Shown here: piece by piece, positions 1 through 43,010 of the stretch
Layout: each line of letters begins with the position of its first letter
How positions within the stretch are numbered: position 1 is the stretch's first letter
DNA from: a virus
Strand: one strand, 5' to 3'
DNA: 43,010 bases
IMG/VR virus record: IMGVR_UViG_3300015263_000027
Span: 1-43,010 of that record
Notes under the pieces: generated by a model
Told to the model about the DNA's origin: nothing
The model's input: the letters and a program-made list of their open reading frames with translations, nothing else
The model's database searches: none
Program-made: the position numbers and the translations under genes

Positions 1-2
1 GT

Positions 3-1220
3 CATAATCGTTGGGCAACCATTGGTGAAGTCAACGAAGAAAACGCTCACCCATTCGTATCTGGCCCTATCATCGGTGCTCATAATGGTACTCTGCCTTA
101 TGATGAGCGTCGTAAACTTAATGATTGGGACAAGTATGGAACTGATAGTGAAGCTCTCTATCACAACATTGAAACGCGTGGAGTTAAGGAGACAATCAAT
201 TCCATTCGTGGAGCTTGGGCACTCACTTGGTATAATTCTGAGGAAGGCAGTTTCAACATTCTTCGTAACCCAGAACGTCCCCTTTATTACGCATGGAAGA
301 AGAGTGGAAAGGCTCTTTACTATGCATCGGAACCCGAGTTTATCTACCTTGCCACTGACAAGTATGATATTGAACTAAAGGAGGATGCTGCTCCTGTCCC
401 TGTTAACACCCATTTCAAGTTTACCATTGGCAAAGCTTATGACTTTGGTATTCAATGTGGTGTATCCGAGAAAATCGAACAACGGAGGTTTGTTAGTCCA
501 GTCATCTACTCAAGTACATACAAACCAGCTTCCGAAAGTGCCAACGTTTTCAAAGCAGGAACTAACACTAGCACAGAAAATAAAACAAATTCTAAACCCG
601 CAAAAGAAGGCGACTACGTAGAATTTGTAGTTGGCAACACCTACACGGATAATGCGAATAAGGATTTTATCTCTGCTTACACAGTGAATGATTCTGAACA
701 AATTCGTATCTACCCATCTCGTAATGATATGTCCACTTTGGATATTCTCAAAACTGAGGATGCTCTAACCTTCTCCTCTAAGGTGAGGAAGATTAAGACG
801 TTCAGAAATGGTGCAGGTCAAAGCCACTATCTACTCATTGACGTAAGTAAGATTATGGTTCAGCAGTATAAGAACAATAAAGTTCCACTGCCAGAAGTTG
901 ATGACACCATGAAGGAGTTGTTTGATCGAGAGGAGCAAATACTAAAGGAACATGATGGTTGGGATAGGTTCGTCCAATCCCTAGACACAGAAGAAATCTG
1001 GAATGATGAAGCTCTTAGCGAACTCTATCCAGTTGGGACGGCCCCTCATTTCGTGAATGAGGCTACATTCCTAGAACGTACACGACATGGATGTGCTTGG
1101 TGCTTAGCCTCACCCATGCCAGAAGAAGCTTTCCAATGCCACTGGATCACTGAGACAGAATTTGTCTGCCCTGATTGCATGGAAAACGATGAAGTAAAAG
1201 AAATTTTGAACGCTGCTTAA
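3..1220 (+). CDS. Class II glutamine amidotransferase (5' partial)
   Basis: The frame is open from the left edge and 405 residues are visible; the start and the N-terminal nucleophilic Cys lie outside the window. The first visible residues, HNRWATIGEVNEENAHPF, match the conserved RWATHG...NAHPH segment of Ntn-type glutamine amidotransferases such as the GlmS glutaminase domain. They are followed by GAHNGTL and GTDSEAL, which are also typical. In this family the domain hydrolyses glutamine and hands ammonia to a partner. The remaining ~250 residues carry no sugar isomerase or synthetase domain I recognise. They include a CAWC...CPDC pair near the C terminus that probably binds zinc. Ten bases downstream begins an amidoligase gene, so the natural reading is ammonia supply or amide chemistry for that pathway. 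Family assignment is firm; the substrate is unknown. Confidence 0.82.
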   Translation, partial: HNRWATIGEVNEENAHPFVSGPIIGAHNGTLPYDERRKLNDWDKYGTDSEALYHNIETRGVKETINSIRGAWALTWYNSEEGSFNILRNPERPLYYAWKKSGKALYYASEPEFIYLATDKYDIELKEDAAPVPVNTHFKFTIGKAYDFGIQCGVSEKIEQRRFVSPVIYSSTYKPASESANVFKAGTNTSTENKTNSKPAKEGDYVEFVVGNTYTDNANKDFISAYTVNDSEQIRIYPSRNDMSTLDILKTEDALTFSSKVRKIKTFRNGAGQSHYLLIDVSKIMVQQYKNNKVPLPEVDDTMKELFDREEQILKEHDGWDRFVQSLDTEEIWNDEALSELYPVGTAPHFVNEATFLERTRHGCAWCLASPMPEEAFQCHWITETEFVCPDCMENDEVKEILNAA

Positions 1221-1230
1221 GGAGCTTATT

Positions 1231-2289
1231 ATGGAACTTACTATTGGTTGTGACCCAGAACTGTTTATCAAGGACCGCAAGACTGGCAAGCTTATCTCTG
1301 CTCATGGTCTTTTCCCCGGTGACAAGAAGAACCCTCACAAGGTTGAATGTGGTGCCGTACAGGTAGATGGTATGGCTGCTGAATATAATATTGATCCTGT
1401 AAATAATGCAGGTGAGTTTGTCTTGAATAACCTCATCGTTCTTCGTGAACTCCGTGACCTTATTCGTGAACGCAATCCTGATTTGGATTTTGAATTTGTG
1501 TTCAATCCGGTTGCCGATTTTGGCAAGGAGTATATTGATGCTCAACCTGATGAAGCTAAGATTCTTGGTTGTGAACCAGACTACAATGCTTGGGAAGATG
1601 GCAAGGAAAACCCAACCCCCGATATGGAAATGCCTTTCCGCACTGCATCAGGACACATTCACCTTGGTTGGGGTAAGGATTTTGATATCTCCGACGAGGA
1701 ACATATCGAAGCTTGCTGTATGATGTCTAAGCAGTTGGATAGTTATATTGGAATGTGGTGCATGTCCTTCGAAGGTAAGGATGGTAAGAAGCGTCGTGAA
1801 CTTTATGGTAAGGCTGGTGCCTTCCGTCCTAAGAGTTATGGTGTTGAATATCGTACAATGTCTAATGTATGGCTTTCCAAAATCTATTACATGAGCTATG
1901 TTTATGCACTTGCCAAGGATGGGTTTGATTCTCTAATTGGCGGATATCGGATGTATGAATCTGATGGAGGACGTGCCCGTAAGAAGATTGATGATCATGA
2001 TGCTCAATGGTATAATGATTATTACGAGCCGGTTTCAACCAATCTCCGTTATTCTAATAAGTTCATGAAGGAAGATGTCACTGTTGATAATCTTGATGAG
2101 CTCATCAAGGAAACCAGAAATTATTATGGCATCTATCCAGATGTGGAACTGATTCCAGCCCCCGTCAATGATCCTGATGAAGCTCCTCAAGCGGAATGGG
2201 TTGTTTTCGATGATGTTGATGATCTCGATGAAGATGAGTGGGACATCCTTCTTGATCTTTATGAAGGTGCTATGGATGATGTTGGTTGA
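1231..2289 (+). CDS. phiEco32-type COOH-NH2 ligase (amidoligase)
   Basis: A 352-residue protein starting at an ATG preceded by AAGGAGC. It opens with TIGCDPELFI, continues with SAHGLFPGDKKNPH and GAVQVDGMAAEYNIDP, and then shows SGHIHLGWG and VEYRTMSN. This G.D.E / GH.H / EyR order is that of the phiEco32-like COOH-NH2 ligase type 2 family (PF14395), which has a glutamine-synthetase-like fold. The acidic residues would bind metal-ATP, and the His and Arg would take part in phosphate and carboxylate binding. Family members are predicted to join a carboxylate to an amine using ATP. The product is not known for any phage. The C terminus is very acidic (VFDDVDDLDEDEWD). It sits between a glutamine amidotransferase and an unknown gene, with a second amidoligase further on, which supports a joint pathway. 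Confidence 0.85.
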   Translation: MELTIGCDPELFIKDRKTGKLISAHGLFPGDKKNPHKVECGAVQVDGMAAEYNIDPVNNAGEFVLNNLIVLRELRDLIRERNPDLDFEFVFNPVADFGKEYIDAQPDEAKILGCEPDYNAWEDGKENPTPDMEMPFRTASGHIHLGWGKDFDISDEEHIEACCMMSKQLDSYIGMWCMSFEGKDGKKRRELYGKAGAFRPKSYGVEYRTMSNVWLSKIYYMSYVYALAKDGFDSLIGGYRMYESDGGRARKKIDDHDAQWYNDYYEPVSTNLRYSNKFMKEDVTVDNLDELIKETRNYYGIYPDVELIPAPVNDPDEAPQAEWVVFDDVDDLDEDEWDILLDLYEGAMDDVG

Positions 2290-2297
2290 GGTGAACC

Positions 2298-2867
2298 ATG
2301 TATGATAATGATGATTTGGCCTATGCACAAAATCGTTTGGTGGGTACACTTATTCGTTATAAGGACGAAGTGGTATCTGTACGAGATGTGATGTATGGAA
2401 AGAATAAAGCCGATCCCCTACGTATTGTAGGGGTGAGGGTTCTTAAGGGAGATGCTATCAATAAACCCCTCCCTGAATTTGATCTCACACCAATCAAGCT
2501 TGGCTTTGTCAATTTTGATGGCGGTGTAGCATACATCTCTCGTAAGGCAATGCGTGAAGATTGGAGACAAGGCTTTCGACTCCATCAGATGGCAGTGCAT
2601 TATCAATCAGATGATTTGTTCATCGGGGATATCTCAGGTGAAAAGATTGCTAAAACAGTTGAGAATAAGTATCCAATCATTGAAGAAATCTTTGATGGTG
2701 TTGGTAACGTCACTCAAGCGTGGTGCAAGAGCTTTGCAACTAATCCAGCCGGAGAAATCCTCCATCGTGGTTTTGGCAAGGTAGGTAATTTTATTGGTAA
2801 AACAAAAGAATATCTGTTAGATGCGGATTTCTTTTGGGTGGAAGAACAGCTTAAGAAAGCGATTTAG
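2298..2867 (+). CDS. Unknown protein in the amidoligase cluster
   Basis: A 189-residue soluble protein with an ATG start behind GAGGTGA. I do not recognise a catalytic domain. It begins with an acidic stretch and then NRLVGTLIRYKDEVVSVRDV, which looks like a small beta-rich fold, and it has a basic C-terminal helix. There is no signal peptide or membrane segment. It lies between the two amidoligase genes with gaps of 8 bases upstream and 2 bases downstream, so it is almost certainly co-translated with them. It could be a carrier, scaffold or third enzyme of the same pathway. That role is inferred from position only. Confidence 0.7.
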   Translation: MYDNDDLAYAQNRLVGTLIRYKDEVVSVRDVMYGKNKADPLRIVGVRVLKGDAINKPLPEFDLTPIKLGFVNFDGGVAYISRKAMREDWRQGFRLHQMAVHYQSDDLFIGDISGEKIAKTVENKYPIIEEIFDGVGNVTQAWCKSFATNPAGEILHRGFGKVGNFIGKTKEYLLDADFFWVEEQLKKAI

Positions 2868-2869
2868 TT

Positions 2870-3709
2870 ATGGATATGTACAACCTCCTTAACCTCAAGT
2901 GTGGTCGTCAGAATGGTGATTATGGTGTTGAAATTGAAGTGGAAGGGGATTACCTCCCCCTCTTCAACAGAGATATTGCCAAGAGTTGGAAGAAGGAACG
3001 GGATGATTCCCTTCGTGGCAATGAGAACGCTGAATACGTAATGAAGAAGCCCCTAATCAAACAAGAGGCATGTGATGCCATCATGAACCTTGATAAGTTC
3101 TTGAAAGATGGTGGGGCTGTTGTTAACGAGAGTGTTAGGGCGGGTGTACACGTCCATAAGAATGTACAGAGCTACACATCAACTGAGCTGATGACATTCT
3201 CCATGGTCTACTATCTGCTTGAAGATTTCATTGTCCATTGGGCAGGTCCGGGTCGTGTTGGTAACCACTTCTGCCTTCGTGTAACTGACGCAGAAGATTT
3301 GGTTTACAAGATGATTACCACTTGTCAGAAGAAAGATTGGCGTTATGTAAACACGAATGATGTTCGTTATGCCAGCCTCAACTGGAATGCCCTGCATAAG
3401 TATGGCTCTGTTGAGTTTCGTGCTATGCGTTCCACTGCCAAGTTTGAAGATATTGCACGATGGGTGGAGATCATTGATCGTGTATCAGAAGGTGCAAAGA
3501 AGTTTAATAATCCCCGTGATGTTATCTCTTCCATCTCTGAATTTGAATACAAAGAACGCTTTATTGAATATGTCATGGGTGATATGGCTAATGAGCTTCT
3601 CCAGTTTAAGGATATTGATATTTGGGAAGCTGTTGAAACCATTCAGCCACTGGCTTTCATGATTGATTGGCAGAAATTTGCCAAGGCTAAGATTAACCCG
3701 TTTATGTGA
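2870..3709 (+). CDS. Amidoligase_2 family enzyme
   Basis: A 279-residue protein with YGVEIEVEGDYLP near the N terminus (about residue 18), RAGVHVHKNVQ around residue 85 and GSVEFRAMRST in the second half. The G.E.E / G.H.H / EFR series is the signature of the putative amidoligase family PF12224. These enzymes share the glutamine-synthetase-like COOH-NH2 ligase fold but differ from the type 2 family encoded 600 bases upstream. The same three-motif order in both genes is visible by eye. The predicted reaction is ATP-dependent amide or peptide bond formation, with substrate unknown. The start could be the ATG at 2870 or at 2876; neither has a strong ribosome binding site. Two different ligases plus a glutaminase domain suggest stepwise assembly of a small peptide-like tag or metabolite. 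Confidence 0.8.
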   Translation: MDMYNLLNLKCGRQNGDYGVEIEVEGDYLPLFNRDIAKSWKKERDDSLRGNENAEYVMKKPLIKQEACDAIMNLDKFLKDGGAVVNESVRAGVHVHKNVQSYTSTELMTFSMVYYLLEDFIVHWAGPGRVGNHFCLRVTDAEDLVYKMITTCQKKDWRYVNTNDVRYASLNWNALHKYGSVEFRAMRSTAKFEDIARWVEIIDRVSEGAKKFNNPRDVISSISEFEYKERFIEYVMGDMANELLQFKDIDIWEAVETIQPLAFMIDWQKFAKAKINPFM

Positions 3710-3716
3710 GGATGAT

Positions 3717-4076
3717 ATGAGTATTGAATTGCTTTTAGGAAAGACCCTTGTTTCTGTAATTGGTGGTAAGGGTGATGATGAAATTATTTTTACTACTGAT
3801 AGTGGTGAAAAGTATCTCATGTACCACCAGCAAGATTGCTGTGAAAGTGTTTGGGTAGAAGATGTTGAAGGCGACTTGCAAGGTCTTGTTGGTAATCCAA
3901 TTCTTGTAGCAGAAGAGGTGGTTAGTTACGAAGGGGAACAATTGGATAAGTGGGACGACAGTTACACTTGGACATTCTACAAGTTGGCAACTATCAAGGG
4001 CCATGTAGATATCCGTTGGTATGGAACCAGTAATGGTTACTATTCTGAATCTGTAGATTTTGTAAAGGTGAATTAA
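3717..4076 (+). CDS. DUF7448-like small protein
   Basis: A 119-residue protein. I take the ATG at 3717, a few bases after the previous stop and GTGAGG, rather than the longer frame that would overlap the amidoligase. The central part reads YLMYHQQDCCESVWVEDVEG followed by LVGNPILVAEE. This recurs in small phage and bacterial proteins grouped as DUF7448, whose function is unknown. The HxxDCCE cluster could bind metal. It has no signal peptide or membrane segment. It is the fifth gene of a tightly packed run, so it may serve the amidoligase pathway, but that is only positional. Confidence 0.7.
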   Translation: MSIELLLGKTLVSVIGGKGDDEIIFTTDSGEKYLMYHQQDCCESVWVEDVEGDLQGLVGNPILVAEEVVSYEGEQLDKWDDSYTWTFYKLATIKGHVDIRWYGTSNGYYSESVDFVKVN

Positions 4077-4259
4077 ATGAAAACTCGTGATGAAGACCGA
4101 CAACAGCAAATCAATCTGCTCTTTGACGTACTAGCCCACAAGAAGCTTATCCTTGGCAGTCAATACCATGAGTTCTGTCGATGGGCTAAGGATCGTAATC
4201 CAACAGACATATATCGTATGGCGTTCTCTAAACGTAATCCGATGAACCTTGGAGTTTAA
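4077..4259 (+). CDS. Hypothetical small protein
   Basis: A 60-residue, strongly charged and probably helical protein starting at an ATG directly after the previous stop, with AAGGTGA placed 5 bases upstream. No motif is recognised. The spacing and ribosome binding site support real translation. Confidence 0.55.
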   Translation: MKTRDEDRQQQINLLFDVLAHKKLILGSQYHEFCRWAKDRNPTDIYRMAFSKRNPMNLGV

Positions 4260-4260
4260 T

Positions 4261-4455
4261 ATGGCTAAGAAAAAACAAATTGTCAAAAGTATTGGTGACT
4301 ACACCACCACTGGTCAAGAACTTATCAGGCAGATCAATTTCTTTTGTGAAGAAAATAATTTGACACCAAAGGATATCACTGTTGAGGCCCATATAGAATA
4401 TGGATATTATGAGGGGGATGTTTGCCCTGAACTTAGGTTGGAGGCTTGGACGTGA
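4261..4455 (+). CDS. Hypothetical small protein
   Basis: A 64-residue protein starting at the ATG at 4261, immediately after the previous stop; a TTG 12 bases earlier would overlap the preceding gene without benefit. It has a lysine-rich N terminus (MAKKKQIVK), then a predicted helix and an acidic strand ending ELRLEAWT. Its stop overlaps the GTG start of the RNA ligase (GTGA), which points to translational coupling. Function unknown. Confidence 0.6.
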   Translation: MAKKKQIVKSIGDYTTTGQELIRQINFFCEENNLTPKDITVEAHIEYGYYEGDVCPELRLEAWT

Positions 4456-5375
4456 CTTTCCTTCGATATCCTAGTCTAGCTCGTCTAGGCTCCCAAGAGG
4501 TGGAAGAAATTCTTCTTGGAAATGTGACAGCATTCTATAAGATTGATGGAACTAATTCATGTATCTGGTTTAAGGATAGGATTAGGTTTGGTTCTCGTAA
4601 TCGTGAGCTTGACATTCATAATGATAATGCCGGCTTCATGAATGTTATGATGGCTGATGCTAGAGTTCAACATTTCTTTTCTGGCGATAATTGTAAATAT
4701 CGTCTATACGGGGAGTGGTTAGTTCCACACAGTCTTAAAACGTACAGAGAGGATGCGTGGAGGCGTTTCTATGTATTCGATGTATATGACACCGAGAAAG
4801 AGCAATTCCTCTCCTATGAGGCTTACAAGCCGATTCTGGACCTATATGGTTTTGACTATATCCCTCCTCTTGCTGATATGGTTAACCCCACTACAGATCA
4901 ATGCATCAACCTTCTGGACAAGACAGGACAGTTCCTAGTCGAATATGGTAAGGGCAATGGTGAGGGTATTGTCTTCAAGAATTATGATTTCGTTAACAAG
5001 TACGGACGCACCACTTGGGCTAAGCTCATCTCGAATGAGTTCAAGGAAGTACATCACAAGGAGATGGGGGCACCCCTAGTCCTTGGTTCTAAGCTTGTTG
5101 AAGATGAGATTGTTGACAAGTATGTCACTGAGGCTTTTGTTCTTAAGGAACAAGCTAAGATTATAGCTGCTAGTGAATACTTTGATATTCTTTACGATGA
5201 AAATTCTGTTGCTTGGGATAATAAGAAAATCCCCGAACTGCTTGGTCGAGTGTGGTATGAGCTTCTTAATGAGGAAGCTGCCAACTTTGTGAAGGAGCAT
5301 AAACTCCCCACTATCAACTTCAAAACGCTACAGTCTCTTACCTATCGTAAGGTGAAGAAAGTGATTGGGCTTTAA
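4452..5375 (+). CDS. ATP-dependent RNA ligase (Rnl2-like)
   Basis: I choose the GTG at 4452, which sits 7 bases after GGAGG; the TTG at 4446 is only 1 base from it. This gives 307 residues. Nucleotidyltransferase motif I is FYKIDGTN with the adenylated lysine at about residue 30. Then come FGSRNREL, YRLYGEWLVP (motif III region), GEGIVFKN (motif IV) and TWAKLISNEF (motif V). That set fits the T4 Rnl2 / RNA-editing-ligase family, which seals nicks in RNA. In phages such ligases commonly repair tRNAs cut by host anticodon nucleases. No polynucleotide kinase/phosphatase partner is seen in the window. The enzyme is probably cytoplasmic. Family assignment is confident; the RNA target is inferred. 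Confidence 0.85.
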   Translation: MTFLRYPSLARLGSQEVEEILLGNVTAFYKIDGTNSCIWFKDRIRFGSRNRELDIHNDNAGFMNVMMADARVQHFFSGDNCKYRLYGEWLVPHSLKTYREDAWRRFYVFDVYDTEKEQFLSYEAYKPILDLYGFDYIPPLADMVNPTTDQCINLLDKTGQFLVEYGKGNGEGIVFKNYDFVNKYGRTTWAKLISNEFKEVHHKEMGAPLVLGSKLVEDEIVDKYVTEAFVLKEQAKIIAASEYFDILYDENSVAWDNKKIPELLGRVWYELLNEEAANFVKEHKLPTINFKTLQSLTYRKVKKVIGL

Positions 5376-5391
5376 TATAAGGTGCAAAAAC

Positions 5392-6144
5392 ATGAAATTT
5401 CTTGCAAAAATTCTGGCAAGCATTGCATTTGCAGTTATGCCATTTTCAGCTTTGGCTGATAACTTTGTAGATCAGGCTGTAGAGCCTGTAGTACAACTCA
5501 ATCGTAACTGCTCAGGTGTAGTGGTTAAGGTTGGTGATCCTAACATCACTTACATCGTAACAGCACAGCATTGTGTTGATGGTGAAGAGAGTGGCTTTGT
5601 CACTATCGATGTGAAGGATAGGGCTAAGGTGGTTAAAACCACACAGTATGTGTTCGATATTGTCCGTCAATCCAAGAATGATGACCTAGCCGTCATTAAG
5701 CTTCGTGAAGAAGCTCTTCGATTGGCATCTGCTAATATTGCCACAGAAGACCCTGTAGAGGGTGAGAAGGTGTGGACGATAGGATACCCCTTGGGACTTA
5801 CTCGAACGATCACAGACGGCTATTATGGCGGTTACAGCGACCTTCCAAAGAATATGCGGGGTATGCCTAACACGCCATTCGGGAATGGTAATCCAAAATA
5901 TCGAGCAACTCCACCAATATTTGGTGGTAACTCCGGTGGTGGGTTGTTCAAGAAGGTGGGGGACGATTTCCAACTTGTAGGTATCTCTGATGCAGGGTTT
6001 CCATCCTTCTTTGTAGCAGGATTCTATAATCCACAGGAAGAAATCAACAAGATTGTCAAGGAAGCTATGAAGCATGAAATTGACGAAAAGAATGATGAAG
6101 AGGATTTCTATGATGGATGGGGACCAAGACAAATCCGAGAATGA
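5392..6144 (+). CDS. Exported trypsin-like serine protease
   Basis: A 250-residue protein from the ATG at 5392. The first 22 residues form a clear signal peptide: MKFLAKI, then a hydrophobic run ending PFSALA before DNF. The mature part has the chymotrypsin-fold triad: His60 in TAQHC, Asp98 in NDDLAV and Ser181 in GGNSGGG. GYPLGLTRTI before the serine is like the S1-family proteases of the DegP/HtrA type, but there is no PDZ domain. The product should act in the periplasm or outside, which is unusual for a phage early or middle gene. Possible roles are cleaving surface receptors or incoming phage proteins (superinfection control) or envelope remodelling. The C terminus is highly acidic and overlaps a small membrane-protein gene. 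Confidence 0.85.
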   Translation: MKFLAKILASIAFAVMPFSALADNFVDQAVEPVVQLNRNCSGVVVKVGDPNITYIVTAQHCVDGEESGFVTIDVKDRAKVVKTTQYVFDIVRQSKNDDLAVIKLREEALRLASANIATEDPVEGEKVWTIGYPLGLTRTITDGYYGGYSDLPKNMRGMPNTPFGNGNPKYRATPPIFGGNSGGGLFKKVGDDFQLVGISDAGFPSFFVAGFYNPQEEINKIVKEAMKHEIDEKNDEEDFYDGWGPRQIRE

Positions 6145-6235
6145 AAAAGATTATTTCATTCGTGGCCTTGTAATCTGTGCCGCACTACTTATATTTGGTA
6201 TTGCGGCATCTATAACACTAGAATATGTTATGTGA
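6110..6235 (+). CDS. Small single-TM protein overlapping the protease gene
   Basis: A 41-residue frame starting ATGATG at 6110, in a different frame from the protease it overlaps by 35 bases. AGAGGA lies 5 bases upstream, a good ribosome binding site. The N half is charged (MMDGDQDKSENEKD). The C half, from about residue 18, is one hydrophobic span of roughly 20 residues ending LEYVM. This is a plausible one-pass membrane peptide, probably coupled to the protease. It might anchor, inhibit or help export the protease, or be a separate membrane effector; the sequence does not decide. Confidence 0.55.
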   Translation: MMDGDQDKSENEKDYFIRGLVICAALLIFGIAASITLEYVM

Positions 6236-6240
6236 GGAAT

Positions 6241-7230
6241 ATGAGTGAATGTATTGAAAAACTCCCACATCGGTGTGGGACAAGAAATGGCCTACAAGTA
6301 TTTGCTAGAGAAGATGGTGGAGTGGATGGTTTTTGTTTCTCCTGTGGTACCTTCGTTCGTCATCCCTATGGAAAACCTCGTCAGGCAGATGAGATTGAAC
6401 GACCACCGCCAAAGACACCAGAGCAAATTCAAGCAGAGATCGCTGAGGTCGATGGGTATCAGACAGTTGACATTCCATCAAAACGCCTTCGAGCGAAGCA
6501 CTTGGAAGCATTCGGGATCAAGGTTGGCTTGTCAGAGAACGATGGCATCACTCCAGAAACCATCTACTATCCCTACAGGCGTAATGGAGAGCTAGTAGGT
6601 TACAAAGTGAAAATTCTCCCAAAGAATGGGAAGGACAAGATTGTCTTTTCTTTGGGGGATATTAAGAATAATGAAGATGGTGACATTGAACCTTTCGGAT
6701 GGCAAGAGGCTATCGCCCATGCTGGTAAACGCCTCCTAATTACAGAAGGTGAAGATGATGCTGTAGCTGCACTATCTATTCTAACTCGTCATACCAAAGA
6801 TGAGTTTAAAGAACATATGCCCGCTGTCATCTCCATTCCACACGGAGCTGGTAATGCGCATGAAACACTAGCCAAGTGGAAGAAGAAGATTCTTGCACGA
6901 TGGAAAGAAGTGGTTCTCGTGTTTGATATGGATAGAGCTGGTGAAGAAGCTATTCAGAAATGTATGCTTGTTCTCCCAGAAGCTATGTCTGTTCAACTCC
7001 CAAGCAAAGACCTTAATCAGTGCATCATTGATGGACGATCTAAGGCAGCATTCAATGTCCTACAGTTTAAGGCAGAGAAGCCAAAGAACTCTCGTCTCGT
7101 GTTTGGTGATGATCTTCATGAAGATGCCAAAGAACCAGCAAAGTATGGTGAACTGACTTGGCCTTGGGAACATTTGAATAAGATCACTCGTGGTATTCGA
7201 CTTGGTGAAACCATTTATATTGGAGCGGGT
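6241..7230 (+). CDS. Primase-helicase, exon 1 (primase half)
   Basis: A 330-residue first exon starting at ATG 6241 behind GTGAGGA. The N terminus has a Cys/His zinc-binding segment ending FCFSCG. A TOPRIM primase core follows, with ITEGEDDAVAAL and VLVFDMDRAGEEA. The exon then enters the RecA-type helicase domain and stops at IYIGAG, the start of the Walker A loop. The next codon in unspliced RNA is TAA, the first three bases of a group I intron. Joined to 8006-8755 it gives 579 residues, close to T7 gp4 (566). It would unwind DNA at the replication fork and lay primers for the phage polymerase encoded downstream. Without splicing this exon alone would give a helicase-less primase, so splicing is needed for the full enzyme. 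Confidence 0.88.
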
Positions 7231-8005
7231 TAATTGGCTCGCTATAAATCTATTGAATTGCTGGAACACCCTAACGTAAAGACGAGGGCAATCAGCAGCT
7301 AAATTCTTATACAAAGATATAAATCTTTTGTCACAAAACACCTAAAATCTTGGTATATAAGTGTGTTAAGATATATTTAGGAGTTAAAATGTTTGTAGTG
7401 ATTAAAGATTTTCCTAATTACTCCATTTCAAATGATGGGGAAATTATGAATAACAAAACCGGAAGGGTCCTAGCCGGAGGCTATGATCAAGACGGGTATA
7501 GGCAAGTAATTCTTTGCGACAAAGGTCGTAGGAGGAATTGTAAGATACATCGAGAGGTGGCCCTTACATTTATACCAAACCCAAACAATCACCCAATTAT
7601 TAATCATAAAGATGGTGTGAAATCTAATAACAAGATTGATAATCTAGAATGGTGTACTATCTCGCACAACACAAAACATGCATATAAATTAGGGTTCCTT
7701 AACCAAAAGGGGGAGAGGAATAATGCTTGTGCAAACTCTGATGCTGTTGTTAAAATGGTGGTAGAGGGTTATGATGGCGGGAGTATAGCTAAGTACGCTA
7801 AGAAGTTGGGTATGAATTACGGTTCGGTTTACGCCTATATTAAGGGTATAAGAAGAAGTTCAACGACTATCCCTTCGGGGAGTACAGCCAAGCGGCTGGA
7901 AGCGGTAGACAGCGAAAGCTGAAGATATAGTCTAGTCTGCATGGAGACATGCAGCAGTTCATAAGAGAACGGGCAGGTAGGTAGCGTAACCTGTTGAATA
8001 TGACG
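7231..8005 (+). ncRNA. Group I intron (IA2, td-like) in the helicase gene
   Basis: A 775-base intron with readable core pairings. P1: exon AGCGGGT (7224-7230) pairs with GCTCGCT (7237-7243), ending in the required U.G at the 5' splice site. P10: 3' exon GTTA (8006-8009) pairs with TAAT (7231-7234). P7: GACTAT (7865-7870) pairs with ATAGTC (7927-7932). A hairpin TCCC-TTC-GGGGA follows P7. A P9-type hairpin CTGCATG-GAGA-CATGCAG lies at 7937-7954. AAGACGAGGGCAATCAGCAG near 7278 looks like the P3/P4 region. The last base is G (8005). The sequence around P7-P9 closely resembles the T4 td intron as I remember it. Splicing restores GAG|VKMGKS in frame. An HNH endonuclease gene sits inside. Confidence 0.9.
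7389..7922 (+). CDS. Intron-encoded HNH homing endonuclease
   Basis: A 177-residue protein from ATG 7389, behind TTAGGAG. The N terminus has a NUMOD4-type motif (FPNYSISNDGEIMNNKTGR). Next come the HNH core, with HREVALTFIPNP, INHKDGVKSNNKIDNLEWCT and a final HNTKHAYKLG, and a helix-turn-helix-like NUMOD segment (GGSIAKYAKKLGMNYGSV). Such enzymes nick or cut intron-less alleles so that the intron is copied in. The last ~20 codons run through P7 and its neighbouring hairpin, so RNA core and protein share sequence. Codons are more A/T-rich (AAA, AGA) than in the host helicase gene, consistent with separate origin. Confidence 0.9.
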   Translation: MFVVIKDFPNYSISNDGEIMNNKTGRVLAGGYDQDGYRQVILCDKGRRRNCKIHREVALTFIPNPNNHPIINHKDGVKSNNKIDNLEWCTISHNTKHAYKLGFLNQKGERNNACANSDAVVKMVVEGYDGGSIAKYAKKLGMNYGSVYAYIKGIRRSSTTIPSGSTAKRLEAVDSES

Positions 8006-8755
8006 GTTAAGATGGGTAAGAGCGAGCTACTCAATGAAATTGCTGCCCACTTCATCCGAGTACATGGTGTCAAGGTGTTTATGGCTAAGCCAGAAGAAAG
8101 CAACAAGAAGACCTACAAGCTCATCTTGAATAAGATAGCAGGAAAGCGGTTCCATGATCCAGATGTCGAGTTTGACGAAGAGGCGTATGATGAAGCTGGT
8201 AAGCTTATTAAAGGGAAGCTTGCTATGGTTAATCTCTACCAGCATCTTGGTTGGGATAGCCTTCGTGACGATATCATCGCTGCTGCTAATTGGGGCGCTA
8301 AAGCTGTGTTCATTGATCCTATTACCAACCTAACCAATGGAGTGAATGCCGGTGATGCGAATACAGAACTTCAAAAGATCGCTCAAGATTTATCTGCTAT
8401 GGCACTTGATCTCAATATTGTTGTATTTATCTTCTGTCATCTTAAAGCTCCAGAGGGAAATATCGCCAAAGAGAAACGAGATAAGTATTATCGCGAAGGA
8501 AAATATATTGGACTCGGTTCTTGCCCCCACGAGTTGGGTGGTGATGTTGTTAGTGCTCAATTCGCTGGATCTAGAGCGATGATGCGTTCATGTAATATGA
8601 TGCTAGGACTTGAAGGTAATAAGGATGAGGAACTCCCACAGAATGTCAAGAACATTCGTGATTTGGTTCTTTTGGAAGACCGAGAGTTCGGTGAAACTGG
8701 ACGGTTCCCGTTGTATTGGAATCTGAACACTACAAGATTTACGGAGTTGGATTAA
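8006..8755 (+). CDS. Primase-helicase, exon 2 (helicase half)
   Basis: The second exon, 249 residues, in frame with exon 1 after intron removal. It begins VKMGKSELLNEIA, the second half of the Walker A motif. It contains KAVFIDPITNL (Walker B) and IVVFIFCHLKAPEG (the DnaB/gp4 motif with catalytic or sensor His), followed by a DVVSAQFAGSRAM segment. These are the RecA-type hexameric helicase motifs of the T7 gp4 family. A start at about 7994 inside the intron would give an in-frame protein, but it lacks the first part of the nucleotide loop. The stop overlaps the next start (TAATG). Confidence 0.87.
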   Translation, partial: VKMGKSELLNEIAAHFIRVHGVKVFMAKPEESNKKTYKLILNKIAGKRFHDPDVEFDEEAYDEAGKLIKGKLAMVNLYQHLGWDSLRDDIIAAANWGAKAVFIDPITNLTNGVNAGDANTELQKIAQDLSAMALDLNIVVFIFCHLKAPEGNIAKEKRDKYYREGKYIGLGSCPHELGGDVVSAQFAGSRAMMRSCNMMLGLEGNKDEELPQNVKNIRDLVLLEDREFGETGRFPLYWNLNTTRFTELD

Positions 8756-8943
8756 TGAAAGTTTACATTCTTGTTGGTATCTCTAAATATAGAAAATATG
8801 AGGGGTATGAATGTAATTTTGATAACAGAGTTAATCATAGTGTGCACACATCAAAAAATTCAGCTATGTCAGAATATAAACTAGCTTGTACATTTGGTGA
8901 ATGGGGTTATGACGATTATGAAATTGAGGAGCATAGTCTTTAA
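8755..8943 (+). CDS. Hypothetical small protein
   Basis: A 62-residue protein starting at the ATG that overlaps the helicase stop and ending at an overlap with the sigma factor start. It is tyrosine-rich (ISKYRKYEGYE, EWGYDDYEIEEH) and probably a small alpha/beta fold. No known motif. Overlaps on both sides support translation. Confidence 0.6.
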   Translation: MKVYILVGISKYRKYEGYECNFDNRVNHSVHTSKNSAMSEYKLACTFGEWGYDDYEIEEHSL

Positions 8944-9446
8944 TGAACAGAGATACTGTAGTAGAAGAACACTTCAAGAAATACTACAAGATTGTAGTTA
9001 AACGAGCAATTCAGCGTGTTCCAGATAAGTCAGAAGCATTAGCTGAGGAAGTGGTGCAGGAAGCATATGCTAAAGCCCTTAAGTTTTGGAAGGCTTATAA
9101 TCCTGAGCGTAGTGAGTTTGTCACTTGGTACAATCGTATTCTAAATGGTTGTATCGCTGACTGTATTCGTAACGAGGGTAATGGACCTCCATCCCTAGAT
9201 AATGAAGATGATAACCTAGAGCCTTATATTCTGGATGATAACGCATGGATTCCCCACGCTATAGTTGTCCAGATTAAGGAAGGGATCAAACAGCAGAAGC
9301 CAGATGTATCAGAAGTGCTTAATATGTTCTTCATCCTTGGTATGAAGACTATTGACATTGCTGAATGTACAAATCTTGGACACGCTAACGTAAGAAAGAT
9401 GATCCAACGGTTCAGAATTGATTGGAACGACGAAAATATTTTCTAA
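8943..9446 (+). CDS. ECF-like RNA polymerase sigma factor
   Basis: A 167-residue protein. Residues ~30-75 match sigma-70 region 2: ALAEEVVQEAYAKALKFW, then FVTWYNRILNGCIADCIRNE, the core-binding and -10 melting helices of ECF sigma factors. The C-terminal part, from about residue 115, holds a degenerate region 4 helix-turn-helix (LGMKTIDIAECTNLGHANVR). Length is within the ECF range. phiEco32 encodes an ECF-family factor (gp36) that directs host RNA polymerase to phage promoters. No single-subunit phage RNA polymerase is seen here, so this is the best candidate for middle or late gene switching, probably including the convergent minus-strand late genes. Confidence 0.8.
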   Translation: MNRDTVVEEHFKKYYKIVVKRAIQRVPDKSEALAEEVVQEAYAKALKFWKAYNPERSEFVTWYNRILNGCIADCIRNEGNGPPSLDNEDDNLEPYILDDNAWIPHAIVVQIKEGIKQQKPDVSEVLNMFFILGMKTIDIAECTNLGHANVRKMIQRFRIDWNDENIF

Positions 9447-9517
9447 TATTTGTCACATTTTGGTAATTATTTTAGTAGTTATAATTGCCCTATCAGTTTT
9501 AATGGCAATATAAGGGG

Positions 9518-11386
9518 ATGAAACTAGATAATGACATGAATCAATTTATATTTGACATTGAAGGCGATAGCCTAAACCCAACCAAGATTTGGTGCTTAGC
9601 TGCTAATACAAAACTTGGGGTGAAGTCAACCACCTCTTATGATAAGATGAAGGAGAAGTTGGAAAATGCTGACATAGTAATTGGACATAATATCTATAGG
9701 TTTGACGTTCCTGTTCTTGAACGCATCCTTGGTATTAAGATTAGGGCTAAGATTGTAGATACTCTTGCGTTGTCTTGGTATCTCTATCCTCAACGCATTA
9801 GACATGGCTTGGAAGAATGGGGTGAAGACCTCGGAGTTAAGAAGCCTGAAATTATTCGTTGGGATGATCCTGAGCTTATTGACGAATATCGTCATCGTTG
9901 TGAAGAAGACGTCAAGATTAATACCAAACTTTGGAATAAGATGTGGAAATATCTTATGCGGCTCTACGGAACCGAGGAAGAGGTTTGGAGGTTTATTGAC
10001 TACCTCATGTTCAAAATGGATTGTGCCAGAGAACAAGAGCGTAGTAGATGGAAGCTTGACATTGATCTTTGCAAGAAGTCACTAGATGAGTTGACGGCTA
10101 AGAAGGAAGATGCTGTAGCCGATTTGATTGCAGCTATGCCTAAAGTGGCTAAGATGGAGAAGAAGACACGTCCAGCTAAGCCATTCAAACAGGATGGTAC
10201 ATACTCAGTGGTAGGCGCAAAATGGTTCAAACTATTGCGTGATCACAACTTGCCAGCAGACTATGATGGTGTTGTGGAAGTTGTGAGAGAGTATGTAGAT
10301 GGTAATCCCAACTCTCATGTACAGATCAAAGATTGGTTGTATAGTAATGGTTGGAAACCGGAGACATTCAAATATGATAAAGACGATGAAGGAAACCTCA
10401 GAAAAATTCCTCAGGTCAACTTGGAGCATGGTGGTGGCATATGCCCTTCTGTCTCTAAGCTTTATGACCGTTGCCCTGAACTCGCTCGTATTGAAGGACT
10501 GGGAGTTATCTCCCATCGCATTTCTATTCTTAATGGGTTCATGGAGTCTGTGGACGATGAAGGTTATGTTCAGGCGCAAATAGCAGGACTGACCAACACA
10601 CTACGGTTCAAGCATAAAACCGTGGTTAATCTTCCCGGTGTTGACAAACCATATGGTGAAATCATTCGTGGCGTTCTTATTGCTCCAGAAGGTTACGAAC
10701 TGTGTGGCTCTGATAAGTCATCCCTTGAAGATAGGCTTAAGCAACACTATATCTTTCCGTATGACCCTGACTACGTGAGAGAAATGCAACATGAGGATTA
10801 TGATCCTCATCTATCACTAGCTCTTCTAGCTGGTGAAGTGACACAGAAACAAGTGGATGACTATATCTCTGGTAAGGATAAATCTATCAAGAAGATTAGG
10901 CATACATTCAAACAGGGAAACTACGCATGTCAATATGGTGCTGGACCTCCAAGACTTGCCCTCACTGCTGATATTTCAGTGAAGGAGGCAGAGAAGGTTC
11001 ATAAGACATATTGGGAAAAGAATTGGGCAATTAAGGAAGTTGCCAAGCATCAGGAAATAGTTACTATCAGCGGACAGATGTGGTTGAAGAATCCGATTAA
11101 TGGTTTTTTTTACTCCTTGCGTTCTGAGAAAGATATTTTCTCCACACTTGTTCAGGGTAGTGCTTCCTATGTATTTGATAGGTGGGTGCAAATATTCCGT
11201 CAGAAACGGTCACAGCTCACCGCACAGTTCCATGACGAGGTGGTCCTGTGTCTCCGTAAGGGTAATCGAGAGAAGGCCATCCAGCTCCTCCGTGGGGCGA
11301 TTAAGGAACTAAACGAAGAATTGCAACTCAATCGTGAATTGGATATTGATATTCAGTTTGGAGATAGGTACAGTGACATTCATTAA
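9518..11386 (+). CDS. Family A DNA polymerase with 3'-5' exonuclease
   Basis: A 622-residue replicative polymerase of T7 gp5 type. The exonuclease half has FDIEGDSL (ExoI), IGHNIYRFDVPVL (ExoII) and HRCEEDVKINTKLW (ExoIII), so proofreading residues are present. The polymerase half has motif A GSDKSSLEDR, motif B KIRHTFKQGNYACQYGAG and motif C AQFHDEVVL with the catalytic His-Asp-Glu. T7 gp5 is 704 residues; this one is shorter, with no evident large thioredoxin-binding insertion. The start is uncertain: ATG 9518 touches AAGGGG directly, whereas ATG 9536 gives MNQFIFDIEG, which aligns better with the usual N terminus. It is preceded by a 71-base gap, one of the few in this strand. Confidence 0.92.
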   Translation: MKLDNDMNQFIFDIEGDSLNPTKIWCLAANTKLGVKSTTSYDKMKEKLENADIVIGHNIYRFDVPVLERILGIKIRAKIVDTLALSWYLYPQRIRHGLEEWGEDLGVKKPEIIRWDDPELIDEYRHRCEEDVKINTKLWNKMWKYLMRLYGTEEEVWRFIDYLMFKMDCAREQERSRWKLDIDLCKKSLDELTAKKEDAVADLIAAMPKVAKMEKKTRPAKPFKQDGTYSVVGAKWFKLLRDHNLPADYDGVVEVVREYVDGNPNSHVQIKDWLYSNGWKPETFKYDKDDEGNLRKIPQVNLEHGGGICPSVSKLYDRCPELARIEGLGVISHRISILNGFMESVDDEGYVQAQIAGLTNTLRFKHKTVVNLPGVDKPYGEIIRGVLIAPEGYELCGSDKSSLEDRLKQHYIFPYDPDYVREMQHEDYDPHLSLALLAGEVTQKQVDDYISGKDKSIKKIRHTFKQGNYACQYGAGPPRLALTADISVKEAEKVHKTYWEKNWAIKEVAKHQEIVTISGQMWLKNPINGFFYSLRSEKDIFSTLVQGSASYVFDRWVQIFRQKRSQLTAQFHDEVVLCLRKGNREKAIQLLRGAIKELNEELQLNRELDIDIQFGDRYSDIH

Positions 11387-11531
11387 TTATCAGAATATAA
11401 ATGAGGTGCCTATTTATAGGTTTCCAGTGGTTAATTTTGACCACCCTCAGATTAAAATGATCGTTGAAGCTTATACCAAACGTGGTATGGGTATCGGAAT
11501 TAATTACGGCAAGAATTTGGAGAAAAACTAA
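11373..11531 (+). CDS. Hypothetical small protein
   Basis: A 52-residue frame from GTG 11373, with GGAGA 8 bases upstream inside the polymerase gene and a 14-base overlap with it. It contains PQIKMIVEAYTKRGMGIGIN and no recognised domain. Its stop overlaps the ATG of the DNA-binding protein gene (TAATG), so it may couple polymerase and binding-protein translation. Confidence 0.55.
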   Translation: MTFINYQNINEVPIYRFPVVNFDHPQIKMIVEAYTKRGMGIGINYGKNLEKN

Positions 11532-12286
11532 TGGGTTTGAACGCTAAGAAGAAAGAATTTAATGGTGGTGGTAAGAAGGCTGATCCGATTGATGCAGGTG
11601 CTTATCCCGCTCGACTGGTACAGATTATCGACCTCGGTGTACAGGAACAGCAGCCTTTCAAGGGCGAGCCTAAGCCTCCTGCGCAGGAACTGATGACCAC
11701 ATATGAACTCGTAGATGAGTTTATGAAGGATGAAGATGGTGAAGATATTGAAGATAAGCCACGTTGGCAGTCTGAGACATTTGTTCTCCACAACCTTGCC
11801 TCAGATATGGCAAAATCTACTAAACGTTACACCGCTCTTGATCCTAATCTTGAGCATGACGGTGATTGGACTGAGCTTGTTGGCTCCCCTGTAATGGTCA
11901 CTATCACTAAGGATCAGGGTAAGGGTAAGAACGCTGATAAGGTGTATAACAACATCTCTGGCACTTCCTCTATGCGAGCTAAGGAAGCTGCAAAGCTGCC
12001 TGAACTTAAGAACCCTGCTAAGATTTTCGATCAGTCGGATATTTCCACTGTTGACATTTTCTTTACACTTCCTCAGTGGATTCAGGACAAGATCAAGTCT
12101 GGTCTTGAGTTTGAAGGCTCTGAAATGGAATACGCTATCAACAACTATAAGCAGAAGGACTCTGACGAAGATGCCAAGCAGAAAGGCAAAGGCCGGGCTA
12201 AGAAGCAGGAGAAGGCTGCTGAACCCGATGATAGTGACGAAGGCGATGTCGGAAACGAAAAAGCAGACAACGGAGAAGACTGGTAA
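11531..12286 (+). CDS. Single-stranded DNA-binding protein (gp2.5-like role)
   Basis: A 251-residue protein. The body (residues ~20-190) looks like a beta-barrel with YPARLVQIIDLG, TTYELVDEFM and VMVTITKD strands. The last ~45 residues are a low-complexity tail, first lysine-rich (AKQKGKGRAKKQEK) and then acidic, ending KADNGEDW. A terminal acidic tail capped by an aromatic residue is the hallmark of T7 gp2.5 and functionally similar phage SSBs, where it contacts polymerase and helicase. It lies just after the polymerase and before the 5' exonuclease, as expected. Assignment rests on architecture and context more than on residue matches. Confidence 0.72.
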   Translation: MGLNAKKKEFNGGGKKADPIDAGAYPARLVQIIDLGVQEQQPFKGEPKPPAQELMTTYELVDEFMKDEDGEDIEDKPRWQSETFVLHNLASDMAKSTKRYTALDPNLEHDGDWTELVGSPVMVTITKDQGKGKNADKVYNNISGTSSMRAKEAAKLPELKNPAKIFDQSDISTVDIFFTLPQWIQDKIKSGLEFEGSEMEYAINNYKQKDSDEDAKQKGKGRAKKQEKAAEPDDSDEGDVGNEKADNGEDW

Positions 12287-12588
12287 TGAATGAGAAAGAC
12301 TTAATCAAGGGCCTAGATTTTGTAACATGCGTTAATGGTAACTTTGAAGAATATGGTGTATCGGAGGGTCAGCTTGCTTTTGTAGCTGGCCACCGTTCCC
12401 TTCCTATAAATGAGGATGATCCCTATCTTCAACGTATCCATTTTCTAATTCATCCTCTCAATGAAGATGAAACAATTAACTTCACTATTCTCCTAGTAGT
12501 TGATGGTCGGTCACTTGCCAAGGTGAGTGAAGAAGAACAGGAACGACTTACGGAGAAGCTTCGTGAAGACACTGACAGCATTAATTGA
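12286..12588 (+). CDS. Hypothetical protein
   Basis: A 100-residue acidic protein with ATG at the preceding TAATGA overlap. It contains VSEGQLAFVAGHRSLPINED and a C-terminal charged helix (EEEQERLTEKLRED). No family recognised. Its 3' end overlaps the exonuclease gene by 26 bases and carries that gene's ribosome binding site (CGGAGAAG). Confidence 0.6.
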   Translation: MNEKDLIKGLDFVTCVNGNFEEYGVSEGQLAFVAGHRSLPINEDDPYLQRIHFLIHPLNEDETINFTILLVVDGRSLAKVSEEEQERLTEKLREDTDSIN

Positions 12589-13471
12589 TGCAGATGTACT
12601 TCGCTATGAGATTGGATTTTGTGGCGAGTACAAAGAACTAAATGAGGAAACTGGTGAAGAGGAGTTTAAGGTTAGGGAATTTGATTTCGTAGCCGAACTC
12701 CTTGACGGCAGAGTGAAAGGAATTATCGCAGATGTTGCAGACTATTTCGACATTGATCAGTCAGATATTAAACCAGTTCTCTACCTCACAGGCTCAGAAA
12801 CAAGTACAAAAATCATCAATAGATCAAAAAGATTTCTTGATGAGCCTCTACTTCTTTTGGCTCCGCCAATACGAGAATCCATTGCAGTCACTAAGCCTTA
12901 TAAGGGCACACGAGCGGGAACAAAACCTTTCCATTATGAAAACCTCACGGCGTACATTATTGGAACATATGAATTCCGCGTGTCGAATGGGCTTGAAGCC
13001 GACGATCTTATCTGCATGGATCAATTCTCAGCTTTGGGAGATAATGATACTATCATTTGCACTAGAGACAAAGATTTACGTATGTGTCCCGGCTGGCATT
13101 ACGGTTGGGAATGTGGCAAACAGCCTTCGTTCGGACCCACGCTCGTGGACAATAGGGGACAAATCACCCTCACCCCGAAGGGCATCAAAGGCACAGGACT
13201 TAAATTCTTCTTTTCACAAATGCTTACAGGAGATACAGTTGACAACATCCCCGGATGCGCCAAGATTGGACCAGCAAAAGCCTTCGCCATACTTGAAGGA
13301 TGCAACACACGACGAGATCATGAACGAGCTGTTATCGAGGCATATAAGCAAGCATACGGTGACAAGTACAAAGACATGCTTGAGGAGCAATCCAAGCTTT
13401 TGTGGATGATTAGAGAACTTAACGAGGACGGAAGTCCTGTACATTATGAATGGAAGTTTGATGCTGACTGA
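12563..13471 (+). CDS. 5'-3' exonuclease (FEN/T7 gp6-like)
   Basis: A 302-residue protein from GTG 12563, placed 7 bases after GGAGA; this start puts LTALIDADVLRYE at the N terminus, where the family has its first metal-binding Asp. Further motifs are TKPYKGTRAGTKP (arch/lysine region), NGLEADDLIC, ICTRDKDL and GDTVDNIPGCAKIGPAKA, the last being the helix-hairpin-helix that grips duplex DNA. These are the active-site acids of the FEN/5' nuclease superfamily. It would remove RNA primers and help degrade host DNA for nucleotides. Position beside polymerase and SSB fits. Confidence 0.87.
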   Translation: MKTLTALIDADVLRYEIGFCGEYKELNEETGEEEFKVREFDFVAELLDGRVKGIIADVADYFDIDQSDIKPVLYLTGSETSTKIINRSKRFLDEPLLLLAPPIRESIAVTKPYKGTRAGTKPFHYENLTAYIIGTYEFRVSNGLEADDLICMDQFSALGDNDTIICTRDKDLRMCPGWHYGWECGKQPSFGPTLVDNRGQITLTPKGIKGTGLKFFFSQMLTGDTVDNIPGCAKIGPAKAFAILEGCNTRRDHERAVIEAYKQAYGDKYKDMLEEQSKLLWMIRELNEDGSPVHYEWKFDAD

Positions 13472-13652
13472 TACTGAGGTTAATGAAGTTTGGGAAATTG
13501 CCCAAAAAGATGCACAATCAGATTTCTTTTCTGCTAGGCCAACTTTTGATAAAAAGTTTATCGGTTATAACCCATATAACTATGGGACTGAAAAATATGA
13601 AGAGTATGAATGTGCTTATGAACACTACATCATGGATTATTTGGGGTATTAA
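13461..13652 (+). CDS. Hypothetical small protein
   Basis: A 63-residue acidic protein. ATG 13461 is taken because GGAAG precedes it closely; an in-frame ATG at 13446 is possible. It ends in a tyrosine-rich stretch (IGYNPYNYGTEKYEEYECAY). No known motif. The stop overlaps the next start (TAATGG). Confidence 0.55.
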   Translation: MLTDTEVNEVWEIAQKDAQSDFFSARPTFDKKFIGYNPYNYGTEKYEEYECAYEHYIMDYLGY

Positions 13653-14080
13653 TGGCAGGTAGAATTGGTGGCCCTAAGACACGCAACTCTGGTCGTTGGA
13701 CTGAGGCACAATTCACTTCTTTCATCAAAGGAAATCTTAGGCGTATCACTTCCAAGTGGGGACCTATTCAAGATGTTCTAAAGGAAGCTCGTGTTAGACG
13801 AGGCTTTTATATCTGTAATGATTGTAAGGAAGAAGTGCCAGCCTCCACCAAAGATGAGAATGGTAAGCGTGTTAAGAATGCGATAGTGGATCATATTGAT
13901 CCTATCATCGATCCTGATGTGGGTTGGGTGAGTTGGGACAACACTATCGAACGGATGTTCTGTGAGAAAGAGGGGCTTCAAGTCCTTTGCTATGAATGTC
14001 ACAAGAAAAAGACTGACGATGAAAAGGCTCGGGCTAAGGCTCGTCGAGCCGCTGATAAGGAAATTTTGAATGACGAATGA
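13652..14080 (+). CDS. HNH endonuclease
   Basis: A 142-residue protein with a basic N terminus (MAGRIGGPKTRNSGRW) and a C-terminal HNH zinc-finger nuclease. The pieces are CNDCKEEV, VDHIDPIIDPDVGW with the catalytic His, and LQVLCYECHKKKT with the second Cys pair and final His. The two CxxC pairs hold the structural zinc. It sits between replication genes in a position where T7-type phages often carry endonucleases for recombination intermediates or host DNA degradation. It is not flanked by an evident intron, so it is either a free-standing homing nuclease or a DNA-metabolism enzyme. Confidence 0.8.
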   Translation: MAGRIGGPKTRNSGRWTEAQFTSFIKGNLRRITSKWGPIQDVLKEARVRRGFYICNDCKEEVPASTKDENGKRVKNAIVDHIDPIIDPDVGWVSWDNTIERMFCEKEGLQVLCYECHKKKTDDEKARAKARRAADKEILNDE

Positions 14081-14336
14081 TAATTACGCTACAGAAGTTA
14101 GTGGTTATTCCACCTTCCAAGATATTGAACATAAGATGCTTCGTGCTTGGAACCAGTATAATGTAATGAGTAATCTGCGTGAGAATAAGATGGATGGTGT
14201 TGCTATGGAATACCTTAGTGCCCTTCCCAAGACTGACATGGTTGGCCTACAGATCATGATTGAATACATCAAGGCTAAGGGCTACGAAGAGACTAAGCGA
14301 GAAATCATCTCAGAAGAAATTGGACTTGCAGCTTAA
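14070..14336 (+). CDS. Hypothetical protein
   Basis: An 88-residue, mainly helical protein starting at ATG 14070 inside the end of the HNH gene and ending at the start of the exonuclease gene. It contains IEHKMLRAWNQYNVMSNLRE and IMIEYIKAKGYEETKREI. No family recognised; the overlaps suggest co-translation. Confidence 0.6.
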   Translation: MTNDNYATEVSGYSTFQDIEHKMLRAWNQYNVMSNLRENKMDGVAMEYLSALPKTDMVGLQIMIEYIKAKGYEETKREIISEEIGLAA

Positions 14337-15109
14337 TGGCTAGAGTTCTTATCCTAGATATTGAAACAGCCCCTAATATTGCCTATGTATGGCGATATTT
14401 CAAAGAGAATGTAGGGGCAAAGCAGGTGATTGAGAATGGCTATATGCTTTCCTTCGCTGCTAAGTGGCTAGGAGAGGATAAAATCTTCTACCACGATATT
14501 GAACATCAACATGAAAAGGATATGCTAGAATATCTTCATCCGTTGCTTGATGAAGCCGATATCACTGTAGCTCATAATGGTGATGGATTTGATATGCCAC
14601 ATATTCAGGGACGTTTCCTAATGCATGGCATGAAGCCCCCTGCCCCATATAAACAGATTGATACAGTGAAGGTAGCTCGTAAGGAGTTTAATTTTCCATC
14701 CAACTCTCTTGAATATCTCAGTAATGTTCTTGACCTTGATGTTAAGAAAGGTGGACATAAGAAGTTTCCGGGCTTTGAGCTTTGGCTTGGTGTCCTCCGT
14801 AACGATCCTGAGGCATGGGCAGAGATGAAGGAATATAATATCGATGATATTCGTGCTCTTGAACAGCTTTACCTTCGCTTCCGTCCCTTCATGCGTTTCC
14901 ATCCTAATGTGGGTGTATTCGAAGATGGTGAGGAAGTTGTGTGTACTAAGTGTGGTGGCAAGCATCTGCAGAAGCGAGGCTTTGCTCACACTAATGTGGG
15001 CCGTTTCCAACGCTATCAGTGCAATGACTGCGGTGGTTGGAGCCGTGGTCGATACAACCTTCGTAAGAAGGATGAGATGAAACATATCGTAGCTAATGTG
15101 GTGAACTAA
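14336..15109 (+). CDS. DnaQ-like 3'-5' exonuclease with zinc ribbon
   Basis: A 257-residue protein. The N-terminal domain has LILDIETAPN (ExoI, catalytic D and E), TVAHNGDGFDMPHI (ExoII) and EYNIDDIRALEQLY (ExoIII with final Asp), so it is a DEDD-type exonuclease. The C terminus (about residues 205-240) is a four-cysteine ribbon, VCTKCGGKHLQKRG...YQCNDCGG, resembling transposase InsA-type or DNA-binding ribbons. The phage polymerase already has its own proofreading domain, so this is a second, free nuclease. It could act in recombination, end processing or host DNA turnover. Confidence 0.8.
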   Translation: MARVLILDIETAPNIAYVWRYFKENVGAKQVIENGYMLSFAAKWLGEDKIFYHDIEHQHEKDMLEYLHPLLDEADITVAHNGDGFDMPHIQGRFLMHGMKPPAPYKQIDTVKVARKEFNFPSNSLEYLSNVLDLDVKKGGHKKFPGFELWLGVLRNDPEAWAEMKEYNIDDIRALEQLYLRFRPFMRFHPNVGVFEDGEEVVCTKCGGKHLQKRGFAHTNVGRFQRYQCNDCGGWSRGRYNLRKKDEMKHIVANVVN

Positions 15110-15372
15110 TGAATGAAGATGAAATTTTTGAAGTTGTTCGAAAAGAGTTACGTTATCAAGAAAAACAAACTTTTTATGAAAATGGATATGTAAGGGGTGG
15201 CCTCTCTGAGGGAGAGGTTCTCCTAGCTATTGATAAGCTTGTGAATGATGCCAAGAATGTTTGGTATTTGGATAGTCCACCCCATCTCGCTGCACGACAC
15301 CTCATTCGTAAGATTGCAGCTCTGTCAATAAGGATGTGTATGGATAAAATTGGTATGCCGGAAAGGTTTTAA
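15109..15372 (+). CDS. Hypothetical protein
   Basis: An 87-residue helical protein, ATG overlapping the previous stop. It contains GGLSEGEVLLAIDKLVNDA and HLAARHLIRKIAALSIR. No family recognised. The gene end carries the ribosome binding site of the following MazG-like gene. Confidence 0.55.
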   Translation: MNEDEIFEVVRKELRYQEKQTFYENGYVRGGLSEGEVLLAIDKLVNDAKNVWYLDSPPHLAARHLIRKIAALSIRMCMDKIGMPERF

Positions 15373-15373
15373 A

Positions 15374-15703
15374 TTGTCTGACGAATTTGGATTTGATGAG
15401 TATCAAGAACGAGCATGGGAATTCCGTGCTTGGCCTGATACAGAGGTGGGGAATATGTACCCCGTCCTCGGACTGGCTGAGGAAGCTGGTGAAGTTGTTG
15501 GTAAGGTGGCTAAGGCCACACGTAAGGGCGTACCTGTAGATGTAGAAGCTCTCAAGAAAGAGCTTGGAGACGTGCTGTGGCAGCTTTCCGCTGTTGCCAC
15601 CACCTATGACCTAGACCTGCTCGATATCGCTCTCAGTAACCTCCAGAAGCTGCAAGACAGGGATAACCGTGGAGTGATTGTAGGAGAAGGTGATGAACGA
15701 TAA
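15374..15703 (+). CDS. MazG-like nucleotide pyrophosphohydrolase
   Basis: A 109-residue protein starting at TTG 15374, 7 bases from AAAGG; this gives MSDEFGFDEYQERAWEF, a normal start for this family. The metal site is visible as LGLAEEAGEVVGKVAK (ExxE part) and LKKELGDVLWQLSAVA (ExxD part), the all-alpha NTP pyrophosphatase signature. Such enzymes split NTPs or dNTPs to monophosphates. It heads a nucleotide-metabolism block with a second phosphohydrolase, ThyX and RNR. It may trim non-canonical or excess nucleotides, or lower alarmone-linked stress; the substrate cannot be read from sequence. Confidence 0.85.
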   Translation: MSDEFGFDEYQERAWEFRAWPDTEVGNMYPVLGLAEEAGEVVGKVAKATRKGVPVDVEALKKELGDVLWQLSAVATTYDLDLLDIALSNLQKLQDRDNRGVIVGEGDER

Positions 15704-16040
15704 GGTTGGACGTAAGGATGATGGTGGTAAGGTGAGGCTCGACCTCATCCCGCCAGAACTGATTTTCGCTGTAGGACAGATTCTCACATTCGGAGCTGTT
15801 AAGTATGCAGACCGTAATTGGGAACAAGGAATGAAGTGGGGACGAGTATTCGGTGCCCTTATGCGCCATATGTGGTGCTGGTGGGGAGGTAAAGGCCCTA
15901 CTACCAAAAGCTTCCTATTTGGTTCTACAGATGACGAGACACAATATTCACACTTATGGCACGCTGCATGTTGCATTGCGTTCCTAATTGCTTATGAAGA
16001 ACGAAACATTGGGGAGGATGATCGTGCGAATAGCTCTTGA
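15693..16040 (+). CDS. dATP/dGTP diphosphohydrolase-like protein
   Basis: A 115-residue protein from ATG 15693 with AGGAG 6 bases upstream. The sequence KDDGGKVRLDLIPPELIF, ILTFGAVKYADRNWEQG and FGALMRHMWCWW, then HLWHAACCIAFLIAYEE, is that of the phage family named dATP/dGTP diphosphohydrolase N-terminal domain (PF18909), related to MazG-type folds. Conserved charged residues lie in the first helix and the H..HAA segment. It would adjust the purine dNTP pool. It overlaps the MazG-like gene by 11 bases and the next gene by 17 bases. Confidence 0.72.
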   Translation: MNDKVGRKDDGGKVRLDLIPPELIFAVGQILTFGAVKYADRNWEQGMKWGRVFGALMRHMWCWWGGKGPTTKSFLFGSTDDETQYSHLWHAACCIAFLIAYEERNIGEDDRANSS

Positions 16041-16353
16041 TTATGATGAGACATATACACTTGATCCCACCTTCTGGCGTGCATTCATTCACACTTCACT
16101 AGAGGCTGGACATGATGTACGTATAGTGACAGCTCGATCACCAACACATGACAATATTGACCATATTATGATCGACAGATATTATGATATCCCTGTTATC
16201 TATTGCGATGGTGTAGCTAAGAGGTTTGTTTGCCATCATTTCGAAGCTTGGGACCCTGATATTTGGATTGATGATAAACCACAAGCAGTAGATAATAACT
16301 CTAGTGCAACTAGGGAATGGTTGGAAGAGTGGAGGGCAACTCGTGCAAGCTGA
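16024..16353 (+). CDS. HAD-like phosphatase
   Basis: A 109-residue protein. The ribosome binding site GGGGAGG lies 6 bases before GTG 16024, whereas ATG 16018 touches it, so GTG is chosen. The N terminus MRIALDYDETYTLDP has the DxDxT nucleophile motif with Tyr in the middle position. VRIVTAR supplies motif II, and PDIWIDDKPQA the acidic DD motif near the C terminus. The cap domain is minimal, as in small HAD phosphatases and phage 5'-nucleotidase-like proteins. Placed between dNTP enzymes and ThyX, a nucleotide monophosphatase role is possible but unproven. Confidence 0.72.
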   Translation: MRIALDYDETYTLDPTFWRAFIHTSLEAGHDVRIVTARSPTHDNIDHIMIDRYYDIPVIYCDGVAKRFVCHHFEAWDPDIWIDDKPQAVDNNSSATREWLEEWRATRAS

Positions 16354-17044
16354 ATATATTAATCATATGGGTGACGACATCACCGTAGTGAATGCAGCTA
16401 GGGTGAGTATGGATAAGGAAAGTGAGTGGGGGAAGACTATTAGTGAAGTTAATCTTAATCACAAGAAAAGAGATGAGTGGGAAAAACTTGATACCAACAT
16501 CTCCTTTGAAGATTGGAATCTACTATCCTACCTCTCCAAACATAATCATTTCACACCATTCACTCATTGTACAATCACCCTTCGTGAAACAGTTCCTATC
16601 TTCGTAGCTCGTCAACGATTTAAGCATATGGTTGGTTTCACTTACAATGAAGTGAGTAGACGATATGTAGATGATACCCCTAAGTTCTATACGCCTGATG
16701 TTTGGCGTAAGAGGGCTGAGAATGTTAAGCAAGGTAGTAGTGATGATGAGGTTGATTTTCCCGAGACTGTATCTGACTCATACAGAAGTTTGATTTATAA
16801 TGCCTATACAACATATACTGAAATGTTGGCTGATGGTGTAGCTCCTGAGCAAGCTCGTATGGTGTTGCCTCAATCAATGATGACCTCCTACTACGTTACA
16901 GGAAGCCTATATGCCTTTGCCCGTGCTTATCTACTACGAATTGATCCACATGCTCAGAAAGAAATTCGAGATTTGGCAGAGCAATGGGATAAGATAATTC
17001 GTCCTCTTTATCCTGAGAGTTGGAGTGCTCTTGTAGATGCCTAA
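16343..17044 (+). CDS. thyX: Flavin-dependent thymidylate synthase
   Basis: A 233-residue protein from GTG 16343, 6 bases after GGAGGG. It makes dTMP from dUMP using FAD, NADPH and methylene-THF. Recognisable parts are NAARVSMDKES, LSKHNHFTPFTHCTITL, PIFVARQRFKHMVGF, NEVSRRYV and the C-terminal EQARMVLPQSMMTSYYVTGS. The ThyX hallmark RHR-x7-S is altered: the aligned residues are KHM with one extra residue before NEVS. The rest of the substrate-binding segment is intact, so I expect it to be active. It lies directly before RNR, completing a dTTP supply route. Confidence 0.9.
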   Translation: MQAEYINHMGDDITVVNAARVSMDKESEWGKTISEVNLNHKKRDEWEKLDTNISFEDWNLLSYLSKHNHFTPFTHCTITLRETVPIFVARQRFKHMVGFTYNEVSRRYVDDTPKFYTPDVWRKRAENVKQGSSDDEVDFPETVSDSYRSLIYNAYTTYTEMLADGVAPEQARMVLPQSMMTSYYVTGSLYAFARAYLLRIDPHAQKEIRDLAEQWDKIIRPLYPESWSALVDA

Positions 17045-17159
17045 GAAGATGGAAGAAATACGTAAGGCTGTGCAGCGTTCTGGTAAATCCAAGGATGCTG
17101 CATATGCTATCGCTCAAGCTAAATACAACAAAATGAAAAAGCGAAAGAAGAATAAATGA
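17037..17159 (+). CDS. Small basic protein (40 aa)
   Basis: A 40-residue frame from ATG 17037, overlapping the ThyX stop by 8 bases and the RNR start by 4 bases. The sequence has EEIRKAVQRSGKSKDAAYAI and then a tail that is nearly all Lys/Arg/Asn (KKRKKNK). It is strongly basic and helical. Such tails suggest nucleic-acid binding. The overlaps on both sides argue that it is translated and may couple ThyX to RNR synthesis. Confidence 0.6.
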   Translation: MPKKMEEIRKAVQRSGKSKDAAYAIAQAKYNKMKKRKKNK

Positions 17160-19009
17160 ACCTAGAAAATAACGTCCTATCAGATATTGTAGTGTATTCC
17201 AAGTATGCCCGCTATATGAAGGACTTTAAACGACGAGAGACGTGGGAAGAGATTTGTTGGCGTAATGCAGATATGCATATGAGGAAGTATCCAAAGCTCT
17301 CAAAGGCCATCTATGACGCCTACAACAACTATGTAATCCCTAAGAAAATCCTTCCTTCTATGAGGTCTCTCCAGTTTGGAGGAAAAGCTATTGACCGTAA
17401 TCCAGCTCGTATTTATAATTGCGCTTATTTGCCAATTAGCCATGTCGATGCATTTAGCGAAACAATGTTTCTACTGCTCGGAGGGACTGGGGTCGGCTAT
17501 TCTGTACAATATAGGCATGTTAATAGTCTTCCTGACGTTGTGGGGCCTAAACGTCGTACACGCAGGTACGTAATTAGTGATTCAATTGAAGGCTGGTCCG
17601 ATGCTGTTAAGGTGTTGGTCGAAGCCTATTTTTATAACAAACTACAACCGGTATTTGATTATGAAGACATTCGCGAAAAAGGTGCTGAGCTTGTTACATC
17701 TGGAGGAAAAGCCCCCGGCCCTGACCCTCTACGAGTATGCTTGGCTCAGATTGAAGGAATACTTCACGGGGCTGTCGGACGTAGACTTAGCAGTTTGGAA
17801 GCTCATGACATTCAATGTTATCTTGCTGACGCTGTACTTAGTGGGGGTATTCGTCGGGCTGCTATGATCAGTCTATTCTCCCCCGAAGATGATGAAATGA
17901 TGGAGTGTAAAAGTGGAAGTTGGTGGGAACTTAATCCGCAACGGGGACGAGCTAATAATTCCGTTATCCTCCTCCGAGGCGAAACAACTCAGGAAGAGTT
18001 TGACGCCATCTGGAAAAGGGTGCGTAATAGTGGAGCGGGAGAACCCGGCATTTACTGGACTAATAATCTCGATTGGGGGACGAACCCCTGCTGTGAGATT
18101 GCTCTTAAACCCTTCCAATTCTGTAACCTAGTAGAGATTAACGCCTCTACAGTTGAGGATCAGGAAGACTTTAAACTACGTGCAGGTGCAGCAGCATTCA
18201 TTGCTACGCTACAAGCTTCTTATACAGACTTCCACTATCTACGTCCTGTATGGCGTTCTACAACGGAAGAAGATGCTCTGATTGGTGTTGGCATTACAGG
18301 TATTGCATCAAATAAGATTGACCCTTCATGGCTTCGTTCTACCACTGATGTAGTGATTGGTACTAACGCCATGGTAGCAGATATGATCGGAATTAAACAT
18401 GCGGCTCGAACCACTACTATCAAGCCTTCTGGTACTAGTTCTCTTGTCGTGGGCAGCTCTAGTGGCATTCACGCTTATCATAATGATTATTACCTGAGAC
18501 GTATGAGGTTTGGAAAGAATGAACCAATTTGGGAATATCTTTCAGGACAGTTCCCCGAACTTTGTGAAGATTGTAAAGAGAAACCTAAGACACAGGGCAT
18601 CCTTACAATTCCTCAGAAGGCTGGAGAGGGAGCTGCTATCCGAACAGAAAGTCCGATGGACCTCCTTGAGCGTGTCAGAACATATAATGAGGAATGGGTG
18701 GCAAAGGGACATCTCGAAGGAGATAATCACAACAACGTCTCTTGCACAATCTCACTCAAAGATGATGAGTGGGACGATGTTGGAGAATGGATGTGGGATA
18801 ACAGAGCCTCTTATAATGGCATCTCCGTCTTGCCCTACGACGGGGGTACTTACGTTCAAGCACCTTTCGAAGACACTACAATGGCTGATTACGAACGGCT
18901 ATCCTCGAACATCAAGGATATTGACCTCTCAAGAGTTGTCGAAGAGGAGGATACCACTAACCTGATGGATCAGGCAGCATGTGCTGGTAATAACTGTGAA
19001 GTAGTATAA
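17156..19009 (+). CDS. Class II (B12-dependent) ribonucleotide reductase
   Basis: A 617-residue protein of the monomeric adenosylcobalamin-dependent ribonucleoside-triphosphate reductase type. Cys89 in YNCAYLP is the first active-site Cys. GGTGVGYSVQ follows, then NPCCEIALKPFQFCNLVEIN with the thiyl Cys, the conserved Glu and the second redox Cys. PSGTSSLVVGSSSGIHA is the phosphate-binding segment, and CAGNNCEVV at the C terminus is the swinging redox pair. No small subunit gene is nearby, as expected for class II. It is shorter than the Lactobacillus enzyme (about 740). It converts ribonucleotides to dNTPs without oxygen and needs host vitamin B12. This is the last plus-strand gene before a terminator. 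Confidence 0.9.
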   Translation: MNLENNVLSDIVVYSKYARYMKDFKRRETWEEICWRNADMHMRKYPKLSKAIYDAYNNYVIPKKILPSMRSLQFGGKAIDRNPARIYNCAYLPISHVDAFSETMFLLLGGTGVGYSVQYRHVNSLPDVVGPKRRTRRYVISDSIEGWSDAVKVLVEAYFYNKLQPVFDYEDIREKGAELVTSGGKAPGPDPLRVCLAQIEGILHGAVGRRLSSLEAHDIQCYLADAVLSGGIRRAAMISLFSPEDDEMMECKSGSWWELNPQRGRANNSVILLRGETTQEEFDAIWKRVRNSGAGEPGIYWTNNLDWGTNPCCEIALKPFQFCNLVEINASTVEDQEDFKLRAGAAAFIATLQASYTDFHYLRPVWRSTTEEDALIGVGITGIASNKIDPSWLRSTTDVVIGTNAMVADMIGIKHAARTTTIKPSGTSSLVVGSSSGIHAYHNDYYLRRMRFGKNEPIWEYLSGQFPELCEDCKEKPKTQGILTIPQKAGEGAAIRTESPMDLLERVRTYNEEWVAKGHLEGDNHNNVSCTISLKDDEWDDVGEWMWDNRASYNGISVLPYDGGTYVQAPFEDTTMADYERLSSNIKDIDLSRVVEEEDTTNLMDQAACAGNNCEVV

Positions 19010-19019
19010 ACAAAAGAAA

Positions 19020-19063
19020 AGCCCCTGCTGGAAAATCAATTCCGGCTAGGGGCTATTTTTATT
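19020..19063. terminator. Bidirectional terminator between convergent units
   Basis: AGCCCCT (19020-19026) pairs with AGGGGCT (19048-19054), and the stem extends inward as GC-TGGAA / TTCCGGC with one bulge. A T-rich run (ATTTTTATTT) follows on the plus strand and AAAAGAAAA precedes on the left, giving a U-tract for minus transcripts as well. It lies between the RNR stop and the end of the last minus-strand gene. Confidence 0.88.
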
Positions 19064-19295
19064 TCAAGTCTATGCCACGCATTAAAACTTTGACGTCATC
19101 GCGTAGTTCTTTTAGTTGTTCTTTTATTTGTTCATCTCGTTGTCTATTAAATTCCTCCCTTGCTTGTATCTCTGCCTTGAGTAGTTTAAGCTGTCCTTCA
19201 TTTGTATAAATCTTACGAATGAGGAGGACTACAGCACCAGCCAACGCAGAGACCAATCCATATAACCACGTCTCTAGGTTAAATTGCCAATTCAT
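19059..19295 (-). CDS. Small TM plus coiled-coil protein, lysis accessory
   Basis: A 78-residue protein with one N-terminal membrane span (about residues 10-26, LYGLVSALAGAVVLLI) followed by IRKIY and a long charged helix (AEIQAREEFNRQRDEQIKEQ), probably a coiled coil. It starts in a 4-base overlap with the holin gene and is the last gene of the late unit. The shape recalls an i-spanin (Rz), but the positive charges just after the span would favour a cytoplasmic coiled coil, and no o-spanin partner is visible. An accessory holin or antiholin is the alternative. Confidence 0.6.
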   Translation of the reverse strand: MNWQFNLETWLYGLVSALAGAVVLLIRKIYTNEGQLKLLKAEIQAREEFNRQRDEQIKEQLKELRDDVKVLMRGIDLK

Positions 19296-19708
19296 TTTCT
19301 ACCCCTTATAGCGTTGGCGACTAGTCCAGTAGACGCTACAATACTACCTGATACAAACAGGTTGTCCCACACAACATCAGCAAACTCTTTTAGTTGTGGT
19401 GGAAGAGATGCTACGTCTGGCAATAGTGTGCCAGCATAAAGCATACTGTCTAACATCCCCCATCCATACCAAGCTGCTGTAGGAATAGCAGCCATAGACC
19501 ATGCAACCCAAAACATTCGGTGCTGCATAGCCTCCTTGACTACATCCCCTTGAACTTGCTTAGCTGCTATTTGAGCTTTAATATCCTCAATAGCAGTGTC
19601 AGCAATAATCCTCTTCTCGTTATTACTAGCATCCAATTTAGCCTTATAGGCTTCAAGGAGTTTATTAACTAGTGGTCCGCCAAGAAGAGCAAGAATAAAC
19701 TTAAGCAT
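19292..19708 (-). CDS. Holin, three-TM (GTA holin) family
   Basis: A 138-residue protein. I take the ATG at 19708, which overlaps the endolysin stop, instead of longer upstream frames inside the endolysin gene. It begins MLKFILALLGGPLVNKLLEA, followed by a charged helical stretch (KLDASNNEKRIIADTAIEDI). Two further hydrophobic segments are MFWVAWSMAAIPTAAWYGWG and the span near the C terminus around LFVSGSIVASTGLVANAI. This layout, and the HRMFWVAWSMAAIPTA-type sequence, match the holin family described for gene-transfer-agent release (PF11351). It would open the inner membrane at lysis time. Gene order endolysin-holin-small TM protein forms a lysis cassette. Confidence 0.78.
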   Translation of the reverse strand: MLKFILALLGGPLVNKLLEAYKAKLDASNNEKRIIADTAIEDIKAQIAAKQVQGDVVKEAMQHRMFWVAWSMAAIPTAAWYGWGMLDSMLYAGTLLPDVASLPPQLKEFADVVWDNLFVSGSIVASTGLVANAIRGRK

Positions 19709-20570
19709 TAGAGGACTGCCAAAACTTAGGACGACCTGCATCATCCCAACGTGCGTAAAGGGCATAGAGAGCGCCACAGACAGCGACAAGACCAACAACT
19801 ATACCAACTACCTGTCCAGTGTTAAATGCCTCCTGATGAGCTTCTGTGGCCGAAACAACATCCTGTACACTCTGTACAAGCATCATTGCACCACCGCCAC
19901 CAGATACAGCAGCCCCTTGTACAGTACGAGACTGAGAAATGGGATAAGGGTTAGCCACCTCAGCCTTATCCAAAGCTTTCTTAAACTGTTCAGCGATTTT
20001 AGCAATTGCCTCTGCCTTGTCCTTACCATTGATAATACGACGAGCGTTAACGTAGTCGGTCTTCTCATCATTGATATAGGTGGAGAGCTTACGGCGAGTA
20101 AACCAACCTTCCTTCATACCAGCAAATAGAATTTCTACAGCATACTGAGGCTTCATTACTAGATCGGGCTTCGAGATGAAATCAACACCAAGCTTGTCAG
20201 AAGCTCTCTTATAGTTCGTACGGCCAGTGAGCTGTACATAACCTCTACCGGGAAACTTAGCTCCATCACCCGGCTCAGTGTTACCAAGTCGAGCTGCTAC
20301 CTTAGGACGAGACCCCTGAGGATCATACATCTTATGGAAGTAGGAGTCTCCACCATACTCCTTGATAGGCTGCATCGTATATGCAGTTTCATGGGCAGTA
20401 GTTGCGAGGATATAAGCGAACTGTTCAGCAGTTACATCATTATCCTTCTCCCACTCGTCAACTAGAGTGTCGAGGCCCTGAATACGAGCCTCACCCCCCT
20501 TCCCATTATAACCCCCATTAAATACACCCTTTGCAGCAGCAAAGAAAGTTTTACGATTAATCTTAGTCAT
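19701..20570 (-). CDS. GH19 endolysin with C-terminal membrane segment
   Basis: A 289-residue protein. Residues ~1-205 are a glycoside hydrolase 19 (chitinase/lysozyme) domain: FAYILATTAHETAYTMQP with the catalytic Glu, FPGRGYVQLTGRTNY, KPQYAVEILFAGMKEGWF and ARRIINGKDKAE. This cleaves the peptidoglycan glycan strand. After a linker rich in Gly, Ser and Val comes a hydrophobic span (QVVGIVVGLVAVCGALYALYA, about residues 250-272) and a short charged tail. A C-terminal membrane anchor is unusual for an endolysin and could keep it tethered until the holin fires. No signal peptide is seen. Confidence 0.85.
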   Translation of the reverse strand: MTKINRKTFFAAAKGVFNGGYNGKGGEARIQGLDTLVDEWEKDNDVTAEQFAYILATTAHETAYTMQPIKEYGGDSYFHKMYDPQGSRPKVAARLGNTEPGDGAKFPGRGYVQLTGRTNYKRASDKLGVDFISKPDLVMKPQYAVEILFAGMKEGWFTRRKLSTYINDEKTDYVNARRIINGKDKAEAIAKIAEQFKKALDKAEVANPYPISQSRTVQGAAVSGGGGAMMLVQSVQDVVSATEAHQEAFNTGQVVGIVVGLVAVCGALYALYARWDDAGRPKFWQSSNA

Positions 20571-20582
20571 TATATCTTTCCA

Positions 20583-22877
20583 TTATTGAATTGCGCTGGC
20601 GATCATATCATTCGAATAGAGCATACCAGACTTACCATGTTCCTGTAGGATTAGAGCCCTCATGAACCTTGCAGCAGATGCGGGGTCATTAAAGTTAATA
20701 TCATCATTAGGGTCAATACCCATAGTACGAGCTACGTTAGCAGCCGCCTGATGATTTCCGGGGGTCCATCCACCACGACCAGCAATCATCTGATCAGGAG
20801 TGGTTTTACCACCTCGATATTTCTTAGACAACAGGTTGTACATTGCCCTCATACCAGCCTCAGGTGTAGCATACACTGCCTGTGGATCACCTTGGTCAGT
20901 ATTCTTAGAAGGGCCAATACTATCACGCTGACCTACATACTTAATATTGCCCGGATTGTTATTCCTCATACCAGCAGGAAGTTTCCTTACCTGACTTGGA
21001 TCAGAGAGAATGTAGGACAACGCTGTAGGAGCAGTATTACTGTCAGTTGGCTGAGTGTCGATAAAGTCTTCAATACTTCCTGTAGCGTCACTAGTGGTCA
21101 TGTCAACCTGACCAAACACCACTGGAGCAATCTCATCGAAGCTCTTCTGATAATCACTATCCCCACGGATATGAGAATCACTAATTATCATCTTATTCAT
21201 TACCTTGGCCAAGCTGCTATTATTCAGGTTACGAACCAAAATCTTAGCACGGAAGTCATCAGGGATACCGTCCTTAAGCTTGAAGCCAAACCTACCACTT
21301 TCCATAGTTGGTTCAACCAAATCCTTCCAATCGTAACGCTTATCACCAAGCTTCAATGCACTAAACATTGACGTACCAAGTTCACGCTGCAAGAGAGGAA
21401 CAACTTCCTTCTGGTAACCATCCTTGAATACCTGCTGAACCTTGCCAATCAGAGCTGGTGGAATACCATTCGTACTCTGCAGATACTTACCAACCTCAGG
21501 GTTAGCGAAGAAGTCAACCAAAGGCTGGAACTGTTCGGCACTTTCCGTAGCGTTACCATAAACATCAACACCCTTAAGAATACCCTTCATCTGGTTCTGC
21601 AGTTCATTCTCAACTGCCAGTTTCTTATCAGCAGGAAGATTATCAATCTTACCAGACTGAACTTCACCGATAATGTCCTTAACACCTTCGAGGTAGTCCT
21701 TAGTACGGCCCTTCTCATCATCATTCGTAGGAGTGAGATCAGCGGGCTTACCCCCACCAACAGCATCAGGAACGCCTACGCTAGAGCCAGACAGAGCATT
21801 CTTAGCAAACTCATCAGGAATTTTGCTAAGCTTCTCATTAAGTGTAAGACCCATAGCATCAGACAGATTAGACATTGCAATCCACTGCTTAGCCTGATCA
21901 CTAAGACCAGAGAGAACCATTGCCTTAGCCTTGGCTTCTGCACTCTTAGACATCCTATCAAACATTTCAGTGTCGTATTCTCCAGACAACTCCTTAACAT
22001 AGGAATCAATCAGAGCACGCTGAGGCTGTAGGATTTGATCAATCTTAGCCTGATTAGTGGACAGACCGTCACCAGCCATAGCTGCTGTACGCTGAGCAAA
22101 GTCCTGATTAAGCTGAGTGATGCCCTGCTTAATAATCTCCGCACGTTCCTGTTCAGAGCCAGCCTGACGGGCACGAGCCTTAATATCTTCATACTGAGCA
22201 CGCCAATATGGAAGAGCATTAGCTCCAACCTTAGCAAGCCCATCCTCAGCAGCCTTACGAGCCTGTTCTTCAAGAACCTGTCGCTGCTTACTACCAACTT
22301 CCATCTTACTAATCTGGTTGGCGTATTCCTTACTCGTAGTATCAAGCTCACGAATGGAAGCGTTAAACTTCTCAAGGTTCTTAATAGCTTCATCAACCTT
22401 CTGAGGATTTTGCATATCCTGTGCAGAGAGGAAGCCATTCTCAACAGCGGCCTGAACCTGTGCCTGATTAATCTGAGCTGCCTGAATTTCAGGGGTGAGG
22501 ATTTTATCAACACCAGACTGGTTGAGGTATGTGGAATATCTCTTAAGGATTTCATCTTCTTGATTAGGATTGTCAGCAAGTTCCTGCTGCAAAAGATGAC
22601 GAGCACGAGTCCTCACTTCGGAATAAGAGAGGCCCTGATCGGCTGCGTCTTGAAGATCATTCAGCTTAATACTGAAATTAGCCATCCTTTTATTGGAGGC
22701 AGCGACCTTCTGGTTATCAAAAATAGTTTTAGCTACCTTAATACCAGTGGCTAGGCCACGGCCAATTTGATTGAGGCCATCAATCTCCCCTGAACGGGAG
22801 ACGGGTTGGATAACCCGAGTCTCCGGCTCAATAGGGGAAGTAACCTCCGTAGCTCTAGTGGAAAAATCAACTGCCAT
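20583..22877 (-). CDS. Internal virion protein with peptidoglycan-lytic domain
   Basis: A 764-residue protein. The first ~550 residues are helical, Gln/Ala/Lys-rich and repetitive in character (AQINQAQVQAAVENGFLSAQ), like T7 gp15-type ejection proteins. The last ~130 residues form a separate domain beginning LPAGMRNNNPGNIKYVG and continuing YATPEAGMRAMYNLLSKKY, QMIAGRGGWTPGNH and ARFMRALILQEHG. This RNNNPGN domain recurs in phage virion-associated peptidoglycan-degrading enzymes. It would open the cell wall locally when DNA is injected. It follows the 1636-residue core protein in the late unit, with start and stop overlapping. Confidence 0.8.
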   Translation of the reverse strand: MAVDFSTRATEVTSPIEPETRVIQPVSRSGEIDGLNQIGRGLATGIKVAKTIFDNQKVAASNKRMANFSIKLNDLQDAADQGLSYSEVRTRARHLLQQELADNPNQEDEILKRYSTYLNQSGVDKILTPEIQAAQINQAQVQAAVENGFLSAQDMQNPQKVDEAIKNLEKFNASIRELDTTSKEYANQISKMEVGSKQRQVLEEQARKAAEDGLAKVGANALPYWRAQYEDIKARARQAGSEQERAEIIKQGITQLNQDFAQRTAAMAGDGLSTNQAKIDQILQPQRALIDSYVKELSGEYDTEMFDRMSKSAEAKAKAMVLSGLSDQAKQWIAMSNLSDAMGLTLNEKLSKIPDEFAKNALSGSSVGVPDAVGGGKPADLTPTNDDEKGRTKDYLEGVKDIIGEVQSGKIDNLPADKKLAVENELQNQMKGILKGVDVYGNATESAEQFQPLVDFFANPEVGKYLQSTNGIPPALIGKVQQVFKDGYQKEVVPLLQRELGTSMFSALKLGDKRYDWKDLVEPTMESGRFGFKLKDGIPDDFRAKILVRNLNNSSLAKVMNKMIISDSHIRGDSDYQKSFDEIAPVVFGQVDMTTSDATGSIEDFIDTQPTDSNTAPTALSYILSDPSQVRKLPAGMRNNNPGNIKYVGQRDSIGPSKNTDQGDPQAVYATPEAGMRAMYNLLSKKYRGGKTTPDQMIAGRGGWTPGNHQAAANVARTMGIDPNDDINFNDPASAARFMRALILQEHGKSGMLYSNDMIASAIQ

Positions 22878-25800
22878 TATTCAGGCTCTTTCATAAAGTT
22901 GTAGATTTCCCAAAATGACTTCTTCTGTTCAGCAGTCATCTTGGATTTATCAATTGCGGTTCTTACATCACTCTCTGGAATAAGACCAGCTTGCTTAAGG
23001 AGAGTGTTCATAAATGTTACGTCACCGTCCTTAATACGGCGTCTAATTTCAGACTGGATAACCTGCAATGCCTGAGGATTACCTTCCCATTCTCGGTTGG
23101 CTTCCTGAAACATTCGAATGACATAGTCTGATTCCTTCTCAGAAATACCCTCACGAGCAAGCCTACGAGAAGTTTCATCCATCAGATATTTAATATCATC
23201 CTTGAACTTCTTACTACTATAATACAACTCCGAATTACCTGCGTAACCGAGCATCTCATCAACAGTCTGGAAACCAGCCGTACGCATGAAAGCTTCTACA
23301 GGATTAACATCATCATCGATCACTTCACCCTTAGTGGTAATCATCTGTCCAGTCTTGTATGCGTAACGAGCCTTGAAGATGTTAGAGGCACCTGAGAACA
23401 TGCTGAGAAAGTTAACCCCCACATCCTTCAAATTACCTTCATCCTCTGGAACAGTAAACATACGAGCCATAGACTTAATCAGATTATTCACCTTAGCATT
23501 ATCACCAACTACCAACGAGAGCGAAGGACTGGAGGTGATGAAGCTTTGAGCATCAGTGGTAGCCAGAGACTCCCACATATCCCCAAGGTGAGGAATTTCA
23601 AGAAGACGCATAGAAGACGAATAGTCAACATCAACATCTTCACCATAGATGGTGCTAAGAGTTTTATTCATAGCCAAGTTGAACAAACCGCCACTGACAA
23701 TACGATGAAGCTCTGTATCATCCTCAGGGAGAAGCTTGGAAGCCATTTCGTACATCAGACCATATCCAGTGCCATAGGTAGCGACATAAGCCGTACCAAG
23801 GCGTAGACGGTCACTACGGCTAAGAGCACGGTTGCCAAGGACAATCTGTGCAAAAGCCTTGTGTGGTGCCTGAGCAAACTGCATAACAGCGGAGAACATA
23901 TTCTCGTTATATGCAAGCTCACCAGCTTTGTTCATGTTCAGCGTCAGGTCTCTCACCCTAGCGTGCATATTAGAGAGTGCAGAAGCGTCAATTACTTTCC
24001 CACTCTTTTTAAGCTTGTCATATTCAGACAGCCATACAGAACGCATGAGCATATTTTCACCAGCCTCAAAACCATACTTCTGCATAGCATCAAGAGGCTT
24101 ACCTAGCATAGCCCTAGTCTTAGCCACAGGACCACGAGCAATCAAGCTCTTAAGATCATCACGAATAAGGGAGTGGGCAGACACAGCAGAGCTAATACCA
24201 CTCTCCTTGTAAGCCTTATCCAATGCTCGTGCTTCCTCAACGGAGAAACCAGTTAGGTTACTTCCGATAGTCTTCATGAAGCTTTCAACATCACCACCAC
24301 GATCAAGATAACGAGTGAACGTCATCTGCCATGGAAGCTTAGTTACAAACGTAGGATTAGTTGCTAGAATAACTGGCAATGCCTGAGAAGCCTGAACCAC
24401 CACCTGACGAACAGGGTTAGCAGCAAGCAGAAGACGGAAAGCCTTCTTCCTACCCCAAGCTGTAGGAGCACCGGACTGTGCTACACGAGCACCCTTTTCA
24501 ATCCAAGTGAAACCCTTCTTACCAGTGGTGTCTGCAATCTCCTTAAAGAAGTTCTTGTAGACATCATCAAGCGTATTTACAAAGCCATTCTCCATCTGAT
24601 CAATATATCGGAATGTAGAGAGAGCATCATCAAACTTTCTCTTATCCCCTTCCATTCCCGGACGTCTTAGCTCACTGACATTATCAGGCCAGTAACGTGT
24701 ATGCGTCTTCTCATCAATAGGTAGGAATTCCTTATACTGTTCAGTGAAGCGTGCCTTAGCTGTATCCAAATACTCCTTCATATTAATACGACGAGAGATA
24801 GAATTGATAGACCGAACAATACTTTCCTCAGGAGGAGCGATATGCCGGAAGTTAGGGTCGGAAGGCATAGAAGTAGCATCTTCCAAAGTTTCCCCACGAG
24901 TTCTCTGAGCAGTACGGCCACTGTTTACACGAGTGTTCCACTGCATTTCATCAAACTCTTCTCCCTTAATATCACCACGCATCGTATACTTATCTGCGTT
25001 AGCAGCATCGTTAGTACGAAGACGAGCCAGATGCTTTTCAGCATCCTTAATATTTCCAGCAGTAGCAATAGCCTTAGTATATTTAGTGCCATCTGCATTC
25101 TCAACCTGCTTCGTAATGAAGATAGGGTCTTTGTAATAGATGGTGAAATGCCCATCACGATAGTGTAGAAGCTGGTCAGTCTCACGCAATGCACGAGAGT
25201 AGTTAGACGAGTTATTCTTCACAATGACATAAGGAATACTAGAACCGCCAGTCTCAACAGGGGTACGAGCAATAGCCAGAGTACCTCCCTCAGCATAGAG
25301 TTCCTTGCGTTCCTTAGACGTGATGTTTCTAATCATACCAAGTTCAGAGTCATAAGCTTTAGTAACCTTAAGATTACCAGCAGAGGAATTTGTAATTGGC
25401 TTAATCAGGAACTTGTCCTGACCATCAGACGACACAAACATCTCAAAACCCTTACGCTTAGACTGTCGCACTAGGTCCATATTTTCCAAGACATAAAGTG
25501 TATCGTTAGTGGTTTTCCACTTACGTACAGTTTCCATCATTTCAGGAGTGAAACCATCAGCACGGAGCTTAGCAGGATCAAACTTCAAACTCTTAGCATT
25601 CGCTTCAAGAATGTAATTATCAACCAACTTCTGTTGCGTCTTATTCAACTTCTTATAGCTCTGTGCATACTTACCAGCAAGTGTGAGCAAGCTTTCAGTA
25701 GCCTTAGCCGACTGGTCAACTGCAACCGATGCACCACGAGTGAGCAAAGGATCAATATATCCAGAAGGAGGGATAAGATGCTGAGTAATACTACCACCCT

Positions 25801-27787
25801 TACCCTTCGTATAAACCGGAAGCTTATCGAAGATATTCAGCGGGACGCCAAGGAATGAACCCTGTACGTCAGTGGTAGACCAAGCAATCGTATCAGTTGG
25901 ATCATACTTAGAAGTGTGGTTAATACCTACAGCATAATTACCTTTTGGCATTCCTCCTTCTAATCTTTTGGCTTTTTTGGCCCACTCTTTAGAAAGTTTC
26001 CCACTGATATTGTAATTGTTAATCCCATCTCTAACTTTAAGATCAACAAGTTTATCATTAGGTATATCAACATACCAAATTGTATTGTCTTTTCCTACTC
26101 TACGATAATCTCTAGCATAGACAGGGTCAGGTGTTACCCATAAATCGTCTTGAGTTGTTACATTATGTTTAGGGTCAGAAGAACCATAATAATATCGTGT
26201 GTAACCTGATTTTACAGATGGTGCAGCCTTTATAGATTTAATATCATCAACAGGGTAATAATTTCCATCTCTACCCCTCCTTAACAAAACCATCTCTTCA
26301 TCAGATACACCGTACTTACGCATAGCAAGCTTAACCTGACTAAGGGCATCAGCAGCAGACTTAAAGCCACCCTCCTTAGGACTAATGACAGTACGAACAT
26401 TCACACCATCATCCACAGCCTTAACTGTAGTCATCTCCCTATGGGAAATAAGTCCAGTAACATCAGGGTTGGAGAAGTCACGCTTTACAATCTCTAGCTT
26501 AGAAGTCTTCTCAGCTTCCGAGAAGTTAATGTTGCCACGTCCACCAGCAATATCCTTAATGACGTCCACATCAGGATCAAACTGATCATCATCAATTAGA
26601 GGCTTATACCTAACTGCATCATCTGGCAAGCCGATCTCAGGACCAATGTTATTAACAATAGCATCTTGACGAGAAGTACCATACACAGATTGTGCAACCT
26701 GACCAGTCTCATCCTTAATAGCTAGCTTCAACATTTCATTGGCGCTCTTAGCATTGGTAGCATTAAGCGTCTCACCAGCAGTCTTAGGAGAACGACGAAG
26801 GAACCTAGCAGCATTAGCCACGCTCTCTGTCACCTTCTTAGGACCACGAATAAGTGAACCAATTCCAAGCATATCAGCAGCAGATGCAATATCATCAATG
26901 ATACGATCTGACGTAGTGTACTGACCCTCAACCAAATAGTCACGAAGGTTGTTCATAATAATCAGGGAGTTCTTGGAGCCAGTGATTGAACCTTCTGATT
27001 GCGTCACAATGTCATACAAGGACTGTGCAAGCTTAAGACGCTGATTCATTGGAACCTTAGCTACAAGGTCAACAATCTCCTGCTTACTTTCCCCCATCAA
27101 AGCCATACTCTTAACAATACCAGAAGCAATGCTGTTAGCGTCATCATCACCTAAAGTCTGACGAAGAGCTGTCTGAACCTTAGCTTGAGCTGCTGGTTCC
27201 ATGAATGGAACAAGAGTTTCAATAAAATCCTTAGCCTTGATTACAAGACTTGGGTCATTCTTGATTTCCTCTTGATTAATCATCTTCTGGATTTCATCGT
27301 TGTAGTTATTTACTTCCTGCAACGAACCAGCCAAATCCCAACGGGTATCATTCACTTCATCACTGTTATCAACCAGCCCATCCTTTTCAAGCTGATTAAC
27401 TTGAAGAAGTTCTTCTGGACTACGTTCACGAACAGGGGATATAGTTCCAGTACGCCACATAGAAGCATAGTTAACTTTCTGGTCAACAGGAATACTATCA
27501 TCACCAAGAATGTCAGCCATAGAGTTGAGGGAGAGATCATTCTCCCTCTTATTAGCCTCACCAATAATCTGTTCCATAGTCTGAGAACCGTTATTGTTCG
27601 AGAACTCAGTCATCATTTGATCGTAGGCATCAACTGCATTCTCTGGCTCTACAAGCAGGGCTGCATGAGTAGAAAGATTAGTGGCAGTTGCTTTGTTTGT
27701 AATTGGCATATCGGTGGTAGTAGGATCACTAACCAGATCGTCAAGAACGACGCCACTGCCCTGCGTAAGTAGACTATCAAGAGACAT
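22877..27787 (-). CDS. Giant internal virion (DNA ejection) protein
   Basis: A 1636-residue protein, the largest in the window, in the place and size class of T7 gp16 (1318). Most is helical. Hydrophobic or amphipathic stretches such as AFRLLLAANPVRQVVVQASQ (about residues 1120-1140) could form part of the trans-envelope channel. Residues ~500-619 (DNA 25930-26290) stand out: 12 of 13 lysines use AAA and arginines are mostly AGA/AGG, whereas the flanks prefer AAG and CGT. This block contains YYYGSSDP, WVTPDPVYARDY and WYVDIPNDKLVDL, faintly like an ADP-ribosyltransferase fold. I infer an acquired domain, perhaps an effector injected with DNA. The overall ejection role is inferred from size and order. 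Confidence 0.78.
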   Translation of the reverse strand: MSLDSLLTQGSGVVLDDLVSDPTTTDMPITNKATATNLSTHAALLVEPENAVDAYDQMMTEFSNNNGSQTMEQIIGEANKRENDLSLNSMADILGDDSIPVDQKVNYASMWRTGTISPVRERSPEELLQVNQLEKDGLVDNSDEVNDTRWDLAGSLQEVNNYNDEIQKMINQEEIKNDPSLVIKAKDFIETLVPFMEPAAQAKVQTALRQTLGDDDANSIASGIVKSMALMGESKQEIVDLVAKVPMNQRLKLAQSLYDIVTQSEGSITGSKNSLIIMNNLRDYLVEGQYTTSDRIIDDIASAADMLGIGSLIRGPKKVTESVANAARFLRRSPKTAGETLNATNAKSANEMLKLAIKDETGQVAQSVYGTSRQDAIVNNIGPEIGLPDDAVRYKPLIDDDQFDPDVDVIKDIAGGRGNINFSEAEKTSKLEIVKRDFSNPDVTGLISHREMTTVKAVDDGVNVRTVISPKEGGFKSAADALSQVKLAMRKYGVSDEEMVLLRRGRDGNYYPVDDIKSIKAAPSVKSGYTRYYYGSSDPKHNVTTQDDLWVTPDPVYARDYRRVGKDNTIWYVDIPNDKLVDLKVRDGINNYNISGKLSKEWAKKAKRLEGGMPKGNYAVGINHTSKYDPTDTIAWSTTDVQGSFLGVPLNIFDKLPVYTKGKGGSITQHLIPPSGYIDPLLTRGASVAVDQSAKATESLLTLAGKYAQSYKKLNKTQQKLVDNYILEANAKSLKFDPAKLRADGFTPEMMETVRKWKTTNDTLYVLENMDLVRQSKRKGFEMFVSSDGQDKFLIKPITNSSAGNLKVTKAYDSELGMIRNITSKERKELYAEGGTLAIARTPVETGGSSIPYVIVKNNSSNYSRALRETDQLLHYRDGHFTIYYKDPIFITKQVENADGTKYTKAIATAGNIKDAEKHLARLRTNDAANADKYTMRGDIKGEEFDEMQWNTRVNSGRTAQRTRGETLEDATSMPSDPNFRHIAPPEESIVRSINSISRRINMKEYLDTAKARFTEQYKEFLPIDEKTHTRYWPDNVSELRRPGMEGDKRKFDDALSTFRYIDQMENGFVNTLDDVYKNFFKEIADTTGKKGFTWIEKGARVAQSGAPTAWGRKKAFRLLLAANPVRQVVVQASQALPVILATNPTFVTKLPWQMTFTRYLDRGGDVESFMKTIGSNLTGFSVEEARALDKAYKESGISSAVSAHSLIRDDLKSLIARGPVAKTRAMLGKPLDAMQKYGFEAGENMLMRSVWLSEYDKLKKSGKVIDASALSNMHARVRDLTLNMNKAGELAYNENMFSAVMQFAQAPHKAFAQIVLGNRALSRSDRLRLGTAYVATYGTGYGLMYEMASKLLPEDDTELHRIVSGGLFNLAMNKTLSTIYGEDVDVDYSSSMRLLEIPHLGDMWESLATTDAQSFITSSPSLSLVVGDNAKVNNLIKSMARMFTVPEDEGNLKDVGVNFLSMFSGASNIFKARYAYKTGQMITTKGEVIDDDVNPVEAFMRTAGFQTVDEMLGYAGNSELYYSSKKFKDDIKYLMDETSRRLAREGISEKESDYVIRMFQEANREWEGNPQALQVIQSEIRRRIKDGDVTFMNTLLKQAGLIPESDVRTAIDKSKMTAEQKKSFWEIYNFMKEPE

Positions 27788-27795
27788 ATTTATTC

Positions 27796-28233
27796 CTATT
27801 CACTAGTAGATTGGAAAGCTCCAGCTACGCTGCTAAAGATATTTCCGAAAGCACCCCAAGCCTGTGACTGGAAGTCATAATTAGCGGCTTTCTGATTGTG
27901 CTGATTTATTCCTTGCGCTGCTGCAGACTGTTGGTAGGATAGTGCATTGTTACTGGCTAGGTTTGTCCCAACCACACCAACAGCACCGGCGGTTCCTGAC
28001 CCTCCACTAAGTCCAGCATTCTCACTCTGTTGAAGGATCATAGCCCTTCGTACCCTAGCCTCACGAGCAGCTTTACGTCTTGATGCAGCAGCCTCATTCT
28101 TCTGGTTAGCATTAGCAACAGCATTAGCTTCCTTTCGTTCCTTAGAAGCTTTTCTAGCTGCGGTGTAAGAGGCTATACCAGTAACAACGGAGGCAGCGGC
28201 TGCTACGGCACCAATGATTACTTCAATTCCCAT
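27796..28233 (-). CDS. Internal virion protein (gp14-like)
   Basis: A 145-residue protein with a hydrophobic N terminus (VIIGAVAAAASVVTGIASYT), then an Ala/Arg/Lys-rich coiled helix (ARKASKERKEANAVANAN), a Gly-rich turn (GLSGGSGTAGAVGVVG) and a Gln/Asn-rich C terminus. This composition is typical of the smallest T7-type core/ejection protein (gp14, 196 residues), which forms the outer-membrane part of the injection channel. It directly precedes the two large internal proteins. Confidence 0.72.
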   Translation of the reverse strand: MGIEVIIGAVAAAASVVTGIASYTAARKASKERKEANAVANANQKNEAAASRRKAAREARVRRAMILQQSENAGLSGGSGTAGAVGVVGTNLASNNALSYQQSAAAQGINQHNQKAANYDFQSQAWGAFGNIFSSVAGAFQSTSE

Positions 28234-28541
28234 TGTAACACCCTATATTCTTCACCTTCAACATCAATTGGTCCAAGGTCTTTATACCCTTTAAAAAGAC
28301 AATAAAATTTAGGTGTGGCGGAATAAGAATTGATTGTACTGTACCCCGCCTTCTTCACCTTATCTTTTAGTATTTCAAACTCTCTACGAAGTTCTTTGAT
28401 CATTGCAGTAGTGATTGTGTCTTTAGTCTCTACATGAACGAAAAGAGTTTTACGGTCGTTCTGCTTAAACTCTTCAAGCCTAACCTTGTACTTATCCGTT
28501 TCCATATACACTTTTCGTTTAGTATTATTAGACATTATCAT
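28218..28541 (-). CDS. Hypothetical protein in the tail/core cluster
   Basis: A 107-residue basic protein that overlaps the genes on both sides by 14-16 bases. Starts at 28541 or 28535 (MIM or M) cannot be told apart. It has a charged helical middle (KELRREFEILKDKVKKAG) and strands at both ends. No known family. It could be a small assembly factor, judging only from position. Confidence 0.55.
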   Translation of the reverse strand: MIMSNNTKRKVYMETDKYKVRLEEFKQNDRKTLFVHVETKDTITTAMIKELRREFEILKDKVKKAGYSTINSYSATPKFYCLFKGYKDLGPIDVEGEEYRVLQWELK

Positions 28542-30849
28542 TCGCTGAAAGTATCAACGCCCATCCATAGATATACATTTCTTTCCCCGGATCAGAAGTG
28601 AATTTAAGAGACAGTGCCCTTCCTCGACCACGGAGTTTGTTTTTAGTGACTACAGTTTCATAACCTGTATCATATTCATCGTTAACATCTATAGGAAAGT
28701 AGGCCCTCTTATACCTATAAGCTTGGAAAGCAGTCCCCCATTTACCAGCATTAGATGAATTGGTCCAATCCCACATACTCTGAACTTTACAAGAAGATTG
28801 ATTTATTGGAACTAAGTCATCATTATCATCAGTGATAAACCCGTCTTCTGTGCGTTTACAATGTACATATAGATATGGGACTTGTTTATAACGAATGGTA
28901 TCCCCACCATGAGCATACCCCGTCACCAAGGTTGCTGGTGCATCAACACCCACATCATCATAAGACAGCCAATCAACAAAGTCAGTGTTGGTGTAAGCTG
29001 CAAACGTATATTTGATTGTTGGGGAAAGGCTGGTTACAACAATATATCCAATCTCAAACAATGATCCCTCACTACTTCTGATATTAGTTGTAACATCAAC
29101 ATCTTCACCACTAACAGTTACTTGAACACCATTTACAGTGACTCCATCAGAAACCTCATTGACCTTAAACACATTGGTTCTAAATCCACTAACGACTATA
29201 GGGACAGCACCCTCAGTAACTTCACTTATATGTCTTTCATAAAATGCAGAAAGATTGATATCAAGAATAAGCTCTTTCTGTTGAGAAATATTATTCATAT
29301 AGTTGCTATACAACCAACGAATTTTCCTTTGGAAGCCATCATAAACCCCAATACATCCCATTTTATTTTCAATGGAAATATTATTGTAGAATTTTTGAAT
29401 GCGCGTCTGAGTTTGATTTTCACTAACCCAATCGCCAAACTCATTCTTATGAAGGTAATAAATACCGTCATCAGACCAATAGAACAAACTATCTTCAACC
29501 TGAACTACGGAGCCTCCATTAATAACACCCTTATCCGTAACCTTACTTACAATGTAACTGGTAGCAGTAAAGCCATTATCTGAACCACCAGAGATGGTCC
29601 AAATACCATTACTTGCCCCAACAATAAGACTGTCACCAATATTAACGAGGGAGCTAATACCATAGGCGTTATTAAGCCTAATATATCCACCATCAGTGTC
29701 AATAATATCTGGTTCGTTATCAGATGTTGGATCACCGGCCTGATAACACTGAGTGATAACTGTTGGGTCTTGCACCAATTGAGAAAAAGCCAAATAAGAC
29801 GAAAGACGTGGAGACTTACTGTCACCACCTACAACCTCACCTGAAAAACCCCCATACCAAACACGTCCAGCAAACTCACCTACTACTGTAGCACCTCCGG
29901 GGGTTTTATCAGTGGGCAGAGAGGTTACATCACGGGTTAGCTCACTATAGTTTTCTCTGTTCTCACTATCAGCCGTAAGTCTACTAGCACCACGATTTAG
30001 AAAATCAATAATGAAATAACCTTGAGCTGCTCGGCTTGAACCCAAAGGGTTTTTGTGCAAATCTCTTGAAAAGAATCTTCTAGTATTTCTATCGTCACTA
30101 TCATTAGCATCAGCATATAAATATTCAGATACACTATCTGAGTTAGACGGATACTTACTAGCCACAGCATAAAACCCATCAATAGGGTCTTGCAATCCAT
30201 CCCCATCATTATTGTTATTAATTCTAGGGATACCAAAACTTTGATTTCTTAGGTTGTAGAGATGTTTTTGAGACAGTGTTGTAGGACGTTTTTGTGTGTA
30301 TTGCCCGACTGTCAAATCGTCTCCACCATTCGTGTCTTCTACACCAAAGAAATCCCTAACCTTAATTGTATCAGTGGAACTAGTTATTACCCCATCATCA
30401 TATTCAACGATAGTGATTGTATTGATACCAGTGGCAATAATAAGCTTGCCATCCACAGCAGTGAATGAAAATCTTTGTGCCCTATCTGAGGAAGAAAAAG
30501 ATAGTGTATTAACCACCTCTGATGAGAGGACATCATTATCTGCATCAAAGAATTTAACCTCGTTGCCAAACTGTACACAAAGTATAACCTTCAATGGATT
30601 ACCACCAACGTTTTCCCACCGATAACTGTTAAATGCGGTTTCAGTGGAACTTGCGCTAGAAATACTGGTATTAATTATTTCATAATCATCTTCATAATCA
30701 ATACCAAGAGCACGTTGTCTGGAGCCATCAACATTAAGCTCCATATTAATATCTGTGATAGAGGAGTTTTCTGGAAAAGTTAGTGGAGATGCATCAGAAA
30801 TGAATCCGCCGACAAACTTATTAATCTCCACCTTCGCTACTTGTGGCAT
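28528..30849 (-). CDS. Tail nozzle / tail tubular protein B-like
   Basis: A 773-residue protein. The N terminus VEINKFVGGFISDASPLTFP followed by DGSRQRALGIDYED is widely shared by podovirus tail proteins that form the tubular nozzle below the adaptor (T7 gp12 class). The remainder is beta-rich with repeated short blades, for example VEDSLFYWSDDGIYYLHKNE and NIGDSLIVGASNGIWTISGG, consistent with the beta-propeller of gp12-type proteins. T7 gp12 is 794 residues. It lies downstream of the tail tubular A-like gene, as in other podoviruses. Codons are more A/T-rich than in capsid genes. Confidence 0.75.
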   Translation of the reverse strand: MPQVAKVEINKFVGGFISDASPLTFPENSSITDINMELNVDGSRQRALGIDYEDDYEIINTSISSASSTETAFNSYRWENVGGNPLKVILCVQFGNEVKFFDADNDVLSSEVVNTLSFSSSDRAQRFSFTAVDGKLIIATGINTITIVEYDDGVITSSTDTIKVRDFFGVEDTNGGDDLTVGQYTQKRPTTLSQKHLYNLRNQSFGIPRINNNNDGDGLQDPIDGFYAVASKYPSNSDSVSEYLYADANDSDDRNTRRFFSRDLHKNPLGSSRAAQGYFIIDFLNRGASRLTADSENRENYSELTRDVTSLPTDKTPGGATVVGEFAGRVWYGGFSGEVVGGDSKSPRLSSYLAFSQLVQDPTVITQCYQAGDPTSDNEPDIIDTDGGYIRLNNAYGISSLVNIGDSLIVGASNGIWTISGGSDNGFTATSYIVSKVTDKGVINGGSVVQVEDSLFYWSDDGIYYLHKNEFGDWVSENQTQTRIQKFYNNISIENKMGCIGVYDGFQRKIRWLYSNYMNNISQQKELILDINLSAFYERHISEVTEGAVPIVVSGFRTNVFKVNEVSDGVTVNGVQVTVSGEDVDVTTNIRSSEGSLFEIGYIVVTSLSPTIKYTFAAYTNTDFVDWLSYDDVGVDAPATLVTGYAHGGDTIRYKQVPYLYVHCKRTEDGFITDDNDDLVPINQSSCKVQSMWDWTNSSNAGKWGTAFQAYRYKRAYFPIDVNDEYDTGYETVVTKNKLRGRGRALSLKFTSDPGKEMYIYGWALILSANDNV

Positions 30850-31072
30850 TTTCTACCTCTCTAGGTGTAAGTTTCACCTTCTTAACTCGGATAGGCTTAC
30901 TGTCAGCCTCTTCCTTAACCAAGAGGTAGTGATCAATAGCCTGAATAGCTTCTTTAGCTTTTGTGTATGCACCTGAAAGGTATTCAGGAATAGTCCCACC
31001 CCTTCCCGGGTAGATAATCTTTTTCATTCCAAAGGTGCCATCACCAACAATCTCGTAACCTCTATACTTCAT
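30821..31072 (-). CDS. Hypothetical small protein
   Basis: An 83-residue protein between tail genes, start overlapping the previous stop and end overlapping the nozzle gene by 29 bases. It begins YRGYEIVGDGTFGMKKI and has a lysine-rich region (PIRVKKVKLTPREVENA) near the end. No family recognised. Confidence 0.55.
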   Translation of the reverse strand: MKYRGYEIVGDGTFGMKKIIYPGRGGTIPEYLSGAYTKAKEAIQAIDHYLLVKEEADSKPIRVKKVKLTPREVENATSSEGGD

Positions 31073-31266
31073 TACTTCTTCTTCTTCTTTGGTTGTGGAA
31101 ACTTCATTCGTTTGCCACGGTTGATTGACTGAATATCATTAAGTTGTTGTCTAGCCCTCTTACCCGGAATAACATCCATAATACCAATAGCAGGATGATT
31201 ATAGATTTTAGAACCTTTAGGCTTAACCTCAATATTCTTCGACTGTCGTCTACCCTCTAGTTTCAC
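31072..31266 (-). CDS. Small, highly basic protein
   Basis: A 64-residue protein rich in Lys/Arg, ending KFPQPKKKKK; the middle is IYNHPAIGIMDVIPGKRARQ. It overlaps the tail tubular A-like gene by 4 bases and touches the next gene. It is likely a nucleic-acid-binding or virion-associated peptide. No family recognised. Confidence 0.55.
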   Translation of the reverse strand: MKLEGRRQSKNIEVKPKGSKIYNHPAIGIMDVIPGKRARQQLNDIQSINRGKRMKFPQPKKKKK

Positions 31267-32051
31267 TCTTTATCCTGTCTAAAAGTTGGATCAAGCTTGC
31301 GTCCTGACTTACGGCCAAATCGCTGATATTTAATACCGCCTTCAACGCGCCAAGCCTTACGAGAGAGCCATTGGTTCTGACGCCTACTCTCCTGTTCTGA
31401 CTTAGAATCTTGCTTCTGAGCAATCTTCATAGCCGCCTTGGACTTAGCTTCCTCAATCAAATATGAGAAAGCTTCTTCCGGCAGATCAGGGATATAACTA
31501 TCAGAAATAGTGAACTCAGGCATTACATAAGCACGTACCTGCGTTTTACTAGCCTGTAGTGTACTGTCCACCTCGCTATCATAACTATCAAAGACAAGCG
31601 TATTGTCATCAAAGCTGGTGTAATATGTGGGAGCTGTATCATTCTTTACGGCATATACTTGTGTACCATTTGTAATGACATCAATATTATCAGAGTCAGT
31701 ATTACGTCCATAGAAGAGACGCAACATATCATCTGGTTCAATGTATTTCACTTCTTCATAACGAAGACGGGTTTCCCCTAGCTTAGCCTTATTATAATAA
31801 AGGGAGATCATCTCTTTGATCTCATCTTCAATCGTCATAATGTTTGGCTTGGTATTATCACCGGAGGGTGTGATACGAATTAGTTGAGCTGTATGAGGCC
31901 AATTCCTACTAGAGATAATTGCTTCATATGTACTCTTGACGATATTAGCAATCTGTACACCTTCTGTTGTATCACTGATGCTATTGATCTCGTCTGTGTC
32001 AAGATCATTCGCAATATCTTGAACAATCTCAAGTAGTGTTTTCTTAGCCAT
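31263..32051 (-). CDS. Tail tubular protein A-like head-tail adaptor
   Basis: A 262-residue protein. The N terminus TLLEIVQDIANDLDTDEINS, then EGVQIANIVKSTYEAIISSR and PDDMLRLFYGR, are typical of podovirus tail tubular A / head completion proteins (T7 gp11 class, 196 residues). It would form the ring between portal and nozzle. A basic C-terminal tail (WRVEGGIKYQRFGRKSGRKL) may face DNA. It lies two small genes upstream of the nozzle gene. Confidence 0.75.
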   Translation of the reverse strand: MAKKTLLEIVQDIANDLDTDEINSISDTTEGVQIANIVKSTYEAIISSRNWPHTAQLIRITPSGDNTKPNIMTIEDEIKEMISLYYNKAKLGETRLRYEEVKYIEPDDMLRLFYGRNTDSDNIDVITNGTQVYAVKNDTAPTYYTSFDDNTLVFDSYDSEVDSTLQASKTQVRAYVMPEFTISDSYIPDLPEEAFSYLIEEAKSKAAMKIAQKQDSKSEQESRRQNQWLSRKAWRVEGGIKYQRFGRKSGRKLDPTFRQDKE

Positions 32052-32728
32052 TATCGACCTCTATGAACTCGTACGACAGAAATTCCAATATCCTCAATCT
32101 CAAATGTTCCAGCACCATCCTTAACAACAGAAAATTGCCCACCATTTGGAACAAATGTAGTGCCTGTATAAACAGGGACAGTAAATACCATCTCCTGGCC
32201 TACTGCTCGTGGAACACGAGTATCTTGGAATACAACCCCAATACTTCCCCCAATATCTAGTGAAAGTTGTACATAATTAACTGTACCAGTAAGTGTAGCA
32301 ATAATGAAACTTACACGAAGAATGTAATAATCGTTTTCGTTAATTGGTGTGAATTTATTTGTGGAGGAGTTCCACAAAGTGCCTGTCATGTCTCGTGGGG
32401 CATTAGTCTCAATTGACGTCCCTTTGTTGCATGGCAGTACTGTACCCGGAGAAGTGGCAATAGTAAGAACTGTACCACCAGTGTAAAATGTATCTGTATA
32501 CTGACACCAACCTGTAGGATCTTGAGCCCTAAGTTCTTGAAGGGCAGCCTCCACTTCCGTAGCTGAATAATATCCACCACTATCTACAATTCCAATATCA
32601 TCTGCAGCAACCATAGCCCAAGCACCAGAGCCAGCACCATTAGCTACATAAACCTGTCCTGAACTAGCTCCTGCTGCACCCTTAGGTTCATGGAGTTGTG
32701 CGTCAGGAATATCAATATGTTCTACCAT
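32051..32728 (-). CDS. Virion surface/fibre-like structural protein
   Basis: A 225-residue protein from ATG 32728, which has GAGGG 5 bases upstream; a longer frame would run through a terminator and is rejected. It begins VEHIDIPDAQLHEPKGAAGA with SSGQVYVANGAG, a pattern of tail or head fibre proteins. The C-terminal half (from about residue 90) reads like a C1q/TNF-type jelly roll: NDYYILRVSFIIATLTG, VYTGTTFVPNGGQFSVV and FEIEDIGISVVRVHRG. It is probably an exposed trimeric appendage or decoration protein. Confidence 0.62.
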   Translation of the reverse strand: MVEHIDIPDAQLHEPKGAAGASSGQVYVANGAGSGAWAMVAADDIGIVDSGGYYSATEVEAALQELRAQDPTGWCQYTDTFYTGGTVLTIATSPGTVLPCNKGTSIETNAPRDMTGTLWNSSTNKFTPINENDYYILRVSFIIATLTGTVNYVQLSLDIGGSIGVVFQDTRVPRAVGQEMVFTVPVYTGTTFVPNGGQFSVVKDGAGTFEIEDIGISVVRVHRGR

Positions 32729-32742
32729 AGAACCCTCATAAT

Positions 32743-32774
32743 AAAAAAAGGGCGGGGGCCAAAATAGACCGCCC
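32743..32774 (-). terminator. Intrinsic terminator after the capsid genes
   Basis: On the minus strand GGGCGG (32774-32769) pairs with CCGCCC (32755-32750), followed by seven T (32749-32743). It lies 17 bases after the decoration gene stop and 15 bases before the next start. Read-through or partial termination here would give more capsid than tail mRNA. Confidence 0.85.
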
Positions 32775-32791
32775 ACCCTGTTAGAGAATCA

Positions 32792-33325
32792 TTAAGCCGG
32801 AGATACCGTCTTTGCAGTTCGGACGAAGAAGATCGAGAACCGAGCCTTACCTGCATCCGTGATAGCTGGAGTGGTACCTGAAAGAGCAATACCAATCGTC
32901 GTATCAGCAGCAAGAGGAGCTTCTGCATCCCACGTACCCGAAAGGGCAGACGTGAGATTATAAGCACCAGTGGCTTCGAGCTGAGCTTCTGTGACAGAGA
33001 AACCATTCGTGGCTTCACTACCATCCGTACCAATCTCAAGAGCTGGCGTAGTACCAGAAGCAACAAAGGCTTCGTCAACATACGCAAAGACATCCTTGAT
33101 GATAGCACCTGCTGGAAGAACAAATGGCACAAGGCCATCAGCTACATCATTAAACATAGCACCAGTGAAATCAATCACCAGCTCTTCCTTCATACCTTCA
33201 ACTTTATTTACACCAGCTCCACCACCAGTATCCTGCGTGTTAAAGCGAGTGTGTACATTTTCTACGACGTTACCACCCGAACCAGTGAGAACGCCATTAC
33301 CAAAAGGACTAGTTTCGTAAGACAT
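32792..33325 (-). CDS. Head decoration/structural protein
   Basis: A 177-residue, Gly/Thr/Ala-rich protein with low lysine and a beta-sandwich look: EELVIDFTGAMFNDVADG, FVLPAGAIIKDVFAYVDEAF and ARFSIFFVRTAKTV. It lies immediately after the major capsid gene and before a terminator, so it should be made in amounts similar to the capsid. That supports a head decoration or capsid-associated role. No enzyme motif is seen. Confidence 0.65.
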   Translation of the reverse strand: MSYETSPFGNGVLTGSGGNVVENVHTRFNTQDTGGGAGVNKVEGMKEELVIDFTGAMFNDVADGLVPFVLPAGAIIKDVFAYVDEAFVASGTTPALEIGTDGSEATNGFSVTEAQLEATGAYNLTSALSGTWDAEAPLAADTTIGIALSGTTPAITDAGKARFSIFFVRTAKTVSPA

Positions 33326-33340
33326 ATAATACCCTTTCTA

Positions 33341-34294
33341 TTAAGCTGCGACAATATTAGTCTGATGGGTGTAAAGAACACCAAGGGTATCCATACGCTG
33401 AACGCCCCAACCGAAACGGCAACGAGTTACGAATTCGTCTCGTGCACGATCCTTGTTACGTTCACCTTCCGTCTTAGGCATACGACGCCATGCGAACATT
33501 AGAGGCTTAGTCTGATCATCTGCAATGCAGAAGAACAGGTTAGCTCGAGCATTAGCAAGAGTAGTCGTACCATCATTAGCCGAAGCAACAATTGGCAGTC
33601 GGTTAGACAGGACGATATCCCAGCCGTACAGGTAGCCAACAAAGCGCATGCCACGGGCGAGACCGTTAGACAGGATGTTAGCGGCGAACGGGGTTACGTC
33701 AGTCGTAATCGTTACAAGACCATTAAGCGTTGCTTCTACGACCGGATCGGCCACAAACACACGGCCCTCAGCGGGAACATTCGCCTTATCGAATGCGAGA
33801 CGCATAGCAATAAGGTGAGCAAGCTGGAAGGTGCCATTGGATTCAGCGGAAACGATCTTATGGGCAAAACCATTAATTGCATAAGGACCAGCCGTACCAT
33901 CATAGACAGCAGCAGCGGTTTCAAGCATACGGGTTTCTACGTGTTCCTGAATTGCACGTGTGGATTCTGCAGCACGTTCAGCCATGAGCATATCGATATC
34001 CGTACCATCTTCACGAAGATCATCGGTCACATACCAAGCATCACCTACATAATCCGTGATCTGGAAAGTGATCTCACCAGATTCAATTGGGTTGTAGTTG
34101 AGCGGAGTATCTTCCGCAGCTTCCTGAATAGTGACAGTACCAATAGTCTTGATATGCAGCGTAGTACCAGAGCCAAAGTCTGCTACGTTACGATAGAACT
34201 GTTCACCAAGCAGACCGTCGTGCAGGTTATTAAGGATGAAGTCAGAATACTGTTCAGCCTCAATAAACGCGCGAGTGTTAGTAGTAAGTTGCAT
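33341..34294 (-). CDS. Major capsid protein
   Basis: A 317-residue protein starting at ATG 34294 behind AGGAAAA. It has the HK97-fold capsid pattern of podoviruses: an N-arm with TRAFIEAEQYSDFILNNLHD, an E-loop-like ITDYVGDAWYVTDDLREDG, a spine helix with RAIQEHVETRMLETAAAVYD, and a P-domain with GRVFVADPVVEATLN. It ends with PKTEGERNKDRARDEFVTRC and a terminal strand region. Directly upstream is the scaffold gene, directly downstream the decoration gene. Codon choice here is the most GC-rich of the window, consistent with high expression. Confidence 0.85.
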   Translation of the reverse strand: MQLTTNTRAFIEAEQYSDFILNNLHDGLLGEQFYRNVADFGSGTTLHIKTIGTVTIQEAAEDTPLNYNPIESGEITFQITDYVGDAWYVTDDLREDGTDIDMLMAERAAESTRAIQEHVETRMLETAAAVYDGTAGPYAINGFAHKIVSAESNGTFQLAHLIAMRLAFDKANVPAEGRVFVADPVVEATLNGLVTITTDVTPFAANILSNGLARGMRFVGYLYGWDIVLSNRLPIVASANDGTTTLANARANLFFCIADDQTKPLMFAWRRMPKTEGERNKDRARDEFVTRCRFGWGVQRMDTLGVLYTHQTNIVAA

Positions 34295-34307
34295 TTATTT
34301 TTTCCTA

Positions 34308-35054
34308 TTAAACTTCTACATTATGTTTCTTGTACACATCCTCTTTGATTCTCTGCATGTAGGCTTTCTGGTCACGAGATGTTGCACCGAGCAGTAGTGA
34401 TTTCTCTGGGGCAGCGAGTTCCTGACGTTCAGTCTGACGAGGCAGATTGAAACTAGAAGGACTTGTTGGATTGCTGGCGGGCTTCGAAGAATTAAATAAG
34501 GCAAGCACAAGTTGTGGATTGCTTTTCGAAAGTTCACCAAGCTGTTCGGGAGTAGTACCGAGTTCCTTAGCCTTAGCAGCTACAGTCTCTCGGGTCTTAT
34601 CTCCGTATTTCTGTTTCAAAGTGTTCTGAACCGTGCTTACGTTCTCAACGTATTTCTGTTCGCTATTCATAAGAGCGATCTGATCACGCACGAGTTTCGC
34701 AACTGCTTCTTCACTCAATCCACTCGCTGGAGGGGTCTTTTCCGCTGGTTTCTCTTGTTCATCTTTAGCAGTCAAATTCTTCAAGACTTCTTCAATACTC
34801 TGTTGTCGGGCAGCCTGTTCTCGGAGCTGATTAAGTTCTTGCTCTACAGTAGACTTTTCAGTCTTTAGTGTGCCGATAAATTCCTGAGACGCAGTGTATC
34901 CTTTCAAAGCATCTTCAATAGTCTTGAACTTCTGTTCACCGTTCTCATTCTTGATAGACGCCAGAAGGTCATTAAGGCGGTTATCAGAATTAACTGGTGG
35001 AGTGACGGGTTGTTCTTCTTGAACGCCGTCAAATACGTTGTCTTGGTCAGACAT
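34308..35054 (-). CDS. Capsid scaffolding protein
   Basis: A 248-residue, acidic, highly helical protein with many Gln/Glu/Lys and no cysteine, for example GTLKTEKSTVEQELNQLREQ (coiled coil, about residues 60-80). The C terminus is basic (KAYMQRIKEDVYKKHNVEV), as in scaffolds that dock on the capsid shell. It sits between portal and major capsid, the standard place. ATG 35054 has AAGGAAT upstream. It is preceded by a 356-base leader containing a tRNA gene. Confidence 0.8.
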   Translation of the reverse strand: MSDQDNVFDGVQEEQPVTPPVNSDNRLNDLLASIKNENGEQKFKTIEDALKGYTASQEFIGTLKTEKSTVEQELNQLREQAARQQSIEEVLKNLTAKDEQEKPAEKTPPASGLSEEAVAKLVRDQIALMNSEQKYVENVSTVQNTLKQKYGDKTRETVAAKAKELGTTPEQLGELSKSNPQLVLALFNSSKPASNPTSPSSFNLPRQTERQELAAPEKSLLLGATSRDQKAYMQRIKEDVYKKHNVEV

Positions 35055-35178
35055 TTTTATTCCTTAGTTTAGCTAAATTAAGATTGGCCATAACTCGTAA
35101 GCTATGACAAGCACCTTGTAAACGCAAGGTGGAAGTAAGGAGGTTCCTGTTATATCATCGTCACCAACAACCGTTGAA

Positions 35179-35256
35179 TGGTCAGAAAGGTTGGATTTGA
35201 ACCAACGACTTCTGGTTTCCAAAACCAGCACTCTTACCTGACTGAGCTACTCTCTG
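35179..35256 (-). tRNA. tRNA-Pro (anticodon UGG), CCA encoded
   Basis: On the minus strand a full cloverleaf can be drawn over 78 bases. Acceptor CAGAGAG pairs with CTTTCTG (one G.U). The D arm is GCTC...GAGT. The anticodon stem is CTGGT/ACCAG around loop TTTGGAA (anticodon TGG). The variable loop is AAGTC. The T arm is GTTGG-TTCAAAT-CCAAC. Discriminator A and a genome-encoded CCA follow. C1-G72 and A73 are proline identity features. It lies inside the late transcription unit. Confidence 0.92.
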
Positions 35257-35259
35257 ATA

Positions 35260-35339
35260 GTTTTTATTATATATATATATTTATTAATATTATATTATTA
35301 TCATATATTATTTAATATTATATATATATATATATCTAT
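35260..35339. repeat. AT-only low-complexity tract
   Basis: About 80 bases made almost only of A and T, mostly alternating TA runs (ATATATATATAT twice) with TTATTAATATTATATTATTATC between. It is directly upstream of the tRNA-Pro gene in the transcription sense. It would melt easily; possible roles are promoter opening, RNA processing spacer or recombination scar. No conserved motif can be named. Confidence 0.8.
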
Positions 35340-35345
35340 TCTCTT

Positions 35346-35382
35346 AAAGGGTCATATCTATATACCTGTTTTTTGACCCTTT
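35346..35382 (-). terminator. Hairpin after the 80-residue gene
   Basis: AAAGGGTCA (35346-35354) and TGACCCTTT (35374-35382) form a perfect 9-bp stem with a 19-base loop, about 30 bases after the small gene ending at 35411. The U-tract on the minus strand is short, so it may be a weak terminator or an RNA-processing stem that separates the tRNA from the portal message. Confidence 0.5.
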
Positions 35383-35410
35383 TGTGACAAAAATAAAAAT
35401 AAAATATTTT

Positions 35411-35653
35411 TTAATCTTCAAGAATACTAGTCAGTTCGTTAATAGCTCTTTCGTAACCATTAAATTCTGCCTGTTCGTATGCCCAAGAGGGACTATCATA
35501 ATTATTTTTACTGAGGCGTACAGCTTGTGTATCAGCCTTCTTTTCGTTCAGTCGTTCGATGAATAGTTTACGCAGACGATGGGCCTCAATAAAGAGACCC
35601 TTCATTTCCTTTTTATCCTTTTCATCCAAACCTTTAAGAAGAGATGTCTTCAA
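35411..35653 (-). CDS. Hypothetical protein after the portal gene
   Basis: An 80-residue protein. I choose TTG 35653, 5 bases after GGAGG inside the portal gene end; this gives MKTSLLKGLDEKDKKEMKGL. It is highly charged and helical, with EAHRLRKLFIERLNEKKADT and a C-terminal EFNGYERAINELTSILED. No family recognised. It overlaps portal by 20 bases, so it is probably translated with it and could be an assembly factor. Confidence 0.6.
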   Translation of the reverse strand: MKTSLLKGLDEKDKKEMKGLFIEAHRLRKLFIERLNEKKADTQAVRLSKNNYDSPSWAYEQAEFNGYERAINELTSILED

Positions 35654-37454
35654 AATTACCTCCGCTCGTAGCCGCATCTTCTGGTGGAAGCATAGGAGCA
35701 GACTCCTCACCCGGTCCCATGGACATTGCCATATTATCTTCTTGTGCTTGCCCAGCTAAAGCTGAGGTCTCTTTCTGTTCCATAACAGCAACATTAGGAC
35801 GGAAGATTTGATATGCTGTAATAGACAATACATCCTCAACAAACTGTGCCAACCCCTTACCAGAGGTATGAGGAGCGATAGTAGCCCATACAGGAGAAGC
35901 AGCAATACCAATAAGGCTTTGCAGCTCTTGAGCCTTCTGACCGAAGTGACGGGCTCCTACGGGCCGAATAATGCCCTTTGCTACAAGATCATCACGAGTG
36001 ATTTCTTGGAACATCGTAGCACCAAGGTCTGTATCGATATTACGAATAATATCCGTTCCATCAAAATTACGTACAGCCTGTTCAAGCATTGAGTTAAGCA
36101 GAGGCTCAAGAAGTTCAATCTCGAAGTTAGTAACCTTCTCTTGGAAGATACGGCCAGCAGCCGTCATAAGAGACTGGAACTCTGTAGCAGTCTTCTCACC
36201 GGGAGTACGAATACCCATAGCTTCACGAGGAGCACCTGCATACATTTCCATTTTATCTTCAAGCTCCTTAATCTGCTGATCTGCAGCAAGGATTCCAGAA
36301 AGGTTCTTAACTACTTCGTCAATATCGCCATTCTCGTCCACATGGATTTCAGCACCCGGACCCCAATCAAAGGCTTCAACTTCACCTTTAATCTTAAGAG
36401 GAGGCCATACGGCCAAATCCATAGCATCTGCTTTAAGATTCTCAAGATGGTCAATTCGATATTGCATACCAATCAGGTTATCTAGTGGGCCCATTGCCCA
36501 AAGGTTATCTGGACGAAGACGCCAACCTGCATGGAAGATAGGAGCCCTGCCACTAAACGTACTAATCTGTTCGTTACGTGCAGTGAAGCAACGATCAACG
36601 ACGGTGATCATACGATTAGTCTGAACTTCATTCTCACCATCAATATGCAAATCTCCGTAGAACTCTAGGATTTCAACATAGTTGGACATGTAGTATTCAT
36701 ATAGGTCTCCAAAGCCATCCACGCTGTACTGAGCGGCCTTATTCCAATCATCCCTACTATACTGCCCATAACGGCTCTTAATGTCTAGGCGACGTTCTAC
36801 TACGTCTTTCCAGAAAGCGTGTTCGGGGTGAGTTTCAGACAAGCGAATAAGTTCACCAATAGTCTTAACACTACGAACAATCTTGGGAGTGTTGTTGAAT
36901 GAATCAGCCGTAGGATTGAAAACAATATCTTCTGGGCTAATACGTTCAGCTACAGGGCCAATGAAGGTCGGAACATACGCACCATCCTGATCAGTAATGT
37001 AGCGTGATTCAAACGAAGACATGGCAAATACATTACCATAATCGATATAGTCAAGAAGAAGTCTACTGGCCTTAGTACGGAAACCCCCCTCACGGGTTTT
37101 ATTTTCCATGTAGCCAGTAATCACCTTAGCCTTATCACGAGCCGAACTATCCTTTGTATAAGCATTCCACTGCAGCCACTTATCGTTAGGGAAAAGGGCA
37201 CTGATATAGTTGGAATGTAGGTTATCTCGAATTTGACAAATCTTAGGGGTGGTCGTAGTATTAGACCATGGTAGTGTGCCATTAGAGGTTGAACGAGTAT
37301 CAGTAGCAAAGATGTATTTCTTAGTTTCATTCCATTGCTCAAGAACAGATGAACGTTGGTTATTCCAACGCTGCCAGAACCAAGCAATAGCCTTCGACTC
37401 ATCATCACTAGTGAGGCTCTGTGTAATCTCCAGCACCTTAGTTGAATTAGCCAT
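35634..37454 (-). CDS. Portal protein
   Basis: A 606-residue protein from ATG 37454 with AAGGAAT upstream. It has the podovirus portal layout: an N-terminal helical region (AIAWFWQRWNNQRSSVLEQW) and ICQIRDNLHSNYISALFPND, which is conserved in this group. A clip/stem region follows with PTFIGPVAERISPEDIVFNP, then a wing with EAMGIRTPGEKTATEFQSLM, and finally a Gln/Glu/Met-rich tail. The dodecameric portal is the DNA gate and terminase docking site. The neighbouring terminase genes upstream and scaffold and capsid downstream agree. Confidence 0.85.
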   Translation of the reverse strand: MANSTKVLEITQSLTSDDESKAIAWFWQRWNNQRSSVLEQWNETKKYIFATDTRSTSNGTLPWSNTTTTPKICQIRDNLHSNYISALFPNDKWLQWNAYTKDSSARDKAKVITGYMENKTREGGFRTKASRLLLDYIDYGNVFAMSSFESRYITDQDGAYVPTFIGPVAERISPEDIVFNPTADSFNNTPKIVRSVKTIGELIRLSETHPEHAFWKDVVERRLDIKSRYGQYSRDDWNKAAQYSVDGFGDLYEYYMSNYVEILEFYGDLHIDGENEVQTNRMITVVDRCFTARNEQISTFSGRAPIFHAGWRLRPDNLWAMGPLDNLIGMQYRIDHLENLKADAMDLAVWPPLKIKGEVEAFDWGPGAEIHVDENGDIDEVVKNLSGILAADQQIKELEDKMEMYAGAPREAMGIRTPGEKTATEFQSLMTAAGRIFQEKVTNFEIELLEPLLNSMLEQAVRNFDGTDIIRNIDTDLGATMFQEITRDDLVAKGIIRPVGARHFGQKAQELQSLIGIAASPVWATIAPHTSGKGLAQFVEDVLSITAYQIFRPNVAVMEQKETSALAGQAQEDNMAMSMGPGEESAPMLPPEDAATSGGNFEDISS

Positions 37455-37463
37455 AATTATTCC

Positions 37464-39068
37464 TTATAAAGCCCCACCAAATCTACTACGAGGCATTTTG
37501 TTTGTTAGAAAGTCTTTTATCTTGTGAGCGTTATTGTACGCTGGCTTAACAGCAATAGATACAGCAGATGCTAGAGCATCCTTAACGTCGTCATGAGGAG
37601 GACGTGCTAGAATAAGCTCTTCTTCAAGAACCTGCGTCCAACCACCTTCGTGATGCCATACACTCAAGTTCTCATATCGCCATTCCAATGTAGCAGCAAT
37701 ACGCTCTTCCTTGGAGCCTTCAATCTTAGTGGGCCTGTATTCCTCCACAGAGAGTCGTAGACCCTGTTTCTTAGAGAAAGCCTTAATATCCTCTACGAGA
37801 ATCTTCTGAGCTGCTACAACCTCCGCTGAGAGCTTTTTAAATCCCCATTTGGAATGTAGGTCTACTACATGATTGAAATGGTCAATACTACGTTCAGCCT
37901 TAAATCTATCAATATCCAATACGTAGATTTGATCTTCACTATCAATACCAATAACAACGATAGCAGAATAGTCAGCCTTCTTGCTCAATGAGAATGCGAA
38001 GTCCATAGCTGCATAAATGTTTAGTCGGTTATTCTGGTAGAACCAATTACCACCTTCCCTCCGTAGGAAACGCGGATTGTAGTATTGAAAGCAGTCCCGA
38101 CTGATCCGGTTACTCCCAGACTCGTTGGGATTGTTGTAATACTGTGCATAGAATTGTACTCTGTCTTCGTATTCGGCTCGAATACGGGCCAATACTCGTC
38201 TGTCGAAGCCAAAAGCTTTTCCATCGTCACGAACAGCCCGAGGCCAAATATAAATGTCATCAGTTTCAACTGCATATTCCTTAATATCCCATACAGGTAA
38301 TTCGTCAATCTTGACGCCATCATCGTTATACTCTTCAAACATCTGATTAGCCCAAGTGTAATAAATATCAGTTGGATAATACCTAGTTCCACAGGCCATG
38401 GTAAATCCACCTGCATTACGGATAGACGTAAACTGACTACTCTTTTTACTAACTTCTTCACGCCCATTTTCTGTGTATGCATTCTCCGGGACTACAAGGT
38501 CGTCAGCAATAATGATGTCAGCATGCCAACCAGTGGTATTAGTGGTGAGACCTGCTGTAGCGATTGTAGCATCTCGAACGCCTTGTGTCTTACGTTCTTC
38601 ATGATCAATAATAATCTTTGTCGAGGACCAAGCTTCACGTAACCCTTTCTGTGGGTGAATGTATTCAGGCCAGAAGCGATTAAATACTCCACTCTCCATA
38701 ATATTCTGAATAGCATACAACTGCGTCTCAGCAAGAGCAGCGGTAGCGGATAGGTAGAGGATAGTTACTTCTGGATGACGAAGGATTATCCATGACGCCC
38801 AAGTAGCTACCATATGACTCTTAAGATGTGCACGAGGAAGCATAATTAGCTTATTATTCGTAGTGGTATCACCACGTCCAAATAATGTATAGTCTTCCAT
38901 CCAACGATAGATTTCTCTATGGACATCACCATAAACATAACCGGGATTAACTAATTGGGCATAGAACCACAAATCATTCTTGGCACGCTCACGAATTTCC
39001 TTAGCCTGTTCTGGCATCATATCAATTCGTGAATATGCCTTCTCAAGCCATTCGGGGCGTTTCCTCAT
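37464..39068 (-). CDS. terL: Terminase large subunit
   Basis: A 534-residue packaging motor. The ATPase half has MLPRAHLKSHMVATW (Walker A variant with K-S), TILYLSATAALAETQ (coupling region) and ADIIIADDLVVPEN (Walker B, DD instead of DE). The nuclease half has YAAMDFAFSLSKKADYSAIV with the first metal Asp, KKLSAEVVAAQKIL, and PPHDDVKDALASAVS with the last acidic residues of the RNase H fold. It cuts and pumps DNA into the prohead. The start overlaps the small-subunit stop by 4 bases. Confidence 0.9.
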   Translation of the reverse strand: MRKRPEWLEKAYSRIDMMPEQAKEIRERAKNDLWFYAQLVNPGYVYGDVHREIYRWMEDYTLFGRGDTTTNNKLIMLPRAHLKSHMVATWASWIILRHPEVTILYLSATAALAETQLYAIQNIMESGVFNRFWPEYIHPQKGLREAWSSTKIIIDHEERKTQGVRDATIATAGLTTNTTGWHADIIIADDLVVPENAYTENGREEVSKKSSQFTSIRNAGGFTMACGTRYYPTDIYYTWANQMFEEYNDDGVKIDELPVWDIKEYAVETDDIYIWPRAVRDDGKAFGFDRRVLARIRAEYEDRVQFYAQYYNNPNESGSNRISRDCFQYYNPRFLRREGGNWFYQNNRLNIYAAMDFAFSLSKKADYSAIVVIGIDSEDQIYVLDIDRFKAERSIDHFNHVVDLHSKWGFKKLSAEVVAAQKILVEDIKAFSKKQGLRLSVEEYRPTKIEGSKEERIAATLEWRYENLSVWHHEGGWTQVLEEELILARPPHDDVKDALASAVSIAVKPAYNNAHKIKDFLTNKMPRSRFGGAL

Positions 39069-39565
39069 TTCTTATAATCCCTCATCCTCATAATATCTGC
39101 ACCAAACTCATTATCGAGCTGCTCCTGAATATTACGTTCTCGTTCGATTTCTTCCTTCTTAGGACGACCAGCTCCACGTCTGTCCCAACCCCTCTCAGCA
39201 AGCCATTTAGCTGCCTGAGCATTATCTCCTGACATATCTAGCATAGCTTGTACACCAGCACCACGAAGCTTTAGTTCAAGCTCTTCACGCCAGTCATCTA
39301 CATGCTTACCAATGATGGCGTTCTTACACAAACGTTTCCAATGAGGCCAGTCAATAAGGAAGGTTGTGGCAAAGTCATACTCAAGAGGGTCTTCTGCTGC
39401 CAAATACAAACGCTTAAGGGAAGGGTAAACCTTCCCCTTATACGTCTTATCTTCACCATCTAATGTGTAATACGCATATTCCACATTGTAGTTAGGCTCA
39501 AGAAACAAGCTTTGAGTAAGAGGTCTGCCCATACTATCACGAAACAAACTCTTATCTATTTTCAT
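39065..39565 (-). CDS. Terminase small subunit-like protein
   Basis: A 166-residue protein with GGTGA upstream of ATG 39565. It begins with a beta-rich part (NVEYAYYTLDGEDKTYKGKV, SLKRLYLAAEDPLEYDFATT). A helical DNA-binding-like part follows (DDWREELELKLRGAGVQAML, AAKWLAERGWDRRGAGRPKK), then a charged coiled C terminus. The AAKWLAERGWD...GRPKK segment is frequent in phage small terminases. It is directly before terL. Confidence 0.75.
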   Translation of the reverse strand: MKIDKSLFRDSMGRPLTQSLFLEPNYNVEYAYYTLDGEDKTYKGKVYPSLKRLYLAAEDPLEYDFATTFLIDWPHWKRLCKNAIIGKHVDDWREELELKLRGAGVQAMLDMSGDNAQAAKWLAERGWDRRGAGRPKKEEIERERNIQEQLDNEFGADIMRMRDYKK

Positions 39566-39582
39566 ATTTCACCTATTGAAGT

Positions 39583-41238
39583 TCACACAAATTTTGGAAC
39601 GACGATCAATCCCTGTGTATTGCCAGTTCTATTTTCGAACGTCAGTTTTCCATTGTAGGAACCAATATTAATCTTGCCACTCGCCCCTGTTGATCCTGTC
39701 ATTACAGAGCCAGCATATGTGTTGAATACGGAACTAGGTGTTCCGATTGGATTGAATGTAGGGGAGCTTGCAGACCGAACCCACCAATGCCCATAATACG
39801 GGCTTCCAGCGCTACCGCCGTAAACTTCAAGACCACCAAGAAATAGCCAATGCTTTAGGTCTATTTCGGCAACACCTCCCACAGGGATTGACAGGTTATA
39901 ACAGTTCGTAGAAGTTCTATCCGGGATTACTTCTGCGGCTATTTTCACATTCTCAATTGTTCCACTATAAGTTATGGGATTTTCCCGCGACGACACATTT
40001 ACGGTAGACCCAACCATTGCGAATATATCTCCAGAACCACTCCTGATGAACTGGATACCAGAACCTTCGGAACCGGTAATAGATATCTCGTCAAGCAGAA
40101 CATTGATATCTCCACTTCCAGAGTTTTGAACCATTACCGCTGATCCAGGCCGATTATTTGACAAAACACGACGTATAGATGCAGATGAAATGGAATTGTC
40201 ATTCTCGGCAAGAAGATGGACAAGTGTTCCGGGGATTGCCCCTGCAAAGCCACCAAAGCTGACGCTATCAATTGAAAGTTGGTTAATACTCCCGCCAGAT
40301 GCCCTAACCCTGATTGGAGTTGCTGGGTTAATCGTCTTAATATTTTTTATGTCGAGAACCGACATATCAGATTGGGCGGCGACAGAAACAAGAAATGTTG
40401 GACCATATGAGCTGGAAAGAGGGACTAGAACACCATCAATCGTAGTGTAATGACCTCCCGTCACTTCAATAAGGCTAGATTCCCCATCCATGTTTGATCC
40501 GTATGAGGCACGAATGTTTGAAACGGAATTTCCATTCCCACCTGAGATAACCAGACCCTTCTTAGCCTGTCCCATATTGATGTCGTATGCTTCACAGAGA
40601 TCGTGTGACAGCTCTACAAATGGGCTTGCTCTGTTACCAAGCATAGACGAGTAACATTCGAACTGTACGCCTGTAAGCTTTGCCCCGACATTAGCCGACT
40701 TGAAACCGGAGAAACCATCAGCACCGAACTTGAACACCGTCCTACGTGTTCCGGCACCCACTATCCATGCGCATCGCTGGACAAGCACCTGACTGTTAAT
40801 GGTGTAATTGCCAATATCGAAGATCAGCCTACTTTCTCGACCATTCCCCATTGCAACCAAAGCTTTGTTGATGAACGGTGCTTGATCCAACGTCTCGACA
40901 CCAAGCGGGAAAGCCCCGAACAACGATGCGTGTATGTCTCTTGAATTTTCACCTTCTCCTGTAACGCCATCGTTGCCGAGGATATACTCTCCATCACCAC
41001 GAAAAACCCACTGTGGGTCTGTGTTGATCCTGCCTTGAATGGTTACTGTCGCTCCAGGTTCTACTGTGATATATGCGCCATCATCAAAATAAACAGATGT
41101 GCTAATTTCTACGTTAGATGTTATGAGAGTATTCCCTTGAGGAAATAAGACATAACCTAAATCTGCCTCCATCAATAGAATTGCAGATGCACTATCTGAT
41201 GATGCGGAACCCCCGTAATCATAAACTGATACGTCCAT
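39583..41238 (-). CDS. Tail spike with parallel beta-helix, likely depolymerase
   Basis: A 551-residue protein. After a short head domain (~70 residues) it reads as a right-handed beta-helix of pectate-lyase type: short strands with Gly/Asn/Asp turns, for example GAYITVEPGATVTIQGRI, FIRSGSGDIFAMVGSTVNVS and GGHYTTIDGVLVPLSSS. Such spikes bind and cut surface polysaccharide. Catalytic acids cannot be picked by eye. The last ~90 residues (YYGHWWVRSASSPTFNPIGT on) look like a C-terminal trimerisation or lectin-like domain. Base composition is clearly more GC-rich than its neighbour fibres, consistent with exchange of receptor-binding modules. Confidence 0.72.
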   Translation of the reverse strand: MDVSVYDYGGSASSDSASAILLMEADLGYVLFPQGNTLITSNVEISTSVYFDDGAYITVEPGATVTIQGRINTDPQWVFRGDGEYILGNDGVTGEGENSRDIHASLFGAFPLGVETLDQAPFINKALVAMGNGRESRLIFDIGNYTINSQVLVQRCAWIVGAGTRRTVFKFGADGFSGFKSANVGAKLTGVQFECYSSMLGNRASPFVELSHDLCEAYDINMGQAKKGLVISGGNGNSVSNIRASYGSNMDGESSLIEVTGGHYTTIDGVLVPLSSSYGPTFLVSVAAQSDMSVLDIKNIKTINPATPIRVRASGGSINQLSIDSVSFGGFAGAIPGTLVHLLAENDNSISSASIRRVLSNNRPGSAVMVQNSGSGDINVLLDEISITGSEGSGIQFIRSGSGDIFAMVGSTVNVSSRENPITYSGTIENVKIAAEVIPDRTSTNCYNLSIPVGGVAEIDLKHWLFLGGLEVYGGSAGSPYYGHWWVRSASSPTFNPIGTPSSVFNTYAGSVMTGSTGASGKINIGSYNGKLTFENRTGNTQGLIVVPKFV

Positions 41239-42225
41239 TTATTTCCACCTTCCAATTGCTGTGAGAGATACGGATACATTAGATGTAGAACCAGCACTTG
41301 CCGTAAACACAGATACTGCTGTGTACCCTGTCGTAGACACGGAGAAAGGTCCACCCCAACCATTTGTGTTAGAGATCAATGAGCTGCCGTTGGGTGTTGC
41401 TGAAAATGAAATTGCAAAAGAACCTGCCGGGAATGTCGTTGCATCACGGAAAACTGAGCCAAATGCCGTTGTAGTGATATTTCCTGTTAATAGTTTAGTG
41501 ACTGTCTGCGTACCATCTGCCCGCCTGATAAATCTGCCATTTGAGTTTTCGCCCATCACTTCACTAGGTAATGATCGAAGCTCATGCCTTCCACTACCAA
41601 CAGGAGTAAAATCAAAAACTTCATATAGAGCCGCAGCCTGTCCGGCTTGGTCGCATGCATCTGGGTAAGCTTCATATGTAAAGGTAGCAACACCACTTAA
41701 AACACGTTTGTTAATAGTTAGGTCAAGACCAGTACCACTCACTGCATGGGAGAATGTAATCTTATTTCCAAGTGAATTAGCCGTACCACCTGTGTTTGCA
41801 ATACTACGTTCAAAACGTATTTTAAACGACCATCCAGCACGACGTGTCGTACCAAAACCTGTTATCGTATAATCAGACGAGCCAATTCCTGTGATATTAA
41901 AATGTGTTCCACTATCTGGGATTTCAAGAATGCCAGAAGATAGTGTAGAGATATTGATATCTACCCATTCGTCATCAATAGCATCTTCAAAATCTGTCTG
42001 ATCTGTTTTAAGAGCAAGTTCACTATCTACATAAGTTGTATCAGCCTTAGGGCTAACTGCTGCATTAAGGCCTGTTGACGTAATAGTTGGAAAACCTCCT
42101 ACCGTACTACCATCATGTACTACAAGGGTATTAGTATCGGTGTCTACCGTAACCTCAGCCTGTGCTCCAGTGAATGTGCTATGTTGTGCGGACGTACCGC
42201 GTCTTAGTCTTACTTGTGTTGACAT
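41239..42225 (-). CDS. Tail fibre protein with Mtd-like N-terminal domain
   Basis: A 328-residue protein. It starts QVRLRRGTSAQHSTFTGAQA, followed by EVTVDTDTNTLVVHDGSTVG, a small domain repeatedly found at the N terminus of phage fibres and major tropism determinant-like proteins. The middle is beta-rich. The C-terminal ~80 residues (GNITTTAFGSVFRDATTFPA on, ending VSVSLTAIGRWK) look like a fibre tip. It lies between the adaptor gene and the spike gene, overlapping the former by one base. Confidence 0.75.
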   Translation of the reverse strand: MSTQVRLRRGTSAQHSTFTGAQAEVTVDTDTNTLVVHDGSTVGGFPTITSTGLNAAVSPKADTTYVDSELALKTDQTDFEDAIDDEWVDINISTLSSGILEIPDSGTHFNITGIGSSDYTITGFGTTRRAGWSFKIRFERSIANTGGTANSLGNKITFSHAVSGTGLDLTINKRVLSGVATFTYEAYPDACDQAGQAAALYEVFDFTPVGSGRHELRSLPSEVMGENSNGRFIRRADGTQTVTKLLTGNITTTAFGSVFRDATTFPAGSFAISFSATPNGSSLISNTNGWGGPFSVSTTGYTAVSVFTASAGSTSNVSVSLTAIGRWK

Positions 42226-42716
42226 TAGGCTATACTACCCCAATCCTGATCAAAATAAGTTGTTTCATTAATAATAAATCCAAAGTCGTAAGCTTGATTA
42301 TCATCAAACCCTACAAACCCTGAAACTGCTTGGGATACCAAGTCTTCTGCTTCTGCTACTAGTGTTGATGCTGTATCAGCATAACCGTAGACATTAGCTT
42401 CAGAAGTTGCCGCAGCTGCGGCTGAACTTGCAGCATCATCTGCATATCCCTGAGCTTCATCAATAATATCTGCTACTGACTCGTCAAGATATTCCTGAAC
42501 AGTTTGATCATCAATAATAATACTATCAGCATTGATGCCATTAATATTAAGGATGTTATTACCATTCATATCCAAATCACTAGTCATGTGATTTGGGGAA
42601 TTACCTGATCGTGACAGAGAATCTTGAAGAGCTAGTTCTATGTTTTCGAAGTTTTCATTAATCTTCGTCAAACTATAACCAGAGCTAATCACATTTCTTA
42701 CATAATCAATGGCCAT
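42225..42716 (-). CDS. Tail fibre adaptor / collar-like protein
   Basis: A 163-residue protein, the first gene of the minus-strand unit. INENFENIELALQDSLSR, then NHMTSDLDMNGNNILNINGI, is a common start of podovirus tail-fibre and adaptor proteins that dock on the tail. The second half is an Ala/Ser/Glu helix (GYADDAASSAAAAATSEANV) typical of the coiled stalk. The last ~30 residues (FDDNQAYDFGFIINETTYFD) could hand over to the fibre encoded next. AGAAAGAG provides the ribosome binding site. Confidence 0.72.
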   Translation of the reverse strand: MAIDYVRNVISSGYSLTKINENFENIELALQDSLSRSGNSPNHMTSDLDMNGNNILNINGINADSIIIDDQTVQEYLDESVADIIDEAQGYADDAASSAAAAATSEANVYGYADTASTLVAEAEDLVSQAVSGFVGFDDNQAYDFGFIINETTYFDQDWGSIA

Positions 42717-42752
42717 TAATTACTCTTTCTGGTTTGTTATTACGCTGTGCGT

Positions 42753-42782
42753 CTCGAATAAACTGATTTGTTAAACGCAAGG
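42753..42782 (-). promoter_or_regulatory. Late leader element, copy 1
   Basis: TTGTTAAACGCAAGG (42768-42782 as read on the plus strand) matches TTGTAAACGCAAGG at 35116-35129 with one inserted base. Both also have CTCG..TAA.CT.TGA between the motif and the gene start. The motif lies 52 and 62 bases from the first start codon of its minus-strand block. This is an inferred common regulatory or leader sequence. Confidence 0.4.
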
Positions 42783-42806
42783 AAAGACTTTAGGCGGACT
42801 AATACC

Positions 42807-42914
42807 GGATTTATAAAATCCCCTACCGAAACCTTGTTTCCCTATTTTCCAAATGTCCGTTGTTGAAACTACGTTTCAATATTGATTTGAAAAATCAACA
42901 ATTTTCTAAGAAAA
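42807..42914. repeat. Array of short inverted repeats in mirror order
   Basis: Successive perfect inverted repeats with very small loops: GGATTT-ATA-AAATCC (42807-42821), GAAAC-CTT-GTTTC (42828-42840), ATTT-TCC-AAAT (42844-42854), TTGAAAC-TAC-GTTTCAA (42863-42879), TTGATTT-GAA-AAATCAA (42882-42898) and TTTTCT-A-AGAAAA (42902-42914). The first and fifth share GATTT-N3-AAATC, and the second and fourth share GAAAC-N3-GTTTC. The function is unknown; an operator array is the simplest idea. Confidence 0.75.
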
Positions 42915-42953
42915 ATTTTTTGAAAACACGTAATTTCTCCTAGAGATTAAGCT

Positions 42954-42987
42954 GTTGTGGTGCATTAAGGAGCACACCCCCCACAAC
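42954..42987. other. GC-rich imperfect hairpin near the right edge
   Basis: GTTGTGG (42954-42960) pairs with CCACAAC (42981-42987); inside, TGC (42961-42963) can pair with GCA (42972-42974), leaving a bulge of C-rich bases. It abuts a C/G-rich run to the end of the window. It could be a terminator for a unit outside the window or part of a terminal region. Confidence 0.4.
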
Positions 42988-43010
42988 CCCCGGTGCCCGG
43001 GTTAGTTGTA

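Follow-up and report, generated by a model that had tools for sequence, protein, structure and literature searches.

The left end of the DNA analysed here, a record of 43,010 bases that was taken whole as the window, raises the question whether a tight run of genes for amide chemistry encodes a phage pathway for a peptide-like product, and how much of such a pathway the record holds. The 43-kb window covers only part of the genome of a PA11-like podovirus; its large terminase is 71 % identical to that of PA11, and its left end falls inside a gene for a class II glutamine amidotransferase (GAT). An earlier note had recognized three amide-chemistry enzymes in one run, namely the GAT and two different amidoligases. 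This was borne out by profile searches over five proteins, in which four matched Pfam families above the curated cut-offs, both ligases among them, and the 189-residue protein between the ligases corresponded to phrog_11055. The cassette genes are all encoded on the plus strand and are packed tightly (Table 1).

Table 1. Features at the left end of the window
Feature	Position	Strand	Basis
Class II GAT, 3' part only	3..1220	+	GATase_6, phrog_18128, phrog_4736; conserved glutamine-site residues, four Cys
Shine-Dalgarno-like site AAGGAG of the PF14395 gene	1219..1224	+	read directly
COOH-NH2 ligase, phiEco32 type; putative GS-fold amidoligase	1231..2289	+	PF14395, phrog_3815
Shine-Dalgarno-like site	2289-2294	+	read directly
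189-residue unnamed core protein (phrog_11055)	2298..2867	+	phrog match, homologues in 96/98 loci, model
Amidoligase_2; putative second GS-fold amidoligase	2870..3709	+	PF12224, phrog_7469
DUF7448 protein (PF24240), 119 residues from ATG 3717	3717..4076	+	profile match

The first putative GS-fold ligase matched PF14395 with an E-value of 2.8e-11 (43.6 bits, cut-off 25) and phrog_3815 with 3e-68. It possesses the GxDPE, GHxH and EYR motifs, and residues G6, D8-P9-E10, G141-H142-H144, R199, K201, E206 and R208 are conserved in all 98 PF14395 loci that made up our survey set. Its acidic C-terminal tail is shared with loci L006 and L007. The second ligase matched PF12224 (2.6e-10, 41.1 bits, cut-off 22) and phrog_7469 (3.8e-63); the motifs G(V/I)ExE, HxH and EFR are present, and residues E21, E23, H94, H96, R129, E182 and R184 are conserved in 96 loci. 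Comparison of the two Pfam profiles revealed no relationship beyond a short HxH-like motif, and no convincing solved relative of either ligase was found by sequence profile. Cellular homologues of the PF14395 ligase gave no pathway hint, their identified neighbours being DNA-metabolism genes or a subtilase. When viral contigs were scanned with the PF12224 ligase and with the 189-residue protein as single queries, no match was obtained; the alignments of these two proteins are too variable for pattern scanning.

The GAT matched GATase_6 (3.6e-15, 56.6 bits, cut-off 27), phrog_18128 (4.5e-51) and phrog_4736 (3.8e-46), and the glutaminase domains that its profile most resembles are those of GlmS and PurF. 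The window protein retains the glutamine-site residues and terminates in a zinc-ribbon-like CxxC...CxxC end (C364, C367, C389 and C392). Since the left end of the record cuts the gene, the first ~80 residues, including the catalytic Cys, are absent; the N-terminus was also sought at the right end of the record and was not there. Loss of this Cys from the full-length GAT, regarded beforehand as a sign against the pathway, was not seen in the relatives, whose GATs keep it, masked in some annotations by an apparent AUU or AUC start; the window gene is truncated there.

The nearest complete relative, L007, has an intact MCGLVG start of the GAT with a Peptidase_C26 gene directly upstream, and it also encodes a ~300-residue protein and, likewise upstream, an ATP-grasp ligase. 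Judged by this gene content, the ATP-grasp ligase, the ~300-residue protein, Peptidase_C26 and the catalytic Cys of the GAT have probably been cut off from the window. A search across the record for an ATP-grasp gene found none, and the record ends on the side where L007 carries it. Similarly, neither Peptidase_C26 nor a gamma-glutamyl cyclotransferase was found on the record, which is truncated upstream of the GAT. In the window's own phage the ATP-grasp ligase and Peptidase_C26 are predicted only, as their genes are not on the record.

In the neighbourhood survey the GAT, the 189-residue protein and the PF12224 ligase each accompanied the PF14395 ligase in 96 of the 98 loci, and the ATP-grasp ligase was present in 92. 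The supposition that these genes travel together thus held. Gene order was fixed across the set, and the divergence of the cassette proteins was correlated beyond that of the phage primase. The full order in the relatives is ~300-residue protein, Peptidase_C26, GAT, PF14395 ligase, 189-residue protein, PF12224 ligase and ATP-grasp ligase, the last lying further upstream in a minority of them; a gamma-glutamyl cyclotransferase is sometimes present. The true core is seven genes, two of them unnamed (for the 189-residue and ~300-residue proteins), with the cyclotransferase as an optional addition. The candidate peptide or amide pathway proposed earlier stands as to its enzymes and their association, but it was incomplete, and the published module includes the ATP-grasp ligase, Peptidase_C26 and sometimes the cyclotransferase. 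The PF14395 ligase occurs in 317 phage records, where the hosts given are Gram-negative bacteria, and the cassette was found in at least 583 IMG/VR stretches, its distribution being nearly confined to phages.

The 189-residue protein matched phrog_11055 with 3.4e-23 and no Pfam family. It was described before as an unknown, but it is no orphan: its homologues occupy the same place between both ligases in nearly all relatives, and it counts as a member of the core, still unnamed but no less constant than the two ligases. Its structure was modelled with a pLDDT of 94.5, and the model had no match in the PDB at E<=0.001. The only hits from VIA-align were unspecific barrels of the SH3/Tudor type, which lay mostly over residues 1-65 and had Z <=5.9, and in the model the N-terminal part appears as an SH3-like barrel. 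A new fold is not claimed, since the C-terminal part was barely covered by the fold comparison. Because it has no conserved residues of the catalytic type and is positioned between the ligases, we propose that this protein is a non-catalytic adaptor. The ~300-residue protein carries a conserved Cys. Fold comparison of its model (pLDDT 85) gave nothing reliable (best E 0.054, best Z 3.3); weak cytidine-deaminase-like rows were set aside, and profile matches to designed PPR proteins, which span 18 repeat residues, were disregarded.

For the DUF7448 protein, previously listed with this run of genes, membership in the pathway is not supported. It matched PF24240 strongly (5.5e-31, 107.5 bits, cut-off 27), and its gene most likely begins at the ATG, with a Shine-Dalgarno site of its own upstream, rather than at TTG 3663. 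It was rejected as a cassette member since it stands beside the cassette in only three of the 98 loci and occurs in 108 phage records, Bacillus and Pseudomonas phages foremost; we judge it a passenger, a neighbour only.

The window genes are the right-hand (3') part of an already known phage cassette and are not new. Under the name 'peptidoglycan modification cassette' the module is known from phages that include PA11, phiRIO-1 and phiEco32 (PMC5498523, PMC6256558), and annotated cassettes were seen in PA11, CW02, CVT22, phiM6, LUZ24-like and EP335 phages. PA11 and other Zobellviridae (phiRIO-1, CW02, CVT22) have the GAT, the PF14395 ligase, a protein of the 189-residue type and the PF12224 ligase in the order of the window. 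The window differs from PA11 in that, at the place of ATP-grasp, it carries genes for DUF7448, an RNA ligase and a trypsin-like protease; in L007 the ATP-grasp gene lies upstream. The clusters of phiEco32-type (Gordonclarkvirinae, Grimontviridae) and LUZ24-type (Bruynoghevirus) phages contain the same ligase families, a GAT, an ATP-grasp ligase and a cyclotransferase, with a highly divergent protein of 176-190 residues between the ligases, but there, unlike in the window, the GAT follows the PF12224 ligase. In two such loci a profile search detected no Peptidase_C26.

From the enzyme families, the conserved residues, the fixed order, the co-occurrence, the correlated divergence, L007, the annotated cassettes and the literature module, we consider that the cassette is probably a conserved phage device for making amide or peptide bonds without ribosomes, as in PA11, and that the window carries its 3' half. 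The GAT would split glutamine to supply ammonia (or glutamate). Both GS-fold ligases, together with the ATP-grasp ligase, would use ATP to convert carboxylates to acyl-phosphates and join them successively to amines, the 189-residue adaptor might hold both ligases together or present the substrate to them, and Peptidase_C26 and the cyclotransferase would trim or remove gamma-glutamyl groups. The earlier statement that no phage product is established is consistent with the literature consulted on the cassette.

The published 'peptidoglycan modification' idea amounts to a choice of target within this explanation. A possible outcome, to be taken with some reserve, is that unusual gamma-glutamyl linkages enter the stem peptides of peptidoglycan and prevent superinfection or keep the cell protected until it lyses. 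Enzymes acting on gamma-glutamyl groups suit stem-peptide chemistry and the listed hosts are Gram-negative, but the core has no secretion signal or membrane enzyme. The prediction has been published repeatedly (PMC5498523, PMC6256558, PMC11945000, PMC10580990), but our literature search found no experiment, and the citations all trace to the same predictions.

A free small molecule, such as a gamma-glutamyl amine, a signalling peptide or an inhibitor of a defence enzyme, is a somewhat doubtful product. PuuA is gamma-glutamylputrescine synthetase and PuuD is gamma-Glu-GABA hydrolase; BtrJ and BtrG act in butirosin synthesis. In both systems a ligase builds and a hydrolase or cyclotransferase removes a gamma-glutamyl group, and such protection and removal might also operate here, the likeness to the cassette being one of logic only. 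A GS-fold ligase with Peptidase_C26 is the PuuA/PuuD combination, an ATP-grasp ligase with a cyclotransferase resembles BtrJ/BtrG, and these enzyme classes were found in the relatives, but no amine- or carrier-specific partner protein was detected.

That the cassette tags a host or phage protein with amino acids or a short peptide, for example to alter a host polymerase or a defence protein, is unlikely. RimK-type ligases glutamylate proteins, and the ATP-grasp members of the relatives score with the R2K clade, which has been proposed to serve phages in modifying proteins (PMC4431377). These scores are weak, however, and lie just under the Pfam cut-off, no target protein is linked, and the gamma-glutamyl-trimming enzymes suggest a small molecule instead. 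Some phage DNAs bear amino-acid adducts, and the cassette adjoins the primase-helicase gene (from 6232) and the polymerase gene (9518-11386), as in PA11, with ThyX and ribonucleotide reductase genes also near it in the window, but it is very improbable that the cassette hypermodifies the bases of phage DNA by adding an amide or amino acid, as no base hydroxymethylase or other base-activating enzyme was found among the window proteins scanned and a place beside the primase simply reflects where these phages have their early module.

As to the synthesis cassette itself, the GAT start in the relatives needs attention. AUU and AUC are very rare start codons. In 20 of 88 readable loci one of them lies immediately 5' of the codon for the catalytic Cys, usually preceded by a Shine-Dalgarno site, and these loci include cultured phages of Pseudomonas, Klebsiella, Vibrio, Aeromonas and E. 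coli. For the PF14395 and PF12224 neighbours a canonical start was never missing. The GAT thus seems, as read from the genes, to be often translated from AUU or AUC. An intron had been suspected, since the annotated GAT starts fall 3' of the Cys codon, but no MCG-first exon was found and the AUU/AUC start explains the pattern better. The infC and pcnB genes of E. coli have AUU starts, and this codon either restricts their translation or renders it IF3-dependent (PMC9410913, PMC5472188). The phage case would differ in that it concerns an enzyme gene with the catalytic Cys codon right after the putative start, and AUU/AUC recur there in the sequences of several phage genera.

We tentatively suggest that these phages possess a fixed multi-protein machine for a peptide-like product. 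Two of its core proteins would be hitherto undescribed, namely the 189-residue adaptor and the ~300-residue protein with its conserved Cys, and its glutaminase would be throttled in many of these phages by AUU/AUC initiation. If this is true, glutamine use would depend on how IF3 discriminates between start codons, as is the case for infC and pcnB. GATs cloned from current annotations of several cultured phages would be without the catalytic Cys and are expected to be dead in assays. The cassette is routinely annotated as peptidoglycan-modifying. Practical obstacles are removed by defining its core, by showing that it is nearly confined to phages and by exposing the hidden AUU/AUC starts.

The window is the whole of one IMG/VR virus record (43,010 bases). 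Profile searches assigned to it a family A DNA polymerase, a primase-helicase, ThyX and a ribonucleotide reductase together with a major head protein, a head-tail connector and a terminase. The virus is a podovirus whose large terminase shares 71 % identity with its counterpart in Pseudomonas phage PA11 (Zobellviridae). The five cassette-region genes share one strand, are separated by short gaps and have Shine-Dalgarno-like sites, and all five proteins exceed the curated cut-offs where such cut-offs exist. The gene for the class II glutamine amidotransferase (GAT) is truncated by the record end and opens at the motif HNRWATIG, found about 80 residues inside the intact GAT (start MCGLVGVIG) of L007, a complete relative; the part of the window GAT that would carry the catalytic Cys is therefore off the record. 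Its glutamine-site residues R3, H16, N28-G29 and D48 are intact and 97–99 % conserved among 96 homologues. The module is already known from PA11, phiRIO-1, phiEco32, LUZ24 and others, and the window cassette is a real, conserved, new but truncated member of it whose 5' (first) half lies off the record.

The composition of the module was surveyed in 98 loci, the window and 97 relatives (a few phages counted twice), mostly the 80 IMG/VR loci best matching the PF14395 (COOH-NH2 ligase) alignment plus loci of annotated phages. All open frames were searched with profiles built stepwise. Since the loci were picked by PF14395 similarity, the counts describe the window's part of the family only, and several absences are contig ends. 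GAT, the 189-residue protein and PF12224 (Amidoligase_2) were each found in 96 loci, ATP-grasp in 92, Peptidase_C26 in 81, an uncharacterised protein of about 300 residues in 77 and gamma-glutamyl cyclotransferase in 26. The genes do travel together, and the earlier note was right in its core idea; DUF7448, which it had listed in the run, occurred in 3 of the 98 loci and is not borne out as a member. The trypsin-like protease was present in two loci and the RNA ligase in the window alone. The commonest order was [~300-residue protein]-[Peptidase_C26]-GAT-PF14395-[189]-PF12224-[ATP-grasp], with ATP-grasp upstream in a minority of loci, including L007. The 189-residue gene lies between the two ligase genes and, on the longest open frames, overlaps each of them by a median of 4 bases.

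Coordinates of the cassette region and of neighbouring features
Feature	Locus	Position (strand)	Remark
Five cassette-region genes	window	3-4076 (+)	
189-residue protein	window	2298-2867 (+)	
RNA ligase	window	4446-5375 (+)	PF09414, 9e-20; adjoins cassette
Trypsin-like protease	window	5365-6144 (+)	hydrophobic N-terminus; just after cassette
Trypsin-like protease	L007	12731-13486	shared with window
Split primase-helicase	window	6232-8755 (+)	6232-7233 covers phrog_239 to position 366 of 801
HNH-like frame	window	7350-7922	
Helicase-like part	window	7994-8755	
Mtd_N (major tropism determinant N-terminal) protein	window	41239-42225 (-)	1.7e-16
~300-residue protein	L007	6488-7408	upstream of Peptidase_C26, as in 76 other loci
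Inverted copies	L006	7281-9614 (-); 9992-13800 (+)	short GAT-like fragment between

The protease of the window and L007 is possibly a periplasmic protease of the early module; in locus L016 an annotated serine protease stands upstream of the cassette. The primase-helicase is one single frame in L006 and L007, and its split in the window has the appearance of an inserted intron or homing endonuclease. In the relative L006, the genes for the 189-residue protein, for PF12224 and for DUF7448 occur in two inverted, diverged copies, both on one contig end, and L006 is probably a chimeric assembly from two related phages.

When 84,980 prokaryote species genomes were scanned, no more than 14 loci turned up, each of them in a metagenome-assembled genome. 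Nine contained the same cassette and are probably phage contigs, so the cassette is essentially a phage system. The other five had PF14395 without the two-ligase core, and the neighbours inspected around them gave no pathway hint.

The 189-residue and ~300-residue proteins were not found named as core parts in the literature searched. Seven peptide-bond ORFs were counted in phiM6 (PMC6256558), a number that would fit the annotated enzymes without these two. An AlphaFold2 model of the 189-residue protein, for which 74 homologues were used, has high confidence (pLDDT 94.5, pTM 0.89) and comprises a small N-terminal SH3-like beta-barrel followed by a mixed alpha/beta part. A structure search returned no PDB chain at E<=0.001; a library of viral models gave ten matches at that threshold, the named ones being phage proteins, one of them from the cassette-bearing phage CW02. 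Only G69, R82, R86 and G92 are conserved in >90 % of homologues, a set from which Cys, Ser, His, Asp and Glu residues suggestive of catalysis are missing, and we therefore propose that it may be an adaptor or substrate-presenting protein. By hhalign its phiEco32-type equivalent can be recognised, with a probability of 91 %, and the LUZ24-type equivalent in the same place only marginally so (13.5 %). The ~300-residue protein matched no Pfam family; its Cys (C66 of L007), R149 and E153 are nearly invariant, and the protein is possibly an unrecognised enzyme.

With primase as the reference, the pairwise distances of the 189-residue protein correlated with those of PF12224 (partial r 0.65), GAT (0.62) and the ~300-residue protein (0.66), the permutation maxima being 0.10–0.13. 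The correlation with PF14395 was weaker (0.26, permutation maximum 0.15), and ATP-grasp was the poorest fit (r 0.20–0.30 with other cassette proteins).

The codon preceding the GAT catalytic Cys motif in the survey was ATG in 54 loci, ATT in 15, ATC in 5, TTG in 9, GTG in 4 and CTG in 1 (unreadable in 8); some rows other than ATT/ATC are chance motif matches or contig-edge fragments, e.g. CTG in L004 and TTG in L021. Among the 20 ATT/ATC cases, 14 lacked any ATG, GTG or TTG in frame from the preceding stop codon to the Cys, and in 13 a Shine-Dalgarno match of at least 5 bases lay 6–9 bases away. Two pattern scans, which share loci and left this codon free, gave a concordant picture. With an upstream GGAG required, genuine GATs had ATG (16), ATT (13) and ATC (2) and nothing else; without it, the matches listed included 35 GATs (ATG 19, ATT 13, ATC 3) and 66 unrelated sequences, one of which had ATT/ATC. 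As controls, a canonical start was available for all testable PF14395 (96/96) and PF12224 (92/92) genes.

Codons preceding the GAT catalytic Cys
Source	Codon	Loci or phages
Survey	ATT/ATC	L010, L012, L015, L023, L028, L045, L048, L049, L052, L055, L057, L058, L060, L072, L089, L148, L150, L154
Pattern scans	ATT/ATC	L114, L115, L123, L128, L137, L145
Cultured phages	ATC	O4, Klyazma
Cultured phages	ATT	KpnP_VR7901, VPp1, EP335, BUCT695
PA11	TTG	PA11 itself
PPAT (closely related to PA11)	ATG	PPAT

The annotated GAT begins after the Cys in all six cultured phages with ATT or ATC. Most of the ATT/ATC loci tabulated have a Shine-Dalgarno site and lack a canonical start upstream. In these loci the GAT apparently initiates at AUU/AUC, a feature that recurs in different phage genera and has led to mis-annotation in cultured phages, as judged from the sequences of relatives, the start of the window GAT being off the record. 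The only E. coli genes with reported AUU starts are infC and pcnB (PMC9410913), and IF3 represses such starts (PMC5472188). Our guess is that the AUU/AUC start is likely a throttle on glutaminase synthesis.

The literature recurrently assigns the module to peptidoglycan modification against superinfection, citing the original predictions (PMC5498523, PMC6256558, PMC11945000, PMC10580990); no experiment on this role was found in the literature searched. In profile comparisons the nearest matches to the GAT domain were the glutaminase domains of GlmS and PurF. GS-fold and ATP-grasp ligases form amide bonds via acyl-phosphates, and Peptidase_C26 and cyclotransferase work on gamma-glutamyl bonds. 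Judged by these families, GAT would free ammonia from glutamine, the cassette ligases of both folds would form amide bonds through acyl-phosphates, and Peptidase_C26 and the cyclotransferase would trim gamma-glutamyl groups. As a whole, the cassette probably carries out a stepwise, glutamine-fed synthesis of an amide or peptide in which gamma-glutamyl groups are trimmed.
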